Shown piece by piece: positions 1-64,000 of a stretch of 64,000 nt of DNA (positions are counted from its first letter, which is position 1; the number at the start of each line of letters is the position of its first letter). A program made the translations under genes and the position numbers. A model generated the notes under the pieces. The model was given only the letters and a program-made list of their open reading frames with translations. It had not been told where the DNA came from and searched no databases. This DNA is from Collimonas antrihumi (GTDB lineage Bacteria; Pseudomonadota; Gammaproteobacteria; Burkholderiales; Burkholderiaceae_D). The stretch covers positions 1-64,000 of the forward strand of contig NZ_JAGQED010000001.1 in the NCBI RefSeq assembly GCF_018304965.1. The letters run 5' to 3'.

Positions 1-452
1 AAAATCACCGAGAGCTTTTTTGCTAGTACCAGCAAAGCAGTCGTCTCTGCCAACGCAGCGTTCTTGCGATTGACGTCGCGTTCGAGTTCCTTGATGCGTT
101 TCTTGTCTTGCCGGGTCTGTTGACTGCTGGTACGCATTGGTTCAGGATCCGCCAGTGCAGCTGCTGCACTGGCGAGCCACTGCGCCAATTCGCCAGGGTA
201 CACACCATGCTCACGACACCAGGCATTCTTGCTCGATTCGTCCATCCCGGCAGTGGCCATGATGGCATCAAACCGCGCCGCCGCCGGCAGTGTCCGCCCT
301 CGGGCGGACACTGCCGGCGAACTCCCTTGCCAGCGCAGTAGCGTACCAACACCAATACCAGTTTCTCTGGCAACGACCTCAGGCAAAGCTGCCTCAGGTG
401 GTAACAATCTGGCTACTGCTCTGTTCTTAAATGCTTCACTGTATCTTGCCAC
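1..452 (-). CDS. IS3-family-like transposase OrfA, 3' end cut by window
   Basis: The minus frame opens at a GTG at 452 preceded by AAAGGA and stays open to the window edge (150 codons). It reads MARYSEAFKNRAVARLLPPE, then an ARETGIGVGTLLRWQ helix-turn-helix, a middle stretch with KNAWCREHGVYPGELAQWLA, and a charged coiled-coil-like tail (DKKRIKELERDVNRKNAALAE). This is the layout of IS3-type OrfA DNA-binding proteins. The DDE catalytic part would be in OrfB, outside the window. The OrfA end carries an A6G slippery heptamer at 14-20, as used for -1 frameshifting in IS3 elements. A 36-bp palindrome lies inside the gene. The family call is from motif resemblance only; whether the IS is intact cannot be judged here. 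Confidence 0.72.
   Translation of the reverse strand, partial: MARYSEAFKNRAVARLLPPEAALPEVVARETGIGVGTLLRWQGSSPAVSARGRTLPAAARFDAIMATAGMDESSKNAWCREHGVYPGELAQWLASAAAALADPEPMRTSSQQTRQDKKRIKELERDVNRKNAALAETTALLVLAKKLSVI
14..20 (-). other. A6G slippery heptamer, likely -1 frameshift site of the IS
   Basis: On the minus strand the OrfA frame reads GCA AAA AAG CTC, giving the A AAA AAG heptamer that many IS3-family elements use to fuse OrfA to OrfB by -1 frameshifting. It sits at the end of the conserved ALLVLAKK stretch, where the shift normally occurs. The downstream OrfB frame is not in the window. Confidence 0.5.
283..318. repeat. 36-bp near-perfect palindrome inside transposase gene
   Basis: The two 17-bp arms (GCCGGCAGTGTCCGCCC and its exact complement) are separated only by TC. 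The palindrome lies in the OrfA coding frame, encoding roughly SPAVSARGRTLPA, a linker between the helix-turn-helix and the next block. Its sequence is unrelated to the three dispersed long inverted repeats elsewhere in the window. Confidence 0.85.
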
Positions 453-679
453 TTCATTTCCTTTGCGCCCCCGTTGATTAATTTCCTATCGAGGCGACAT
501 CTATTCTGGCACGGGGGGCTACCCATACACCCCCAAATGGAGGGAATATACCCAGTAGCTTTTTAGACAAGCAGTAGTATTCTACAAATCATAGGGGTCG
601 GTCCCGCAGGGTCTTCTAAGAATTCAAGCACAGAAGAGCCGTCGAAAAAATATCACGTGCCGGCCTAGGGAGAATAATA
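453..679. other. Intergenic: presumed IS end and leader of the secretion operon
   Basis: The stretch next to the transposase start (about 480-535, with a GAGGCGACATC motif and a G6 run) probably contains the IS terminal repeat, but the exact end cannot be fixed without the other IS end. A ribosome binding site, AGGGAGA, lies at 667-673 before gspG. No convincing sigma-70 promoter was found. Confidence 0.35.
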
Positions 680-1144
680 ATGACGCGTCTCGCTGCCGCC
701 AGTCTGGAGCATCCTGCGCCGGCCCCTAACCAACGGCGCGCAGGTTTCACGCTGCTTGAACTGCTCGTCGTTATTGTGATCATCGGCCTTCTCGCCGGCA
801 TGGTTGCTCCACGTTATTTCGATCAGATCGGCAAATCCAATACCAAAATCTCGCGCGCCCAGATTGTCTCGCTGGAGAAGGCGCTCGATCAATACCGGCT
901 CGACGTAGGACATTACCCCACTACCGACGAGGGCCTCGACAGTCTTTTCGTGAAGCCGAACAACGAGGAAAAATGGCAGGGGCCGTATCTGAAGAAGGCC
1001 GTGCCGATGGACCCTTGGGGCCGTCCCTATATTTACAAATCGCCTGGCGATCATGGCGAACTGGACCTGAGCACACTGGGCGCCGACGGTCAGCCTGGCG
1101 GTACCGGTGAGAACGCCGATGTCGGCAACTGGATGTCTAACTAG
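680..1144 (+). CDS. gspG: Type II secretion major pseudopilin GspG
   Basis: This 154-residue protein has a short basic leader and a prepilin peptidase site, RRAG then FTLLELLVVIVIIGLLAGM, with the conserved Glu5. The C-terminal part has the GspG family block (DQYRLDVGHYPTTDEGLDSL...WGRPYIYKSPG) and the calcium-binding loop region ending GENADVGNW. GspG polymerises into the periplasmic pseudopilus that pushes substrates through the secretin. It is the first gene of a tight operon running to about 11562 and is followed at once by gspF. The ATG start is preceded by AGGGAGA. Of all genes in the operon this one is most typical of a true T2SS rather than of a MSHA pilus. Confidence 0.93.
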   Translation: MTRLAAASLEHPAPAPNQRRAGFTLLELLVVIVIIGLLAGMVAPRYFDQIGKSNTKISRAQIVSLEKALDQYRLDVGHYPTTDEGLDSLFVKPNNEEKWQGPYLKKAVPMDPWGRPYIYKSPGDHGELDLSTLGADGQPGGTGENADVGNWMSN

Positions 1145-1153
1145 GTGCCCGCC

Positions 1154-2386
1154 ATGAACAATGCGCCTGTCACCCACGTCATCGAATTCGACATTGTGGC
1201 TAAAGCCCGGGCGGGGGCGATGCGCTCGCTGCGATTAGCCGCCGTCGACGCGGCGGCGGCAACCCGGCTCGCCGAAAGGGAGGGGCTGCGCGTCCTGTCT
1301 TGCGTACCTCGCCGGCGCAGCTTCGCGTGGGGGGGACGAGGTCGCATTGCTGCAGTCCGTACCCGCCTTGATATAGCACTGTTCGCCCACGAGCTGGCAT
1401 CACTGCTGGACGCAGGGCTGGGGATCATCGATGCCATCGAAACGCTGGCCGAAAAAGAACGTTTGTCCGAAACCCGGCGCATGTTCGAAAAAATAGTGCA
1501 ATCCTTGAAGGAGGGCCGCAATTTCTCGGGGGTGATGAGCGACCGGCCGGATGTGTTCCCGCAACTGCTGGTCGCAAGCATATCCGCCAGCGAGCAGACC
1601 GGCGACATGGCGGCGGCGTTGCGTCGATATTCCGCCAATTTTGAAACTCTGCGCACCATCCGCTCCAAGGCTTTGGGGGCCGCGGTATACCCGCTGATGC
1701 TGCTGGGGGTGGGTTCGCTGGTTGTATTGTTCCTGCTGGCAGTGGTGGTGCCGAAATTCTCCACTTTGATTGAATCGACCCGAGGTGAGATTCCGTTTGC
1801 ATCCCAGATCCTGATCCAGCTCGGCAAAACCATCCATGCCCACCCGCAATTGGTCGCAGCCTTGTTTATCGGTACTTTCCTGTCGCTGATCTGGGCGATT
1901 CGCCATGCTTCGCGTGCGGGATGGAACCTGCCGGTGCTGCAACGTTTGCCCATCGTGGGGCCGCTGATACGGATTTTTCGCCACGCACAGTTTTATCGCA
2001 CTAGCGGCATGTTGATCGAAGGCGGCATTCCAGCGGTCCGTGCGTTCGATATGTGCGGCTCGCTGCTAACGCCGGAAGACAGCCGCAAGCTGGCGCGTGC
2101 GGTGGCGTCGATTCGAGAGGGCGCTGCAATCGGCCCGGCGTTGCAGGTTGTCGGCCTGGCCGATCCGGTGGCCCTGCGCATGCTGATGGTGGCGCAACGT
2201 ACCGGCAAATTGGCCGAGATATTGGCGCGTATCGCCGCTTTCCAGGAGGCAACTCTGAGCCGTGCCATCGATGTGGCGACACGCTTGTTCGAACCGGTGC
2301 TGATGTTGTGCATCGGCCTCATTATCGGCGCCATCGTGGTACTCATGTATTTGCCGATTTTCGACCTTGCATCCAGTATTCAATGA
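1154..2386 (+). CDS. gspF: GspF-type inner-membrane platform protein
   Basis: This 410-residue protein has two T2SSF domains: the first around DIALFAHELASLLDAGLGIIDAIE, the second around FYRTSGMLIEGGIPAVRAFDM. It has transmembrane segments near residues 175-195 (YPLMLLGVGSLVVLFLLAVVV), 225-245 and 375-400 (EPVLMLCIGLIIGAIVVLMY). It is the polytopic platform that couples the cytoplasmic ATPase to pseudopilus assembly. An upstream GTG at 1145 is possible, but the ATG at 1154 has a TAGGTG element in front and is preferred. The stop overlaps the gspE start (ATGA), so translation is probably coupled. The MSHA protein MshG belongs to the same family. Confidence 0.9.
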   Translation: MNNAPVTHVIEFDIVAKARAGAMRSLRLAAVDAAAATRLAEREGLRVLSCVPRRRSFAWGGRGRIAAVRTRLDIALFAHELASLLDAGLGIIDAIETLAEKERLSETRRMFEKIVQSLKEGRNFSGVMSDRPDVFPQLLVASISASEQTGDMAAALRRYSANFETLRTIRSKALGAAVYPLMLLGVGSLVVLFLLAVVVPKFSTLIESTRGEIPFASQILIQLGKTIHAHPQLVAALFIGTFLSLIWAIRHASRAGWNLPVLQRLPIVGPLIRIFRHAQFYRTSGMLIEGGIPAVRAFDMCGSLLTPEDSRKLARAVASIREGAAIGPALQVVGLADPVALRMLMVAQRTGKLAEILARIAAFQEATLSRAIDVATRLFEPVLMLCIGLIIGAIVVLMYLPIFDLASSIQ

Positions 2387-4107
2387 CCGCCATGGACAAC
2401 GTCTACACGCACGTTTTCAGCCCCGCCAGGAAGACTCTGGATGCAGAGTCCATCCGCGCGGTGCAGGAGCAGGCCGGTTCTACCCTGCAAACGATCGAAC
2501 GGATAGCGGAGGGCTTTGGCGACGATACCGCCGCTTACCTTCTGGCTGCCGCAGCCTACTTCAGGATGCAGCCGGTGACGATGGTCATGATGCGGCAGCT
2601 CAAACCGGATTTTGAACTGCTGTCGTTCATCGAAGCCGGCAAACGACTGTGCGTTGCGTTTGTAGAGCCTTCAGGCGAGCTGCTGCTGGTGACGGCGGAT
2701 CCTCTGGATGTGCGGACCCGCACCTGGATCAACGCGCGTTTGCGCACTCGTACCGAGCAGCCGGTGACTTGGGGCATCGCCACTACCGGTGACGTGCGTT
2801 CCTATCTGGCTGTCATCGAGAAATCGGTCCGGGCGATGGATTCGGTAGGCATTGCCGACACCGTCAACGCGATTGACCACAGCGCGCTGTCGATCTCGAT
2901 TGAAGACATCAGCAGCACCGAGAGCACCATCGTGCGTTTGGTCAATTCGACGATCTATGACGCATTGCGTGCCGGCGCCAGCGATATCCATCTCGAAACC
3001 CAGCCGCAAGGCTTGAACATCAAATATCGGCTGGATGGCGTTCTGAGCATGATCAAACGGCTGGATGGCAGCGATCTGGCGAACCAGGTACTGTCGCGCA
3101 TCAAGGTGATTTCCGAACTCGACATTGCTGAACGCCGGATTCCTCAGGATGGCCGCTTCAAAGTGCTGGCCGAAGGTCGTGAAATCGATCTGCGCGTCTC
3201 GATCATGCCCAATCTGTTCGGCGAGGATGCAGTGCTGCGGGTGCTGGACCGCTATCATTTGGCGGGCGAGCTGCAAACCTTAAGCCTGGAAACCCTGGGA
3301 TTCGCCGAGCCGGCCAAGGAATTCGTGCGCCGGCTATCGCAACTTCCCTATGGCTTGCTGCTGGTGACCGGACCTACGGGTAGCGGCAAGACCACCACCA
3401 TCTATGCGGCAATTACGGAAATCAATACCGGCCTCGACAAGATCGTGACGATCGAGGATCCGGTTGAATATCAATTGGCGGGCGTGCTGCAAATCCCTGT
3501 CAATGAAAAGAAGGGATTGACCTTCGCCCGTGGACTGCGGTCGATACTGCGTCACGATCCGGACAAGATCATGGTGGGCGAAATACGCGATCCGGAAACT
3601 GCGCAAATCGCAGTTCAGGCGGCGCTTACGGGTCATCAAGTGTTTACCACCGTGCATGCCAACAATGTGTTCGACGTGATCGGGCGTTTCACCAACATGG
3701 GTGTTGATTCCTACAGTTTCGTCTCCGCCCTCAACGGCATCCTGGCGCAGCGGCTGGTGCGCGTCAATTGCCCGATGTGCGTGACCGACGACAAACCTGA
3801 TAAAGAACTGATGGTGCGCTCTGGCCTTGGCACTTCCACCTTAGCCCTGTCGAGTTTTAATTTTAAACACGGGGTAGGGTGCGCGCATTGCCGCGGTAGC
3901 GGTTTCAAGGGCCGGCGCGCGATTGCGGAGACGCTTTCGCTGAATGACACTTTGCGCGATTTGATGGTAGAGCGCGCCGCCATTTCCAAGATCAAGCACG
4001 CAGCCCGCCAAAACGGCCTGAAAACGCTGCGTGAAGCGGCGGTAGCCCTGGTGGCTGCGGGTATGACCACTCTTGAGGAGATCAATCGTGTTACGCCTGT
4101 GGAATAA
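2383..4107 (+). CDS. gspE: GspE/MshE-type secretion ATPase
   Basis: This 574-residue hexameric traffic ATPase powers pseudopilin assembly from the cytoplasm. An N-terminal T2SSE_N/MshEN-like part is followed by the catalytic core, with Walker A GPTGSGKTT at about 330-338, Asp box IVTIEDPVEYQ, Walker B IMVGEIRDPETA and the His box GHQVFTTVHAN. A tetracysteine zinc site is formed by CPMC at about 464 and CAHC about 40 residues later. The start is the ATG that overlaps the gspF stop; the frame is open further upstream only inside gspF. The downstream gene begins inside its 3' end. Confidence 0.93.
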   Translation: MTAMDNVYTHVFSPARKTLDAESIRAVQEQAGSTLQTIERIAEGFGDDTAAYLLAAAAYFRMQPVTMVMMRQLKPDFELLSFIEAGKRLCVAFVEPSGELLLVTADPLDVRTRTWINARLRTRTEQPVTWGIATTGDVRSYLAVIEKSVRAMDSVGIADTVNAIDHSALSISIEDISSTESTIVRLVNSTIYDALRAGASDIHLETQPQGLNIKYRLDGVLSMIKRLDGSDLANQVLSRIKVISELDIAERRIPQDGRFKVLAEGREIDLRVSIMPNLFGEDAVLRVLDRYHLAGELQTLSLETLGFAEPAKEFVRRLSQLPYGLLLVTGPTGSGKTTTIYAAITEINTGLDKIVTIEDPVEYQLAGVLQIPVNEKKGLTFARGLRSILRHDPDKIMVGEIRDPETAQIAVQAALTGHQVFTTVHANNVFDVIGRFTNMGVDSYSFVSALNGILAQRLVRVNCPMCVTDDKPDKELMVRSGLGTSTLALSSFNFKHGVGCAHCRGSGFKGRRAIAETLSLNDTLRDLMVERAAISKIKHAARQNGLKTLREAAVALVAAGMTTLEEINRVTPVE

Positions 4108-4930
4108 GCCGGTGCAAATGGTGGTCGAGCCGCATCAAGTGACGGCGTTGATGCTAAAAGCCGGGCAACGGCAAGATGACGTCATCGTGCCAGTCACCAA
4201 ACCTGAAGGCGCTGCCGGCGCATACGACGGTATCGGCCAGGCGATTCGCGATATCTTGCCGCTCTTGACCAGCAGGGCGGAGCGCTCCGCGTATGGAACC
4301 TGCCGGCTGAATGTCGAAGTAGCCGATACCTTGGTTCATTACGATGTCCTGAAGGTTGACGCGCGTCGTTTGCCGCCGGCCGAGCTGGATCATCTGGCTG
4401 CGCTTGGCATGGCGGATACCTTGGGCATCGATTCCAGTTCGCTGGTGATGCGTTGTTCGGTCCAGCTGGATGGGCTCAGCGCGGTCGTTTGCGGCATGCC
4501 GGCGGCTCTGTCCGATGCCATTAAACTGGCGAGCGATGATGCTGGATGCCGGCTGAATCGTCTGGAGCCGGCATTTGCGGCATTCTGGAATGGCAGCTTT
4601 GCGCATAGCAAAAACAGCAGCGCGCTGCTGGCGCGTTTGCGCGGTAGTTCTTTAATGCTCGGTTGGCTGCAAGATGGAAAATGGCAGGCGCTTGCCACCG
4701 AGCGCTTATCGAGAAATGACTGGGCTGCCTTGAGCGATAGCTGCGATGCATTTTGCCGCCGTCTCTGCGTACCGGATCACTCTGGATTGCCGATATATTT
4801 CGACGCCGACATAGCCGATATAGCCGACATTCCAACAGCAGCACGCAACCGCTGGCAGCGCCTGGCGCCGCAACCGGAAATGGCGGCCGCTGCCGGTGCA
4901 GTGCCCGATTTCGCCTCGAACGTTGCGTAG
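4088..4930 (+). CDS. Secretion assembly protein at the PilM/GspL/MshI position
   Basis: This 280-residue protein shows no strong recognisable domain by eye. The GTG at 4088 was chosen because GAGGAG lies seven bases upstream; it overlaps the end of gspE by 20 bases. It has no hydrophobic segment and is therefore probably cytoplasmic. By position, just before a PilN-like and a PilO-like gene, it should be the actin-fold PilM/GspL-cytoplasmic/MshI component, but this is inferred from order only. Tandem ADIADIADIP near the C-terminus is a small in-frame repeat. Confidence 0.7.
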   Translation: MLRLWNKPVQMVVEPHQVTALMLKAGQRQDDVIVPVTKPEGAAGAYDGIGQAIRDILPLLTSRAERSAYGTCRLNVEVADTLVHYDVLKVDARRLPPAELDHLAALGMADTLGIDSSSLVMRCSVQLDGLSAVVCGMPAALSDAIKLASDDAGCRLNRLEPAFAAFWNGSFAHSKNSSALLARLRGSSLMLGWLQDGKWQALATERLSRNDWAALSDSCDAFCRRLCVPDHSGLPIYFDADIADIADIPTAARNRWQRLAPQPEMAAAAGAVPDFASNVA

Positions 4931-4942
4931 GAGCCAAATATC

Positions 4943-5482
4943 ATGGCCTCCCTTCAAAAACTCGATTTCGATTTTTCCTCCCAGCGTCGCAAATTGCCGC
5001 CGTTCGGATTGGCTATCCTGCTCGCCGGTGCTGCAGCCAGCATCTACGCAGGCGTCGAATTATCGTCTGCCTATAACGCTCGCAAGGCCCAGCAAACGGT
5101 CTATGACGCCTTGGTATCGCGTCTCCATACGGTAAGGCATGCCGATCAGGATGGCGCCAAAATCACGCCCGCCGAACTGCAGAATTTCAAGAATGCAGCG
5201 CAGATTGCAGGCCAGTTGAATACACCTTGGGATCGTTTGCTGAAAGTACTCGAATCGGCGCCGATGGAGCACGTGGCGTTGCTGTCGGTAGAACCAGTCG
5301 CATCGCGTCGGCAATTGCATCTGGTCGGTGAGGCGAAAGACTTTGCCACGATGCTGGATTACCTGTCCTATCTCCAGAGCCAGCCCGGCCTGCAACGTGT
5401 CATCTTGACTTCGCACCAGATACAGACGCAGCCAGGCGCGCCGGTCCGTTTCCAGATCCAGGCGCATTGGGAGGAGAAATGA
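4943..5482 (+). CDS. PilN-like inner-membrane assembly protein
   Basis: This 179-residue protein has a short cytoplasmic N-terminus (MASLQKLDFDF), one transmembrane helix around residues 22-42 (PFGLAILLAGAAASIYAGVEL), a coiled-coil-like stretch and a ferredoxin-like periplasmic domain ending in VRFQIQAHWEEK. This is the architecture of PilN/GspL C-terminal proteins, which bind PilM with the N-terminal peptide and PilO with the periplasmic domain. Its stop overlaps the next start. Identification rests on topology, size and gene order. Confidence 0.75.
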   Translation: MASLQKLDFDFSSQRRKLPPFGLAILLAGAAASIYAGVELSSAYNARKAQQTVYDALVSRLHTVRHADQDGAKITPAELQNFKNAAQIAGQLNTPWDRLLKVLESAPMEHVALLSVEPVASRRQLHLVGEAKDFATMLDYLSYLQSQPGLQRVILTSHQIQTQPGAPVRFQIQAHWEEK

Positions 5483-6036
5483 ACCGCATGAGCTCAATGG
5501 CGCTGATGTTGCGTTATGCGCTTGCCCGCCGCGTCGGCTGGCCGGGCCTGGTGGGCATTTGCATGCTCGGATTCACTTTGTTCGCCGCCTTGGCGGTTGC
5601 GCCGCGTTTGGAAAAAAACGCCGGCGAGATCAAGTTGCAGACCGGCGCCGCGTTGATCGACCTTAATCGTGCCCGGCTTGAACATCGGATCCAGCCAAAG
5701 ACCAGCGAGCAACTGGTGCGCTTTACGGCCTGGTTCCCGACGATTGACCACAACGTAGGCGATCTGCGCCAGCTGATGGAACAGGCGCAACTAGCCAAGC
5801 TCGATCTGGTGAAGGGAGAGTATCGCATCTCGGATGCGCAGGGCGCAGCTTTCGTGAGCTATGAGGTAGTGCTGCCGGTGAAAGCCAGCTACGACACCTT
5901 ACGCAGCTTTATTGCCGGAGTGCTCAATGCCATACCGAATGCGTCGCTGGCCGAACTGCATATCGAACGGGCCGCGGTGAACAGCACTATTCAGGATGCG
6001 CGAATCCATTTCACTTTTGTCTACCGCGGAGCCTGA
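5479..6036 (+). CDS. PilO/GspM-like inner-membrane assembly protein
   Basis: This 185-residue protein has one N-terminal transmembrane helix (about residues 22-42, GLVGICMLGFTLFAALAVAP) and a periplasmic domain after a coiled-coil-like segment. The start is the ATG that overlaps the upstream stop and has GAGGAG ahead of it. Position between the PilN-like and the proline-rich GspC/PilP-like proteins suggests the PilO/GspM role of aligning the platform with the secretin. Sequence identity to known PilO is not evident by eye, so the call is mainly from context. Confidence 0.7.
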   Translation: MNRMSSMALMLRYALARRVGWPGLVGICMLGFTLFAALAVAPRLEKNAGEIKLQTGAALIDLNRARLEHRIQPKTSEQLVRFTAWFPTIDHNVGDLRQLMEQAQLAKLDLVKGEYRISDAQGAAFVSYEVVLPVKASYDTLRSFIAGVLNAIPNASLAELHIERAAVNSTIQDARIHFTFVYRGA

Positions 6037-6037
6037 C

Positions 6038-6583
6038 ATGCGCAACCGATTCTCACGGCGGCAAATAGGATTGGTGCTGGTAGCCGGTGTGCTGGTTTCC
6101 TGCGGCGCCTTGGTGTTTTCGGGCGGCTCTGCCGAATCCGGGCTGGTTGAACCTGTGACTCGGACCGCAAGCAATCATCAAACGGGAAGCGCCAAGCCGG
6201 GCGCCGCCGCTGCCGATGTTGCTGCTACCTTGCCAAAAACGATAGCCCCGCCGGAACGAGCCAACCTGGATCAGACCGGCACAAACAATTTATTCGCATC
6301 CAACAGCTGGACGCCGCCGCCGCCACCGCCACCGAAGGAGTTGCCGCCACCACCGCCACCACCGCCGACCGCGCCTCCTATACCTTTCAATTTCGTCGGG
6401 CTGCTGCAGGATCAAGCCAAGCCTACCGCTTTTCTGGCGAAAGACGACCAGTTGTTGCTGGTGACGACGGGAGATACCGTGGAGGGTACCTATCATATCG
6501 ATTCTGTCAGCGCCAAAGAAATTATCCTGACCTACCTTCCGCTCAACCAGCGGCAATCCATTTCGATCTCTGGGGGGCTGTAA
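6038..6583 (+). CDS. GspC/PilP-like linker protein with polyproline hinge
   Basis: This 181-residue protein has an N-terminal membrane anchor (about residues 10-32), a disordered stretch, and two P7-P8 runs (TPPPPPPPKELPPPPPPPPTAPP) before a small beta domain starting PFNFVGLLQDQAKPTAFL. The last domain resembles the HR domain of GspC/PilP that contacts the N0 domain of the secretin across the periplasm. An ATG two bases after the preceding stop is used. The stop overlaps the secretin start by one base (TAATG). The polyproline runs make a stiff periplasmic spacer; they come from CCG/CCA repeats prone to length change. Confidence 0.75.
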   Translation: MRNRFSRRQIGLVLVAGVLVSCGALVFSGGSAESGLVEPVTRTASNHQTGSAKPGAAAADVAATLPKTIAPPERANLDQTGTNNLFASNSWTPPPPPPPKELPPPPPPPPTAPPIPFNFVGLLQDQAKPTAFLAKDDQLLLVTTGDTVEGTYHIDSVSAKEIILTYLPLNQRQSISISGGL

Positions 6584-9408
6584 TGCGCCTTATCCAATAC
6601 ACGTCAAAAAGCTGGCGGCGTCCAGCTGCGGTGCTGCTGATCGTTGGTGCGCTGGCCGGGTGCGCGGCACAGCAACTTCACACGGACGGCCAGCGTCAGA
6701 TTAAAGAAGGTCATGTCGCGGAGGGACTCGCCAACATGCGCGAAGCCGTGCGGCAGGATCCGGGCAATCTGCCGTACAAGCTCGATTACATCAAACGCCT
6801 CGACGAAGAAACGAAAAAATTGATTCAGCAAGGCGATGAGCAGCGTTCGGCCGGCGATACCAAGGAAGCGCGCAATTCTTATCTGGAGGCGCTGCAACTT
6901 GACAGTTCGAACGAACGAGCCCGGCGCGGGGTGTCTGATATAGACATGGACATACGGCATAGGGACATCCTGGCTGAAGCCGAAAAGATGGACGCCGCCG
7001 GCAAATGGGATATGGCACGGGAACGCACGATGGTGGTGATACTGGAGAATCCCGCCAACCCCAATGCGCAGCTGTTGTTACGCAAGATTAATAACGAGAT
7101 CGACACCCAGCATCGCGCCAAAGAAGCGTTGACCGCTTCCCAGTCGGTAATGAAGAAACCGGTCACGCTGCAGTTCCGCGATGCCAATCTGCGCATGGTG
7201 TTCGAAGCGTTGTCCCGCACCACCGGCCTTAACGTGATCTTCGACCGCGACGTGCGCCCCGATCTTAAAACCACCATCTTTGTGCATGAAGGCTCGGTCG
7301 AAGATACCGTCAATCTGATTCTGTTGCAGAACCAGCTCGAAAAGAAAGTACTCAACGTCAATACGATGTTCATTTATCCGGCGACGGCGGCTAAACAAAA
7401 AGAATACCAAGAGTTGAAAGTGCGCACTTTCCATATTTCGAATGGCGATGCGAAATACATCCTGACAGTGCTCAAGTCGGTGCTCAAGATCAAGGATGCA
7501 TTGGTCGACGAACGCACCAATACGCTAGTCTTGCGGGATACGCCGGAGGCACTGGACGTAGCTGCCAAAGTGATTGCGGCCCACGATCTGGCGGATGCTG
7601 AAGTGATGCTGGAAGTCGAGGTGCTGGAAATTTCCCGCGATCGCTTGACCGACCTTGGCATAAGCTGGCCGAACAGTGCCACGATATCGACCCCGACAGG
7701 GACGGCCGGCTCCCTGACTCTTGGCGCTCTCGGTGATTTGACGCGCGGCCAGTTGCAAGTGACACCGTTCTCGCTGGGCATAGGTTTCAAGCTCCAGGAT
7801 ACCGACGCCAATCTGCTGGCTAGTCCGCGTATCCGCGTGCGCGATCACGAAAAGGCGAAGATCCTGATCGGCGACAAAGTACCTATCATCACCAATACCG
7901 TGACACCGATACAAACCGGCGCCTCGGTGGTCACCGGTTCGATCCAGTATATCGATGTCGGTATCAAGCTTGAGGCTGAACCGCATGTCTATCCGGAGGG
8001 CGAGGTCGGCATCAAGCTGAATCTGGAAGTCAGCAATATAGTCAAGGAAATCTCAGGGCCTTCCGGCTCGCTCGCCTATCAGATCGGGACCCGCAGCGCA
8101 ACGACAAGCTTGCGTTTGCGCGACGGTGAAACCCAGGTGCTTGGCGGCTTGATCAGCGATTCCGATCGCAATGCCGCTGCCAAGGTTCCCGGCCTCGGTC
8201 AATTGCCGGTCATTGGACGATTGTTCTCGGAACATAACGGCGACCATACAAAGACCGAGATCGTGCTATCGATCACACCCCGCATCATACGTGCCCAGGG
8301 TATTGCCGAAGACACAATGCGGGATGTCTGGTCTGGCACGGAAACCACGATTCACTCCGGTCAGTTCCGTCTTGATCCGATCTCTAGCGTGTCTGGCACC
8401 AGTAATGGCGTAAGCGGCAACAGCGTGCCGCGCGCCGATGCGGCGCCGGTACCGGCAGCCCCGGTAATACTGCCTGCGCCGCCTGTTGTTGTAGCCACGC
8501 CGCAGACTCCGCCAGCCACCCCGGCCATCCTGAACGGCGTGGTGCCAGATGCACCGGCGCCGTCGGCGACGCAGCCGCAAGGATTCGACGCCGTCAGTCC
8601 GGCCCCGTCCGGCGGCTACCAAGCTCCACCTGCGCCTGTGCCTGCTCCCATGCCGCCGCCGGCGCCTGTGCCGGTACCGGAGTCTGCCACGCCGGCGCCG
8701 ACGGATCAATCAGCGGCGCTGCCATCTGACAAGGTGCTGGCAACTGCTGCGCCAGCGGCCACACCGGCGGCCATGCCGGTCAGTGAATCGGCCGCAGGGA
8801 TACCTGCAGCCGTCGCCGCCGCTACGCCCGCAAATGCGGCGCCGGTCGTGGCCGCCGCTACTGTCCCGGCAGCGGCAGCGGCGGCAATGGTGGCAGGTGC
8901 TGCGGACAAGAGTGCTCAATCGGCAAGTCCCGCAGTCAGCCCGACCCCGACTGCAAGCACTGGCAACGGCGGCGCTAACATTTCCAATGGCAGACCGCAG
9001 ATCACCTGGGGCAAGCCTGAAAGTGTCAGGGCCGGAGATCAGTTCAAGATCACTCTTAACGCTTCCAGCTTCGATGGCATTCATTCACTGCCGTTCTATA
9101 TCCTCTACGACCCGCGGGTGTTGTCCTTTGTCGGCGCCAGCCCGGGGGTGGTCAGCAGCCGGGTCGGCGTCAGTAACATCGATCCGGTCATCAACGATAC
9201 CGCCGGCCGCGTCAATATGACACTGGACGCCGACGCCGGTAAATTCTTTGCCGGTTCGGGGGCGCTGATGAACCTGACATTCGCAGCCAAGATATCCAGC
9301 AAGCAGACACAAGTGGAAATGCAGCTGGCGCAGCTTGGCATTAGCGGCGGCGGTGCTTTGCGCAACATATCCCGGCCACAGCCGCTGAAACTGACGATCG
9401 AGCCATGA
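6583..9408 (+). CDS. gspD: Secretin lipoprotein with TPR and cohesin-like domains (GspD/MshL-like)
   Basis: At 941 residues it is longer than usual GspD (about 650-750). The signal peptide ends in a lipobox, ALAGC (Cys27). Residues about 35-170 are TPR-like helices (GHVAEGLANMREAVRQDPGN). Residues about 190-335 are secretin N-domains (VTLQFRDANLRMVFEALSRTTGLNVIFD). Residues about 338-570 form the secretin barrel domain, ending KTEIVLSITPRIIR. An Ala/Pro-rich linker of about 200 residues follows, then a C-terminal cohesin-like beta domain from about 803 (ITWGKPESVRAGDQFKITLN). It forms the outer-membrane gate of the system. The lipid anchor and TPRs are functions normally supplied by a separate pilotin. 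The first pseudopilin gene downstream overlaps its stop. Confidence 0.9.
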   Translation: MRLIQYTSKSWRRPAAVLLIVGALAGCAAQQLHTDGQRQIKEGHVAEGLANMREAVRQDPGNLPYKLDYIKRLDEETKKLIQQGDEQRSAGDTKEARNSYLEALQLDSSNERARRGVSDIDMDIRHRDILAEAEKMDAAGKWDMARERTMVVILENPANPNAQLLLRKINNEIDTQHRAKEALTASQSVMKKPVTLQFRDANLRMVFEALSRTTGLNVIFDRDVRPDLKTTIFVHEGSVEDTVNLILLQNQLEKKVLNVNTMFIYPATAAKQKEYQELKVRTFHISNGDAKYILTVLKSVLKIKDALVDERTNTLVLRDTPEALDVAAKVIAAHDLADAEVMLEVEVLEISRDRLTDLGISWPNSATISTPTGTAGSLTLGALGDLTRGQLQVTPFSLGIGFKLQDTDANLLASPRIRVRDHEKAKILIGDKVPIITNTVTPIQTGASVVTGSIQYIDVGIKLEAEPHVYPEGEVGIKLNLEVSNIVKEISGPSGSLAYQIGTRSATTSLRLRDGETQVLGGLISDSDRNAAAKVPGLGQLPVIGRLFSEHNGDHTKTEIVLSITPRIIRAQGIAEDTMRDVWSGTETTIHSGQFRLDPISSVSGTSNGVSGNSVPRADAAPVPAAPVILPAPPVVVATPQTPPATPAILNGVVPDAPAPSATQPQGFDAVSPAPSGGYQAPPAPVPAPMPPPAPVPVPESATPAPTDQSAALPSDKVLATAAPAATPAAMPVSESAAGIPAAVAAATPANAAPVVAAATVPAAAAAAMVAGAADKSAQSASPAVSPTPTASTGNGGANISNGRPQITWGKPESVRAGDQFKITLNASSFDGIHSLPFYILYDPRVLSFVGASPGVVSSRVGVSNIDPVINDTAGRVNMTLDADAGKFFAGSGALMNLTFAAKISSKQTQVEMQLAQLGISGGGALRNISRPQPLKLTIEP

Positions 9409-9875
9409 AAACGCACGGATTTACGCTCATAGAGCTGATCATTACACTGGCCCTGGTAGGCCTGGTGGCGATGGTCGCGTTGCCGCTCTATGAAATTTCG
9501 GCAACGCGTCTGAAGGAAACCGAGCTGAAACTTGCCCTGCGCCAGATCCGCACCGCATTGGATAATTACAAGATTGCGGCCGATACCGGCCTGATTACAA
9601 GGGAAGCCGGCGATTCCGGCTATCCGCCCTCGCTGGAAGTGTTGGTCACCGGCGTCGAAAATGCGAAAGATATCAATCATTCCCGGCTGGTATTTCTGCG
9701 CCATGTGCCGCGCGACCCGTTTTACCCCGATCTTGCCCAGCCGGCAGAACAAACCTGGGCTTTGCGCAGCTACGGCAGCCCGCCCAGCGACCCGATGCCG
9801 GGCAACGATGTGTATGACGTCGCTTCGCTCTCGGCCGCCAGGGGCATGAATGGCATCGCCTACAAGGAGTGGTAG
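9405..9875 (+). CDS. Minor pseudopilin/prepilin-like protein
   Basis: This 156-residue protein has a prepilin leader of only five residues, MKTHG, before FTLIELIITLALVGLVAMVALPLY, with Glu5 present. The rest resembles short GspG/GspH-like pseudopilins (LKLALRQIRTALDNYKIAADTG; VPRDPFYPD). It starts inside the secretin stop codon (ATGA) and is followed three bases later by another pseudopilin gene. It probably caps or modifies the pseudopilus; which GspH/I/J role it plays cannot be said. Confidence 0.85.
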   Translation: MKTHGFTLIELIITLALVGLVAMVALPLYEISATRLKETELKLALRQIRTALDNYKIAADTGLITREAGDSGYPPSLEVLVTGVENAKDINHSRLVFLRHVPRDPFYPDLAQPAEQTWALRSYGSPPSDPMPGNDVYDVASLSAARGMNGIAYKEW

Positions 9876-9877
9876 CC

Positions 9878-10291
9878 ATGTTACGACCGTTCTCATCCTT
9901 CTCACTGTTTTGCAGCAGGTGTTCCAGGAAAAACGGGTTCACATTGATTGAAATGGTGATCGTCATGGCCGTGATCGGCCTGCTGCTGACGCTTGCCGTG
10001 CCGCGCTATTTCGTCGCACTCGACAATGGCAAGGTCAAGGTGCAGCAGCAAAACCTTGCAACGGTGCGGGATGCGCTCGACAAATTCTTCGGCGATCAGG
10101 GCCGCTATCCGGAAACGCTCGACGAACTGGTACAGAAGCGGTATCTGCGCAGTGTTCCCGTAGATCCGATTACAGAAAGTCCTGACTGGATCGTTATCGC
10201 CCCCCTTGATACCTCTCTGAGCGGGGTCTATGATATCCAAAGCGCGGCAAAGAGTAAGGGAGTAGGGGATGATACCGCTACCAAAAACTAA
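9878..10291 (+). CDS. Minor pseudopilin/prepilin-like protein
   Basis: This 137-residue protein has a 23-residue leader with two cysteines, then the cleavage motif NG followed by FTLIEMVIVMAVIGLLLTLAVPRY (Glu5 present). The C-terminal part (VRDALDKFFGDQGRYPETLDELVQKRYL...VDP) is GspG-like but short, and it lacks the calcium loop of the gspG product. The ATG at 9878 has AAGGAG at good spacing; a GTG at 9869 inside the upstream gene is less likely. The 3' end overlaps the next gene by 23 bases in another frame. Confidence 0.85.
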   Translation: MLRPFSSFSLFCSRCSRKNGFTLIEMVIVMAVIGLLLTLAVPRYFVALDNGKVKVQQQNLATVRDALDKFFGDQGRYPETLDELVQKRYLRSVPVDPITESPDWIVIAPLDTSLSGVYDIQSAAKSKGVGDDTATKN

Positions 10292-10811
10292 ACGTCCCTC
10301 GCGCGGCATAGTATTGCTGGCGTTGCTGTTGACCCTGGCGCTGATGGCCGTGGCGCTGATGGGGGCGGTCGAAGTATGGTCGGTCGAGCGGCAGCGCGAA
10401 ACCGAAGCGGATCTGTTGTACGTCGGCGACCAGTACCGGTTGGCTATTGAGCACTACTATTACGCTACTCCCGGGGCTGGCAAGATGCTGCCGGCGAGTA
10501 TTGGCGATTTGGTTGAAGATCAGCGTTTTCCGGTGCCTGTACGGCATTTGCGCCGTGCCTATGCCGATCCGGTCACCGGCGAGGCATTTGAATTGCTGCG
10601 TACTGGCGAACAGATCAGCGGCGTAGTCAGCAGTTCCGCCAAGTCGACTATCAAGCGCAGCGGCTTTTCTCGAGCAGATAGTGCATTCGAAGGGGTTGAG
10701 ACCTACAATCAGTGGAGATTCTTGTTTAGCCCGCCCGTTTCGGGAAGACCCGGCCGAAAATCGCCGTTGCCATCGTCGCGCCAACCTGTAGTCATCGGAG
10801 GAACGTCATGA
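10269..10811 (+). CDS. Prepilin-like protein without Glu5
   Basis: This 180-residue protein starts inside the previous gene with AGTAGGGG as ribosome binding site. The leader KTKRPSRG is followed by IVLLALLLTLALMAVALMGAVEVW, a prepilin-type helix but with a leucine or alanine where family members have Glu5. Loss of Glu5 is known for tip pseudopilins such as GspK, so it could sit at the tip. The globular part (VGDQYRLAIEHYYYATPG; YADPVTGEAFELL) matches a family usually annotated only as type II secretion system protein. The 3' end is basic and probably disordered. Its stop overlaps the regulator start. Confidence 0.75.
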   Translation: MIPLPKTKRPSRGIVLLALLLTLALMAVALMGAVEVWSVERQRETEADLLYVGDQYRLAIEHYYYATPGAGKMLPASIGDLVEDQRFPVPVRHLRRAYADPVTGEAFELLRTGEQISGVVSSSAKSTIKRSGFSRADSAFEGVETYNQWRFLFSPPVSGRPGRKSPLPSSRQPVVIGGTS

Positions 10812-11562
10812 CCTACCGAATTTTGATAGTCGAGGACCACAACCTACTCCGGCACGGGCTACGGTCGATGATTACGGCGCTGCCTGGCTACGAAGTGGTG
10901 GGCGAGGCGCGGGAAGGTAAAGAGGCGATTCGCGAAGCGCTTTCATTGCATCCGGATATGATCCTCATGGATTTGTCCCTGCCCGGCATGAATGGAATTG
11001 AAGCCACGGCTCAGATCAAGAGGCGTATGCCAGATATTCACATTCTTGTGCTGACCGTCTACAAGACCGACGAATATGTGACAGAAGCGCTGCGGGTAGG
11101 GGCGGACGGTTATGTATTGAAAGATGCTTCCTACGATGAATTTGTGACGGCGATTCAGACGGTCGCCGGTGGAAAAAATATATCTGCCCCGATGTGTCGA
11201 TGCACTTGATCAATGATTTCCTGCGTCGAGGCGATCCCAAGAAGGCCGCAACACCCTGGAACAAGTTGACTGCGCGTGAACGCAGCATCCTTAAACTGGT
11301 TGCGGAGGGACGTACGAATCGCAAGACCGGTGAATTTCTCAACATTAGCGCCAAGACTGTCGAAAAACATCGCGCTAATTTGATGCACAAGCTTGGTTTG
11401 CGCAATGCGGCAGAACTTATCCTCATGGCGCTGGACATGGGTTTGATCGAGCGCGCCGGTAATACATCGAACGCCGTCAACGGAGCGGCCGATGGCCCGG
11501 TCTTGGCTTCAGACATGCCTTCCAAAAAACCTCCTGACGGCCCGGTAATGTCGTTGGAGTGA
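10808..11562 (+). pseudogene. NarL/LuxR-type response regulator, frameshifted at an A6 tract
   Basis: Frame 1 (10808-11209) gives a receiver domain: acidic pair E9/D10, phospho-acceptor Asp55 in ILMDLSLPG, and the conserved Lys in YVLKDAS. It stops early after GGKNISAPMCRCT. A second frame, usable from about 11179, continues as YICPDVSMHLINDFLRRGDPKK and a complete LuxR helix-turn-helix (LTARERSILKLVAEGRTNRKTGEFLNISAKTVEKH). One extra A in the A6 run at 11173-11178 would restore a single protein of about 250 residues. It may be a mutation, a sequencing error, or a slippage switch. No sensor kinase lies beside it. It is translationally coupled to the secretion operon (ATGA). Confidence 0.85.
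11173..11178 (+). other. A6 homopolymer at the response regulator frame break
   Basis: GGA AAA AAT ATA in the receiver frame leads to a stop at 11207. Seven adenines would give GGA AAA AAA TAT ATC TGC CCC GAT, joining the receiver to the DNA-binding domain. The break falls in the linker helix region just after the conserved AIQTVAGG. Confidence 0.85.
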
Positions 11563-11678
11563 CAGGGACCGGTGAATCGAAGGCGGGAGTCGCGGGATTT
11601 GCGAGATTTGCGAACGCCGCCAGGCTATATCGGGATACGGCCTTTGTCACCTGTTCGACGAAAATTCATCATGATCCT

Positions 11679-11966
11679 TTAGCGGTGCGAATAAGCCATG
11701 CACCAACCTTGAGGATTGACCTGTCCGGCCACAATCTTGCAAGTGCCGGTGCCTGCCTCCGGCGCGGGTGGCGGAGTGTACGCAGCGCAGTCGGCGCACA
11801 TTTTTCCTTCCTTGGGACTGTCTTGGTAATGGAGCATGCCTTTAGTCATGGAGCCTGCCTTGACAGGCTGCGACGGGGTCACGAGGGGAGTAAGAATGAT
11901 CGCGCCCAGCACGGCGCTGCTACGGCGTAGCATACTCCGGCGCGATGTTTTTTTTTCTTGATTCAT
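11679..11966 (-). CDS. High-potential iron-sulfur protein (HiPIP)
   Basis: This 95-residue exported electron carrier has a twin-arginine-type leader (SRRSMLRRSSAVLGAIILTPL) that fits export of a folded [4Fe-4S] protein. The mature part has the HiPIP cysteine pattern: CADC, then GTCKIV, then GWCMAY (four Cys), and the short aromatic-poor core typical of the family. GGAGGAG lies upstream of the ATG. It sits about 120 bases downstream of a cytochrome-porin gene on the same strand, so the two are probably co-transcribed. HiPIPs carry electrons in the periplasm, for example in Fe(II)-oxidising chains (Iro). Confidence 0.92.
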   Translation of the reverse strand: MNQEKKTSRRSMLRRSSAVLGAIILTPLVTPSQPVKAGSMTKGMLHYQDSPKEGKMCADCAAYTPPPAPEAGTGTCKIVAGQVNPQGWCMAYSHR

Positions 11967-12059
11967 GGCGATTCTCCTCCGAGTGAAATAATCCGACCTG
12001 GATCGTCCGCATCAATCCATTACGCTCGCGCCGCGACTCGGGAAAACACCTGACTGTTG

Positions 12060-12088
12060 TCAGAACCTGCCGTTAGAACCTGCCGTTA
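12060..12088. repeat. Short tandem repeat at cytochrome-porin stop
   Basis: AGAACCTGCCGTT occurs twice in tandem, overlapping the 3' end of the cytochrome-porin gene. It looks like a simple replication slippage duplication just after the stop codon. Confidence 0.7.
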
Positions 12089-13438
12089 GAACATGAACCA
12101 GGCGTAGAGGTAAAGCGTGTTGTTGTCCTTGGCGTCTCTGAGCGTCCCGTCGTAATTCGTCTTGCTGCCATTGAATTTCGTATAGCCGGTGTATTGCAGT
12201 CCAAAACGGACGTTCGCCTGCGGGTCCCAGGAAAAAATATAGTGCGGCCAATAATTCAGTTCGACGATATAGCCTGAGGTATCCGGTTTGCCATTGTTGG
12301 TGCCGAATCGTGCGAAGTCAGCGTCACCGGTGAGCTTGAACACGGCGCCCGTAATGCCGTAAGTACGGTCGTAAAGATAGCTGAGCTTGGCTCGGGTCGA
12401 GCGCAAATTCGAAGTCGGATTATCATTGTTCCCATTCGGGAAGCCGCCCCGCCAATCGGCTTTCTCGTGGATTGTGGACGCCATGGCTGTGACGATATGG
12501 TGATCGTCTTTGCTGAAAAACTGATACGTGGCGTCGAATCCCAGGTCGGTGAAGCGATCGCCCTGGGGAGTCGCATCTGGCGCGGCCATGGCGACTCTGG
12601 CGGCGGTAGCGCCGATGGTGAAATTCTGATGGTCGCTGCCGAAGGTGTAGGTCATGCGCAAGTAAGGATTGGAGCCCGCCAGCGTTACTCTTTGAGCGTC
12701 GGGTGTGCCCCAGCGTAAAGCCGACAGCGGACCTTTGGCGGTCTGATACGAGGCTGCCTCCAGGTAGAGCGAATCGAACAGATACGTGTAAGCGCCGAGG
12801 CCAGCCACCCGCGCGCCCGACTCAAGGAAGGTCGGCACGCCGCGGCCCGGGCCTGCGATAGTCGGGCTGTAGTACGGAAAGCTCCAGGCCGGGGTAGTAT
12901 TCCAGATGTCTTGAACGGTAGGATTGTTGTGCAAAGTCAGACCGAAAAACGTTGGTTTTTCTTCCGATCCCGTCATTTTCACCAACCGCAGATCGGTGTT
13001 ATCCAGCGCGCCGTGCCCAACATATCTCAGATTGTCCGTGGTGCTGATGTTGTTGTAGGTCCATTGCACAAAGCCGCCGGCGTAATCGGTGAATTTCCCG
13101 CCCGTAAACAGACTGGCGGCCTCGACCACCAGTTCGCGGTTCTTCGCGAAAAGCAGGTCGCCGCTGGATTTGTCGGTTGCGTTGTTGATTGAATTGCGTG
13201 AAACGATTGCCATGAAAGCCAGCGGGATCTTCTCGCGTTCTCCCAAGGTGTATCCGCCCAGTTTGAATTTTCGTCCAAACGGCGTGAGCTCAGGATAGAT
13301 GGTGTGACACGACGAGCATTTCAGGCTGGTTTGCCTCGCAAAAAGAGGATTGGCGTCAGCATTGGACATGAAACCAAAAAGAAAAATCAGCCATACAAAG
13401 GCTGCTACGCGTTTTAAAAACGTGTGTATGTTTTTCAT
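12086..13438 (-). CDS. Monohaem cytochrome c-porin fusion, Cyc2-like
   Basis: This 450-residue protein has a signal peptide to about residue 29, then PLFARQTSLKCSSCHTIYPE with one CXXCH haem site (Cys41, Cys44, His45) and FGRKFKLGGYTLG. The remaining 390 residues are rich in alternating aromatic/polar strands (FVQWTYNNIST, YLRMTYTFGS, YIVELNYWPHY) and end in a terminal Phe (LYLYAWFMF), as expected for an outer-membrane beta barrel. An N-terminal haem plugged into a porin is the architecture of Cyc2, the Fe(II) oxidase of Acidithiobacillus and Gallionellaceae. The ATG at 13438 is chosen because GGGGAG precedes it. The HiPIP gene follows. Which electron donor it uses is not shown; the Cyc2 assignment is by architecture and motif. 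Confidence 0.8.
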   Translation of the reverse strand: MKNIHTFLKRVAAFVWLIFLFGFMSNADANPLFARQTSLKCSSCHTIYPELTPFGRKFKLGGYTLGEREKIPLAFMAIVSRNSINNATDKSSGDLLFAKNRELVVEAASLFTGGKFTDYAGGFVQWTYNNISTTDNLRYVGHGALDNTDLRLVKMTGSEEKPTFFGLTLHNNPTVQDIWNTTPAWSFPYYSPTIAGPGRGVPTFLESGARVAGLGAYTYLFDSLYLEAASYQTAKGPLSALRWGTPDAQRVTLAGSNPYLRMTYTFGSDHQNFTIGATAARVAMAAPDATPQGDRFTDLGFDATYQFFSKDDHHIVTAMASTIHEKADWRGGFPNGNNDNPTSNLRSTRAKLSYLYDRTYGITGAVFKLTGDADFARFGTNNGKPDTSGYIVELNYWPHYIFSWDPQANVRFGLQYTGYTKFNGSKTNYDGTLRDAKDNNTLYLYAWFMF

Positions 13439-13891
13439 TGTGAATCTCCCCTGTTTTTTGATTCGCAATGCTGCGTTATTTGTCAGCCTATGAATTAAAA
13501 ATAGCTTGTCCGGGAACGCGGGTCATTGGGTAGAAGTACTAAGATTTCCTCGGAATGCTCCCCATAAGGATTGACCTGGCCATCGCTCGATCTTCAGCAA
13601 TCGGGCTGGATCAGCTATGCATAGTCTTTGCAAACCGGATTGCCGGGTTATTGAGAAGGAATAAAGTGCATGAGCAAATTTCTGCCAGAGGGGCGGCGGC
13701 AGTGTGTTGTATTCGCCACTGATAACGCGGAAGAAAATCGAATAAGCCAGGATTCACGAAAGAAAATGCAGGCTTTCGTTTGCAATTTTAAAAAACCGTG
13801 CTAGAATCTTGCCTGTTTTACGAAATAAGAAATTATTTCTCTAGCGATGCAAGGGGTCATGTTGATGCTCCTTGCCGCAAACACTCCATAC
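13439..13891. other. Intergenic between cytochrome-porin and tRNA-Gly
   Basis: This 453-base stretch holds the divergent upstream regions. The only site that stands out is the tRNA promoter at 13780-13807. A 44-codon ORF (13670-13804) overlaps that promoter and is not believed. Confidence 0.6.
13780..13807 (+). promoter_or_regulatory. Sigma-70 promoter for tRNA-Gly
   Basis: TTGCAA (13780-13785) and TAGAAT (13802-13807) are spaced by 16 bases and lie about 85 bases upstream of the tRNA. Both boxes are close to consensus and no other good promoter is nearer. Confidence 0.65.
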
Positions 13892-13967
13892 GCGGGAGTA
13901 GCTCAGTTGGTAGAGCGCAACCTTGCCAAGGTTGAGGTCGAGAGTTCGAGACTCTTCTCCCGCTCCA
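13892..13967 (+). tRNA. tRNA-Gly (anticodon GCC)
   Basis: The acceptor arm GCGGGAG pairs with CTCCCGC. The D arm is GCTCAGTTGGTAGAGC, and the anticodon stem CAACC/GGTTG encloses the loop TTGCCAA with anticodon GCC. The T arm carries TTCGAGA, the discriminator base is T, and CCA is encoded. It is complete, a single gene, with its own promoter. Confidence 0.97.
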
Positions 13968-14199
13968 AATTCCAGGTAAGAAAGATGATTAAATCTTCCT
14001 TGCCGTTTCAGTAAAAAATTAGGACTGGGCTCCGAGAGTCTTCTTCTTTATCGGTAAACATGCGGTCATCGAGCGCATGTTTAGAATGTATGACCGCGTT
14101 ACCTCATCACTTCGTATATGCCAGGCTTTATTCAACGACTCGTTCGCATCTTGCGACCGGGTCGTTTTGCTATTCGCTCGGGCAAAATAACGGGATAGT

Positions 14200-15036
14200 T
14201 CATTTGGGTGCTTCAATCGGCAGGCCGCCGAGTATTTGAGCGGGTCGGCGCAACACCGGATCGAACGGATTGATCTGCGCGCTGACGATCGCAGCTTCTT
14301 TCTTGAGTATCTGCACTACCGTCGGCAGACGGTCTGCGTTTAATCTTTCCGCCAGCGTGGCGACACTCAAGGCCGCGACCGCACGGCCCTGCCGGTCCAG
14401 CACCGGTACCGCAATGCCGGCCATGCCGGGCAACAAGCCCACCCCATGACTGGCTGCGTAGCCAAGTTCCAGTGAGCGTTTGATTTCAGTCCGCAAATAC
14501 ACTTCGTCGTACAAGCCCAGATCCAGCAAGCGCGGCAGGTTGAAGCGGATGATTTCTTCGCGCTCTGCTTCGGGCAAGAATGCCAGAATCACCAGCGCCC
14601 CCTGGCCAACCCCGAGCGCGACTCTGCCGCCAATATCACCCGTGAACGAGCGGATCGGGAACGGGCCCTCGCTACGGTCCAGGCACATGGCGTCGTAGCC
14701 GCTACGCACCAGCAAGAACATGGTGTCGCCCAATGCCGCCGACAGGCGCAACAAGATCGGCCGGCAGATATCGCGCAAATTGCCGCGATGCCCGGCGCGC
14801 GCAGCCAAAGCAAAAAATTCAACGCTCAAGCGATAGGCTTTGCTGCGTTCGTCCTGTTCCACGATGCCTTCGCCGGTCAGCGCGCGAAGAATGCGGTGAG
14901 CCGTGGGTTGGGCCAGGCCGGTTGCGTTAGCAATGTGCGTCAGCTTGGCGCCGTCGCCATTGGTTGTCGCCAGCGCCCGGATAATCGCAAAGCCGCGCTG
15001 AAGGCTGGTTCCTGCCGAGGCATCTTGATCTTTCAT
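14200..15036 (-). CDS. IclR-family transcriptional regulator
   Basis: This 278-residue protein has an N-terminal winged helix (LQRGFAIIRALATTNGDGAKLTHIANATGLAQPTAHRILRAL) and a C-terminal effector-binding domain (about residues 100-250; GDIGGRVALGVGQGALVILAFL, GIAVPVLDRQGRAVAALSV). It is transcribed away from the ABC transporter/dehydrogenase operon and very probably controls it. The 195-base AT-rich intergenic region holds a small palindrome and a spaced direct repeat that could be its operator. AGGAGGAA precedes the start. The effector is unknown, presumably the transporter substrate or a breakdown product. Confidence 0.93.
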   Translation of the reverse strand: MKDQDASAGTSLQRGFAIIRALATTNGDGAKLTHIANATGLAQPTAHRILRALTGEGIVEQDERSKAYRLSVEFFALAARAGHRGNLRDICRPILLRLSAALGDTMFLLVRSGYDAMCLDRSEGPFPIRSFTGDIGGRVALGVGQGALVILAFLPEAEREEIIRFNLPRLLDLGLYDEVYLRTEIKRSLELGYAASHGVGLLPGMAGIAVPVLDRQGRAVAALSVATLAERLNADRLPTVVQILKKEAAIVSAQINPFDPVLRRPAQILGGLPIEAPK

Positions 15037-15081
15037 TATTTCCTCCTAATGAAATTAATTTATCTATATATTTAATAATGA

Positions 15082-15128
15082 TCCATTAAATGGAATATAT
15101 CAAATAATTAGTCTGCTATATGGAATAT
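15082..15128. promoter_or_regulatory. Candidate IclR operator region
   Basis: TCCATTAAATGGA (15082-15094) is a palindrome with 6-base arms. TGGAATAT occurs at 15091-15098 and again at 15121-15128, exactly 30 bases (about three helix turns) apart on the same face. The sites lie between the divergent IclR and transporter starts. Assignment to IclR is by position. Confidence 0.45.
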
Positions 15129-15231
15129 TTCGTTGACCGTGATTTTTCTTTTCACTATATTGCGGAAATAGCTTGATAGTGTTGCGGTAAGCGTATTGGG
15201 ATCAAAACCGACCGTCATAGGAGACAAGTCG

Positions 15232-16308
15232 ATGTCGTTTCTACAGCTGGAAAACCTGTCCAAACATTACGGTGACTTCACCGCGGTTGAAAAACTGAAC
15301 TTGACGGTTGAGAAGGGTGAATTCGTTTCCCTGCTCGGACCTTCAGGTTGCGGCAAGACCACTACGCTGCAAATGATCGCCGGCTTTGTCGACGCGAGTG
15401 CAGGGCGTGTGATCCTGGACGGGCGCGACATCACCCACGAGAAACCCAACCGGCGCGGCCTGGGCATCGTGTTCCAGAGCTACGCCTTGTTTCCGCACAT
15501 GACAGTGAGCGCTAATGTCAGCTTCGGCCTGGAAATGCGGCAGATTGCGCCAGCCGAACGTGCGGAACGGGTACGCAAGGCGCTCGCGCTGGTGCATCTG
15601 GACAAATTCGGCCATCGCTATCCGCGCGAGTTGTCCGGCGGTCAGCGTCAACGTGTAGCACTGGCGCGCGCCTTGGTGATTGAACCGCCGGTCTTGCTGC
15701 TGGATGAGCCGATGTCTAATCTCGACGCCAAATTGCGCGAAGACATGCAGGTCGAACTGCGCGAGATCCAGCGCAAGGTCGGCACCACCACCATCATGGT
15801 CACGCATGACCAGTCGGAAGCGCTATCGATGAGCGATCGCGTGGTCGTCATGGATGCCGGCTGCGCGATACAGATCGCCAAACCGTTCGATGCCTATGAA
15901 AATCCGGTGAATCAGTTCGTATCGCAATTCGTCGGCAAGGCCAACTTGTTTGAAGGGCTGGTCGCATCCGTCAATCGGCAAGGGTCGGCGCTGAATGTGC
16001 ATGGTCAGTTGCTGACTACCTGTGACCCGACGCTGCAGATCGGCGAACGGGTCACACTTTGCTTGCGTCCGGAAAAATTGGAACGCTGCAGTCCGCAAGA
16101 TGAAATCATCCGAGGTCGCGTGCGTTCGGGCATGTTTCTCGGGAACCAATGGCTGTATCACATCGACACCGGCCTGGGAGATTTGCTGGCTACCTGGCAG
16201 AACTGCGGCAATGCCGCATGCAGTAACGGCGAAGAGGTTTCATTGCGGTGGCCGGCCGATGCGCTGCACATCGTCAAGCGCGAACATCAAGAGGCGCAGC
16301 ATGGCTAA
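15232..16308 (+). CDS. ABC transporter ATPase, spermidine/putrescine (PotA) type
   Basis: This 358-residue protein has Walker A GPSGCGKTT, Q-loop, signature LSGGQRQRVALARAL, Walker B LLLDEPMSNLDA and H-loop THD, followed by a C-terminal TOBE domain (about 280-350). It energises import by the two permeases downstream. The ATG at 15232 is preferred over upstream in-frame starts because AGGAGACAAG precedes it. The next gene overlaps by 8 bases. The family also includes Fe(III) and opine transporters, so the substrate is not fixed by this subunit. Confidence 0.93.
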   Translation: MSFLQLENLSKHYGDFTAVEKLNLTVEKGEFVSLLGPSGCGKTTTLQMIAGFVDASAGRVILDGRDITHEKPNRRGLGIVFQSYALFPHMTVSANVSFGLEMRQIAPAERAERVRKALALVHLDKFGHRYPRELSGGQRQRVALARALVIEPPVLLLDEPMSNLDAKLREDMQVELREIQRKVGTTTIMVTHDQSEALSMSDRVVVMDAGCAIQIAKPFDAYENPVNQFVSQFVGKANLFEGLVASVNRQGSALNVHGQLLTTCDPTLQIGERVTLCLRPEKLERCSPQDEIIRGRVRSGMFLGNQWLYHIDTGLGDLLATWQNCGNAACSNGEEVSLRWPADALHIVKREHQEAQHG

Positions 16309-17167
16309 GCCGAATGCGCTATCTTCGGTATCGCTGCCGTATCTGCTGACTACGCCTGGCGCGATCCTTTTTTTTACGATGGTGCTCGTGCCATTGTTGT
16401 TAACCTTGCTCTTGTCCTTTTACGGCTTCGACGCCATTACCGGCATCAAGGCTGGTTTTAGCCTGAGCAATTACTGGCTGGTTTTTAGCGATGAATATTT
16501 TCATTCGATTTTCCTGCGTACATTTTGGGTGGCAGGGCTAACCACGCTCATCTGCATATTGCTTGGCGCGCCGGAGGCTTATGTGCTGAGCCGCATGGCA
16601 AAACCATGGCGGTCGATTTTCCTGATCGTCATTCTCGGCCCGTTGCTGGTGTCGGTGGTGGTACGCGCTTTCGGCTGGAGCATGCTGCTTAGCGCCAATG
16701 GATTAATCAATTCGACTCTGGTCTGGTTTGGTTTTGCGCCGCTCAAATTACTCTACACCACAGGGGCAATCGTGGTCGCCCTGGTGCATGTGATGCTGCC
16801 GTTCATGGTCATCCCGGTGTGGACCTCTTTGCAAAGACTCGATCCTACAGTCGCCCAAGCAGCGTTGTCGCTGAATGCATCGCCCGCAACCGTGCTGCGG
16901 CGGATTGTACTGCCGCAGGTGTTGCCCGGCATTCTGTCTGGCAGCCTGATCGTGTTCGGTCTCAGTGCGAGCGCCTTTGCCATTCCCGGCTTGCTTGGCG
17001 GACGCCGCCTGAAAGTGGTGGCGACCACGGTCTATGACGAATTCCTCGGCTCCCTGAACTGGCCGCTGGGAGCATCGATCGCCATCATCCTGCTGCTTGC
17101 GAATCTGCTCATCATGTTGAGTTACAACCGGGTTCTGGAACGTAAATATTCCAGGACACTGGGTTAA
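16301..17167 (+). CDS. ABC transporter permease, PotB type
   Basis: This 288-residue inner-membrane protein has about six transmembrane helices and the binding-protein-dependent transport EAA-like loop (LDPTVAQAALSLNASPATVLRRIVLPQVLPG). The ATG overlaps the ATPase gene end; the longer frame inside the ATPase gene is not real. It forms the membrane channel with the PotC-type permease that follows. Confidence 0.92.
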   Translation: MAKPNALSSVSLPYLLTTPGAILFFTMVLVPLLLTLLLSFYGFDAITGIKAGFSLSNYWLVFSDEYFHSIFLRTFWVAGLTTLICILLGAPEAYVLSRMAKPWRSIFLIVILGPLLVSVVVRAFGWSMLLSANGLINSTLVWFGFAPLKLLYTTGAIVVALVHVMLPFMVIPVWTSLQRLDPTVAQAALSLNASPATVLRRIVLPQVLPGILSGSLIVFGLSASAFAIPGLLGGRRLKVVATTVYDEFLGSLNWPLGASIAIILLLANLLIMLSYNRVLERKYSRTLG

Positions 17168-17192
17168 CCGGGTTAATAGGAGAACCGATAGC

Positions 17193-17990
17193 ATGCGCAA
17201 CAATGGTCCTGTTTCATTGATCTTCCATGCGTTGATAGTGGCGTTTGTACTGGCGCCGCTGCTGGTCGTATGCCTGGTCGCGTTTACGCCGGAAGACACA
17301 CTGTCCCTGCCGGCCCACGGTGTTTCATTACGCTGGTTCAAGGCTATCTTTGAACATCCCGATTTTGTGCAATCGTTCTACAACAGTCTATTGCTGGCGT
17401 TACTGTCGGCCACGCTCTCGCTGTGTGTGGCCTTGCCCGCCGGCCTGGCGATCGGGCGGCTGAGCTTTGCCGGCAGGGATTTCCTGAATGCCTTGTTCCT
17501 GTCGCCGCTGATTATTCCTACCCTGGTGCTGGGGGTGGCGCTCATGCGCTTGTTTGCCAGCATGGGCGTTAGCGGTTCGTTCGGTTGGCTGGTGATCGCC
17601 CATGTGGTGGTGATCAGTCCCTACGTATTGCGGCTGGTGCTGGCCGCTGTGGCGGGTATGGATAAAAGCGCCGAGCATGCAGCGCAGTCTCTGGGCGCCG
17701 GACCGTGGACCGTATTCCGGCGCATCACGCTGCCCATGATATTGCCCGGCATTACCGGCGGCTGGCTGCTGGCATTTATCAATAGTTTCGATGAGTTGAC
17801 CATGTCGATTTTCGTCACCACGCCAGCTACGGTCACTTTACCGGTACGCATGTACATGTATGCCACTGAATCCATCGATCCGATGATGGCATCTGTATCC
17901 GCTTTGATGATCCTGATTACCGGGGTGGCGATGCTGATTCTGGATCGTGTCTACGGACTGGACAAAGTACTGATCGGCCAACAGGGATGA
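17193..17990 (+). CDS. ABC transporter permease, PotC type
   Basis: This 265-residue inner-membrane protein has about six transmembrane helices and the EAA loop (MDKSAEHAAQSLGAGPWTVFRRITLPMILPG). AATAGGAGAA precedes its ATG. It is the second channel half of the importer. The gene is followed five bases later by the [2Fe-2S] subunit of the dehydrogenase, which ties uptake to oxidation of the substrate. Confidence 0.92.
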   Translation: MRNNGPVSLIFHALIVAFVLAPLLVVCLVAFTPEDTLSLPAHGVSLRWFKAIFEHPDFVQSFYNSLLLALLSATLSLCVALPAGLAIGRLSFAGRDFLNALFLSPLIIPTLVLGVALMRLFASMGVSGSFGWLVIAHVVVISPYVLRLVLAAVAGMDKSAEHAAQSLGAGPWTVFRRITLPMILPGITGGWLLAFINSFDELTMSIFVTTPATVTLPVRMYMYATESIDPMMASVSALMILITGVAMLILDRVYGLDKVLIGQQG

Positions 17991-17994
17991 ACCC

Positions 17995-18315
17995 ATGCCC
18001 GGAATTGGAAACCATGCGATGACCTTATTTACCAGAGTCGCCGAGACGCAACGCGAGCCGGTTGCTTTTTCGCTTGACGGCCGTGTCGTCACAGCGTTGG
18101 CGGGCGATACCATATTGGCTGCAGTCCTCACGCAGGCAGACAGCTTGCGATTGTCCGAATTCAGCCGCCGGCCGCGCGCCGGCTTTTGCCTGATCGGCGC
18201 TTGCCAGGATTGCTGGATGCGCACCGAGGACGGACAGCCGGTGCGCGCCTGCAGTGCGGAAATTCAAAGCGGCATGCGGCTGCTTAGCGCGGTTCCGGGA
18301 GCCACAGATGAGTGA
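17995..18315 (+). CDS. [2Fe-2S] subunit of FAD-dependent amine dehydrogenase (HcnA/OoxX-like)
   Basis: This 106-residue ferredoxin-like protein has the cysteines expected for a plant-type [2Fe-2S] cluster in GFCLIGACQDCWMRTEDGQPVRAC. Small proteins like this form the gamma subunit of hydrogen cyanide synthase, octopine/nopaline oxidases and D-hydroxyproline dehydrogenase. Here it is followed by two flavoprotein subunits, matching that three-part enzyme. A second ATG at 18019 (MTLFTRV) is also possible. It overlaps the next gene by 8 bases. Confidence 0.85.
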   Translation: MPGIGNHAMTLFTRVAETQREPVAFSLDGRVVTALAGDTILAAVLTQADSLRLSEFSRRPRAGFCLIGACQDCWMRTEDGQPVRACSAEIQSGMRLLSAVPGATDE

Positions 18316-19738
18316 CCTGCAGAGCGAACCCCGGATTGTAATCGTCGGCGCCGGGCCGGCTGGCGTGCGGGCCGCCGAGATCCTGGTGGCAGCTGGCTTG
18401 CGGCCCGTGATTGTCGACGAGAACCAGCGCGCCGGCGGCCAGATATATCGCCAGCCGCCTGCCGCGTTTGGCGGTTCGGTGCGCTCAAAAAAACAGCTAT
18501 ACGGTTTCGAGTCGGCCAAGGCGGATGCACTGCATCGCACATTTGACAAATTGCGCGGCCATGTCGACTATCTTCCTGAAACCCTGGTGTGGAATTGCGA
18601 TGGTCGGCAACTGGATCTGCTGGGACGTGGTCGGCATCAGTCGCTGCCGTATTCGCATCTGATGCTATGTACCGGCGCCATCGATCGCATTTTGCCGTTT
18701 CCCGGCTGGCTGTTGCCCGGCGTGTATACCCTGGGTGCAGCGCAGGTCGCACTGAAAGCGCAGGGTTGCGTGATTGGCCACAGCATCGTTTTGGTTGGCA
18801 GCGGCCCTTTGCTCTATCTGCTTGCCTATCAATATGCGAAGGCAGGGGCCGAAATTGCGGCGGTGCTGGATACCGCTACCTTTTCCGGCAAGTTGCGGGC
18901 GACGTTCGATCTGGCCAAGCAACCGCTCACGTTGGGCAAAGGCTTGTATTTTCTGACTTGGCTACGCTGTCATGGCGTCAAGATAGTTGAAGGCGTGCAA
19001 AAGATTGCCGTCGCCGGCGAACAAAAAGTACAAGCAATCTCATGGCATAAAAACGGCGTTGAAGAATCGATAGAGTGCGATGCCGTGGCTAGCGGTTTCG
19101 GTTTGCGCTCGGAAACCCAACTTGCCGATCTGGCCGGTTGCGCATTCGAATTCGACCAGCTTAATCAACAATGGCTGCCGCAGCGCGACCCGGCCGGACG
19201 CAGTAGCGCCAAAGGCGTATACCTTGCCGGCGACGGTGCTGGCATCGCCGGCGCAGATGCCGCCGAGATGGCGGGAAAGCGCGCTGCGCTGGCGTTACTT
19301 GAAGATGTGGGAAAGACCGTCGATGTGCGCGAGAGCCGGCGGCTTGATCGCGCGTTGCAACGTATTCAAGGGTTTCGTCGCGGGTTGGAATGCGCGTTCC
19401 CCGTCCCTGTCGAATGGGCGCGCGAATGTGCGGATGACGAGATTATTTGCCGTTGCGAAGAAATTACGGCTGGCGAGTTGCGTCAGTCCGTGAATCATGA
19501 CGGCACGGTTGAAATTAACCGCCTGAAAGCATTGACCCGGGTTGGCATGGGACGTTGCCAGGGACGAGTCTGCAGCGCCGCTGCCGCCGAAATACTGGCT
19601 TGCAGCGCCGGCAAGCGGCTGGCAGAAGTCGGGCGGTTGCGCGGGCAACCGCCGGTCAAACCGTTTCCGGTGGCGGTCGGGGTGGCGGCGCAGGTGATGG
19701 AGAGTGTGGCGGAGAATGCTGAACTGGAGGCTTCATGA
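18308..19738 (+). CDS. FAD/NAD-type oxidoreductase subunit with BFD cluster domain (HcnB/OoxA-like)
   Basis: This 476-residue protein has an N-terminal dinucleotide-binding GAGPAG (residues 14-19) with GGQIYRQ, a second Rossmann motif VGSGPL, and an FAD-binding GVYLAGDGAGI. Its C-terminal part has CRCEEIT then GRCQGRVC, the four cysteines of a bacterioferritin-associated-ferredoxin-like [2Fe-2S] domain. This is the alpha subunit of opine oxidase/D-hydroxyproline dehydrogenase/HcnB-type enzymes, passing electrons on from the amine-oxidising subunit. The ATG at 18308 overlaps the upstream stop; the longer frame is not used. The next gene overlaps by 4 bases. Confidence 0.88.
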   Translation: MSDLQSEPRIVIVGAGPAGVRAAEILVAAGLRPVIVDENQRAGGQIYRQPPAAFGGSVRSKKQLYGFESAKADALHRTFDKLRGHVDYLPETLVWNCDGRQLDLLGRGRHQSLPYSHLMLCTGAIDRILPFPGWLLPGVYTLGAAQVALKAQGCVIGHSIVLVGSGPLLYLLAYQYAKAGAEIAAVLDTATFSGKLRATFDLAKQPLTLGKGLYFLTWLRCHGVKIVEGVQKIAVAGEQKVQAISWHKNGVEESIECDAVASGFGLRSETQLADLAGCAFEFDQLNQQWLPQRDPAGRSSAKGVYLAGDGAGIAGADAAEMAGKRAALALLEDVGKTVDVRESRRLDRALQRIQGFRRGLECAFPVPVEWARECADDEIICRCEEITAGELRQSVNHDGTVEINRLKALTRVGMGRCQGRVCSAAAAEILACSAGKRLAEVGRLRGQPPVKPFPVAVGVAAQVMESVAENAELEAS

Positions 19739-20850
19739 GCGAGCACCTGACGGCAGACGTTGCCATCATCGGCGGCGGCTTGATGGGTTGCTCGGCTGCG
19801 CTGGCCTTGCGCCGCATGAATTGCTCGGTGCTGCTGGTGGAGCAAGGCTGGTGCGGCGCACAAGCCAGCGGAGTCAATTACGGCGGAGTGCGGCGCCAAG
19901 GCAGGCCTGAGACACAACTGCCGCTAGCCCAGCGTTCGCATGCAATCTGGCAGAGCTTGCCAGAGCTGGTGGGCAGTGACTGCGAATATACAGTCTCAGG
20001 TCACCTGAAGCTGGCGCGTAGCGATGCCGAAATGGCATCGCTGGAGGAGTACCGCGGGCAAGCTGAAAAATTTGGGCTGCAGCTTGAGATCCTGGGGCGG
20101 GCAGCGCTGCGTCAGCGTTATCCATGGCTGGGTGACAAGGTTGCCGGCGGCTCTCTGTGCGCAAGTGACGGCCACGCCAATCCGCGGTTGGTGGCCGCTG
20201 CTTTTGCACTGGCGGCAAAACGCCATGGCGCAGACATCCGCGAAGGCGCGACAGTAGAAACTGCGACCTTCGATGGCAAGCAGTTTACGGTTCGCGCCAG
20301 CAACGGACTCGAAGTAAAAGCAAAATTCTTGCTTAACTGCGCCGGCGCATGGGGCGCCACATTTGCTGAACAGTTCGGTGAACATGTGCCGGAATTTCCT
20401 ATTTTTCCGAATATGTGGGTGACTGAGCCGATGCCGAAACTGGTCGAGCCCAATGTCGGCATCGTCGGCGGCGGTTTCTATGTCCGCCAGGTAGCGCGGG
20501 GAAATTTCGTCTTGGGTGGCGGCCGCGGCACGGGGCAACTGGCGATTGCCTCTACACGTCCCACCAGTGCCTCCATGTTCGCCTCGATGAAATTGGCGTG
20601 CGAATTCATTCCGGCATTGCAAAACGCTTTGGTGATCCGCAGCTGGACAGGCGTCGAGGGCATGTTGCCGGATCATCAGCCAGTGCTCGGAGCCAGCGCG
20701 ACAACTCCTGGTTTGTTTCATGCTTTTGGTTTTTCCGGCGCTGGCTTTCAGTTAGCGCCGGCGGTAGGAGAAGTGCTGGCGGACCTGGTGGTCCGTGGGG
20801 CGACGGCTACCCCGATCCAGGCTTTCAGGGTTGATAGATTCAGTGGATAG
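19735..20850 (+). CDS. DAO-family FAD amine oxidoreductase subunit (HcnC/OoxB-like)
   Basis: This 371-residue DAO-superfamily flavoprotein has the N-terminal GGGLMG motif (about residues 12-17), an FAD-contact region with ASGVNYGGVRRQGR, and C-terminal GLFHAFGFSGAGFQLAP. It is the catalytic subunit that would oxidise the C-N bond of an imino or amino acid. It completes the three-subunit dehydrogenase begun at 17995. The true substrate is not shown; candidates include opines, D-hydroxyproline and other secondary amines taken up by the adjacent transporter. Confidence 0.88.
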   Translation: MSEHLTADVAIIGGGLMGCSAALALRRMNCSVLLVEQGWCGAQASGVNYGGVRRQGRPETQLPLAQRSHAIWQSLPELVGSDCEYTVSGHLKLARSDAEMASLEEYRGQAEKFGLQLEILGRAALRQRYPWLGDKVAGGSLCASDGHANPRLVAAAFALAAKRHGADIREGATVETATFDGKQFTVRASNGLEVKAKFLLNCAGAWGATFAEQFGEHVPEFPIFPNMWVTEPMPKLVEPNVGIVGGGFYVRQVARGNFVLGGGRGTGQLAIASTRPTSASMFASMKLACEFIPALQNALVIRSWTGVEGMLPDHQPVLGASATTPGLFHAFGFSGAGFQLAPAVGEVLADLVVRGATATPIQAFRVDRFSG

Positions 20851-20948
20851 ATTGGCCAGTGCAGGCTGACACCAATGTCTTTGTAGTTACATAGGCAATT
20901 GCACGTATCGGAAACATCGGGGCGTTTAATTTTTGAGGAGATGGAAAC

Positions 20949-21995
20949 ATGAAATTCAAGCACATTATCCTGGCAACAGGATTCATTTCGGCATTAGGCG
21001 TCGCTGCGGCCAGCAACGCGGAGACACGTACGCTGTACGTCGGCATGAATGGCGGCAGCATGGAAAAGAACTACACCAGTTATATATTTCCTGAGTTCGA
21101 GAAAGCCAATAACGTCAAGATAGTGGTGGTTCCAGGTACTTCGGCAGACATCATGGCCAAGATGTCCGCGCAAAAAGACAAGCCGCAAATGCATCTGGTG
21201 TTTCTCGACGATGGCGTCATGTATCGCGCGATCGGCATGGGTTTGTGCCAGAAACTGAAAGACGCTCCGGTATTCAAGGAGATTTACCCTTTTGCCCGCA
21301 TGGCGAACGACCAGGCAGTGGGGATCGAACTCGGCACGGTAGGCATCGGCTACAACAAAAAAATGTTTGATGAAAAGGGCTGGGCCGCGCCGACTTCCTG
21401 GATGGATTTCGCCGATCCGAAATACAAGGGAAAAGTGGTGTTCCAGTCGATTCAGAGCAGCACCTTCGGTCTGCACAGCTTCCTGATGTTTAACCGGTTG
21501 GTCGGCGGCACCGACAAGAATGTCGAACCGGGTTTTCAAAAATGGGGTAGCACCGTCGGTCCTAACGTCCTTGAATATCTGTCCAGCTCGGCGAAAATCT
21601 CGGAAATGGTGCAAACCGGTGAGACTGCCATTTTCCCGCTGACGCCGACGGCGATTGCGAATTTGAAAGCCAAGGGCATCCCGGCCGAATTCGCCACGCC
21701 GAAAGAGGGCGCGGTGATGTTGATGGTCGGCGCTTGTGCGCTGAAAAATAATTCGGAGCCGGATCTCTCGCAAAAATTGGCGGAGTACCTGTTAAGCGCC
21801 AGCTCGCAAGCCAAGGCGGTGGAATATGCTAACGCAATTCCACTCAACAGGAATGTCAAAATCCCGGAATCGGTGCAGGCCAAGATCGGCAATGTCGACA
21901 AGCTGATGAAAAACATCAACACGGTCGATTGGGATGTCATCAACAAAGAGCGCGCCGCCTGGAACGATCGCTGGAGCCGCATGATCGAACGCTGA
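20949..21995 (+). CDS. Periplasmic binding protein, PotD-like
   Basis: This 348-residue protein has a signal peptide (to about SNA, residue 24) and the spermidine/putrescine-binding-like fold (TLYVGMNGGSMEKNYTSYIFPEFEKANNVKIVVVPGTS; AVGIELGTVGIGYNKKMFDEKGW). It is the last gene of the IclR-linked operon, after a 98-base gap with GAGGAG just upstream. It delivers the substrate to the permeases encoded at 16301-17990. Having the binding protein last, after the dehydrogenase genes, is unusual but the transporter is otherwise complete. Confidence 0.9.
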   Translation: MKFKHIILATGFISALGVAAASNAETRTLYVGMNGGSMEKNYTSYIFPEFEKANNVKIVVVPGTSADIMAKMSAQKDKPQMHLVFLDDGVMYRAIGMGLCQKLKDAPVFKEIYPFARMANDQAVGIELGTVGIGYNKKMFDEKGWAAPTSWMDFADPKYKGKVVFQSIQSSTFGLHSFLMFNRLVGGTDKNVEPGFQKWGSTVGPNVLEYLSSSAKISEMVQTGETAIFPLTPTAIANLKAKGIPAEFATPKEGAVMLMVGACALKNNSEPDLSQKLAEYLLSASSQAKAVEYANAIPLNRNVKIPESVQAKIGNVDKLMKNINTVDWDVINKERAAWNDRWSRMIER

Positions 21996-22101
21996 GATTT
22001 TCCATTGCAACTGCTGCAGGCCGGAGATCGGCTATGCGATCGCAAACGGCGGCGGCCCGGTTCAAGCTAAGAATTCAAACGCTGCAACGACAACGCGACT
22101 A

Positions 22102-22139
22102 CGCCACAGTCAGCCGATATGCAGCCGGCGGCTGTGGCG
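22102..22139. terminator. Weak inverted repeat between convergent genes
   Basis: CGCCACAG and CTGTGGCG flank a short loop region between the binding-protein gene and the convergent hydrolase gene. There is no clear T-run, so terminator function is uncertain. Confidence 0.3.
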
Positions 22140-22152
22140 TGTCGATAACGGC

Positions 22153-22845
22153 TCAGGCCAAAGCGCGCGCCGCCTCTTCAATCAAGGCGACTATTTCGTC
22201 GGGGTGCGACGCCATGGAAGCATGGCTCGCCGCCAACTCGATGGTCTTCAGAGGTTTCATTCGTTCGGCGAACCAGCGTTCCGTTGCGGGCGGTATCATG
22301 CGATCATTGCTCGAGACCTGATACCAGGATGGTTTGATCTTCCATGCAGGCGGTCCGGAGGCGTCACCAAAGCAACGGGCGGCGATCGGTTTCTGCGTCA
22401 ATGCCATCACCAAGGCTTCTGTTTCACCCAGGTCCTGGCAAAAATTGTCGCGAAATTTATCCGGGTCGATCCACAAGAAGCCATTGTCGTCCGGTGCAAT
22501 GCTGGCGGCGCCGGGCGGCGCTTCTCTCATGCCGAAAATACCTCCCGGGGTTTCGCCTTCATCCGGGGCAAAGGCTGCAACGTATACCAGGCCAACCACA
22601 TTCGGCGCATGGCCTGCACCGGTGATGACCATGCCGCCATAGGAATGGCCGACCAGCAGAGTCGGCCCGTTCTGCGCTGCGGCGAATTTGGTGGTGCGGT
22701 CGATATCTTCGGCCAATGATGTGAGCGGATTCTGAACTGCCCTCACGCGATATCCTCTTGCGTGAAGTGGTGGAATTATGTGGCGCCAATGAGAGCCGTC
22801 GCCCCACGCGCCGTGTACCAAAACTATATTGAGCTGAGTTGCCAT
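22153..22845 (-). CDS. Alpha/beta hydrolase
   Basis: This 230-residue protein lacks a signal peptide, so it is cytoplasmic. It starts with the oxyanion-hole motif VLVHGAWGDGSHW and has the nucleophile elbow GHSYGG and a late His in ELAASHASMASHP. It resembles the small esterase family that includes plant methyl-salicylate esterase-like bacterial proteins (about 230-250 residues). The substrate is unknown. GGAGAATGCG precedes the ATG. No neighbour explains its job; it stands between the transporter operon and the catalase. Confidence 0.85.
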   Translation of the reverse strand: MATQLNIVLVHGAWGDGSHWRHIIPPLHARGYRVRAVQNPLTSLAEDIDRTTKFAAAQNGPTLLVGHSYGGMVITGAGHAPNVVGLVYVAAFAPDEGETPGGIFGMREAPPGAASIAPDDNGFLWIDPDKFRDNFCQDLGETEALVMALTQKPIAARCFGDASGPPAWKIKPSWYQVSSNDRMIPPATERWFAERMKPLKTIELAASHASMASHPDEIVALIEEAARALA

Positions 22846-22980
22846 ATCGCATTCTCCTGTTCCATTGGGCGACCATTACAGCCATGGGCGGCGTCGCTTG
22901 GACCGCTCCATGCAATGAGATCCGATTGAACTGAATTTTGCTGTTAGTGTGCGCCTTCCTCGCATTTTTGGCTGTAAACG

Positions 22981-23013
22981 GAAAACGCCCCGTGCGCATT
23001 TGCGGACGGGGCG
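22981..23013 (-). terminator. Intrinsic terminator of catalase gene
   Basis: On the minus strand, CGCCCCGT and ACGGGGCG form a GC-rich stem followed by TTTTCC. It starts 45 bases downstream of the catalase stop. Confidence 0.7.
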
Positions 23014-23057
23014 GACAGCCGGGACGCAGGTAAATGCCCTGCGTGCCAAAGACTGTT

Positions 23058-24491
23058 TTAGCGCAGCAAGCTCAACGCCTTGGCAACCCCGGCGCCATAT
23101 GCCGGATCGGCCTTGGTGCAGTTGGCGATGTGGCGTTCCTGGATTTCCCTGGACGCTCCGCCGACCGCGCGTGCGGTATTGTCGAACAAAGCTTGTTGCT
23201 GGGCCGGCGTCATCAAACGGAACAGAGCGCCTGGCTGCGAGTAGTAGTCATCATCGACCCGGTGATTCCAGTGATCCGCCGTGCCTTCCAGCGCCAATGG
23301 CGGTTCGGCAAAGTCCGGCTGCTCCTGCCATTCACCCTTGCTGTTGGGCTCGTAACCAATCGCAGCGCCGGCGTTGCTGTCGACACGCATGCTGCCGTCG
23401 CGATGGTAGCTGTGGAATGGACACTTCGGCGCATTCACCGGGATCTGATGGTGATTCACGCCCAATCTGTAACGTTGCGCATCGCCGTAAGAAAACAAAC
23501 GTCCTTGCAGCATTTTGTCAGGCGAGAAGCTGATGCCTGGCACCACGTTGGCCGGCGAGAAGGCCGCCTGCTCGACTTCGGCGAAGTAATTTTCCGGATT
23601 GCGGTTCAGTTCCATCACGCCGACTTCAATCAGCGGATAGTCTTTGTGCGGCCAGACCTTGGTCAGGTCGAAAGGATTGATGTGGTAGGAGCCTGCATCT
23701 TTCTCCGGCATGATCTGGATGAACAGTTTCCAGCGTGGGAAATCTTTCTTTTCGATGCTGTCGAACAGATCGCGTTGAGCGCTTTCACGGTCATTGCCGA
23801 CCAGTGCAGCGGCTTCGGCATCGGTGATGTTTTCAATACCTTGCTCGGTCTTGAAGGTGAATTTGACCCAGTTGCGCTCGTTTTTTGCATTGATGAAGCT
23901 GAATGTATGGCTGCCGAAACCATGCATGTGACGGTACGAGCGCGGCAGGCCGCGGTCGCTCATCACGATGGTGACCTGATGCAGCGCTTCCGGCAGCAAG
24001 GTCCAGAAATCCCAGTTATTGTCGGCGCTGCGCAGGTTGGTTTTCGGGTCGCGCTTGACTGCGCGATTCAGGTCAGGGAATTTGAGCGGATCGCGCAGGA
24101 AAAATACCGGCGTATTGTTGCCAACCAGATCCCAGTTGCCTTCTTCGGTATAGAACTTGATGGCGAAGCCACGGATATCGCGTTCCGCATCGGCCGCGCC
24201 GCGTTCACCGGCAACGGTTGAGAAACGTACGAACAGATCGGTTTTCTTGCCGATTTCAGAAAAAATCTTGGCTTTGGTGTATTGGCTGATGTCGTGGGTG
24301 ACGGTAAAGGTACCGTGCGCGCCGGAACCCTTGGCGTGCATGCGGCGTTCAGGAATCACCTCGCGGTCGAAGTGCGCCAGTTTTTCGAGGAACCAGACAT
24401 CTTGCAGCAAGGCCGGACCGCGTGGGCCGGCAGTCTGGATGTTCTGGTTGTCGACGACAGGGGCGCCGGCGGCGGTAGTAAGCTTTTTCAT
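23058..24491 (-). CDS. katA: Monofunctional haem catalase
   Basis: This 477-residue small-subunit catalase has the catalytic His in [12 protein letters not shown], the catalytic Asn in [16 protein letters not shown], and the proximal haem Tyr in [14 protein letters not shown]. It breaks down hydrogen peroxide in the cytoplasm. The ATG at 24491 ([12 protein letters not shown]) is chosen because GAAAGGAAT lies just upstream; the frame extends 33 codons further without a good site. The 180-base AT-rich region upstream is its promoter region; no OxyR site could be claimed. The symbol is by type, not by demonstrated orthology. Confidence 0.94.
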
Positions 24492-24669
24492 GCTATTCCT
24501 TTCAGTGAACGGGAGGGAAGGTCTTGTCTGTATTATTCTCGATATCGTTAAATAGATAAAATTAATTTTAATTAAATTATCGATAGTCATTAACTACCAT
24601 GATTGCCATTATACTATGATTGCTTAAATGTTAACCATGATGTTTATTTGCTGCTGATGAGATCTGCGC

Positions 24670-25554
24670 TCATGCTTCCGGCAGCGGAATCCACTCGTCG
24701 TCGCCTGGCACTCGATCGAAGCGCTGCTCGCGCCAATTGTTTTTGGCGGTTTCAATCAGTTGCGGGTCGCTGGCAACGAAATTCCACCAGATGGTGCGCG
24801 GGCCGTCGATAGGGGCGCCGCCCAACAGCATGACCAGGGCGGCTTCGCTGGCGGCAATCTTTACTGCCCGATCCGTTTGCAATACAGCCAGCACACCCGT
24901 TTCCAACGCTTCACCGTCGATAGTCACGCTGCCGCTGGCGACATACACGGCTTGCTGCGGGTATTCCGCTTCAAGCGTGAACTGCGCTCCCGCCTGCATT
25001 TCGGTGGCGACATACAGGGTCGGCGAATTGATTTTGACTGGCGCTTCCCGGCCAAACGCGCGGCCGGCGACGACGCGCAGCTGGTAACCGTCACCTTTTA
25101 TCAGAGGCAAGCTCGCCGCCGGGTGGTGGGCGAAGGCGGGCGCGCATTCTTCATCGGCCAGTGGCAACGCCACCCAGGTCTGGATCCCGTGCAGGCGCCA
25201 GCCGTTGGCGCGTTGCGCTGCGGGCGTGCGTTCAGCGTGGACGATACCGCGTCCCGCTGTCATCCAGTTGACGTCGCCGGGAATGATTTCCTGATCGTTA
25301 CCCAGGCTGTCATGGTGGCGGATTGCGCCTTCGAACAGGTAAGTGACGGTTGCCAGGCCGATATGCGGATGGGGCCGGACATCGATGCCTTGGCCGCTGG
25401 CAAAATCGACTGGTCCCATGTGGTCGAAAAACAGGAAAGGCCCAACGCTTTGATGGCGGCCCGCAGGCAGTACGCGGCGCACCACCAGTTCGCCGAGATC
25501 GCGGGCGCGGCCCGGGATGCGATATGCAATCGAGGGTGTTATCGGGGTTGTCAT
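24670..25554 (-). CDS. Pirin-family bicupin protein
   Basis: This 294-residue protein has the N-terminal metal-binding cupin with RPHPHIGLATVTYLFEG and, later, IVHAERTP (His, His, His, Glu ligands), and a C-terminal cupin with VYVASGSVTIDG. Bacterial pirins of this type include quercetin-dioxygenase-like enzymes and regulators. AGGACAC precedes the ATG at 25554; the frame is open further upstream but into a low-complexity region. The gene lies between catalase and antiporter genes on the same strand; a strong terminator lies upstream, so it has its own promoter. Confidence 0.88.
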   Translation of the reverse strand: MTTPITPSIAYRIPGRARDLGELVVRRVLPAGRHQSVGPFLFFDHMGPVDFASGQGIDVRPHPHIGLATVTYLFEGAIRHHDSLGNDQEIIPGDVNWMTAGRGIVHAERTPAAQRANGWRLHGIQTWVALPLADEECAPAFAHHPAASLPLIKGDGYQLRVVAGRAFGREAPVKINSPTLYVATEMQAGAQFTLEAEYPQQAVYVASGSVTIDGEALETGVLAVLQTDRAVKIAASEAALVMLLGGAPIDGPRTIWWNFVASDPQLIETAKNNWREQRFDRVPGDDEWIPLPEA

Positions 25555-25671
25555 AGTGTGTCCTGGTTTAGTGTGCCCTGGTTTAAGTAAACAAAAAAAC
25601 AAGGCCGCTGCAACAAAACGACTTGCACAGGTTGGAGACATTAGCATATTTGAATGTTCCGGGCGGAGTGC

Positions 25672-25719
25672 AAAAAAAGAGCCGGTTTCGTTCGCAGAAA
25701 AACTGCGAACGAAACCGGC
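25672..25719 (-). terminator. Strong intrinsic terminator, probably of the antiporter gene
   Basis: Perfect 17-bp arms (25681-25697 and 25703-25719, GCCGGTTTCGTTCGCAG and complement) with an A5 loop are followed on the minus strand by CTCTTTTTTT. It lies about 160 bases downstream of the chaA-like stop, with a dispersed repeat element in between. Confidence 0.85.
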
Positions 25720-25750
25720 CCTGATTAAATGTTTCCGTGGTCGCGCATCG

Positions 25751-25873
25751 CGTAGGGTGGCACGAATGCCCACGCGTGACCGCGATAGCCGGAGTGCAAA
25801 CCCTCGCGGCGCGGAAATAAGTATGTGCGTGGAGCGAGTTCACGCGTGGGCACAAAAGCGTGCCCACCCTACG
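25751..25873. repeat. Dispersed long-inverted-repeat element, copy 1 (123 bp)
   Basis: The ends are CGTAGGGTGGCACG and CGTGCCCACCCTACG. Each arm holds a smaller inverted repeat (TGCCCACGCG next to GTGG). The inner words of the two arms differ in this copy, unlike copies 2 and 3. It lies in the 3' untranslated region of the antiporter gene, before its terminator. Confidence 0.85.
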
Positions 25874-25879
25874 ATTACA

Positions 25880-26977
25880 TCAAGGAACGATGGTGGTAAA
25901 CAAATAGACAGCAAAAATCACCAGGTGGACAGTACCTTGCATGACAGTGGTACGTCCGGTGCCGAGTGAAAAAGCGGCGACGATGAACGACAGCAGCAAC
26001 AGCACCGTGGATTTGATATCCAGGCCGAGCGACAAGGTCCAGCCGGTAGTCAGCGAAACGATGGCCACCGCCGGAATGGTCAGGCCGATACTGGCCAGCG
26101 CCGAGCCCAGCGCCAGGTTGAGGCTGGTCTGGAGGCGATTGGCGCGCGCTGCCCGCACGGCGGCCAATCCTTCCGGCAGCAGCACCACTGCGGCAATGAT
26201 GATGCCGACCAGGGTCTTGGGCGCACCGACGCTGGCGACGGCGGTTTCCAGGGTCGGCGCCAGCGACTTCGCCAGCAGAACTACCGCGCCCAGGCAAACC
26301 AGCAGCAAGCCGCCGCTGACTAGCGCTATCTTGTTCGATGGCGGCGCTGCATGGACATCTTCATCGTTGATCGCTTCTTCCGGCAGGAAATAGTCGCGGT
26401 GGCGCACGGTTTGCACCAACACGAAGGTACCGTAGAGTATCAATGAGATAACGGCGATGAACGCCAGCTGGCTGGGGCTGTAGAACGGCCCTACCGCAGA
26501 TGAGGTGTAGTTGGGTAATACCAGGGTCAGCACCGCGATTGCCGCCAGCGTGGCGAGCGAGGCGCTGACGCCCAGCAAGCCGAAACTTTGTTCTTTATGG
26601 TGGCTGGCGCCAACCAGCAGGCAGATGCCGACGATACCGTTGAGAATGATCATGATGGCGGCAAACACGGTATCGCGTGCCAGCCCGGTGGTTTCCTCGC
26701 CGCCGGCCAGCATCAGCGATACGATCAGCGCGACTTCAATCAGTGTCACCGCCAGCGCCAGCACCAGGGTACCGTAAGGTTCGCCAACCCGGTGCGCCAC
26801 TACCTCGGCGTGATACACCGCTGCCAGCACGCTGCCGAGCAAGCCGGCCACCAGCAATATTGTATAAGCGCCGCCGAAATTAAAACTTGCGCCGCCAAGA
26901 AATATCCAGCCGGCGATCGGAGCCGCAATGGACCATATGGGGAGTGTAGGAGAAATTTTCATAGGCAGATTGAACAC
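25880..26977 (-). CDS. chaA: ChaA-type Ca2+/H+ (Na+/H+) antiporter
   Basis: This 365-residue inner-membrane protein has about eleven transmembrane helices in two sodium/calcium exchanger domains. The acidic ion-binding motifs are GEPYGTLVLALAVTLIEVALI in the first half and LPEGLAAVRAARANRLQTSLNLALGSALASIGLT in the second, with a hydrophilic loop (EEAINDEDVHAA) between. It exports Ca2+ or Na+ in exchange for protons. The frame starts with GTG at 26977; an ATG at 26962 (MKISPTL) is equally possible as neither has a clear ribosome binding site. The gene ends just inside a repeat element. Confidence 0.9.
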   Translation of the reverse strand: MFNLPMKISPTLPIWSIAAPIAGWIFLGGASFNFGGAYTILLVAGLLGSVLAAVYHAEVVAHRVGEPYGTLVLALAVTLIEVALIVSLMLAGGEETTGLARDTVFAAIMIILNGIVGICLLVGASHHKEQSFGLLGVSASLATLAAIAVLTLVLPNYTSSAVGPFYSPSQLAFIAVISLILYGTFVLVQTVRHRDYFLPEEAINDEDVHAAPPSNKIALVSGGLLLVCLGAVVLLAKSLAPTLETAVASVGAPKTLVGIIIAAVVLLPEGLAAVRAARANRLQTSLNLALGSALASIGLTIPAVAIVSLTTGWTLSLGLDIKSTVLLLLSFIVAAFSLGTGRTTVMQGTVHLVIFAVYLFTTIVP

Positions 26978-27176
26978 GTATCAAGTAATTTTTGCAAGCC
27001 TTGCGTGAATGGCAAATTTTTACAGACGTCGTCAGGGTAGGGTATGGCGGGCATCCACCACGATTTGCCGCGTTCGCTGCAAGTGCTGTCCACCGCAGCC
27101 GGCGATCGGCAAGCCATACAGGCAAACCAGGTCGGCCAATGCCAGCATCTGATCTGTTTACCGCGAACCAGATGTT

Positions 27177-28130
27177 TCATTTGCCGGCCGCCAGCCGCCG
27201 CCGGTCCAGGGGTTTCAGGTCGGCCGCCATATGGCTGGCCAGATAATCGATGAATACTCGCATTTTCGGCGCCAGATAACGGGTCGGCAGGTATTGTATG
27301 AAGGCCGTGCCCTGATACGCGGCGATGAACTCCCAATCGGTGAGCACGGCTTTTACCAAGCCTTGCTCAAGGGCGTTGCGCACGATGAAATAGGGCAGGC
27401 AGCCGATACCCAGGTTTTGCAGCACGCCTTCCAGCCGCGCTTCACTGTGATTGACGACATAGCGTCCGCTGACCTTGATAATGGTGGTTTCACCCTGGCG
27501 CATGAAGCGCCAGTCGGAATCTCCCGGGGTTTCGCCGAGGTAAAGGCAACTATGGCCGCACAGGTCTTGCGGCTGTTTCGGGGTGCCGTGCCGGGCCAGA
27601 TAGCTGGGAGTGGCGCACAGCACCTGGTCGATCGACATCAGCGGCCGCGCCACCAGGCCGTCGGCTGGCTGGCTGGTGATGCGGATCACCAGGTCGGCAT
27701 CGTCATTGATCAAATCGACGTGACGATCGGTCAGGATCAGTTGCACATCGACTTGCGGATATTTTTCCAGGAAACCGGGTATCAGAGGAGTAACCACCGA
27801 TTTTCCGAAGGCTTTCGGCATGCCGACCCGCAACAGGCCCTGCGGCACCGCCACGAATTTATCGGCGACGTCCATCGCCGCCTTGGCCGCGTTCACCATC
27901 TCCAGGCAGCGCTGATAAGCCTCGCTGCCGGATTCGCTCAGGCGCAGTTTGCGCGTGGTTCGCTCCAATAACCTGACCGATAATGCCTGCTCGAGACGTG
28001 ATACCTGGCGGCTGACGGCCGAGGGCGTCATTCCCAGCTCCAGGGCCGCCGTCGAAAAGCTGCCGGTTTCTACTACCCGCACAAACACAGCCATGTCAGG
28101 CATCAGCTTGATATATCGGTTAGCTCCCAT
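27177..28130 (-). CDS. LysR-family transcriptional regulator
   Basis: This 317-residue protein has an N-terminal winged helix (MAVFVRVVETGSFSTAALELGMTPSAVSRQVSRLEQAL) and a substrate-binding domain with the TGSF-type and CrgA-like pattern (VGMPKAFGKSVVTPLIPGFLEKYPQVDVQLIL). It is transcribed divergently from the argininosuccinate-synthase-like gene, so it most likely controls that cassette. GGGAATAA precedes the ATG. The shared upstream region contains an imperfect inverted repeat suited to a LysR dimer pair. Confidence 0.93.
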   Translation of the reverse strand: MGANRYIKLMPDMAVFVRVVETGSFSTAALELGMTPSAVSRQVSRLEQALSVRLLERTTRKLRLSESGSEAYQRCLEMVNAAKAAMDVADKFVAVPQGLLRVGMPKAFGKSVVTPLIPGFLEKYPQVDVQLILTDRHVDLINDDADLVIRITSQPADGLVARPLMSIDQVLCATPSYLARHGTPKQPQDLCGHSCLYLGETPGDSDWRFMRQGETTIIKVSGRYVVNHSEARLEGVLQNLGIGCLPYFIVRNALEQGLVKAVLTDWEFIAAYQGTAFIQYLPTRYLAPKMRVFIDYLASHMAADLKPLDRRRLAAGK

Positions 28131-28162
28131 TTATTCCCGCCGCGCACAAGTGTTGTTCTGAA

Positions 28163-28208
28163 TTGATAGATTATCGTATTTGCCGGAATAAAACATAATA
28201 ACTATCAA
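28163..28208. promoter_or_regulatory. Candidate LysR binding site in divergent promoter
   Basis: TTGATAG (28163-28169) and CTATCAA (28202-28208) form an inverted repeat, extended inward by ATTAT and ATAAT. The spacing is long for one LysR half-site pair but fits a tetramer. It lies between the LysR and ASS-like starts. Confidence 0.5.
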
Positions 28209-28285
28209 TAACGATGTTTTTATTCGTATTTGTCTTTATTTGTGTCTTGATTAATTTACTCATGCCATCCAGTGCCGGAGCGCCT

Positions 28286-29524
28286 ATGATTCAGCCGCTA
28301 AAAAGAATACGCAGCATCGACGACCTGAAACTGGTCGCCGGCCATTGCGAGCATGTCCTGACTTTGTTCAGTGGCGGACTGGATAGCACTTACGCCTTGA
28401 AATGCCTGGTCGACAGCGGTTGCCGCGTCACGGCGCTGACAGTCGATCTGGGCGAGGGCGTCAACACCGCCGACCTGCAGCAGATCACCGCGCATTTTGG
28501 CGCGGAATTGCTGGTGATCGATGGCCAACAGGCGTTTGCCGAAGATGCCGTGCTACCAGCGATTCGCGCCAATGCCAAGTATATGGGCATCTATCCGATC
28601 AGTTCATCGCTGTCGCGACCCATCATTGCCCGTTTCGCGGTTGAAACCGCATTGCGCCTGGGCTGCAACGCCATCGTCCATACCGCCAACCAGTCGCAGA
28701 ACACGTTGCGTCGTTTGAATGGCGCGATCGCCCAACTTGGCTATGCCGGTTATTACGGCACACCCTATGAATACACGGCTATTTCGCGCGAAGAAAAAAT
28801 CGAAGCCTTGCGCGCCGCCGGCCTGCCGCACTTCCAGGCACGCGGCATCAGCGGCGACGCCAATCTGTGGTGCCGTGAATTCGAATCCGGTTCGCTCGAT
28901 AATCCGGAGTCGTTCTGGGTGCCGGAATCGCTGTTTGACTGGACCGCAGCGGTCGATCCGGCGCCTGCCAGTGTCGAAATCTCGATCAGGTTCGATGCAG
29001 GCCGTCCGGTCGCCATCGATGGCGAGGCTTTGCCGTTGGTGGAATTGATCGCGCGCCTTAACCAGCGCGTCGGTGCATTCGGTATCGGCCGTTATTGTGG
29101 CCTGGAACATCTGGAGCAGGGCGAAAAGGTGCTGGAAGTACGCGAAGCGCCGGCCGCCATGGCCTTGCTGGAAGCTTATCGACACCTGGAAACAGCAGTG
29201 CTGGATGCCGAACTGCTGCGCGAAAAGCTTAAGCTGGAACAGCTGTGGGTGCGCGAGGCGATCGAAGGCCGCTGGTTCACACCGTTGCGCGCAGCGACAG
29301 ACCGCTTCATCCTCGAAGCCGCCCAGCATGTCAGCGGCACCGTCAATTACCGCTTGCGCGCCGGCGCCGCCGATGTCTGCGCGATCCGGGCCGATGCGCC
29401 GCTGTACCTGACCGACCGCGACAGCTGGGAAAAAGAAATTGCAGCACAACGTTCCAGCCGCCACCTGTCATTGCCTTCGCATTCTGTATTGGACGCGAGC
29501 AAGCTGCTGGCCGAGGAAAATTAA
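28286..29524 (+). CDS. Argininosuccinate synthase-like ATP-dependent ligase
   Basis: This 412-residue N-type ATP pyrophosphatase has the PP-loop SGGLDS at residues 29-34, and TALTVDLGEG and YPISSSLSRPIIARF as in ArgG. True ArgG (about 400-445 residues) binds aspartate and citrulline through a TGKGNDQVRF motif; here the matching stretch reads TANQSQNTLRRLN, so the acceptor site has changed. The C-terminal half is only loosely ArgG-like. The ATG at 28286 has CCGGAG upstream; the longer frame begins with a hydrophobic run that is probably not translated. The stop codon directly abuts the ATG of the dioxygenase gene. I infer a ligase acting on an amino acid or ureido compound other than citrulline/aspartate. 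Confidence 0.82.
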   Translation: MIQPLKRIRSIDDLKLVAGHCEHVLTLFSGGLDSTYALKCLVDSGCRVTALTVDLGEGVNTADLQQITAHFGAELLVIDGQQAFAEDAVLPAIRANAKYMGIYPISSSLSRPIIARFAVETALRLGCNAIVHTANQSQNTLRRLNGAIAQLGYAGYYGTPYEYTAISREEKIEALRAAGLPHFQARGISGDANLWCREFESGSLDNPESFWVPESLFDWTAAVDPAPASVEISIRFDAGRPVAIDGEALPLVELIARLNQRVGAFGIGRYCGLEHLEQGEKVLEVREAPAAMALLEAYRHLETAVLDAELLREKLKLEQLWVREAIEGRWFTPLRAATDRFILEAAQHVSGTVNYRLRAGAADVCAIRADAPLYLTDRDSWEKEIAAQRSSRHLSLPSHSVLDASKLLAEEN

Positions 29525-30277
29525 ATGGAAATCGAGGCTTCGGCGCCAATCAAGATTGCGCCGCTCATCATTGACCATCTCAGCGGCGAGCTGCGCAGCC
29601 GGCTGTTCACTGTCCTCTCCGGCCGCGCCGTGCAAGCTGCCTGCGACGTCGATCTTGCGGCATGGAACGATTTCGCGGCTTGCTGGAACAACCTGCCGCA
29701 AGATAAATACATGGGCGACAACGGCAGCTATCGATTCCGCCGTTACGGTGCATTCGAGCTGGACGCGGCCGACGGCGTGCTGCAGCAAATGCCGCATGGA
29801 CCTTACGTGCAGCCGAGCTACATCAATAAGCTCAATGGTGACATCGCGCGTCATTTCGCGCCGCTGGAGCAGCACTTTGTCGATAATCCTTTCCTGTCCG
29901 GCTTGCTGCTGTCTCTGGCGCAGGTGTTTGACCAGGTTGATGGCTGCAGCGGTAAATGGGATATCCGCCTGCATCCTTACCGGATACGCGCCAGTTCCCA
30001 TACGCCCGGTAATCCGACGCCGGAAGGATTGCATCGCGATGGTGTCGATTACATCGTCACCATGATGGTGCGCCGTCACAATGTGGCTGGCGGTGAAACC
30101 TATATTACCGATGTTGCCGGCAAACTGATGTGCCGCTATACCTTGACCGATCCGATGGACCTGATGCTGGCCGACGATGCCCGCACCATGCACGGCGTGA
30201 CCAAGGTGTTGCCGTTTGAAGAAAAACGTGAAGCATTCAGAGATGTGCTGGTGATTGCCTACACCAGAATTTCCTGA
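29525..30277 (+). CDS. 2OG-Fe(II) dioxygenase, free amino acid hydroxylase family (BsmA/IDO-like)
   Basis: This 250-residue protein resembles the 2OG-Fe dioxygenase family of isoleucine 4-hydroxylase (IDO) and BsmA. The iron ligands fit HRD in EGLHRDGVDYI and the distal His in ARTMHGVTKV; an Arg for 2-oxoglutarate follows in the C-terminal strands. The FRRYGAFELD and HPYRIRA blocks are also family-like. These enzymes hydroxylate free aliphatic amino acids in the cytoplasm. The gene starts at the base after the ASS-like stop, so the two proteins are almost certainly made together. The amino acid substrate is unknown. Confidence 0.82.
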   Translation: MEIEASAPIKIAPLIIDHLSGELRSRLFTVLSGRAVQAACDVDLAAWNDFAACWNNLPQDKYMGDNGSYRFRRYGAFELDAADGVLQQMPHGPYVQPSYINKLNGDIARHFAPLEQHFVDNPFLSGLLLSLAQVFDQVDGCSGKWDIRLHPYRIRASSHTPGNPTPEGLHRDGVDYIVTMMVRRHNVAGGETYITDVAGKLMCRYTLTDPMDLMLADDARTMHGVTKVLPFEEKREAFRDVLVIAYTRIS

Positions 30278-30327
30278 TGCAACAGACCAGACTGACCTGA
30301 CCAATATCCTCGGTGCTCCCGCCGTTT

Positions 30328-30366
30328 GTTCCGCTCAGCCTCCACCTAGGCGGAACGTTTTTTTTC
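30328..30366 (+). terminator. Intrinsic terminator after the dioxygenase gene
   Basis: GTTCCGC (30328-30334) pairs with GCGGAAC (30350-30356), followed by a T8 run. It separates the ligase/dioxygenase pair from the exporter gene, which may be reached by read-through or have its own promoter. Confidence 0.75.
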
Positions 30367-30372
30367 TTAACT

Positions 30373-30393
30373 GATAGCGCTGTTAGCGCTATC
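30373..30393. promoter_or_regulatory. 9-bp inverted repeat just before exporter ribosome binding site
   Basis: GATAGCGCT-GTT-AGCGCTATC is perfect and ends two bases before the GGAG ribosome binding site of the EamA gene. It may be an operator or an mRNA hairpin that limits translation. Confidence 0.5.
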
Positions 30394-30407
30394 TGGAGTA
30401 AAGCGAA

Positions 30408-31424
30408 GTGACAAACGAAGTGATAAATATCTCTGCCGGCGGTTCTGCCAAATCCTCTGGCAATTCTTCCGCCAAAGGTCTCTGGCTAGCCGATTTGCTG
30501 TTATTGCTGGTCGCGATAGTGTGGGGCACCAGCTATGGTGTCGCCAAGGATGCGTTGGTGTTTTACCCGGTGCTGGGTTTTGTGGCGATTCGTTTTTGCA
30601 TGACTTTTTTATTGTTGTTACCCAGTTTGCGTCAACTGGCCACGCCGGAAGGTCGGGCAGCGTTGCGGGCGGGATTGCCTTTGGGTTTGATTCTGCTTGC
30701 CATCTTTATTTGCGAGACCTTCGGCGTGGCCTTGACCCAGGCCTCGAATGCCGCTTTCCTGATCAGCCTGTGTGTGGTCTTTACACCGTTCGTCGAATGG
30801 CTGGTGATGGCGCAACGTCCCAAGGCCAGCGCGTTCGTGGTGGCTTTCATCTCGCTCTTCGGCACCTGGCTGCTGACCATCGGCAGCGATCTGAATTTCA
30901 ATCTGGGCGACGGCCTGATGCTGGCGGCGGCCTTGTTGCGCGCCTTCATGATGGTCATGACCAAGCGTCTGACGGTCAATAAAAACATGTCCAACCTGAC
31001 CCTGACCGCGGTGCAGTCCGGGGTGGTGGGGTTTGGCTGTTTGCTGGTTGCCAGCCTGTTCATGCAAGGCGGCCTGCCGCCTCTGCCCGGCGATCCCGGC
31101 TTCTGGGTGAGTACGGTTTATCTGGTGTTGTTTTGCACGATCTTTGCTTTTTTTGCGCAGAACTATGGTGTCCGGCGCAGCAATCCCACCCGGGTTTCCC
31201 TGTTGATGGGGAGCGAGCCGGTATTCGGTGCGCTATTTGCTTCCTTTTGGCTGGGCGAGAAACTCGGTACGCTGTCCTGGATCGGCGGCGCGCTGATTGT
31301 CGGCGCTACGTTGTGGGCGACCTTGCCGCGTTCGGTGTTTAATTTTGGTGCGTTTTTTTCGACGCGTAGCATCAAGCAGGAAAGTGCGCCTGTCATCGGT
31401 GTCGGCGCCGATTCTAGTCAGTAA
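30408..31424 (+). CDS. EamA/DMT-family exporter
   Basis: This 338-residue inner-membrane protein has about ten transmembrane helices in two EamA repeats (LLLLVAIVWGTSYGVAKDALVFYPVLGFVAIRF in the first; the second ends WIGGALIVGATLWATLP). Members of the family export amino acids and related metabolites. The frame starts at a GTG with GGAGTAAAG upstream. Next to a ligase and an amino acid hydroxylase it is a good candidate for exporting their product, but a terminator separates them. Confidence 0.9.
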   Translation: MTNEVINISAGGSAKSSGNSSAKGLWLADLLLLLVAIVWGTSYGVAKDALVFYPVLGFVAIRFCMTFLLLLPSLRQLATPEGRAALRAGLPLGLILLAIFICETFGVALTQASNAAFLISLCVVFTPFVEWLVMAQRPKASAFVVAFISLFGTWLLTIGSDLNFNLGDGLMLAAALLRAFMMVMTKRLTVNKNMSNLTLTAVQSGVVGFGCLLVASLFMQGGLPPLPGDPGFWVSTVYLVLFCTIFAFFAQNYGVRRSNPTRVSLLMGSEPVFGALFASFWLGEKLGTLSWIGGALIVGATLWATLPRSVFNFGAFFSTRSIKQESAPVIGVGADSSQ

Positions 31425-31962
31425 TCACGCAGATTTTATCGGCAGCTGCATTCCAGATAAGTCCTAAATAAGTCCTAACGAAAATCAACGAAAACCATGT
31501 TTCGATAGAAGAAAATATCAGCGTCTTTACTATTGCCGTGTGGAAATAATTGATTTATCCTGAATCATCGAATAAATGAATTTGAATGAATTTGAATTGT
31601 GCAACGAGAAGTAAACACCGGATGTAAAGCGTTGATTTTTTACACGGCATGCGCTCCAAAAGAGTCACCAATGCCGTTGTTAATCCTCAAGAGGGAAGTC
31701 CCATGATTTGCGCCAGATTCATTCCAGTTTTCATTCTTTCGCGCTGCGCATCAGACGCAGCCCATCACCGCTTCATCCATCTTCCGGCATTGCCAGCGCT
31801 AGCGTTAATGCTGCGGCCATCAAGTTAACGGACGCTACGTCCCGTTAAGCACTGCATCACAACCGGTGATGCAGACTCCAGCGCCAAGCCAACTTTGCAT
31901 TGCTGATCGCAGTGCAGGGCGGCGGCGTCTTTCATCTGTTCCATTCAAGAGGAATTAGCGAT
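31425..31962. other. 538-base AT-rich intergenic region upstream of the sedolisin
   Basis: It contains the tandem repeat ATAAGTCCTAA x2 (31457-31478), followed by CGAAAATCAA and CGAAAACC. Two hairpins follow: TTAACGG/CCGTTAA around 31825-31848 and CTGCATCAC/GTGATGCAG at 31852-31874. It probably forms a long structured 5' leader for the peptidase gene. No ORF of note. Confidence 0.5.
31852..31874 (+). promoter_or_regulatory. Leader hairpin upstream of sedolisin gene
   Basis: Perfect 9-bp arms (CTGCATCAC, GTGATGCAG) with a 5-base loop, directly after a second hairpin. No T-run follows, so it is not a terminator; it may stabilise or control the message. Confidence 0.4.
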
Positions 31963-33852
31963 ATGAAATCGAACGTATCAGCAGGAAATTTTGCGATTCC
32001 CCAGGCTTCGGCATTGTCATTGGCGCTGTCCCTGGTGTTTGCATCTTTGTCCGGCGTCACACACGCCGCCGCAGTGGACAACAGCACTTGGGTCGCCACC
32101 AGGACCCAGGCGTTTTTGCCGCAAGTGCAAGCCAATCAAAAGAGCGTGGCAGCCGATGCCAGCGTGGTCACGCCGGCAGCATCGGCAGTGCAACTGGCGC
32201 AGGGCGAACCGGTTCACGTGACGCTCAGTTTGAATTTGCGTAACGAGGCCAAGCTCGATAAATTTCTGCAAGATCTGCATACCCAAGGCACCGCTTCCTA
32301 CGGAAAATTTCTGACGCCGGCACAATTCGCCGCAGAATATGCGCCTGCGGAAAAAGATGTGGCGGCCGTGGTTGCGCATCTGAGCAAATCTGGCTTTGTT
32401 AACATCCGGGTCGCTCCGAATCGTCAACTGGTGACAGCCGACGGCACGGCAGCGACGGTGCAAACCGGTTTCCGCACCGCGCTGAAACGCTTCCAGCAAG
32501 ACGGCCGCAACGTATTTGCCAATACCGATGCAGCGCAAGTACCGCAGGCGTTGAGCGGTATTGTCGGCTCGGTGCTGGGTTTGCAAAACGTGGCGATTGC
32601 CCACACCCATCATCGCTGGGTGGCCAATACTGAAGCCGCCGCAACCTCGCAGGCACAGGTTCTTCGCACTAATGCAACGCCAATCGCCACGCCGCATAGC
32701 CCGTCGCAATTCCCTGCGATCTATAACGCCGGCGCCACGCCAACTGCCTCCAATACCGTAGTCGGCATTATTTCGGAAGGCGATATCAGCCCGACGATTA
32801 CCGATCTGCAAGCATTCACTTCAGCCAAAGGTTTTGCTACCGTCAATACCGCCGTGGTGCAAACCGGTCCTGTCGGCAGCGACTACAGCGACACTTCCGG
32901 CCAGGTCGAATGGAACCTGGACAGCCAGACCATCACCGGCACTACCGGCGGCGCCGTCAAGCAACTGATATTCTACGCATCGCCCGACATGAGCTTCAGC
33001 GGCATCACCGCTGCCTACAACCGCGCTGTGACTGACAATGTGGCTAAAGTCATCAACGTTTCGCTCGGCGGTTGCGAATCGGATACCCATGCCGACGGGA
33101 CTCAGGCAGCCGACGACAATGTCTTCAAACAAGCTGTGGCCCAAGGCCAGACTTTCTCCATTTCGACCGGAGATGCGGGTGCCTATAACTGCCAGACCAG
33201 TTCGATTTCCGGCGCTCCTGGCGTACCGGCAAGCAAATCGACCTATGACGTCAGCGAACCAGCTAGCTCACCTTATGTGATCGCTGTCGGCGGCACCACC
33301 CTGTACACGAATTCCGGCGCCTACAGCAGTGAAACTGTCTGGAACGAAGGCTTGAGCGCGATCGGCACCTACGACGCCGCAGGCGACTACGATTACACCA
33401 AGCGCCTGTGGGCAACCGGCGGCGGCTACAGCAAGTACGAAGCGGCGCCTTCCTATCAGTCGGGCGTGATTGCCGCCGGCAAGACCACCCGTGGCTTGCC
33501 GGACATTGCGTTCGATGCCGCCAGCGCCAGCGGCGCCACCATCTACTATAACGGCCAGACCGGCACGGTAGGCGGCACCAGCCTTGCGGCGCCGATCTTC
33601 ACCGGTGTCTGGGCGCGCCTGCAAACGGCCAACAGCAATGCATTGGGGTTCCCGGCAGCCAGCTTCTACAAATATTTCCGGCTGGCCGCCAACGCCTCGC
33701 TGCGGCATGACGTCACCTCCGGTACTAACGGCGCCAGCAGTTCTTACGGCTACAAAGCTGCCGCAGGTTGGGACGCAACTACAGGTTTCGGTAGCCTGAA
33801 CATTGCCAACCTCAATACCTTCATCAAGAATACTTCGGACTTTGCGCGTTAA
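31963..33852 (+). CDS. Secreted sedolisin (S53 serine-carboxyl peptidase)
   Basis: This 629-residue preproenzyme has a signal peptide to about residue 36 and a pro-domain (about 60-220; PVHVTLSLNLRNEAKLDKFLQDLHTQG...YGKFLTPAQFAAEYAP). The catalytic domain has Glu316 and Asp320 in GQVEWNLDSQT, oxyanion Asp404 in STGDAGAYN, and nucleophile Ser540 in GGTSLAAP. The C-terminal calcium site is near GWDATTGFGSL. Sedolisins are acid-active endopeptidases released outside the cell. AAGAGGAATTAGCG precedes the ATG at 31963. The T2SS-like machine encoded in this window could export it, but nothing shows this directly. Confidence 0.94.
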   Translation: MKSNVSAGNFAIPQASALSLALSLVFASLSGVTHAAAVDNSTWVATRTQAFLPQVQANQKSVAADASVVTPAASAVQLAQGEPVHVTLSLNLRNEAKLDKFLQDLHTQGTASYGKFLTPAQFAAEYAPAEKDVAAVVAHLSKSGFVNIRVAPNRQLVTADGTAATVQTGFRTALKRFQQDGRNVFANTDAAQVPQALSGIVGSVLGLQNVAIAHTHHRWVANTEAAATSQAQVLRTNATPIATPHSPSQFPAIYNAGATPTASNTVVGIISEGDISPTITDLQAFTSAKGFATVNTAVVQTGPVGSDYSDTSGQVEWNLDSQTITGTTGGAVKQLIFYASPDMSFSGITAAYNRAVTDNVAKVINVSLGGCESDTHADGTQAADDNVFKQAVAQGQTFSISTGDAGAYNCQTSSISGAPGVPASKSTYDVSEPASSPYVIAVGGTTLYTNSGAYSSETVWNEGLSAIGTYDAAGDYDYTKRLWATGGGYSKYEAAPSYQSGVIAAGKTTRGLPDIAFDAASASGATIYYNGQTGTVGGTSLAAPIFTGVWARLQTANSNALGFPAASFYKYFRLAANASLRHDVTSGTNGASSSYGYKAAAGWDATTGFGSLNIANLNTFIKNTSDFAR

Positions 33853-33958
33853 TCGTCCGGGGTATTTGTAGCTGATCGTTAATAGCTAATTTGTCGGCAA
33901 TCGCCGCTATGGATCGCATTGATCCGTGGCGGCGACGAAGCGGTACGGAGAACCGGAC

Positions 33959-34204
33959 ATGAATAAAACGAATTTAGCCTGGACTGTTGCAGCTCTTGTT
34001 TTGGGTGCCGGCGGCATATACGCCGTTTGCCCGGTGGACGATTCGATAGCGCAAGCCAAGACGCGGAATGTGGTTGCAGCGCAGGACAACAGTAGTTTTT
34101 TATCCAGCCCAATGGTGACCAGTTCGGTCCCATCATCGACTCCGTCGCCAGCGTTGTCGAGCAAAGCGCAGGATGCCGTCAATATCAATCCATTCGGAAA
34201 ATAG
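33959..34204 (+). CDS. Small exported hypothetical protein (81 aa)
   Basis: It has a hydrophobic N-terminal signal (LAWTVAALVLGAGGIYAVC) and then a Ser/Pro-rich, low-complexity stretch ending NINPFGK. The ATG at 33959 has GGAGAACC upstream. It follows the sedolisin gene by about 100 bases on the same strand and could be its partner. I do not recognise the family. Confidence 0.6.
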   Translation: MNKTNLAWTVAALVLGAGGIYAVCPVDDSIAQAKTRNVVAAQDNSSFLSSPMVTSSVPSSTPSPALSSKAQDAVNINPFGK

Positions 34205-34222
34205 CTATTCCGGTAATCGATT

Positions 34223-34624
34223 CTATCGAAACGCCGCAAGTGGATCGTAATGCGGTTCCGGGTTGCTATCCTGCTCTTTGCCAGCGGTACCCTTCTTGAT
34301 AAAGCTGACCGAGGTGACGCGCCATTCACCGCGCTGCAGCTGCCAGCCGTGGATGACCTTTTGCCAGCCCGGTTTCAGGTAAAGCTGGTTGGTCCGCTCC
34401 AGCTCCCAATGGCCGGCTTCCCACACATACCAGCCACCCACATAATTCCAGAATCCAGGGCTCCAGACCAGGCCGGTACGTGGACCGGGCTGGATTTCTT
34501 CCTTCGGCGCCGGCGGCGCATTTTTTAGTGTTACGTTGGTGTCGGCCTGGTTTTTTTGCGGCGGGCGGATAAAAGATGAAAAGCGGCCGGCAATGATCGC
34601 TGCGATGCTGAGAGGGTGTTTCAA
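34223..34624 (-). CDS. YXWGXW repeat-type envelope protein
   Basis: This 133-residue protein starts at a TTG at 34624, because CAGGAG lies six bases upstream and the result begins with a short signal-like stretch (MKHPLSIAAIIAG). The core LVWSPGFWNYVGGWYVWEAGHWE matches the aromatic YXWGXW/WXXGXW repeats of small periplasmic proteins. The next tract (KPGWQKVIHGWQLQRGEWR) continues the repeat pattern. Function unknown. Confidence 0.65.
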   Translation of the reverse strand: MKHPLSIAAIIAGRFSSFIRPPQKNQADTNVTLKNAPPAPKEEIQPGPRTGLVWSPGFWNYVGGWYVWEAGHWELERTNQLYLKPGWQKVIHGWQLQRGEWRVTSVSFIKKGTAGKEQDSNPEPHYDPLAAFR

Positions 34625-35005
34625 TTTGCGCTCCTGAATGTGTTCAGTGCTATCGATTGTACGAAGCAGGGGCAGCAAAAATGTGTCCCGTGCATTTGCT
34701 TACACTTTTCACATTCCCCTTACAGCCTCTTTCCGCCATATCGACCGCGTGCGGAGTACCGTCACGGCGAAATTCTCCTATGAGCCACTTTGGTTTAATA
34801 ACGGTTCCGGCATGCTCGCGTCAACAGGAGCAGTCTTGCGAATAAATTAATGAAACATGTTTTTACACAGTCGAAATGGAGGGTTTCGACTACTGCAAGC
34901 ACAAAATATTATCTGTTTGTTTCCCAATGTGTCAGCAGCGCTTGGGCTATATTACTGAATCAATACTGAATTGAAGCGCAGCCAACAACAAAACAAGGAG
35001 ACATC
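34625..35005. other. 381-base intergenic region before GST gene
   Basis: AT-rich toward its right end. ACTGAATCAA and ACTGAATTGAA are direct repeats at about 34955-34975, near the likely promoter of the GST gene. Nothing else stands out. Confidence 0.35.
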
Positions 35006-35656
35006 ATGGCACTGAGCCGCCGCGTAACTTTTTTCCATTCGCCTAATACCCGTTCCACAGGCGCCCGCATCCTGCTCGAAGAACTGGGAGCCGACTACGA
35101 GCTGCACGCCCTCAACATGAAAGCGGGAGAGCAACGCAAGCAGGCATATCTGGCAATCAACCCCATGGGCAAAGTGCCTGCGGTACGGCACGGCGAGGCC
35201 TTGATTACCGAGCAGGTCGCGGTCTTCCTGTACCTGGCCGATTTGTATCAGGACGCCGGACTGACGCCGGCGCTGGACGATCCGTTGCGCGGCCCGTATC
35301 TGCGCTGGATGGTGTATTACGGCTCCTGCTTCGAGCCGGCAGTGGTCGACCGCGCCCAAAAGCATCCGCCTGCCGCGCCATCGACCTGTCCCTATGGCGA
35401 TTTCGAAACCATGCTGAAGACCTTGACCGATCAGCTTGAGAAGGGCCCGTATATCCTGGGTGAGAAATTCAGCGCCGCCGATGTCTTGTGGGGCACGGCA
35501 TTAAAGTGGACCACGGGTTTCCAGCTGGTGCCGATGTCGCCGGTGATCCAGGCTTATATCGACAGGATCAATGCCCGGCCGGCAGTGCAGCGCGTCGCCG
35601 CGCTTGAAGCTGAACTGGCCGCGCAGCATGCCAGAGAGCTTGAATCAAAAGCGTAA
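35006..35656 (+). CDS. Glutathione S-transferase family protein
   Basis: This 216-residue cytoplasmic protein has an N-terminal thioredoxin-fold domain (VTFFHSPNTRSTGARILLEELGADYELHALNM, NPMGKVPAVRHGEALITEQVAVFLYLAD) and an all-helical C-terminal domain with the ILGEKFSAADVLWGTAL motif. Ser11 or nearby polar residues near SPNTRS would be the glutathione-activating residue. CAAGGAGACATC precedes the ATG. The substrate is unknown; such proteins often detoxify electrophiles. Confidence 0.9.
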   Translation: MALSRRVTFFHSPNTRSTGARILLEELGADYELHALNMKAGEQRKQAYLAINPMGKVPAVRHGEALITEQVAVFLYLADLYQDAGLTPALDDPLRGPYLRWMVYYGSCFEPAVVDRAQKHPPAAPSTCPYGDFETMLKTLTDQLEKGPYILGEKFSAADVLWGTALKWTTGFQLVPMSPVIQAYIDRINARPAVQRVAALEAELAAQHARELESKA

Positions 35657-35722
35657 AAAGCGAGTCACCTTGCAGCATTTGCCAACCAGCCGAACAAAAA
35701 TTTTAAGAAAGCGGAGTTTGCC

Positions 35723-36082
35723 TTGAATACTGTCGCCAACCTGTTGATTGCTTTGGTCGCCTTACTGCACGTTTATTTTCTGGTTCTCGAAATGTTCTTG
35801 TGGGATAAACCTTTCGGCATCAAGACTTTCAGGCTTACGCCGGAGTTCGCCGCAGCCTCGAAAGCCCTGGCTGCCAACCAAGGTTTGTATAACGGCTTCC
35901 TGGCGGCGGGCCTGGCTTGGGGTTTGTGCATGGGAGCGCCGGGGTTTTCGATCAAGGTCTTTTTCCTGGCATGCGTGATCGTTGCCGGCATCTTCGGCGC
36001 ACTTACCGTCAGCCGCAAGATTCTGTACATTCAAGCAGTGCCGGCAGTCATCGCGCTGGCTTTGCTGGTGATCAGCCGATAA
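35723..36082 (+). CDS. DUF1304 small membrane protein
   Basis: This 119-residue protein has four transmembrane helices and the DUF1304 signatures LLHVYFLVLEMFLWDKPFG and KALAANQGLYNGFLAAGL. The TTG start at 35723 follows GCGGAG. The function of the family is unknown. It lies 67 bases after the GST gene and is probably co-transcribed. Confidence 0.85.
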   Translation: MNTVANLLIALVALLHVYFLVLEMFLWDKPFGIKTFRLTPEFAAASKALAANQGLYNGFLAAGLAWGLCMGAPGFSIKVFFLACVIVAGIFGALTVSRKILYIQAVPAVIALALLVISR

Positions 36083-36092
36083 CGCCAACTCT

Positions 36093-36120
36093 ACGCCGGT
36101 ATCGCTGCCGTCCGGCGTTT
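36093..36120. terminator. Possible bidirectional terminator
   Basis: ACGCCGG (36093-36099) and CCGGCGT (36112-36118) form a stem between convergent DUF1304 and LysR genes, reaching the LysR stop codon. The T-run is short (TTT). Confidence 0.35.
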
Positions 36121-37048
36121 AGCTTTCGGGCACCGTGGTAGCCCAGGCCGCCATCGCCTGCGTGATATGAGAGAGCAATTCGAGCGCCGCCCGCGACAGT
36201 GTTTTTCCATGCCGGGATATGACGTGCGACCGTCCCTCGCTCAGCAGCGGATTCTTCATCGGCAGCCCGATGAGGATTTGGCCCCGGAGATTCTGCGGAA
36301 CAGCGACGTGCGGAGTCAACGCGTAGCCGGTCCCCATCGCTGCGAAAAGACCCAGTGCGCTGAAGGAGTTTGTGGTTAGCATCGTGTTGAGCCGAACCCC
36401 TTCGCTGACCTCGGCTGCTTCGATGTGCTGCCTGACGCCGAACGTCCGGTGCAGCGTGGCGCCCCGGTACGGCAGCAGGTCAGCGAGCTTGAGCGGCCCG
36501 GCATGCGATGCGAGCGGATGTTCCTTCAGCACATAGGCCTGGATCGGACCGGGGTGAGAAACATGCGAACGCAGCCGGTCGTCGCGCGGCGGCTGAAACA
36601 GTAGCCCGATGTCGGCACTCTCGTCGGCGATCCGCCGCACGATCTCGTCGGTGCTGCATATGTCCAGGGTCACGCTGACTTCGGGGTGTCCGGCAATGAA
36701 TACCTTCATCACGTCGCGCATCAACCAGTCCACGAAGCCTTCTCCGGCGACAATGTCGATGTGTCCGCTTTCGCCTTTCTGCAAACTGTTCAGTTGCGTC
36801 AGCAGTTGCTGATTCATGTTTTCCTGGCGCCGGAAATGCGCGACAACCAGTTCCCCGGCGTCGGTGGCCACCACGCCGCGGCCATGGCGATCCAGTAGCC
36901 GGGCGCCGCAATCCTTCTCGAGAGTTCCGATGGCGCGGCTCAGCGCAGATGGATCCATGTTCAATTCATCGGCAGCGCCGCGCACCGACCCGCACTCGAT
37001 TACCTTCATGAAGTAACGCATCCGTCGTGTTTCCAGCTTGTCGCCCAT
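36119..37048 (-). CDS. LysR-family transcriptional regulator
   Basis: This 309-residue protein has an N-terminal winged helix (RRMRYFMKVIECGSVRGAADELNMDPSALSRAIGTLEKDCG) and a C-terminal effector domain with FSALGLFAAMGTGYALTPHVA. It is divergent from the DUF3100-M20-SdaA operon and therefore its likely controller. The 200-base intergenic region is AT-rich. Confidence 0.92.
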   Translation of the reverse strand: MGDKLETRRMRYFMKVIECGSVRGAADELNMDPSALSRAIGTLEKDCGARLLDRHGRGVVATDAGELVVAHFRRQENMNQQLLTQLNSLQKGESGHIDIVAGEGFVDWLMRDVMKVFIAGHPEVSVTLDICSTDEIVRRIADESADIGLLFQPPRDDRLRSHVSHPGPIQAYVLKEHPLASHAGPLKLADLLPYRGATLHRTFGVRQHIEAAEVSEGVRLNTMLTTNSFSALGLFAAMGTGYALTPHVAVPQNLRGQILIGLPMKNPLLSEGRSHVISRHGKTLSRAALELLSHITQAMAAWATTVPES

Positions 37049-37249
37049 ACGATTTCCTCAGATTTTCGGCATATCGAGTGTAGCCTTTTTTGCATCAAAA
37101 AACACTTAATACGATCATTGACGCAATTGATTGTTTATTTAACACTATTAGCACATTATTATCAATATCTATTCGAAGCCCTCACCGGGCCGATGCACAG
37201 ACGATCGTTTTTTGACTGTCGAATACAAAACTTTCTTTTGGAGACACCC

Positions 37250-38596
37250 ATGGCCGACACTGCCGCCATCCTGCCTGCCGCGCCAACCGCTTCTGCTTCT
37301 ACTGATGTCACCGGTATTGGCAAATGTAAACTTTTCGTCGTGGTGTTGATCGTGGTCGGGCTTGCCGAAGCCATCGGCCAGGCCAGTTTCAAGCTAGGCC
37401 CCGGCCAGGTCGTGCTGCTGCCGATGCTCTGGGCGCTGCTCATCGCGGCGACCTGGGGTATTGCGCAACGATATGTTCCGGCGCCCGTGCGCATCACGAC
37501 TGGTCTGCAGTCGTACGCCGGCGGCCTGCTCAATGCGGGCCTGCTGTTGTTCATCGTGAAGCTTGGCCTGACCGTCGGCGGCGCGTTACCGGAGATTCGC
37601 CAGGCCGGCTGGGCGCTGCTGTTCCAGGAATTCGGCCACGCATTTGGCACGCTCGTGCTGGCGTTGCCACTGGCGCTGCTGCTCGGGATCAAGCGCGAAG
37701 CAGTCGGCGCGACCTTTTCGGTCGGCCGTGAAGGCAACCTGGTGATCATCGGCGAGAAATACGGCATGGCCTCGCCCGAAGGCCGTGGCGTGCTGGCTGA
37801 ATACATCACCGGCACGGTGCTGGGCGCGCTGTTCATTGCCGTGTTCGCCGGCTTCATCACCAGCCTGCAGATCTTCGATCCGCGCTCGCTGGCCATGGGC
37901 GCCGGTGTCGGCTCGGGCAGCCTGATGGCGGCCGCCATGGGCGCGATCGCCGCGCAGCAGCCGGCCGAATTGGTGCCGCAGTTGACCGCCATTGCAGCAG
38001 CGGCGAATCTGATAACCGTGGTGTTTGGCTTTTACTTCACGTTGTTCCTGTCGCTGCCGGCTACCTCTTGGCTCTATGACAAATTCGAACCGATTCTGGG
38101 GCGCTTCTCGAAGCGCAAGCCGATCGAGACGGCTGAACTGGCCGGCGCCGGGGACGAAATGAAGGACCTGCCGTTTGCCGATAAAGCCGTATCGTGGATG
38201 CTGATCGCCGCCGGCGTGACGCTCGGCAACTGGCTCTCATTCAAAGTGGCGCCGGTGCAGTCGCTGACCGGCATGGCGATCATCGTCGCAATGGTAGCGA
38301 TCGTCGAAGTCGCCAAGCGCTTGATCCCGAAGATGCCGCTGGTCCTGGTGCTGTCGCTTGTGGCTACGGCGGTTGGCGTTCCAGGTCTGTTCCCATTCTC
38401 CGATACTGTCGTCGCCTTGGCGAGCGAACTGAATTTCCTCGCATTCACGACGCCGGTGCTGGCCATCGCTGGCTTCTCGGTCGCCAAAGACCTGCCGATC
38501 TTCCGGCAACTGGGCTGGCGCATCGTAGTAGTTTCCCTGACCGCAACCGCTGGCACTTTCCTTGGCGCGACATTGATCGCCGAGCTGTTCCATTGA
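37250..38596 (+). CDS. DUF3100 membrane protein, probable transporter
   Basis: This 448-residue protein has about eleven to twelve transmembrane helices. Typical segments are VVVLIVVGLAEAIGQASFKLGPGQVVLLPMLW, and the glycine-rich GREGNLVIIGEKYGMASPEGRGVL and MGAGVGSGSLMAAAMGAIAAQQP. The ATG at 37250 (MADTAAIL, after TTGGAGACACCC) is better than an upstream start that would add 44 residues. It heads an operon with an M20 amidohydrolase and an L-serine dehydratase, which suggests that it imports their substrate. DUF3100 has no established function. Confidence 0.85.
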   Translation: MADTAAILPAAPTASASTDVTGIGKCKLFVVVLIVVGLAEAIGQASFKLGPGQVVLLPMLWALLIAATWGIAQRYVPAPVRITTGLQSYAGGLLNAGLLLFIVKLGLTVGGALPEIRQAGWALLFQEFGHAFGTLVLALPLALLLGIKREAVGATFSVGREGNLVIIGEKYGMASPEGRGVLAEYITGTVLGALFIAVFAGFITSLQIFDPRSLAMGAGVGSGSLMAAAMGAIAAQQPAELVPQLTAIAAAANLITVVFGFYFTLFLSLPATSWLYDKFEPILGRFSKRKPIETAELAGAGDEMKDLPFADKAVSWMLIAAGVTLGNWLSFKVAPVQSLTGMAIIVAMVAIVEVAKRLIPKMPLVLVLSLVATAVGVPGLFPFSDTVVALASELNFLAFTTPVLAIAGFSVAKDLPIFRQLGWRIVVVSLTATAGTFLGATLIAELFH

Positions 38597-38641
38597 TCCC
38601 GCAAATCCCGCAAATCCAATAAATCGCTGACGGAGAACCTC

Positions 38642-39808
38642 ATGTACCGTGAAACTGAAATCGCCGAAGATACCCGCGCTCGCATGCTCGCCTGGCGCCG
38701 TGATATCCACGCCCATCCGGAAACCGCTTTCGAGGAACATCGCACGGCGAACATCGTCGCGCAGGCCCTTGGGCTGATGGATATTTCCGTGCACCGCGGG
38801 CTGGGCGGCACCGGCGTGGTCGGCTCGCTCAAGAACGGCGAAGGCCCCAGCATCGCCTTGCGCGCAGATCTCGATGCGCTCAACATGCAGGAGCTGGGCA
38901 ACCACGAGCACAAGTCGACCTGCAACGGCAAGATGCACGGTTGCGGCCACGACGGCCACACCGCGATGCTGTTAGGTGCGGCAGAGCACTTGTCGCGCCA
39001 CAAGCCGTTCAAGGGCACGGTGCATTTTGTCTTCCAGCCGGCCGAGGAGAACGAAGGCGGCGGCCGCAAGATGGTCGAAGAAGGCCTGTTTGATCTGTTC
39101 CCGGCCGATGCCGTATACGGCATGCACAATTTTCCGGGCGTGCCGCGCGGACAGTTCATGATCCGGGCCGGCACCATGACCGCCTACCTCGACACCTTCG
39201 AAATCCGCGTCACGGGCAAGGGCTGCCACGGCGCGATGCCCGAAACCGGTATCGATTCGGTGGTGATTGCGGCGCAACTCGTCAATGCGCTGCAGACTAT
39301 TGTGAGCCGCCGTACTTCCGCGACCGAGTCGGCGGTGGTCAGCGTCACGCAGATCCATGGCGGCGACACCTGGAACGTGGTACCCGAAAACGTCGTGCTG
39401 CGTGGCACTGTACGCACGCTTGACGCTGCGATCCAGGATAACGTCGAAGCCATGATGGGGCAGATTTGCGCTGGCGTTGCGCAGACCAACGGCGCCAAGA
39501 TCGAGCTCGACTACCGGCGCGGCTACCCCGGCGTGGTGAACACGCCGGGCGAGACAGCTGCAGCGGTGGCCGCCGCCGCGAGCCTGGTCGGCAGCGAACA
39601 AGTCAATACCGATATCAAGCCCGCGATGGGTTCGGAGGACTTCGCCTTCATGCTGCAAGAGCGCCCCGGAGCATACATCGGCATCGGCGCAGGCGAGGGC
39701 GAGAACCCCCCGCCGCTACACAACCCGTATTACGATTTCAACGACGCGATCTTGCCACTCGGCGCTGCCTATTGGGTGGCGCTCGTGAAGCAGCAGCTCG
39801 CGGCATGA
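38642..39808 (+). CDS. M20 aminoacylase/amidohydrolase (hippurate hydrolase type)
   Basis: This 388-residue metallopeptidase-fold enzyme binds metal through [15 protein letters not shown] and a C-terminal His ([12 protein letters not shown]). The motifs [11 protein letters not shown] and [11 protein letters not shown] are family-specific. It cleaves N-acyl or amide bonds of amino acids in the cytoplasm. It overlaps the serine dehydratase gene (ATGA), so the product of cleavage could be serine. The substrate is not directly shown. Confidence 0.92.
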
Positions 39809-41217
39809 CCAGCGCTTTGATGCTCTCAGCCTTCGATATTTTCAAGATCGGCATCGGACCATCGAGTTCGCACACGGTGGGGCCGATGCGCGCTGCGTTG
39901 ATGTTTGCGCAGGCACTCGAGCGTGATGGCATGCTGGCCGGCACGGCACGGGTGCAGATCGATCTCTACGGTTCGCTTGGTGCTACCGGACGCGGCCATG
40001 CAACGGACCAGGGCGTGATCCTCGGCCTGTTGGGCGATGCGCCCGACACTGTCGAACCCGACACCGTGCAACCCCGCCTGGACCAGCTGCGCCGTTCAGG
40101 GCAGCTGATGCTGCTCGGCCGGCACCCGATAGCGTTCAACCGCGAGCGCGACATCGCCTTCCTCGGCCACGAATCCTTGCCCGAGCATCCCAATGCGATG
40201 CGCTTCACAGCGCTGGCGGGCGATGGCGCGACACTGACAGATGCGTTCTACTTCTCGGTCGGTGGCGGCTTCGTCGTCGAAGGTAATGGCGGCGGCGCCG
40301 AGCCGGACATGCGGACCACCGTCCAGGCGTGGCCATATCCGTTCCGCACTGGCGACGAACTGCTTGCGCAGGCACAAGCCAGTGGTCTGTCGATCGCCGC
40401 GCTGATGCTCGCAAACGAATGCGTGTGGCGTCCCGAGAAGGAGGTGCGACAAGGGCTGCTGCGCATCTGGCAGGTGATGAGGCAATGCGTGCAGCGCGGC
40501 TTCGGCGCTGGCAACCCGCAAGCCGCAGATCGCCTGCCGGGCCTGCTCCGCGTGCGCCGCCGCGCACCTGAGTTGCACCGCGAACTCTGCGCACGCGCGA
40601 GTAGCGCTGACGGCGCGGACCCGTTGGCGGTGATGGACTGGGTCAACGCGTTTGCGATGGCGGTCAACGAAGAGAACGCCGCCGGCGGCCGCGTCGTCAC
40701 AGCGCCGACCAACGGCGCTGCAGGCGTCGTGCCAGCGGTGATGCACTACTACGAGCGTTTCATTGCCGGCGCCTCGGACGACGGCATAGTCGATTTCCTG
40801 CTGACCGCGAGCGCCATCGGCATGCTCTACAAGGCAAACGCATCAATTTCGGGCGCGGAGGTTGGCTGCCAGGGTGAGGTTGGCGTAGCGTGCTCAATGG
40901 CGGCCGGCGCGCTGGCCGCCGCGTTGGGGGGTACGCCGGCGCAAGTCGAGAACGCGGCCGAAATCGGCATGGAACACAATTTGGGGCTCACATGCGACCC
41001 GGTCGGCGGCATGGTGCAGATCCCGTGCATCGAACGCAACGCGATGGGGGCGGTCAAGGCCATCAACGCGGCCCGCATGGCGCTGCGCGGCGACGGTAGC
41101 CACTATGTCTCGCTTGATGCGGTTATCAAGACCATGATGCAGACAGGTGAAGACATGAAATCGAAGTACAAGGAAACCTCGCTTGGCGGCCTCGCGGTCA
41201 ATGTGGTGGAGTGCTAG
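39805..41217 (+). CDS. sdaA: L-serine ammonia-lyase, single-chain iron-sulfur type
   Basis: This 470-residue enzyme deaminates L-serine to pyruvate and ammonia. The N-terminal beta domain opens with [22 protein letters not shown]; the catalytic alpha domain has [14 protein letters not shown]. Three Cys in [19 protein letters not shown] and VQIPCIERN are placed as expected for the [4Fe-4S] cluster. The ATG overlaps the M20 stop; the longer frame lies inside the M20 gene. It ends the LysR-linked operon. Confidence 0.93.
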
Positions 41218-41331
41218 TTTCCTGCAACGGTCTTGGTCGAAATGGAAAACCCGCGCGAGGCGAGGCGCGCGCTGGTTCAAGGGCAAAATACGGTATCAAG
41301 CGGCATCAAGCCCGGCCTGGAATTTTCTTGC

Positions 41332-41586
41332 TTATTTCGCGGGAGCAGGTTGTGTTGCAGGGGCGGCAGCGTGCGCTGCTGCAGCCTGGTCAGCGGCTTT
41401 CTTGTTAGCCAGGTGGCGTCCCGCGACACAACCGCCAACCGCGCCGATCACCGCGTGATGCCCCGCGTAGTGGCCGGCTACCGCACCTACCGCAGCACCC
41501 TTTATGCAACCCTTGGCATTGGCGCCGCCGGCCGTACCAGCCAGTGCCAGCGCGCATAACGTTACGGCGATGATTTTCGAGTTCAT
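41332..41586 (-). CDS. Small exported glycine-zipper protein (84 aa)
   Basis: It has a signal peptide (IIAVTLCALALAGTAGGANA), a mature glycine-zipper-like stretch with two Cys (GCIKGAAVGAVAGHYAGHHAVIGAVGGCVAGRH) and an Ala/Lys-rich tail. Such proteins sit in the periplasm or membranes. The ATG at 41586 follows AAAGGAAAAA. No function can be assigned. Confidence 0.7.
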   Translation of the reverse strand: MNSKIIAVTLCALALAGTAGGANAKGCIKGAAVGAVAGHYAGHHAVIGAVGGCVAGRHLANKKAADQAAAAHAAAPATQPAPAK

Positions 41587-41868
41587 GGTTTTTCCTTTGA
41601 GAGATGAAGAGGCTTGTCGCAGATCATTAACGCAGTGGGTCGGGCAACTGGTTGACAACGCCTTATGGAAAGACGCTGGCGACACAATTGTTCACCTTTC
41701 AAATGGATCGATCAAGTGCCGTGCGCTCCACCAAATTAAATGCTGAAATTGTCGATTTTTTTGACCGAAAATTGCCCAAATCGAACTGAGTAAGCTTTCA
41801 CAGCGCATCTTTTACTCGTTCCGACGCTTCCGGTTATAGAATTGAAGTTTTCACCACTGGATACTTCA

Positions 41869-42171
41869 ATGCCAAGCTCTACCCATATCGGCGCTGCTGC
41901 CGCCATTCAAAGCCTCACCACCTGGACTGCGGTGGATGGCCGCGATGCGATTCAAAAGACTTTCAAGTTTGCCGATTTCAACGCCGCCTTCGGTTTCATG
42001 ACCCAGGTGGCCTTGCTGGCAGAAAAGATGGACCACCATCCGGAGTGGTCGAACGTCTATAATCGCGTGGTGGTGGTGCTGACTACCCATGATAAGAATG
42101 GCGTCACCGACCTTGATGTGCGCCTGGCGCAATTCATGGACCGTCATGCAAGCGCTGCCGTCAAAAATTGA
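41869..42171 (+). CDS. phhB: Pterin-4a-carbinolamine dehydratase
   Basis: This 100-residue protein has the active-site signature [24 protein letters not shown], including the His-His pair. It recycles the 4a-hydroxy-tetrahydropterin cofactor formed by aromatic amino acid hydroxylases and related enzymes. A TTG start at 41842 would add nine residues; neither start has a clear ribosome binding site. The next gene encodes a pteridine-reductase-like SDR, so this pair makes sense as cofactor recycling. No hydroxylase gene is visible nearby. The symbol is by family. Confidence 0.9.
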
Positions 42172-42183
42172 GTCAAAAATTGA
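42160..42183. repeat. Tandem 12-bp repeat spanning two-gene junction
   Basis: GTCAAAAATTGA occurs twice in a row, and the phhB stop codon is the TGA of the first copy. The duplication affects where the downstream SDR begins. Confidence 0.75.
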
Positions 42184-43007
42184 ATGAGCATGCGAAGCCG
42201 CCCAAGACCGACATGACGAATGGCGTAAAGGATGTTGCAACTCCAGCCGTCGTGTTGATTACCGGCGCCGCCAAGCGGGTCGGCCGCGTGATTGCCGAAC
42301 GGTTTGCGCTGGCAGGTTATGCCGTAGTGGTGCATTACGGCAATTCGCGACAGGACGCGCTGGATACGGTGCAGGCGATTGAAGCTGGCGGCGGCGTTGC
42401 CGTCGCCCGGCAAGCGGATCTGCAGTCGCCGGATCAGTTGGCGGCAATGATGACAGCCATCTATGCCAGGTTCGGCCGGCTGGATGTACTGGTTAATTGC
42501 GCAGCCATTTTTTTCCCGGATACGCTGGCCGATTTTGCGCTGGGCGATCTGGAGCGCTCGTGGCAGGTGAATTGCCGCGCGCCGCTGCTGCTGACCCAGG
42601 CGTTTCACCAGCAAGCCAAGGAACGCTCGCAGCAGGGAGTGGTGATCAACGTGGTGGACCAGAAGGTGCGCGCCAATTTTCATCCCGAGGATTTCAGCTA
42701 CACCGTGGCCAAGGCGGCATTGGGTAACCTGACCGCGATGCTGGCCATGTCCGCTGCGCCGGTGCTGCGCGTCAATGCGCTGTACCCCGGGTTGATGACG
42801 ACCAGCGGCGATCAGAGCCAGGCCGATTTCGAATATTCTGCGGCTCGTTCAACGCCGCTCGGTTACATCGCCCCGATTACGGAAATAGCCGACGCCATAT
42901 TGTTGCTGACCAGGCCATCTTTTAACGGCGCTGAATTTGTCGTGGATGCAGGGCAAAACCTGGTGCGGGTAGAGCGCGACGTGATTAATTTATATCGAGC
43001 GCCATAG
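42168..43007 (+). CDS. SDR-family pteridine/dihydromonapterin reductase-like
   Basis: This 279-residue short-chain dehydrogenase (264 residues from the ATG at 42213) has an NADP motif [13 protein letters not shown] and catalytic residues that include YTVAK. The sequence [14 protein letters not shown], the [13 protein letters not shown] block and [28 protein letters not shown] match FolM/pteridine reductase-type proteins. It would reduce dihydropterin/monapterin in the cytoplasm. The frame starts at a TTG overlapping the phhB stop. Confidence 0.85.
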
Positions 43008-43074
43008 GGGTTTGTAAGGAATTGGTTGGCCGTGCGACCAAGCTCAATGAAACACGATCAGCCAGGAGGCTCAA

Positions 43075-43872
43075 GTGCAAATCCTTAGCAATGTGTCAAA
43101 GAAGCTCGCGCTAACTACGCTTGCGCTCGGCATTTCTGGTATCGCCCAGGCGCAGGACTATATGGCGCAAAGTCCGGCCTACCGGGTGGCGCTGGTTGAG
43201 CTGTATTCCAGCGAAGGCTGCAACAGCTGTCCGCCGGCCGACCAATGGCTATCGAGACTTGGCGCCCAGGCCAGGCCGGACAAGGTGGTGCCACTCGCCC
43301 TGCATGTCGATTATTGGGACAACCTCGGCTGGAAGGATCGGTTCGGCGATCACCGCTTTACCGCGCGGCAGCAGGAATTGGCGGCATTTGCCAAGAACCG
43401 CGTGGTGTATACGCCGGAAATATTTGTTGGCGGCCGCGAATTACGGCATTGGAATATGAAAAGCGACTTTGACGCTGCGGCCGGAAAAATTGCAGAGCAA
43501 CCGTCGCCGGCCGACATTGCCATCAAATTGTCAGGTACGGCAGCGCGCACCTTTGATTTGTCGACCAGGGTCAAGCTGCGGCAGCCCTCCAGGGATGGCC
43601 ACAATGCTTACATCGCCGTCTACGAAAACCAGCTGGTATCCAACGTTGCGGCAGGTGAGAACGGTGGCGTGACGCTGCATCACGACTATGTTGTGCGGCG
43701 CTGGCTGGGGCCTTTTGCGCTGAAAGACGGTGCGGTGCAGATCAATGAAAAAATCGCGCTCGACAGTATCGGCAAGGATGTCCGTGCGGATCGTTTCGGT
43801 ATTGTCGCCTTTGTTCAGAATGCGAGCAGTGGTGAAGTGTTGCAGGTGGCAAGGCTGGCGGTTGATCACTGA
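43075..43872 (+). CDS. DUF1223 secreted thioredoxin-like protein
   Basis: This 265-residue protein has a signal peptide (LALTTLALGISGIAQA). Its thioredoxin-like motif is ELYSSEGCNSCPPADQWL (CXXC), and the rest is typical of DUF1223 (VVPLALHVDYWDNLGWKDRF, YTPEIFVGGRE). It probably is a periplasmic or extracytoplasmic thiol protein of unknown partner. The GTG start follows CCAGGAGGC. A bidirectional terminator lies just after the gene. Confidence 0.9.
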   Translation: MQILSNVSKKLALTTLALGISGIAQAQDYMAQSPAYRVALVELYSSEGCNSCPPADQWLSRLGAQARPDKVVPLALHVDYWDNLGWKDRFGDHRFTARQQELAAFAKNRVVYTPEIFVGGRELRHWNMKSDFDAAAGKIAEQPSPADIAIKLSGTAARTFDLSTRVKLRQPSRDGHNAYIAVYENQLVSNVAAGENGGVTLHHDYVVRRWLGPFALKDGAVQINEKIALDSIGKDVRADRFGIVAFVQNASSGEVLQVARLAVDH

Positions 43873-43892
43873 TCGTGCTGTTGAATTGTGAT

Positions 43893-43933
43893 AAAAAAAC
43901 GCCGGATCAAATTATTTGATCCGGTGTTTTTTT
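43893..43933. terminator. Bidirectional intrinsic terminator
   Basis: CCGGATCAAA and its complement flank a short loop. A7 lies on the left and T7 on the right, so it works for both the DUF1223 gene and the convergent amidase gene. Confidence 0.9.
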
Positions 43934-43951
43934 GTTGACACCAAACCTGCT

Positions 43952-45310
43952 TCAGGCAAGTGCCAGCGCAGCTTCCACCGCCAATCCGATTTCCAGGATT
44001 TTCCGATCGTTGCCGCCGGCACCAGCCAGCATCAATCCGACCGGCGCCTCGCCAGCAGCTTGACAAGGCAGCGACAGCGCACAACCATCGAGAAAATTGA
44101 TCACCGACGGATTGCGCAAGATCAAGCCGTTGGCTGCGAAATATGCGTCGTCGCTGGCCTCCAGGGACGCGATGGTGGGTGCTACAACAGGCACGGTTGG
44201 CATCAGCAATGCATCATAGCCGGAGATACTGCATTCAACTGCTGCTATCCATTGTTTGCGTGTCGCAAACAGATCAATCAGATCGGCGGCGCTGATATCC
44301 TTGCCGCGCAAGATGCGTGAAATCACACGTGGATCGTAGGCGGTAGCGCGTTCCGCAATCAGCGTCCGATGCCAGGCATAGGCTTCGGCGCCGGTGAATC
44401 CGCCTTTCGAATTGATTGCAGCCAATGCAGCAAATTCAGGTATTTCGATTTCTTCCACCAGTGCGCCAGCCGCCTGCAGTCGCCGGCGTGCATTGGCGAA
44501 CGCTGCTGCAACGTGGCTATCGATGCCATCCAGCACCAGCGTGGTCGGCAGCGCAAGACGTAAACCGCGCAGGGAATATGGCGTCAGCTCCAGCACCGGT
44601 TCGCCGGCCAGGATCGCATCGAGCGTGGCGCAGCAGGCGACGCTGTTTGCGATAGGGCCAATCGAATCCAGTTGCGTCGACAGCGGCAATGCACCCTGCA
44701 ACGAAACCCGGCGTGCAGTCGGCTTGAAGCCGGTCAGCCCGCACAGTGCGGCCGGAATCCGCACCGAGCCGCCGGTATCGGAACCGATGGCGGCAACCGC
44801 CATGGCGTCGCTGACCGAGACAGCGGCGCCGGACGAGGAACCGCCCGGGATGCGGCCGTTGGCTCGATCCCAGGGATTGCGCGGGGTGCCGTAATGGGGA
44901 TTGATGCCGAGCCCGGAATAGGCAAATTCGGTCATGTTAGTGCGGCCGACGATGACTGCGCCGGCTGCCACCAGACGCTGCACCACCAGCGCGCTAACGC
45001 TGGCAGGCGCTGCATCGCGCAAAGCCACCGAACCGGCGCGTGTGGTGCTGCCGGCGACATCGAACAGATCCTTGACCGAAATCGGCACGCCGTCTATCGG
45101 TGAGCGTACCTGGCCGCTGGCGCGTAGCAGATCGGACGCTTGCGCCGCGGCGCGCGCTGCCGTGGCATAAACTTCGGTGAACACCCGGCTGCCTTCGCCG
45201 GACGGCGAAAGCGCCCGTTCCAGTGCAGCTTCGGTGAGAGCCAGCGAACTGACGTTATTTTGGCGCAGGGCTTCAGACAGGGTGCGCAGGGTAGGGGGCG
45301 TGGTAGTCAT
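43952..45310 (-). CDS. Amidase-signature family amidase
   Basis: This 452-residue protein has the Ser-cisSer-Lys triad: Lys in PISVKDLFDV, Ser in PGGSSSGAA and Ser in GSDTGGSVRIPAALCG. It hydrolyses a carboxamide, probably in the cytoplasm. It is the last gene of a minus-strand operon after a MFS transporter and a DUF2848 protein. The substrate is unknown; the transporter presumably imports it. Confidence 0.93.
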   Translation of the reverse strand: MTTTPPTLRTLSEALRQNNVSSLALTEAALERALSPSGEGSRVFTEVYATAARAAAQASDLLRASGQVRSPIDGVPISVKDLFDVAGSTTRAGSVALRDAAPASVSALVVQRLVAAGAVIVGRTNMTEFAYSGLGINPHYGTPRNPWDRANGRIPGGSSSGAAVSVSDAMAVAAIGSDTGGSVRIPAALCGLTGFKPTARRVSLQGALPLSTQLDSIGPIANSVACCATLDAILAGEPVLELTPYSLRGLRLALPTTLVLDGIDSHVAAAFANARRRLQAAGALVEEIEIPEFAALAAINSKGGFTGAEAYAWHRTLIAERATAYDPRVISRILRGKDISAADLIDLFATRKQWIAAVECSISGYDALLMPTVPVVAPTIASLEASDDAYFAANGLILRNPSVINFLDGCALSLPCQAAGEAPVGLMLAGAGGNDRKILEIGLAVEAALALA

Positions 45311-45361
45311 GCGGCCTCGGAAAAATGAATGGAATCCGACATCTGAAATCTGAAATCTGGC

Positions 45362-46060
45362 TTAAGCAACTTCCGGCAATACCTCAACCTGGTAGTGATG
45401 ACGCAAGGTGCGTTGCCGGCGCGGATCGAACAGTTCCATTGTAAATGACTGCGCCGGGCGGATGCCACCGATTGCAGCAACAGTGCCACAGGTCATGCCG
45501 CTGCCTGCTGGCAGCATGGCGGCGCCACCGGTGTAGCCGGCAATCAAATCCTGCGGCGTGCGCAGCGACGCCAGCGGACCTTCCTGATACAGCAGTTCCT
45601 CACCATTTTCTTCGATGTAAGAACGGATCACCAGTTCGTCCCAATAGTCCGCCACCTCGGCCAGGCGCCAGGCGCTGGTGGCAACCGGTTTCACGCATGC
45701 CTGTTTCGACAGCGCTACGCTATGGGCTTCCAGCTTGCGGTCGGTGTGGTCGGAAGCGATGCTGACATACAGTTCGCCGTCCGCGGCAAAGACAAAGGTT
45801 TCCACTTCGCCAGATGAATCTGGGCCGACTACCTGCACCTGCGGCGTCTGGGTCAGCTGGTTGCTGGCGATGCGGTAATACAAGGGGACGGCGCTCGGAC
45901 GCGAAATGCCGAGTGCGGCAAGTTCTTCGATGTGATGTTCGATGGCGGCGTGGTCGCGTCCGGCCCAGCCGGCTACGATCAGGGTGTGGATGTCGGTGTC
46001 CAGCCGCCGTGAGCTTTTTTGCGGACCTTCTTCGGTATCGATTTGGAAAGAAATGTGCAT
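45362..46060 (-). CDS. DUF2848 protein
   Basis: This 232-residue cytoplasmic protein has the DUF2848 layout: N-terminal LIVAGWAGRDHAAIEHHIEELAALGI, central VFAADGELYVSIASDHTDRKLEAHSVALSKQACVKP, and SGMTCGTVAAIGGIRPAQSF. The fold resembles fumarylacetoacetate hydrolase-type enzymes in the GTVAAIG region, but no catalytic assignment is safe. GGAATCATC precedes the ATG. It lies between amidase and MFS genes. Confidence 0.85.
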   Translation of the reverse strand: MHISFQIDTEEGPQKSSRRLDTDIHTLIVAGWAGRDHAAIEHHIEELAALGISRPSAVPLYYRIASNQLTQTPQVQVVGPDSSGEVETFVFAADGELYVSIASDHTDRKLEAHSVALSKQACVKPVATSAWRLAEVADYWDELVIRSYIEENGEELLYQEGPLASLRTPQDLIAGYTGGAAMLPAGSGMTCGTVAAIGGIRPAQSFTMELFDPRRQRTLRHHYQVEVLPEVA

Positions 46061-46152
46061 GATGATTCCAGCTATAAAGAGGCAACCGGCCTGGCGTTTA
46101 AGCCAGGCGGCGCGGGTTTAAAACGAATGAAGGATGAAGAATGGGTATGTAA

Positions 46153-47439
46153 CTACCGGACTTTTTTGATGAACAGCAAAACCAATATCGTCGCGCAGAA
46201 CTCCAGCGCCGCTACGAAGTAGAGGCCGGAGGCGACACTGCCGGTGGTGGTTTTCAATGAGCCGATCAGATACGGTGCGGCGAAACCGGCCAGGTTGCCG
46301 ATCGAATTGATCAGCGCAATGCCGCCAGCGGCTGCGGTGCCGGTCAGGAACGCGGCGGGAATCGACCAGAACACCGGGAATGCAGCCAGGATCCCGATAG
46401 CAGCCAGTGTCAGCGCACACAGCGCCAGCACCGCATTGCCGATGAAAAATCCGGTCAGTATCAGACCGATGCTGGCTACCAGTGTCGCCAATGCGCAGTG
46501 CAGGCGACGTTCGCCGCTACGGTCGGAATGAATGCCGTTCCAGATCATGGCGATGGTGCCGGCGAGGAATGGGATCGCGGAGATCAAGCCAATCTGCAGA
46601 TTGCCGACGACGCCGATTTCCTTGATGATGGATGGCGACCAGAAGGCGATCGTAGCATTGCCGCTGACCACGCAGAAATATACCGCAGCGCAAATCCAGA
46701 CCCGGTAATTGCGGCAGGCATCGCGCAACGAAGCATGCTTATGATCATGGTTTTCAGCAGCCAGAGCGCGGGTCACCGCTTGCTGCTCCGTCTGGCTCAG
46801 CCATTTGGCGTTGAGCGGCTTTTCCGGCAGGTAAAGCAACACCAGGATACCGGCCAGGACCGACGGAATGCCTTCCAGCAGGAACAGCCATTGCCAATTG
46901 GCGAAATGGCCGACGCCATCCATGCGGCTCATGATGAAACCGGCAATCGGCCCGCCGACCACGCCGGCGATTGCGAACGAGGTCATGAACAGGCCGTTGA
47001 CGCGAGCCCGCCGTGCGGCCGGGAACCAGTAGGTCAGGTACAGCACCACGCCAGGGAAAAAGCCGGCTTCGAATACACCCAGGAAGAAGCGGATTACGTA
47101 GAACGAGGCCGGTGTTTTAACGTACACCATCGCCATCGAGGTCAGGCCCCAGAGGATGGTGATGCGGGCCAGGGTTTTCCGGGCGCCGATTTTCTCCAGC
47201 AGCAGGTTGCTCGGTACTTCAAACAGGAAGTAGCCGATAAAGAATATGCCGGCGCCAAGGCCGTAGATGGCTTCGCTGAATTGAAGATCCAGCAACATTT
47301 GCAGTTTGGCAAAGCCGACATTGACCCGGTCTATCCAGGCCAGCACGAACAGGAATACCAGGAATGGAATCAGCCGCCAGGCGATTTTTTTGTAAGTATC
47401 TTCCAGCGCGATCGCTGCACTATTGAGGTTGTTGCTCAT
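46153..47439 (-). CDS. MFS transporter, anion:cation symporter type
   Basis: This 428-residue inner-membrane protein has about twelve transmembrane helices. The motifs LVFLFVLAWIDRVNVGFAKLQM, GYFLFEVPSNLLLEKIGARKTLARI and GVFEAGFFPGVVLYLTYWFP are typical of the ACS family, which takes up organic anions such as phthalate, hydroxyphenylacetate and tartrate. It opens the operon with DUF2848 and amidase. The ion or compound carried is unknown. Confidence 0.92.
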   Translation of the reverse strand: MSNNLNSAAIALEDTYKKIAWRLIPFLVFLFVLAWIDRVNVGFAKLQMLLDLQFSEAIYGLGAGIFFIGYFLFEVPSNLLLEKIGARKTLARITILWGLTSMAMVYVKTPASFYVIRFFLGVFEAGFFPGVVLYLTYWFPAARRARVNGLFMTSFAIAGVVGGPIAGFIMSRMDGVGHFANWQWLFLLEGIPSVLAGILVLLYLPEKPLNAKWLSQTEQQAVTRALAAENHDHKHASLRDACRNYRVWICAAVYFCVVSGNATIAFWSPSIIKEIGVVGNLQIGLISAIPFLAGTIAMIWNGIHSDRSGERRLHCALATLVASIGLILTGFFIGNAVLALCALTLAAIGILAAFPVFWSIPAAFLTGTAAAGGIALINSIGNLAGFAAPYLIGSLKTTTGSVASGLYFVAALEFCATILVLLFIKKVR

Positions 47440-47692
47440 TTGATGTCACCCGAAAATGGATTTGCTCCGCAGCAATTGGCGAAGGATGGCGCGGCGTTTC
47501 TTTGACGACCGTCACCGGCGGCCAAATTCATTGCAAACAAACTTGGCTACCGGATGAATCGAGTATGCGCAGCCGATTGGCAGCTGTCCAACAAGAAATT
47601 GTCAGCGCGATTGAATGGAAAATCTTATGAGCAAAAGCGGGGCGTTTAATTCAAGCGACTCAGACATGCCGCACAAATGGTGCCGTGCCGGC

Positions 47693-48643
47693 TTAGACAG
47701 GCGGAAAGGGCAGTTCCAGCGGGCCGGACGGCAGCCTGGCGATTTCAGGCCCCCAATTCAGTGCGAATTCGGAGGCGGTTTCCTGGGCGATGCTGGCAAT
47801 CGTTTCGGTCAGGGCATTTTCCGGATCGTTGCGAAATGAGGCCATCAGCAACAAAGCCGGGAAATCGGCATCGACCCGCAGCAATTGCAGACTGCCGTCG
47901 TTGAGCTCGCGCTGGATAATTGCCGGCGGCACCACGGCGACGCCGAAACCATCACTGACCAGCCGTATCATGGTCGCCACCGAAGTAATGCAATTGATGT
48001 GCAGCGAGCCGCGTTCGCTGTTGGAAAACAGCTGCTCGATGATGGTATGCGGCCCGGAATTGCGGGCAAAACTGACCAGCGGAAAGGCCGCCAGATCGGA
48101 CAGGGTCAGGGTTTCATTGCCGATCTCCAGCTTGCTGCTGCCAACCCAGCGCATCGGCAATTCGCACAGCTTGAGATTACGTATATTCGGCGCGATCACC
48201 GGTTCCGCCTGCAGCACCAGGTCGAGGTCGCCCTTGCTGAACTGCTCGCGCAAGTGGATGGTGGTGTCGCTGGCGATTTCGATTTCCAGTTGCGGAAACA
48301 GTTTGTGGATGCGGCCGATCAAATCCGGGAACCAGCTATGCACGATCGATTCGATCACGCCTATCCGCAGCACGCCCGAATAGTTGTCGCGGGCCGACAT
48401 GTCTTCCTTCATTTCGCGCATCAGCTTGACGATGCGCTCGGCATACACCAACGCCTTGCTGCCATCGGTAGTTAATGCGACTTCGCGCGCGCCGCGATCG
48501 AACAGGCGCACGCCGAAATCCTGCTCCAGCGTGGCGATGCGGCTGGATACCGCGGCCTGGGTGGTGTGCAGTTTTTCCGCCGTCAGCCGGAAATTTTTCA
48601 ATTTCGCCAGCCAAACGAAGGTTTCGAGGAAGCGGATATTCAT
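47693..48643 (-). CDS. LysR-family transcriptional regulator
   Basis: This 316-residue protein has an N-terminal winged helix (MNIRFLETFVWLAKLKNFRLTAEKLHTTQAAVSSRIATLEQDFG) and a C-terminal effector domain. It lies upstream of the MFS-DUF2848-amidase operon on the same strand with a 253-base gap, and probably controls it. The weak start context has no good ribosome binding site. Confidence 0.92.
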   Translation of the reverse strand: MNIRFLETFVWLAKLKNFRLTAEKLHTTQAAVSSRIATLEQDFGVRLFDRGAREVALTTDGSKALVYAERIVKLMREMKEDMSARDNYSGVLRIGVIESIVHSWFPDLIGRIHKLFPQLEIEIASDTTIHLREQFSKGDLDLVLQAEPVIAPNIRNLKLCELPMRWVGSSKLEIGNETLTLSDLAAFPLVSFARNSGPHTIIEQLFSNSERGSLHINCITSVATMIRLVSDGFGVAVVPPAIIQRELNDGSLQLLRVDADFPALLLMASFRNDPENALTETIASIAQETASEFALNWGPEIARLPSGPLELPFPPV

Positions 48644-48726
48644 CGGCGCTGTCGAGAGGCGATCATGGATAAGAGTTTAGTGTAGCGCATTGCCGTTCTT
48701 GGCGGATTTTTGCTAATTCTTCTTGC

Positions 48727-49725
48727 TCACTCACCCGGCAGTCTGCCTTCATCGGTCAGTGTAATGAAACGCCGCAGCAGCGTGCGCAAGGCGACGGTAT
48801 CGACTGTGCCCAGGCTGCTCAACAATGCCAGCTCGGTTTGCTTGCCGGCATTGGCAATTTCTTGCGCCAGTGCCTGGCCGATGGCGGTTAGGTAAAACAG
48901 TCCGCGCTCGTTGCGTTCGCCTTGATCCACCACCACTTGCAACAAGCCGCGCGCCGTCATGTCGTCCAGTACATTGAGCAGCGGCGTGTGGCCGGCGTAG
49001 ACGAACAGACGGTTCAACTCCGCCAGGCTGCGGCCGTTACGCGCGGCCAGGGTGTTCAGCACGAAAAATTCGGCATCGTTCAGGCCCTGCAGTGCGCCGA
49101 ATTCGCGCAGCTTCCCATATAAATGGAAATAGGCGCTGCCGAGCAGGTAACTCATCGAATTTTCATCGAAGCTGTCGGAAGCGGCGGTGGCCTTGATCAA
49201 GGCTTCTGCTTCATCGGCCAGTTCCTTGCGGGTGGCGATCGCGTAATTGCCGCGCTGGTAAACCAAGGGAGCGATGTCGGAATGTTCAAAATGCATGACT
49301 TCGCCGACCATGATGATATGGTCGCCGCCATCGTAGCGATAGGCGGTTTTGCATTGCATGCGGGTGGTGCAACCGTCCAGCAGCGGCGCGCCGCCCATGC
49401 CGGTTTCGAGATCGAGGCCAGCGAATTTGTCGTGTGCGCGTTTGCTGAAATGGGTGGCCAGCTGGTCCTGGTCGTGCGACAGGATATGCACCGCCCAATA
49501 TTCGGCGGCTTCGAAGGCCGCCAGGCTGTTGGACGATTTTGACAAGCTCCACAATACCAGCGGTGGATCGAGCGAGACCGAATTAAAGCTGTTGGCAGTG
49601 ACGCCAATCAGTTTGCCATCGGGCGAGCAAGCGGTAACGATGGTGACGCCGGTGGTGAAGGTGCCCAGGGCATTGCGGAATTCGCGCTGGTCGAACGGGG
49701 GTGACGGCTGGTGTGCTGTGGACAT
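48727..49725 (-). CDS. Flavin reductase fused to MarR-like domain (HPAH C1-like)
   Basis: This 332-residue protein has an N-terminal flavin reductase domain (about 1-165; FTTGVTIVTACSPDGKLIGVTANSFNSVSLDPPLVLWSL) and a C-terminal winged-helix domain (about 190-332; LNDAEFFVLNTLAARNGRSLAELNRLF, GLLQVVVDQGERNERGLFYLTAIG). This fusion is known from the C1 reductase of p-hydroxyphenylacetate 3-hydroxylase of Acinetobacter, where the MarR-like domain senses the substrate. It supplies reduced FMN/FAD to a partner monooxygenase. No monooxygenase gene is present in the window. Confidence 0.87.
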   Translation of the reverse strand: MSTAHQPSPPFDQREFRNALGTFTTGVTIVTACSPDGKLIGVTANSFNSVSLDPPLVLWSLSKSSNSLAAFEAAEYWAVHILSHDQDQLATHFSKRAHDKFAGLDLETGMGGAPLLDGCTTRMQCKTAYRYDGGDHIIMVGEVMHFEHSDIAPLVYQRGNYAIATRKELADEAEALIKATAASDSFDENSMSYLLGSAYFHLYGKLREFGALQGLNDAEFFVLNTLAARNGRSLAELNRLFVYAGHTPLLNVLDDMTARGLLQVVVDQGERNERGLFYLTAIGQALAQEIANAGKQTELALLSSLGTVDTVALRTLLRRFITLTDEGRLPGE

Positions 49726-49900
49726 CTGCGTTGCTTTCTAACAAATACTTTTTGGCATCATGTTATCAGGCTCTGGGCCGGAGCGAGGGGATTGTTTATC
49801 CTGATGCTTATATAAGCGCATTTTCGGCGCATGCTACGATAACAATCTATCAAGCTTGGTTCTTATTATTTGCCCTTCCCATTTTTGAAAAGATCATCCG

Positions 49901-50698
49901 ATGTGGATAGATACCCACTGTCATCTCGACGCCGCTGAATTCGCCGGCGAACAGACGCTGGTCGCGGCGGCGGCGCAGCAGCAGGACGTCAGCTGGATTG
50001 TGATTCCGGCGGTGGAACGCGCCAATTTCGCTACGGTCGCCGCACTGGCTGCGCAACTGCCCAATTGTACCTATGCGCTGGGTATCCATCCCTTGTATGT
50101 GCCGCAAGCCGAGGAAGCCGATTTGCTGGCATTGCGCGATACGATCGCTGCGGCGTTGGCAGACCCGCGTTTTGTAGCGATCGGCGAAATCGGCCTCGAT
50201 TTTTTTGTTCCCGGCATGGAAAGCGGTCCTTTGCGTGAAAAGCAGGAACATTTTTACATCGAACAGCTGAAACTGGCGCGCGAATTCGATTTACCGGTCT
50301 TGCTGCATGTGCGCCGCTCGCAAGACATTCTTCTCAAACATTTACGCCGGATCAAAGTGCAGGGCGGTATCGCCCATGCATTCAACGGCAGTTTCCAGCA
50401 AGCGGAGGCTTTCATCGGCCTGGGCTTCCGGCTCGGTTTTGGCGGCGCGATGACATTTACGCGTGCGCTGCAAATCCGGCGATTGGCCGCCGAATTGCCA
50501 TTGGAGGCACTGGTACTGGAGACCGACGCCCCCGACATGTCGCCCGCCTGGCTCCATCCTGACATCAACCAGCCTCAACAGATTCCCCGCATAGGCGCTG
50601 TGCTGGCCGAATTGCGCGGGATGGCCATACCTGAACTTGCGCAGGCAACTGCCGCCAACGCCCGCGCTGCATTGCCGCGTCTGGCGGCCTTGGCTTAA
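49901..50698 (+). CDS. TatD-family metal-dependent hydrolase
   Basis: This 265-residue TIM-barrel protein has metal-binding residues in IDTHCHLD, FVAIGEIGLDFF, LLHVRRSQD, HAFNGS and ETDAPDMSP. TatD-type proteins are nucleases or deoxyribonucleases in the cytoplasm. The ATG at 49901 has no strong ribosome binding site. It lies just upstream of comEC, with which it is often co-located in proteobacteria. Confidence 0.92.
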   Translation: MWIDTHCHLDAAEFAGEQTLVAAAAQQQDVSWIVIPAVERANFATVAALAAQLPNCTYALGIHPLYVPQAEEADLLALRDTIAAALADPRFVAIGEIGLDFFVPGMESGPLREKQEHFYIEQLKLAREFDLPVLLHVRRSQDILLKHLRRIKVQGGIAHAFNGSFQQAEAFIGLGFRLGFGGAMTFTRALQIRRLAAELPLEALVLETDAPDMSPAWLHPDINQPQQIPRIGAVLAELRGMAIPELAQATAANARAALPRLAALA

Positions 50699-50741
50699 GT
50701 AGCGCAAGGCGGCCTGTCTGCGCAGCGCCGTCATAGGGTTT

Positions 50742-53156
50742 GTGCTTGGGGTTGCTTTTTTGCAAACTCAAGCGTCATTGCCAGCCGTTTGGCTATTGTG
50801 CGGATTGCTGCTGCTGGCGACATGGCCGGCCGTAGCCGCCTGCAAAATCCGTCATCCATGTTTCAAATCAGCCGCGAACATGCTGGCCGGCGCATTGTTC
50901 GGCATAGTCTGGGCAGCACTGTTTGCTCAATACTATCTACAGCATGAATTGCCGCCGGCATGGGAAGGGCGCGACATCACCGTGATTGGCACAGTTGACA
51001 GCTTGCCGTCTTATTTCGAATCGGGCGCCCGCTTTAATTTTGCCGTGGAGAAAGTGCTGGATCAGGACGGCGTTTCACCTGTCGTTCCAAAGCGCCTGGC
51101 GCTGGCCTGGTACCAGGCCGCTGGCCAACCGCTGCAGGTTCAAGTCCAGCCTGGTGCGCGCTGGCAACTGACCGTGCGCTTGAAGCGTCCTCACGGAAAT
51201 GCTAACCCTGCGGCGTTTGATTACGAAGCATGGCTGCTGGAGCGCAATCTGCGCGCCACTGGCTACGTGCGTTCTGATCAGAAACTGGCGTTAAAGAACC
51301 GGCAACTGCAGGCATTCGTATTCAGCCCGGGCAACCTGATTGAAGTGCTGCGCAGCCGCTTGCGCGAGCGCATTTTGCAAGCCTTGCCAGAGCATCGTTA
51401 TGCCGGCGTGCTGGTGGCGCTTGCCGTAGGCGATCAGCGCGCCATCGATCAATCCGACTGGGAGGTATTCAATCGCACGGGTATCAGCCACCTGGTCGCC
51501 ATTTCCGGCCTGCATATCACGATGATTGCCGGCATGTTCGCAGCAATCATGGCAGCGCTGTGGCGCCGTTCCTTCTTCACCAAAGCGGCCTTGCCTTTGC
51601 TGCTGCCGGCACAAAAGGTCGCAGCATTGAGCGGGGCGCTGGCAGCGCTGTGCTACGTACTGCTGGCGGGATTCGGCATACCCGCGCAACGCACCTTATA
51701 CATGTTGCTGGCTGTCGCGCTGGCTTTGTGGAGTGGGCGCATCACCAGTGTTTCACATGTGTTGTGCGTGGCGCTGGCGGTGGTCTTGCTGGTCGATCCG
51801 TGGGCGTTGTTATGGCCGGGATTCTGGCTGTCGTTCAGTGCCGTCGGCGTAATCCTGTACACCAGCGTCGGCCGCAGCCAGACCGTGGCTGTAGAAGGGA
51901 AATCACTTATCTCGCGCTTCTTAGGCGTATTAAAAATGGCAGGCGCTACCCAGTACGCGGTGACCATCGGCTTGCTGCCGTTGACGACGTTATTGTTTGG
52001 CCGGGTGTCTTTGATCGGCCCGATCGCCAATGCCCTGGCGATTCCGCTGGTCGGCCTGATGGTCACGCCGCTGACGCTGTTTGCCAGCGTGTTGCCGGCA
52101 CCGCTGTCGACCTGGCTGTGGCGTGGCGCGCATGCATTGATCGAACAGCTGGCAGCATTTTTGAACTGGTTAAGCGCTTTGCCATTTGCCGTATGGCAAG
52201 CGGCGCTGCCGCAGCCATGGACTTTCGCATTGGCGCTGCTGGCTACTTTATGGTTGCTGGCGCCGCGCGGATGGCCGTTGCGCTGGCTGGCGCTGGCCGG
52301 CTGGCTGCCTTTGCTACTGGATAACGGCAGCCGTCCCGGCGCCGGTGAAATGTGGGTTACTGCGCTGGATGTCGGCCAGGGAATGGCGGTATTGATAGAA
52401 ACCGCCGATCATCGTTTGCTGTACGACAGCGGCCCCGCTTATTCGCCCGCATCGGATGCCGGCAGCCGCGCGATTGTGCCTTACCTGAGAGCGCGCGGCA
52501 TCACCGGGCTGGATGCGCTGGTGGTGTCGCACAACCACGATGATCATTCCGGCGGTGCGTTGTCGATCATGAGTAGCGTCAAGGTAAACACGGTGTATTC
52601 ATCCCTGCCGCTGGAGCACCCGATTGTGAAGGCTGCAGCCGATCACCGGCGTTGCCATGACGGTCAAGGCTGGCAGTGGGGCGGCATGAAATTTGACATG
52701 CTGTATCCCGATCTCGATCACTATCCGGTACGGGAAGCGGCACTGGCAGCGTCGAAAAAACATAATCCCAATGCCGACAGCTGCACTCTAAAGGTCACGC
52801 ACGGCAAACACGTCGTTCTATTGCCCGGAGATCTGGAAACGGCACAGGAAAGGAAGTTGATCGCCAGTCAGGCCGGACAGTTGAAGGCCGATGTATTGTT
52901 AGTGCCTCATCATGGTAGCGGCACTTCGTCGACCGCCGCATTCCTGGCGGAAGTCGATCCGCAAATCGCCATGTTCCAGGTCGGCTACCGGAATCGCTTC
53001 CGCCACCCCCAACGGCAAGTGCTGGAGCGTTACCAGGCTTTGGGTATTGAGACATTACGCAATGACCATGACGGTGCAATCATGCTGAAATTCGGCGCCT
53101 CCATTACCGCCGACACCTATCGTGAGCAGCGCCGTCGCTATTGGTATGGTCGTTGA
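50742..53156 (+). CDS. comEC: ComEC/Rec2 DNA uptake channel
   Basis: This 804-residue protein has an N-terminal DUF4131/OB-like region, a central polytopic competence domain (VLVALAVGDQRAID, FNRTGISHLVAISGLHITMIAGMF) and a C-terminal metallo-beta-lactamase domain with VVSHNHDDHSGG. It forms the inner-membrane pore for incoming single-stranded DNA. The frame extends back from GTG 50742 to a CTG at 50718 with an AAGGCGG site five bases ahead, giving LRSAVIGFVLGVAF, which looks more like a genuine N-terminus. The real start may be that CTG. Confidence 0.92.
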   Translation: MLGVAFLQTQASLPAVWLLCGLLLLATWPAVAACKIRHPCFKSAANMLAGALFGIVWAALFAQYYLQHELPPAWEGRDITVIGTVDSLPSYFESGARFNFAVEKVLDQDGVSPVVPKRLALAWYQAAGQPLQVQVQPGARWQLTVRLKRPHGNANPAAFDYEAWLLERNLRATGYVRSDQKLALKNRQLQAFVFSPGNLIEVLRSRLRERILQALPEHRYAGVLVALAVGDQRAIDQSDWEVFNRTGISHLVAISGLHITMIAGMFAAIMAALWRRSFFTKAALPLLLPAQKVAALSGALAALCYVLLAGFGIPAQRTLYMLLAVALALWSGRITSVSHVLCVALAVVLLVDPWALLWPGFWLSFSAVGVILYTSVGRSQTVAVEGKSLISRFLGVLKMAGATQYAVTIGLLPLTTLLFGRVSLIGPIANALAIPLVGLMVTPLTLFASVLPAPLSTWLWRGAHALIEQLAAFLNWLSALPFAVWQAALPQPWTFALALLATLWLLAPRGWPLRWLALAGWLPLLLDNGSRPGAGEMWVTALDVGQGMAVLIETADHRLLYDSGPAYSPASDAGSRAIVPYLRARGITGLDALVVSHNHDDHSGGALSIMSSVKVNTVYSSLPLEHPIVKAAADHRRCHDGQGWQWGGMKFDMLYPDLDHYPVREAALAASKKHNPNADSCTLKVTHGKHVVLLPGDLETAQERKLIASQAGQLKADVLLVPHHGSGTSSTAAFLAEVDPQIAMFQVGYRNRFRHPQRQVLERYQALGIETLRNDHDGAIMLKFGASITADTYREQRRRYWYGR

Positions 53157-53287
53157 CAGTGCAAGCTGTACCAATCCGGTTCTGAGCGCAAGCTCTAAAA
53201 TTCCCTTTGGAACATCGCTGTTTTCGGTTTTAAATGAGACCCCATCAAGGCAGGTTTGCTGTTTTATTTATGAAATACATGGAATAC

Positions 53288-54103
53288 ATGAGCTCCGTTA
53301 CGCATCCGATTTTGCACTTCATTCACGGCAACAGCTTTCCGTCAGGAACTTATCGACAGTTCCTGGAGTACCTGGGGCACGATTATGATGTGCGCTCGCT
53401 CGACATCCATGCCCATAACCCAAAGTATCCCGTCACTGACGGCTGGCCGGCGCTGGTGCAGGAATTGATTGATGAACTGGCCGCGCGTTATTCCGAACCG
53501 GTGATCCTGGTCGGCCATTCGATGGGCGGCGGCCTGGCTTTGCTGGCGGCGCACCAGCGTCCTGACCTGGTCAGTTGCGTGGTGATGCTCGACACGCCGG
53601 TAGTGGTTGGCTGGCGTGCCAGCTTGTTGCGCGGCGCGAAAGCGTTGGGACTGGATAACCGGGTCTCGCAAGCCAGGTTCTCGGCCAAACGGCGCAATCT
53701 TTGGCCGAGCGCCGAGGCTGCCTATCAGCACTTCGCCGGCAAGCAGGTGTTTGCCAACTGGGCGCCGGAAGTGTTGCGCGATTACATTACTTACGGGCTG
53801 GAGGAAGACCAGGGCAATATGGTCCTGCGCTTTCGGCGCGACATTGAAACCGCTGTCTACCGGACCTTGCCGCACGATATGGGTAACGTGCTGAAAGGTG
53901 GTTTCCCGGTGCCGATCGGTTTTGTCGGCGGCGTCGACTCGGTCGAATGCCGGCAGGCCGGACTGGACGCGACCAAGCGCCTGGTAGGGAAATATTTCAG
54001 GCAGATCCCTGGCGGCCACCTTTTCCCGATGGAAACGCCGGAACTAGCCGCAGCCACCACGCGTCAGATGATCCAGTCCCTGTCGGGCTCTCGCGCCGCT
54101 TAG
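53288..54103 (+). CDS. Alpha/beta hydrolase
   Basis: This 271-residue protein has HFIHGNSFPSGTY, the nucleophile elbow GHSMGGG and the late His in GGHLFPMETPE. Start choice is uncertain: ATGs at 53234, 53270 and 53288 are in frame, and the last has GGAA closest. The substrate is unknown. It is a typical cytoplasmic esterase/lipase-like fold. Confidence 0.86.
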   Translation: MSSVTHPILHFIHGNSFPSGTYRQFLEYLGHDYDVRSLDIHAHNPKYPVTDGWPALVQELIDELAARYSEPVILVGHSMGGGLALLAAHQRPDLVSCVVMLDTPVVVGWRASLLRGAKALGLDNRVSQARFSAKRRNLWPSAEAAYQHFAGKQVFANWAPEVLRDYITYGLEEDQGNMVLRFRRDIETAVYRTLPHDMGNVLKGGFPVPIGFVGGVDSVECRQAGLDATKRLVGKYFRQIPGGHLFPMETPELAAATTRQMIQSLSGSRAA

Positions 54104-54225
54104 GTAGAAATTAAGTGGCTACGCGGGTAGCCGGGTCACTGATTAGTTAGTAACAATTAGTAGCCATTCGAGGTCCGATGCCCGGCATGTTGTAGGATAC
54201 AGGGCTATTTCCATCGAATATTGCT

Positions 54226-56658
54226 ATGTCATCAACACAGAAAACCAAGCAAGATACAAACAAATCCCGTTCTGGCCAGATCGGAAAAAACGGCAAGGGC
54301 AGCGTGGCGCACGCGTTGTTGTTCACCATTTGCGGCCTGTTTGCGGCCGGCGTGGTCATCGGCGGCTTGCTGCTGACGTATGCGCTGGTAGTCATGACGC
54401 CGCAATTGCCGGCGCTCGACGCCATCACCGACTACCGGCCCAAAGTGCCGCTGCGCATTTACACTGCCGACCATGTCTTGATCGGCGAATTCGGCGAGGA
54501 ACGGCGCAGCCTGGTCAAACTGGATGACATTCCTGCAGACATGAAGAATGCGGTGCTGGCGATTGAAGATGCACGCTTTTATCAGCATGGCGGCATCGAC
54601 GTCATCGGGATTCTGCGTGCCGGATTGACCGACATCATGCATGGCGGCGCTTCGCAAGGCGCCAGCACCATCACCATGCAGGTAGCCCGCAACGTTTTCT
54701 TGTCGAGCGAAAAAACCTATTCCCGCAAGATCTATGAAATTCTGCTGGCCTACAAGATCGAGACGGCGTTGAGCAAGGATCAGATTCTTGAGGTCTACAT
54801 GAATCAAATCTACCTGGGCCAGCGTTCTTTTGGTTTTGCCGCTGCCGCACGTACCTATTTCGGCAAGGACTTGAAAGACATCACCCTGGCCCAGGCAGCG
54901 ATGCTGGCCGGGTTGCCGAAAGCACCCTCGGCCTACAATCCGGTGGTCAATCCGAAGCGCGCGCACGTGCGCCAGCAATATATCCTGAAGCGCATGCTCG
55001 ACCTCAAGTTCATCACCCAGGAACAGTTCGATCAGGCGGCGGTGGAAGACATCCAGGTCAAGACCAAGGGTAACAACTACAGCGTCCATGCCGAGTACGC
55101 CATCGAAATGGTGCGCCAGATGTTGTACGCGCAATTCAAGGAAGACACGTACACCCGTGGCCTGAGCGTCATCACTACTCTCAGTGCAGCCGACCAGCAG
55201 GCGGCGTATGACGCGGTACGCAAGGGTGTCATGGATTACGACAGGCGCCACGGCTATCGCGGTCCGGAGGCCAACATCGAGTTACCGGCCTCTGGCGACG
55301 AGCGTGACCAGGCGATCGAAGATGCCTTGCAGGACAAGCCAGACAATGACGATATCCTGCCGGCGGTGGTGTTGAGCGCCGACGCCAAGCAGGTGCAGGT
55401 GATGTTACGCAACGATAGTACGGTCACCATCAGCGGCGAGGGTTTGCGTCTTGCCGCGGCTGCCTTGAGCCCGAAAGCCGGCAAGAATCTGCGGATTCAA
55501 AAAGGCTCCGTGATCCGCGTCATCAATACTGCAAAAGGCTGGCAAATCACGCAGCTGCCGCAGGTCGAAGCCACTTTGGTGTCGCTGACACCGCAAAGCG
55601 GCGCTATCCGCGCACTGGTAGGCGGCTTCGATTTCAACCAGAATAAATTCAACCATGTGACCCAAGCCTGGCGCCAGCCCGGCTCGACGTTCAAGCCGTT
55701 CATCTATTCGGCGGCGCTGGAAAAGGGTTTCGGGCCGGCGTCCATCATTAACGACGCGCCGGTATCCTATCCCGGCGGACCGGGGCAGGGCGCCTGGGAA
55801 CCGAAGGATGACGATCAGCCAGACGGTCCGATGCCGCTGCGTACCGGCTTGCAACGGTCGAAGAATCTGATATCGATCCGTTTGCTGGATGCGATCGGTG
55901 TCAAATATGCGCAGGAATTCGTCACCAGCCATTTCGGTTTCGATATCGACAAGACTCCGCCCTATCTGCCGTTGGCTTTGGGCGCGGGACAAGTCACGCC
56001 GCTGCAACTGGTGGGCGCCTATGCGGTGCTGGCGAATGGCGGTTACAAGGTCAATCCTTATTTGATCGCGCAAGTGACCGATTCACGCGGCGCCGTATTG
56101 ACCAAGGTCGAACCGCAGATCGCCGGCCAGAATGCAGCGCGGGTGCTGGATGCGCGCAACAGCTACATCATGACCAGCCTGCTGCAATCGGTAGCGCAAC
56201 GCGGCACCGGCGCCGGCACCAATGTGCTGCACCGTACCGACCTGGCCGGCAAGACCGGTACCACCAACGATGCCTTTGACGGCTGGTTTGCGGGGTACCA
56301 GAACAGCCTGGTGGCGGTGGCCTGGATGGGTTACGACCAGCCCAAGAGTTTGGGCAGCCGCGAATTCGGTGCGCAACTGGCATTGCCGATCTGGACCGAA
56401 TACATGGGGCGCGCCTTGCGCGGCGTGCCGAGCTATCAAATGCCTATGCCTGATGGCGTTACCACCATCAACAACGAGTTTTACTTCGATAATTTCACGC
56501 CGGGCAATGGCTTCATCGCTTCGCTTGGGCTGGGCGCCGGTGCTGCGGCCCCTGTCGAAATCGGACCTGATGGCTTACCGGTACCCGGGCCTGTGACGCC
56601 GATCACTCCGCAAGAGGATGAAAAGCAAAATATCCTCAAGCTATTTGGCGGCCATTAA
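54226..56658 (+). CDS. mrcA: Penicillin-binding protein 1A
   Basis: This 810-residue bifunctional peptidoglycan synthase has a short cytoplasmic tail, one transmembrane helix (about 25-50), a glycosyltransferase domain (EDARFYQHGGIDVIGILRAG, QGASTITMQVARN, KILLAYKIE-type YEILLAYKIE), an OB-like insert (about 310-420) and a transpeptidase domain with SxxK in RQPGSTFKPF, SxN in LQRSKNL and KTGT in LAGKTGTTNDAFDGWF. It polymerises and cross-links cell-wall glycan in the periplasm. A clear terminator follows. Confidence 0.95.
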   Translation: MSSTQKTKQDTNKSRSGQIGKNGKGSVAHALLFTICGLFAAGVVIGGLLLTYALVVMTPQLPALDAITDYRPKVPLRIYTADHVLIGEFGEERRSLVKLDDIPADMKNAVLAIEDARFYQHGGIDVIGILRAGLTDIMHGGASQGASTITMQVARNVFLSSEKTYSRKIYEILLAYKIETALSKDQILEVYMNQIYLGQRSFGFAAAARTYFGKDLKDITLAQAAMLAGLPKAPSAYNPVVNPKRAHVRQQYILKRMLDLKFITQEQFDQAAVEDIQVKTKGNNYSVHAEYAIEMVRQMLYAQFKEDTYTRGLSVITTLSAADQQAAYDAVRKGVMDYDRRHGYRGPEANIELPASGDERDQAIEDALQDKPDNDDILPAVVLSADAKQVQVMLRNDSTVTISGEGLRLAAAALSPKAGKNLRIQKGSVIRVINTAKGWQITQLPQVEATLVSLTPQSGAIRALVGGFDFNQNKFNHVTQAWRQPGSTFKPFIYSAALEKGFGPASIINDAPVSYPGGPGQGAWEPKDDDQPDGPMPLRTGLQRSKNLISIRLLDAIGVKYAQEFVTSHFGFDIDKTPPYLPLALGAGQVTPLQLVGAYAVLANGGYKVNPYLIAQVTDSRGAVLTKVEPQIAGQNAARVLDARNSYIMTSLLQSVAQRGTGAGTNVLHRTDLAGKTGTTNDAFDGWFAGYQNSLVAVAWMGYDQPKSLGSREFGAQLALPIWTEYMGRALRGVPSYQMPMPDGVTTINNEFYFDNFTPGNGFIASLGLGAGAAAPVEIGPDGLPVPGPVTPITPQEDEKQNILKLFGGH

Positions 56659-56683
56659 GGCGTTACAGAGGTTGGATGTAAGC

Positions 56684-56728
56684 AAGCCGGCAATACTCGA
56701 TCAGCGTATTGCCGGCTTTTCTTTTTTT
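56684..56728 (+). terminator. Intrinsic terminator after PBP1A gene
   Basis: AAGCCGGCAATAC (56684-56696) pairs perfectly with GTATTGCCGGCTT (56706-56718), followed by TTCTTTTTTT. The stem is 26 bases after the stop. Confidence 0.9.
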
Positions 56729-56766
56729 GGGGAGGCCGCAAGCTAACGTAACTACTCGTAACTGTT

Positions 56767-58413
56767 CTATTGCGGCCATGTCCGCTGCAAAATCTGCTGC
56801 TGCAGATGCGCCGCCGCCAAGGTGCCGTAGACGCGCCCGCCCATCGCCTCGCTGCGGCTGGCGATAAACGCTTCCGCGATTGCCGCCGGCGCATGCTGCA
56901 ACATCAAGGCACCCTGGACGGTCAGCATCAGACGCTGCACAAAGCGGCGTCCCAGCACCTCGCGCTGTTCGGCCGGGGTGGCCAGATCTTTCAGCAAATC
57001 ATCCAGCATGCTGCGCAAGCCGGGATGTTCGTGTGCCACCTCAGCCAGCTGCGCCAGCAACAAGCCAAAGCCAGCCGGCTCGCGTTCAATCGCGCGCAGC
57101 ACGTCCAGGCACATCACATTGCCGGAGCCTTCCCAGATCGAATTGACCGGTGCTTCCCGGTAAAAGCGCGCCATTGGCGCGGTTTCGACGTAGCCGTTGC
57201 CACCCCAGATTTCCATGCATTCGCCGGTGAATTCCAGCGTCCGCTTGCAAATCCAGAATTTGGCGGCGGGTGTGACGATGCGGCGCCAGGCGCGTTGCAG
57301 CGGATCGTCGGGTTGTTCGAAAGCGCTCGCCAGCTGCAGCATCAGCAACGTTGCCGCTTCGCTTTCCAGGGCGAGGTCGGACAATACGTTTTGCATCAGC
57401 GGCTGTTCTGCCAGGTGGCGGCCGAAAGCGCTGCGGTGGCGCGCATGGTGCAGCGCTTGCACCAATGCCTGGCGCATCAGGCCGGCGGAGCCAATGACGC
57501 AATCGAGGCGCGTGTGGTTGGCCATTTCGATAATGGTGGGGATGCCACGGCCTTCGTCGCCGACCATGATGCCGAAGGCATTCCGGAATTCCACCTCGCT
57601 GCTGGAATTGGAGCGATTGCCGAGTTTGTCTTTCAAACGCTGTATCTGCACCGGATTTTTACTGCCATCCGGCCGCCAGCGTGGTACGAAAAAGCAGCTC
57701 AAGCCCATTTCTGTGCGTGCCAGCACCATGTGCGCATCGCACATGGGCGCCGAGAAAAACCATTTATGGCCAGTCAGCAGGTAACCGGCGCCGCGGCCGC
57801 CACCGCCGGCAAGCGGTGTTGCCGCGGTGGTGTTGCTGCGGACATCGGAGCCACCTTGTTTTTCCGTCATGCCCATGCCGATCAGGATCGAGTTTTTGTG
57901 ATCCAGCGGCAGATCACGGCCATCATGTTCACATGACAAGAGTTTTGCCTGCAAGGCGGCAAATAGCGCCGGTTCTTGCTGCAATACCGGAATCGAGGCA
58001 AATGTCATGGTGGTAGGGCAAAGCGATCCGGCTTCCACCTGGGCGTGCAGGAAATAACCGGCCGCCCGCGCCACATGGCTGCCGCTTTGCGGCTTGATCC
58101 AAGGCAGGGCGTGCAGACCCTCGCGCCGCAGCAAGCCTAGCAAGGCATGCCAGGCCGGATGAAAATCGACCGCATCGATGCGGTTGCCGAGGCGATCGAA
58201 GGTATTCAGTTCGGGCTGATGACGGTTTGCCAGCTCGGCCAGTTGCCAGGTCTCCTTGCTGCCCAGCTCGGCGCCGTAGCGTGTCAGCTGGTCGGCATGC
58301 CACTGCCCTTGCAGGCGCTTTACCCCAGCTTGCAGGACGGTGTCGTCCAGGAATAGATTGTTGCCATACAGCTCAGGCACCTGATTTGTCACTTCGTGGG
58401 TTAGCCCTTGCAT
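56767..58413 (-). CDS. aidB: AidB-like acyl-CoA dehydrogenase family protein
   Basis: At 548 residues, close to the E. coli AidB length, it shows blocks shared with AidB as I recall that family: FHPAWHALLGLL, HAQVEAGSLCPTTMTFA, GMGMTEKQGGSDVRSNTT, GHKWFFSAP, RLKDKLGNRSNSSSEVEF, NSIWEGSGNVMCLDVLRA. AidB is an FAD protein linked to protection against alkylating agents, with weak acyl-CoA dehydrogenase activity. The ATG at 58413 has AGGAGATC; the frame extends much further upstream into the repeat region without a start site. Assignment to AidB rather than to metabolic acyl-CoA dehydrogenases is by these blocks. Confidence 0.9.
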   Translation of the reverse strand: MQGLTHEVTNQVPELYGNNLFLDDTVLQAGVKRLQGQWHADQLTRYGAELGSKETWQLAELANRHQPELNTFDRLGNRIDAVDFHPAWHALLGLLRREGLHALPWIKPQSGSHVARAAGYFLHAQVEAGSLCPTTMTFASIPVLQQEPALFAALQAKLLSCEHDGRDLPLDHKNSILIGMGMTEKQGGSDVRSNTTAATPLAGGGGRGAGYLLTGHKWFFSAPMCDAHMVLARTEMGLSCFFVPRWRPDGSKNPVQIQRLKDKLGNRSNSSSEVEFRNAFGIMVGDEGRGIPTIIEMANHTRLDCVIGSAGLMRQALVQALHHARHRSAFGRHLAEQPLMQNVLSDLALESEAATLLMLQLASAFEQPDDPLQRAWRRIVTPAAKFWICKRTLEFTGECMEIWGGNGYVETAPMARFYREAPVNSIWEGSGNVMCLDVLRAIEREPAGFGLLLAQLAEVAHEHPGLRSMLDDLLKDLATPAEQREVLGRRFVQRLMLTVQGALMLQHAPAAIAEAFIASRSEAMGGRVYGTLAAAHLQQQILQRTWPQ

Positions 58414-58453
58414 GATTGATCTCCTGATATTGTTGTGCTGAGTCACTTGAATA

Positions 58454-58545
58454 TGTAGGGTGGGCACCGTGTGCCCACGCGTTTGCGTGATAACCGGAGT
58501 ATAAGACGGCGGAGCGCTGCGTGGGCACACGGTGCCCACCCTGCA
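58454..58545. repeat. Dispersed long-inverted-repeat element, copy 2 (92 bp)
   Basis: The two 27-base arms pair with one mismatch (ends TGTAGGGTGGGC and GCCCACCCTGCA). Each arm also folds on itself through GGGCAC/GTGCCC. It lies between the divergent aidB-like and dnaX genes. Confidence 0.88.
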
Positions 58546-58648
58546 GAAAAGGCCGGATTTGGCCGCCAAGTTTAAAAACCGTGTTAACTTCGTCTGTCAG
58601 GTAAAATGCTGTTTGTATTTCACAACCTGCAGCCCATATTCGTCGCCT

Positions 58649-60796
58649 ATGTCCTACCAAGTTCTCGCCCGTAAATATCGCCCCAGAAGTTTCGATACGC
58701 TGGTCGGCCAGGAACACGTCGTTAGGGCCTTGACGCACGCCTTGGAGCAACAGCGTTTGCACCATGCCTATCTGTTCACCGGCACCCGCGGTGTCGGCAA
58801 GACTACTTTGTCGCGGATTCTGGCGAAATCGCTGAATTGCATCGGCGCCGACGGCAACGGCGGCATTACCGCAGCGCCGTGCGGTGTATGCGAAGTCTGC
58901 GTGGCGATAGATGCCGGGCGTTTCGTCGACTATATCGAGATGGACGCGGCATCCAATCGCGGCGTCGACGAAATGGCGCAATTGCTTGAGCAAGCGGTCT
59001 ATGCGCCGTCGAACGCGCGCTTCAAGGTCTACATGATCGATGAAGTGCACATGCTGACCAACCATGCCTTCAACTCGATGCTGAAGACGCTGGAAGAGCC
59101 GCCGGAACACGTCAAGTTCATCCTGGCGACCACCGATCCGCAAAAAATCCCGGTAACGGTGCTGTCGCGCTGCCTGCAGTTCAACCTGAAGCAGATGCCG
59201 CCCGGCCATATCATCGCCCATCTGGATAATATCCTGGGCCAGGAACAAATCGAATTCGAAACCCCGGCTTTACGTTTGCTGGCGCAAGGCGCACATGGTT
59301 CGATGCGCGATGCGCTCTCGCTGACCGATCAGGCGATCGCCTATGCCGCCGGCAAAGTGACATTGGACGCTGTGCAAGGCATGCTGGGCGCGCTCGACCA
59401 GTCTTATCTGATCCGTGTGCTCGATGCGCTGGCGCAAAAAGACGGTCCCGGTTTGCTGGCAGTCGCCGACGACATGGCCAGCCGTAGCCTGTCATATAAC
59501 GCTGCGCTGCAGGACCTGGGCACTTTGCTGCATCGGGTAGCCTTGGCGCAAAGCGTCCCCGCAGCCCTGGCCGACGATTTGCCGGAACGTGAAGAAGTGA
59601 TCCGGCTGGCGGCCTTGTTCGATGCCGAGGAAGTACAACTGTTTTACCAGATCGCCGTGCATGGCCGTAATGAACTGGGATTGGCGCCGGACGAATATGC
59701 CGGTTTCTCGATGACCTTGCTGCGCATGCTGGCATTCCGGCCGCAAGCCGACGGCAGCACGGTAGCGCCGCCGCCGGTCAGCCGGCCGCGCCCTCAGGTT
59801 AGTGCAGCGCCAGCGACGCAGCCGGCTCCTGCATCCAGGCCGGCCGCGACGCAAGCTCCGGCAGCAGCATCGGTAGCACCAGCGGCAGCGCGCCTGAGCA
59901 GCGCACCGCAGACAGTCAGCACCAGCGCGCCGGTGGCGCGCCCGGATACGAGCGCCATGAGTCCGGCGAGAGCCGCGCTGGAAGCGGCGCGCGCTGCTGC
60001 ATCTTCGCGCAAGGGTGGCGCCGCGGCGCGGCCGCAGCCGGGCCAGACGCAGGTGGCGCCAGCCAGCCAGCCAGCAGTGGCGGAAGCCAAGCCTGCAGCG
60101 CCGGCTTATGTGAAGCAAGCACCGCAAAATTCTTCCGTGCCGCCTTGGGAAGAAGAGATCCCTCTGCCCACGGATTTGCCAGATACCGAATTTTCCAGTT
60201 CGGCGGCTGAAAAAAAAACTGAATCGTACGCACAATTCGCCCCCCCACGCGCATCTGCCACAGGTGGCGTGAGCGGGGCGGCAAACGTGGCTGCAAACGG
60301 GGCTGCAAACAATAACCGCCAGGCCGCGCGCCCCGAACCTGTTGTCCAGCAACCTGCGGCTCCGGTAGAGCCCTTACCGCCGCTGGTGCTGCAACCCGAT
60401 CCGAACCTGAACTGGGATGGCAACTGGCCGTTGCTGGCCGCCAACCTGGCAGTACGCGGTGTGGCGCATCAGCTGGCGCAGCAGAGCGAACTGATTAAAT
60501 CCGACAGTAGCGGCGCGGCAGTGCAATTCCATCTCCGTATTCCTTTCGATACCTTGCGCTCGGCCGGCAGTGTTGATAAGTTGGAGGTGGCGCTGACCGA
60601 GCATTTCGGTCGCAATGTAAAAGTGGAAACCGAGCTTGGCCCGGTCCGCCATACCGCCAATGCCCAGGCCATGGCAGCACAGGCAGAACGGCAGCGCCTG
60701 GCAGAACAGACTGCGCAAAACGACCCGTTCATTCAGAGCATGATGCGCGAATTCGGCGCTTCGATCGTGCCGGGATCGATCAAGCCGTTGGGGTAA
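58649..60796 (+). CDS. dnaX: DNA polymerase III gamma/tau subunit
   Basis: This 715-residue clamp-loader ATPase has Walker A GTRGVGKTT at about 45-53, zinc Cys in LNCIGADGNGGITAAPCGVCEVC, Walker B VYMIDEVHML and SRC arginine finger (VTVLSRCLQFNL). Domains I-III span about 1-370. A long Ala/Pro-rich linker (about 370-610) leads to the C-terminal domain V (about 590-715; LNWDGNWPLLAANLAVRGVAHQLA...FHLRIPFDTL), which in tau binds the polymerase. An A9 run in the linker may allow a shorter gamma form. The ATG at 58649 fits the MSYQVLARKYRP start of the family. ybaB and recR follow, as usual. Confidence 0.95.
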   Translation: MSYQVLARKYRPRSFDTLVGQEHVVRALTHALEQQRLHHAYLFTGTRGVGKTTLSRILAKSLNCIGADGNGGITAAPCGVCEVCVAIDAGRFVDYIEMDAASNRGVDEMAQLLEQAVYAPSNARFKVYMIDEVHMLTNHAFNSMLKTLEEPPEHVKFILATTDPQKIPVTVLSRCLQFNLKQMPPGHIIAHLDNILGQEQIEFETPALRLLAQGAHGSMRDALSLTDQAIAYAAGKVTLDAVQGMLGALDQSYLIRVLDALAQKDGPGLLAVADDMASRSLSYNAALQDLGTLLHRVALAQSVPAALADDLPEREEVIRLAALFDAEEVQLFYQIAVHGRNELGLAPDEYAGFSMTLLRMLAFRPQADGSTVAPPPVSRPRPQVSAAPATQPAPASRPAATQAPAAASVAPAAARLSSAPQTVSTSAPVARPDTSAMSPARAALEAARAAASSRKGGAAARPQPGQTQVAPASQPAVAEAKPAAPAYVKQAPQNSSVPPWEEEIPLPTDLPDTEFSSSAAEKKTESYAQFAPPRASATGGVSGAANVAANGAANNNRQAARPEPVVQQPAAPVEPLPPLVLQPDPNLNWDGNWPLLAANLAVRGVAHQLAQQSELIKSDSSGAAVQFHLRIPFDTLRSAGSVDKLEVALTEHFGRNVKVETELGPVRHTANAQAMAAQAERQRLAEQTAQNDPFIQSMMREFGASIVPGSIKPLG
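60210..60222 (+). other. A9 slippage/frameshift site in dnaX with immediate stop
   Basis: Codons GCT GAA AAA AAA ACT give nine consecutive A (60210-60218). A -1 shift, or one added A in the transcript, reads AAC TGA and stops at once, giving a 524-residue product that lacks domain V. Thermus dnaX makes gamma by slippage at an A9 run, and E. coli by -1 frameshifting. Confidence 0.6.
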
Positions 60797-60852
60797 TCAA
60801 CTTTTTTTGTAATCAATTTTTTTGTAATGAAATTTTTTGTAATGAATTTTTT
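60793..60852. repeat. Four tandem T-rich units between dnaX and ybaB
   Basis: Units of 14-16 bases run GTAATCAACT7, GTAATCAAT7, GTAATGAAAT6, GTAATGAAT6. The dnaX stop TAA is in the first unit. Expansion or loss of units would change the spacing to the ybaB ribosome binding site (AGGAG at 60861). Confidence 0.8.
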
Positions 60853-60872
60853 GTTTTCATAGGAGAAGCATC

Positions 60873-61193
60873 ATGATGAAGGGCCAAATAGCAGGGCTGA
60901 TGAAACAAGCCCAGGCAATGCAAGACAACATGAAGAAGATGCAAGACCAATTGGCCTTGATCGAAGTCGAAGGCGAATCGGGCGCCGGCCTGGTGAAAGT
61001 CGTGATGACTTGTAAAAACGCCGTCAAGCGGGTAGCGATCGACGCTTCCTTGCTGGCCGACGACAAGGACATGCTGGAAGATCTGGTTGCCGCCGCTTTC
61101 AACGACGCGGTGCGTAAAGCTGAAGCGCTGTCGGCCGAAAAAATGTCCGGCCTGACTGCCGGCATGCCAGCCGGTTTCAAATTGCCATTCTGA
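60873..61193 (+). CDS. ybaB: YbaB/EbfC-family nucleoid-associated protein
   Basis: This 106-residue small dimeric DNA-binding protein has the family core ([47 protein letters not shown]) and the C-terminal [23 protein letters not shown] precedes the ATG; a second ATG follows at once. It lies between dnaX and recR, its usual place. Confidence 0.94.
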
Positions 61194-61233
61194 CCAATCT
61201 CATTTTTGAGCACCGCATGATTCAAGGCTTGAC

Positions 61234-61830
61234 GTGAAAATTCCTTCCAGTCTTACCTTACTCACCGAAGCCTTGCGTCATCTGCCCGGTGTCGGTCCGA
61301 AATCGGCGCAGCGCATGGCTTATCACTTGTTGCAGCATGACCGTGACGGTGCAGCGTTGCTGGGACGGGCGCTGACCCAGGCGGTCGATCAGATCCGCCA
61401 CTGCGCGCTATGCAATACCTTCACCGAGAACGAGGTCTGCGAAACCTGCCTCGATCCTGATCGCGATCCTACCTTGCTGTGCGTGGTGGAGACGCCTACC
61501 GACCAGTTGATGATTGAACAGACCCTGACTTTCAAGGGCTTGTATTTTGTCCTGATGGGACGTTTGTCGCCGTTGGACGGCATCGGCCCGAAAGACATCC
61601 AGTTGGAAAAACTGATCGGCCGCGCCACCGACGGCGTGGTGACGGAAGTCGTGCTGGCGACCAATTTCACTAACGAAGGCGAAGCCACCGCTCACTACAT
61701 CAGCGAAACCATGAAAGCTCGCGGCCTGCAAGTCAGCCGCCTGGCGCGCGGCGTGCCGGTGGGAGGCGAGCTGGAGTATGTCGATGCCGGCACCATCGCC
61801 CGTGCGATGCTGGACAGACGCGCGACCTGA
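61234..61830 (+). CDS. recR: Recombination mediator RecR
   Basis: This 198-residue protein has an N-terminal helix-hairpin-helix ([23 protein letters not shown]), the zinc site [16 protein letters not shown] and a Toprim domain ([39 protein letters not shown]). It helps RecFOR load RecA on gaps. The start is GTG at 61234. A perfect 8-bp palindrome spans the stop codon. Confidence 0.95.
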
Positions 61831-61844
61831 CACTTAGTGTCAGG
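61826..61844. repeat. Palindrome across the recR stop
   Basis: CCTGACAC-TTA-GTGTCAGG overlaps the recR TGA (61828-61830). No T-run follows, so a terminator role is doubtful. Confidence 0.4.
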
Positions 61845-62062
61845 TACGGACGCTGGCGAGGCCGTTGGCGAAGCCAATCTGTCATGCCAAAAAAACATAA
61901 TGACGAGTGGCTACTAATTTCCAGGCAGACAGTATTATCATAGAGTCCGCAAGTAACTGAATTTCCGAACAGCCACATCAAGATGGCAAAGAAAAGAACC
62001 ATTACTGACATAAACATAAATTTAGCAGTAGTGAAATAACCCTGGATATACGAGGAGACAAT

Positions 62063-63100
62063 ATGAAGTTCAGCTGGAAGCAGTTTGGCATCGCCCTTTG
62101 CCTGTTCTTGGCGGGATACCTGACATTCAATGGAAAATTGTTTGCGCAGACCCCGGAGAAAACCAAAGTGGCCATCGCGGTGGGTGGCAAAAACCTGTTC
62201 TATTACCTGCCGCTGACGATTGCCGAGCAGCTCGGTTATTTCAAGGATGAAGGCCTGGATGTGACGATTTCCGATTTCGCCGGCGGCGCCAAAGCGCTGC
62301 AGGCGCTGATCGGCGGCAGCGCCGACGTGGTCTCCGGTGCGTTCGAACACACCATCAGCATGCAGGCCAAGAATCAGCACATCACCGCATTCGTGCTGCA
62401 GGGCCGGGCGCCGCAAATCGTTATGGGCGTGTCCAACAAGACCATGCCCAACTATAAGTCGATTGCCGATCTGAAAGGCAAGAAGATCGGCGTTACCGCG
62501 CCGGGTTCCTCGACCAGCATGATGTCCAACTTCGTCTTGGCCAAGGGCGGCCTGAAACCGACCGACGTCTCTTACATCGGCGTGGGCGCCTCGGCCGGCG
62601 CATTGTCGGCGCTGCGCACCGGTTCCATCGACGTGATCGTCAATCTCGATCCGCTGATCACCATGATGCAGCACAATAATGAGATCAGGATCATTGCCGA
62701 CACACGCACATTGAAAGATACCAATGCCGTGTTTGGCGGCCCTATGCCGGCAGCCACCTTGTACGCCTCCGCCGATTTCATCAAGAAATACCCGAATACC
62801 ACGCAAGCTCTGACCAACGCCATGGTGCGCGCCCTGAAATGGCTGCAAAAAGCTGGACCGTCGGACATCGTCAAAGCGGTGCCGGAGAACTATCAGCTGG
62901 GTGACCGTGCCTTGTACATCGAAGCTTTCATGAAAGTGCGCGAGGCGCTGTCACCGGACGGTACGATTCCTGACGCCGGCCCGAAAGTCGCGCTGCACGC
63001 ATTGGAAGCATTCGATCCTGAGCTGGCCGGCAAGAATATCGATCTGTCGCAAACTTATACCAATGAGTTTGTAAAAAAGGCCAACGCCAAGTACAAATGA
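62063..63100 (+). CDS. ABC transporter substrate-binding protein (SsuA/NMT1-like)
   Basis: This 345-residue periplasmic protein has a signal peptide (FGIALCLFLAGYLTFNGKLFAQ) and the SsuA/TauA/NMT1 fold start KVAIAVGGKNLFYYLPLTIAEQLGYFKDEGLDVTISDFAGG. It binds sulfonates, nitrate, thiamine-precursor or similar; the ligand cannot be told. CGAGGAGAC precedes the ATG. An ATPase gene of the SsuB/TauB type follows on the same strand, so both belong to one importer. Confidence 0.9.
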   Translation: MKFSWKQFGIALCLFLAGYLTFNGKLFAQTPEKTKVAIAVGGKNLFYYLPLTIAEQLGYFKDEGLDVTISDFAGGAKALQALIGGSADVVSGAFEHTISMQAKNQHITAFVLQGRAPQIVMGVSNKTMPNYKSIADLKGKKIGVTAPGSSTSMMSNFVLAKGGLKPTDVSYIGVGASAGALSALRTGSIDVIVNLDPLITMMQHNNEIRIIADTRTLKDTNAVFGGPMPAATLYASADFIKKYPNTTQALTNAMVRALKWLQKAGPSDIVKAVPENYQLGDRALYIEAFMKVREALSPDGTIPDAGPKVALHALEAFDPELAGKNIDLSQTYTNEFVKKANAKYK

Positions 63101-63104
63101 TACG

Positions 63105-63199
63105 GGTAGGGTGGGCAAGGTTTTTGCCCACGCGTGACCTCAAATTCGTCGCCATGCTTATGTCGATACCGCGTGGGCAAAAACCTTGCCCGCCCTACC
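63105..63199. repeat. Dispersed long-inverted-repeat element, copy 3 (95 bp)
   Basis: The arms are 30 bases with one mismatch (ends GGTAGGGTGGGC and GCCCGCCCTACC). The inner word AAGGTTTTT is shared by both arms, and each arm folds on itself. It lies between the binding-protein and ATPase genes, inside the predicted transcript. Confidence 0.9.
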
Positions 63200-63230
63200 A
63201 GTCAGTAGCAAGAAGTCAATCCCTACTCCC

Positions 63231-64000
63231 ATGATTCCAGCTCTCCATCTCGACAACGTCAGTTGTACCTTCATCTCCAAAGACGATCGGTCCCAGCGTT
63301 ACACCGCAGTAGCTGACACCAATTTGTCGATTGCACCGGGCGAATTCGTTTCCGTGGTCGGGCCGACCGGTTGCGGTAAGTCGACCTTGCTGAATGTCGG
63401 CGCCGGTTTGCTGCAGCCTTCATCCGGCAGCGTCAAGGTGTTTGGCGAGCCGCTGCTCGGCATCAACCGCCGCGCCGGTTATATGTTCCAGGCTGAAGCG
63501 CTGATGCCGTGGCGCAGTGCGCTGCAAAATGTCATCGCCGGCTTGCAGTATCGGGAAACCGATGAAGCCAAGGCGCGCCAGCTGGGTGAGGAATGGCTGG
63601 CGCGAGTCGGCTTGCAAGGCTTTGGCGACCGTTATCCGCATCAGCTCTCGGGCGGCATGCGCAAGCGGGTGGCGCTGGCGCAGACCTTGATTCTGGATCC
63701 CGACATCATCCTGATGGATGAACCGTTTTCAGCATTGGATATCCAGACCCGGCAACTGATGGAAAACGAAGTGCTGGACCTGTGGAGCGCCAAACGCAAG
63801 GCGGTACTGTTCATTACCCACGATCTGGATGAGGCGATCGCCATGTCGGACCGGGTGGTGGTGCTGTCAGCCGGGCCGGGAACCCATCCGATCGGCGAGT
63901 TCGTGATTGATTTGCCGCGCCCGCGCGATGTGGCTGAAATCCGTAACGAGCCGCGTTTTGTCGAGCTGCACCAGCAGATCTGGAGCGTGCTGCGCGACGA
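63231..64000 (+). CDS. ABC transporter ATPase, SsuB/TauB type, 3' end cut by window
   Basis: The frame runs from the ATG at 63231 to the window edge (256 codons seen). It has Walker A GPTGCGKST, Q-loop YMFQAEALMPWRSALQNV, signature LSGGMRKRVALAQTL, Walker B ILMDEPFSALD, and H-loop ITHDLDEAIAMSDRVVVLSAGPG. This is the NitT/TauT/SsuB ATPase type. It is open at the window edge, so only the C-terminus is missing. Its partner is the binding protein at 62063; the permease should follow outside the window. Confidence 0.93.
   Translation, partial: MIPALHLDNVSCTFISKDDRSQRYTAVADTNLSIAPGEFVSVVGPTGCGKSTLLNVGAGLLQPSSGSVKVFGEPLLGINRRAGYMFQAEALMPWRSALQNVIAGLQYRETDEAKARQLGEEWLARVGLQGFGDRYPHQLSGGMRKRVALAQTLILDPDIILMDEPFSALDIQTRQLMENEVLDLWSAKRKAVLFITHDLDEAIAMSDRVVVLSAGPGTHPIGEFVIDLPRPRDVAEIRNEPRFVELHQQIWSVLRD

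Follow-up and report, generated by a model that had tools for sequence, protein, structure and literature searches.

An ArgG-like enzyme and dioxygenase cassette in Collimonas antrihumi: a predicted route to an exported, oxidised nitrile amino acid

A four-gene cassette of Collimonas antrihumi probably produces an oxidised amino acid bearing a nitrile and sends it out of the cell, with amide dehydration by an ArgG-like enzyme, oxidation by a dioxygenase, export by an EamA protein and control by a LysR protein. The window analysed is a stretch of 64,000 nucleotides, and all four genes are intact in it (27177-31424; Table 1). The dioxygenase ATG comes immediately after the ligase TAA. The ArgG-like gene has an alternative open start at 28214, but matches of its relatives start no earlier than the ATG at 28286. 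A preliminary description of this DNA had reported a divergent LysR gene, abutting ligase and dioxygenase genes and an exporter, which is the arrangement seen here. We infer the nitrile chemistry of this protein, its substrate, the order of the steps, the product and an antimetabolite- or warhead-like role for that product.

Table 1. Features of the cassette and their coordinates in the window
Feature	Position	Strand	Remarks
LysR-type regulator	27177..28130	-	PF00126/PF03466; divergent from cassette
ArgG-like enzyme, nearest ArtA nitrile synthetase, 412 aa	28286..29524	+	NF038212, 620 bits
Codon of Gln138	28697..28699	+	by spacing equals ArtA Gln146 (amide contact)
Codons of Ser189-Gly-Asp191	28850..28858	+	equivalent of ArtA Ser197 and Asp199
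PF10014 Fe(II)/2-oxoglutarate dioxygenase, 250 aa	29525..30277	+	PF10014, 227 bits
Conserved intergenic element, candidate small RNA or attenuator	30301..30365	+	leader, terminator hairpin, T run
Palindrome GATAGCGC-5-GCGCTATC	30373..30393		operator or hairpin; just 5' of exporter ribosome site
EamA/DMT-type exporter, GTG start	30408..31424	+	PF00892, 117 bits

Is the ArgG-like protein an arginine enzyme? Judged by sequence, it belongs with the nitrile synthetase ArtA and not with ArgG. ArtA is the closest solved structure by sequence (349 bits, against 163 for the best ArgG), and a profile of 45 relatives scores 524 bits with ArtA and 250 with ArgG. Superposed on ArtA, the predicted structure (pLDDT 91.4) shows 45-46% identity at 1.5-2.2 A; for ArgG the values are 19-30% and 3.4-6.5 A. 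The NCBIfam model NF038212 (argG_rel), whose cut-off is 425 bits, makes the enzyme a member by score of a family named 'argininosuccinate synthase-related protein', a name that assigns no function; at 620 bits here and 227 for PF10014, the two family matches could hardly arise by chance. Of 398 genomes sampled across the phylum, five, including that of the window, have a match above the argG_rel cut-off, and none of 14 control genomes does. ArgG family domains are present, as they would be if an arginine-pathway gene had diverged and come to adjoin an unrelated dioxygenase, but all five NCBIfam ArgG models that matched fall short of their cut-offs (227 bits against 334, 217 against 512, 216 against 268, 125 against 603 and 59 against 657). 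A separate ArgG-like gene elsewhere in the genome (26% identity, 486-aa open frame) makes it unlikely that the ligase is the arginine enzyme, and we give that reading next to no credence. The model cut-offs, the separate gene and an altered motif (below) agree with the earlier claim that the ligase is not ArgG; true ArgG is ruled out on these same grounds. An ArgG-like gene of Salmonella gave no blastn match in E. coli genomes (E 1e-20).

The active site carries the argument further. SGGLDS is present, so the ATP site is kept as first described, and the block replacement noticed at that time, from HGATGKGNDQVRF of ArgG to HTANQSQNTLRRLN here, is also confirmed. The TANQSQNTLRRLN block contains the Gln that corresponds to the amide-contacting Gln of ArtA. 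The spacing of Q138, S189 and D191 (51 and 2) matches exactly that of ArtA Q146, S197 and D199, residues said in PMC13060819 to contact the amide. In a set of 91 family rows, made up of the window, 10 same-genus rows (one being the window's own genome) and 80 loci, with some Collimonas genomes repeated, the diagnostic column holds Gln in 89 (the others are one gap and one His); it is Gly in all 10 ArgG rows, each of which also has TGKGNDQ(V/I)R. The Ser189 and Asp191 columns are S and D in all 91 family rows, but nine of the 10 ArgG rows share the S and all 10 share the D. These two residues are therefore not diagnostic, and only the Gln separates the family from ArgG.

In what we take to be the citrulline site, five of the seven positions located are kept and two are altered, to Glu198 and Arg286; an eighth was not located. 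Both positions examined in the presumed aspartate site are altered, the Thr and Asp of TGKGNDQVRF, to which we assign this role, having become N135 and T140. Together with the kinship to ArtA, this points to amide dehydration and not ligation, and the proposal of the preliminary description, that ATP drives coupling to a further amine or acid, is not supported. Could the protein nevertheless be a ligase, with some amine in place of aspartate as the partner of an activated amide or ureido group and an amidine or guanidine as the product? The ArgG fold, the ATP site and several citrulline contacts are kept, and the lost aspartate site could be refitted for another amine; however, its nearest characterised relative forms nitriles by dehydration and shares its amide contacts, and no ArgH-like lyase is annotated beside the cassette in five annotated rhizobial/Agrobacterium plasmid regions, for which the gene table is incomplete. 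We regard a ligase as quite improbable.

The dioxygenase likely hydroxylates its substrate. H170, D172, H223 and R239 are invariant in 35 aligned rows, and H170, D172 and H223 make up the HxD...H iron site. The window's genome has a single PF10014 match, and one control genome in 14 has one. The structure model (pLDDT 94.9) has 3pl0, HrmJ, 8w8h, BelL, IDO and TqaL as its nearest folds. The protein had been called BsmA/IDO-like; it is closer to an uncharacterised BsmA homologue (149 bits) and to HrmJ (9dqp, 124 bits) than to IDO (40 bits). The HilB-type isoleucine 4-dioxygenase model NF042428 gives 35 bits against a cut-off of 350. For the nearest characterised dioxygenases the substrate is not asparagine but nitronorleucine or a branched amino acid.

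Two more distant versions of the cassette have dioxygenases nearest the asparagine oxygenase AsnO, which suggests an asparagine-like substrate; AsnO-like enzymes are known as hydroxylases. The Sulfobacillus ArgG-like protein, which has an AsnO-type partner, reaches 270 bits against the argG_rel cut-off of 425 and so may not share the chemistry. A seryl-tRNA synthetase gene adjoins one version, and the same genome has another elsewhere. Downstream of one relative, from Streptomyces, lie genes for an EgtA-type glutamate-cysteine ligase (412 bits against a cut-off of 371) and a nitrilase-like protein (191 bits against 503); the nitrilase-like neighbour belongs to this single locus, its sole other match being weak (29.5 bits, L079).

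Might the nitrile form as proposed, but the dioxygenase cyclise or desaturate the side chain, with the electron-poor nitrile in the part that the nitro group plays for HrmJ and BelL? HrmJ is the nearest characterised enzyme by sequence and among the nearest in fold. The AsnO-like hydroxylases of the two other versions argue otherwise, and a cyclopropane from Asn or Gln nitriles would be geometrically awkward. Near relatives do form three-membered rings, cyclopropane with HrmJ and BelL and aziridine with TqaL, but HrmJ only hydroxylated a carboxylate analogue (PMC10764440). Ring closure or desaturation seems to us unlikely, if less so than some alternatives.

The ArgG-like enzyme, dioxygenase and exporter genes are firmly linked. 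Counts were made over the best 80 of 148 relatives and therefore describe nearer relatives. Among these 80, the dioxygenase gene lies directly 3' of the ArgG-like gene in 56, and an exporter is at most 2.5 kb away in 53 of the 56 loci with a dioxygenase and in none of the 24 without, in keeping with the two-enzyme unit with exporter that was first proposed. The three exceptions are L040, whose dioxygenase is divided between two frames, L048 and L079. Separation of the two genes in other genomes had been named as evidence that would count against the pathway; besides the adjacency in 56 of the best 80, the two enzymes are fused in three records, of which L110 and L111, with equal scores and from one genus, may be one event. 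In 399 genomes of the order, which include two Collimonas, the enzyme occurs in three, and these also have the best-scoring dioxygenases (335-363 bits, against at most 264). Divergence is correlated (r 0.83 and 0.93, 51 loci, near-copies excluded), shared ancestry adding to these values. The cassette occurs in Pseudomonadota, Actinomycetota, Myxococcota and Cyanobacteriota, and the enzyme pair is also on plasmids, typed conjugative, of root-nodule and plant-associated bacteria. That the pair is kept over four phyla, and also fused, is a further point against an arginine-pathway gene with a chance neighbour.

The family as a whole is not bound to a single product, since 24 of the best 80 relatives lack the dioxygenase and 16 of those are beside NRPS genes. 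The tree has 84 rows, without L001-L010, L014-L024, L026 and L033, and its NRPS label was assigned by hand. Adenylation codes of the NRPS genes were uninformative; we know of no match to such codes as DMSSLGLVY.

The exporter carries PF00892 in two stretches. Of the 53 loci with both dioxygenase and exporter, again among the best 80 of 148, 39 have a divergent LysR gene next to the cassette. What lies between dioxygenase and exporter? The element at 30301-30365, a candidate small RNA or attenuator by its sequence, has a nearly invariant leader, a terminator hairpin (30328-30356) and a T run; fourteen of the 15 Collimonas genomes each contain a single match to it, and the alignment covers 14. 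The fold z is -2.34 for 30296-30412, and a search of the intergenic stretch against Rfam (E up to 1) gave nothing. A leader peptide inside the element appears unlikely by eye, with a stop codon immediately before. A promoter and terminator scan was at chance (1 found against 2.5 expected, and 5 against 4.7), and it omits the intergenic hairpin, maybe because of its loop limit of 8. The palindrome is kept with small changes in all seven aligned cassette-bearing Collimonas sequences, and in L024 there are matching changes on both arms.

How would the pathway run? The ArgG-like enzyme would bind a free amino acid with a terminal amide, most likely asparagine, or else glutamine or a hydroxylated form, roughly at ArgG's citrulline position. 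It would adenylate the amide oxygen with ATP, and we propose that AMP departs to leave a nitrile because the site for the nucleophile-supplying aspartate is lost. The dioxygenase would oxidise the same side chain, most simply by C3 hydroxylation, either before nitrile formation or after it. The product would be pumped out by the EamA protein, which would thereby protect the maker, and LysR would control the operon. ArtA performs only the amide-to-nitrile dehydration (PMC13060819), and a domain search found no glutaminase domain in any cassette gene. The small exported product foreseen in the preliminary description is probably derived from an amino acid. A more specific proposal, that asparagine oxidised at C3 gives exported 2-amino-3-cyano-3-hydroxypropanoate, an amino-acid cyanohydrin, is allowed by the AsnO-like substitutes in two distant versions and the seryl-tRNA synthetase gene beside one, and is a doubtful, speculative one.

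No description of the whole cassette was found in open-licence literature, though its parts belong to known families; on ArgG-like nitrile enzymes the nitrilobacillin preprint was the sole relevant item among the matches listed. ATP-dependent nitrile enzymes are few, those named in PMC13060819 being QueC/ToyM, ArtA/NitB, PesC and CalN. ArtA/NitB (PDB 9leh, 9lei), an ArgG-like nitrile synthetase serving the NRPS product auranthine, shares fold, 46% identity, the ATP site and the amide-contact Gln, Ser and Asp; the cassette differs in having a dioxygenase and exporter as partners and in its occurrence in bacteria and on conjugative plasmids. PesC likewise couples ATP-dependent nitrile formation to oxidation, but is asparagine-synthetase-like, acts on a peptide C-terminus and uses glutamine (PMC13060819). 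The IDO/Hil operons, whose antimetabolite is AMKP, resemble the cassette in their PF10014 dioxygenase, an RhtA-type exporter in some of them, LysR in Hil and a small amino-acid product (PMC3684760); the cassette, with no short-chain reductase among its four genes, is without the reductase HilC/AR, HilA and HilP and has the ArgG-like enzyme in their place. The nitrocyclopropane synthases HrmJ and BelL share the PF10014-type fold and an amino-acid substrate with an electron-withdrawing end group, with 26-30% identity to the dioxygenase over the fold.

The cassette would add a compact bacterial nitrile pathway, transferable and sometimes one fused protein, and would give a testable function to an NCBI family with a function-less name. 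Its predicted product is a free nitrile amino acid of a new kind, and its two enzymes would be a ready system for aqueous nitrile synthesis. Ten of the 15 Collimonas genomes have the ArgG-like enzyme, and these ten also have the dioxygenase. Four genomes of the genus lack the cassette enzymes yet retain an intact exporter, and differences between the exporters of two of these are mostly at third codon positions, as if the exporter kept by non-makers served immunity. With makers and exporter-only non-makers in one genus, the question of self-protection is directly testable. Glycine-based HCN synthase is a known route to cyanide. If the cyanohydrin proposal were true, its product would be a serine or threonine look-alike able to release hydrogen cyanide. 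A cyanogenic amino acid would then arise by a mobile pathway, spread over four phyla and separate from that synthase, and the exporter retained by non-makers would be its immunity gene.

All four genes of the window locus are intact, and their products are assigned in Pfam as LysR, ArgG-like, PF10014 dioxygenase and EamA. The ArgG-like gene ends in a stop codon (29522-29524) immediately before the dioxygenase ATG, as the preliminary description had said. The 3' neighbour of the exporter gene encodes, as judged by eye, a product resembling a secreted sedolisin-type protease, and a similar gene occupies the same site in two fetched Collimonas loci that lack the cassette.

Coordinates of the cassette and of related features (L-handles denote fetched related loci)
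Feature	Location	Remark
LysR gene	window 27177-28130 (-)	
ArgG-like gene	window 28286-29524 (+)	
PF10014 dioxygenase gene	window 29525-30277 (+)	
Intergenic element	window 30301-30365; L171-L184	single copy; next to EamA in 14/15 Collimonas genomes
EamA gene	window 30408-31424 (+)	
Sedolisin-type-protease-like gene	window 31900-33852	
ArgG-like/dioxygenase fusion	L188:2196-4160; L110 and L111, 1444-3438	single open frame
Streptomyces ArgG-like, EgtA-type ligase and nitrilase-like genes	L076:6001-9474	
Salmonella diarizonae seryl-tRNA synthetase gene	L048:8103-9386	complete

Is the ligase an ArgG? A nitrile synthetase, not ArgG, is nearest to it. Its best solved match is ArtA, the ArgG-like nitrile synthetase of auranthine biosynthesis (9leh and 9lei, 349 and 348 bits), with 163 bits for the best ArgG, and a profile of 45 relatives gives 524 bits for ArtA versus 250 for the best ArgG. 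Its AlphaFold model (pLDDT 91.4) fits ArtA at 45-46% identity and 1.5-2.2 A, as against 19-30% and 3.4-6.5 A on ArgG structures. The protein belongs to NCBIfam argG_rel (NF038212; 620 bits, cut-off 425) and falls under the cut-off of all five NCBIfam ArgG models matched. A second, separate ArgG-like gene lies elsewhere in the genome (G000:C55).

A preprint describes amide-to-nitrile dehydration as the sole reaction of ArtA, in which Q146, S197 and D199 are the key contacts to the amide (PMC13060819). These are matched in spacing by window Q138, S189 and D191, the ArtA chain numbering in the structure being offset by a constant 29, taken from the alignment with the window protein. The block that the preliminary description had flagged as replacing TGKGNDQVRF of ArgG thus carries the amide-contact glutamine; Q occupies its column in 89 of the 91 family rows, as against G in all 10 ArgG rows, and the S and D of the S189 and D191 columns are largely common to ArgG as well. 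In human numbering, we take the citrulline positions of ArgG to be S92, N123, R127, S180, E270, S189, Y282 and Y87, and the aspartate positions to be T119 and D124. By scripted comparison the window protein keeps the first five (S92 is T in 17/91 family rows, E270 is D in 16/91), has E198 for S189 and R286 for Y282, and has N135 and T140 for T119 and D124; Y87 was not located. In ArgG, the citrulline ureido oxygen is adenylated and then attacked by aspartate. The kept and changed positions fit a simple mechanism: without the aspartate site, the adenylated amide could here shed AMP to form a nitrile.

The dioxygenase model (pLDDT 94.9) matches the structures 3pl0 (an uncharacterised BsmA homologue), HrmJ, 8w8h, BelL, IDO and TqaL. 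All 35 aligned rows share H170, D172, H223 and R239, the first three corresponding to the HxD...H iron site of PF10014. Hydroxylation of an amino acid, the activity first proposed, is likely but would not be the sole possible outcome, since HrmJ and BelL catalyse ring closure on a nitro amino acid, and TqaL yields an aziridine (PMC10764440).

Do these genes stay together? Linkage was counted over the best 80 of 148 relatives of the ArgG-like protein, among which Collimonas provides the nearest named genomes (95-98% protein identity). A dioxygenase gene lies directly downstream in 56/80 loci; EamA occurs within 2.5 kb in 53 of these 56 and in none of the 24 others, and a divergent LysR accompanies 39 of the 53. 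The dioxygenase-bearing loci without an exporter are L040, where the dioxygenase is broken across two frames, L048 and L079. The expected association thus holds, and in three records the pair is fused: one open frame of 654-665 aa comprises both enzymes in Rhizobium sp. 007 (where Pfam domains were checked) and in two genomes of one genus. Both enzymes are present in the same 10 of 15 Collimonas genomes. At the order level, the ArgG-like enzyme occurs in 3 of 399 genomes (two of the 399 are Collimonas), and these three genomes also carry the three highest-scoring dioxygenases (335-363 bits, next 264); in 74 more, only PF10014 relatives of lower score are present and the ArgG-like enzyme is absent. 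Divergence of the ArgG-like gene is correlated with that of its partners (r 0.83 for the dioxygenase, 0.93 for the exporter; 51 loci, 0/2000 permutations as high). On the tree, the dioxygenase-exporter version is found in Pseudomonadota, Myxococcota, Cyanobacteriota and Actinomycetota. Rhizobial and Agrobacterium vitis plasmids have a transporter upstream of the enzyme pair instead, and a Bradyrhizobium plasmid with the pair gave no EamA match within 2.5 kb. On a Burkholderia cenocepacia replicon (L105), the ArgG-like gene and the PF10014 gene that follows it do not adjoin but lie about 1.1 kb apart.

What might the substrate be? More distant ArgG-like relatives on Sulfobacillus and Streptomyces plasmids keep Q-N and adjoin dioxygenases of the TauD type. 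Among solved structures, these dioxygenases match the asparagine oxygenase AsnO best (191 and 202 bits, respectively); at 270 bits, the Sulfobacillus ArgG-like protein stays below the argG_rel cut-off of 425. Of eight AsnO residues whose roles we assume, some being common to a wider hydroxylase family, the Sulfobacillus enzyme keeps seven (E125, N146, H155, E157, D241, H287, R305), with D for N158; by eye, the Streptomyces plasmid enzyme retains D241 as well. In another Streptomyces locus (L076), EgtA-type ligase and nitrilase-like genes follow the ArgG-like gene, a possible gamma-glutamyl nitrile pathway; among the loci compared, one further match to either turned up, a weak one to the nitrilase (29.5 bits, L079). 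In Salmonella diarizonae, an NRPS precedes the enzyme pair and a seryl-tRNA synthetase gene follows (477 bits; another elsewhere in the genome, 613 bits), an extra copy that may serve self-protection. NRPS genes also adjoin 16 of the 24 dioxygenase-lacking relatives. Together, the AsnO-like partners and the neighbour genes of other relatives favour, with moderate confidence, an asparagine-like amide oxidised at C3. The 16 NRPS-adjoining loci are actinobacterial (within L069-L100), and those scanned carry L-amino acid ligase, thioesterase, M18 aminopeptidase or PhyH dioxygenase genes; the NRPS specificity codes are not known to match any described code.

Four Collimonas genomes (G005, G006, G008 and G013) have an intact EamA without either enzyme, and a fifth enzyme-less genome (1.7 Mb) is without EamA too. 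In G005 and G008 (L186, L187), LysR adjoins EamA at the same site, with the same downstream gene next; their EamA genes differ at 46, 30 and 113 first, second and third codon positions, as expected under selection. Were the enzymes lost here, or gained in the other Collimonas lineage? Gain is the alternative, but because distant taxa also have the full cassette, the simplest interpretation is that these genomes lost the biosynthetic enzymes and retained the exporter. In the intergenic element, a candidate small RNA, about 33 nt of nearly invariant leader precede a terminator hairpin, whose loop varies, and a T run. The element is 5' of EamA in cassette holders and 3' of it in cassette-less Collimonas genomes.

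No description of the ArgG-like/dioxygenase/exporter cassette was found among the open-licence papers listed. Its parts belong to known families; what is new here is their combination, their spread and their fusion.
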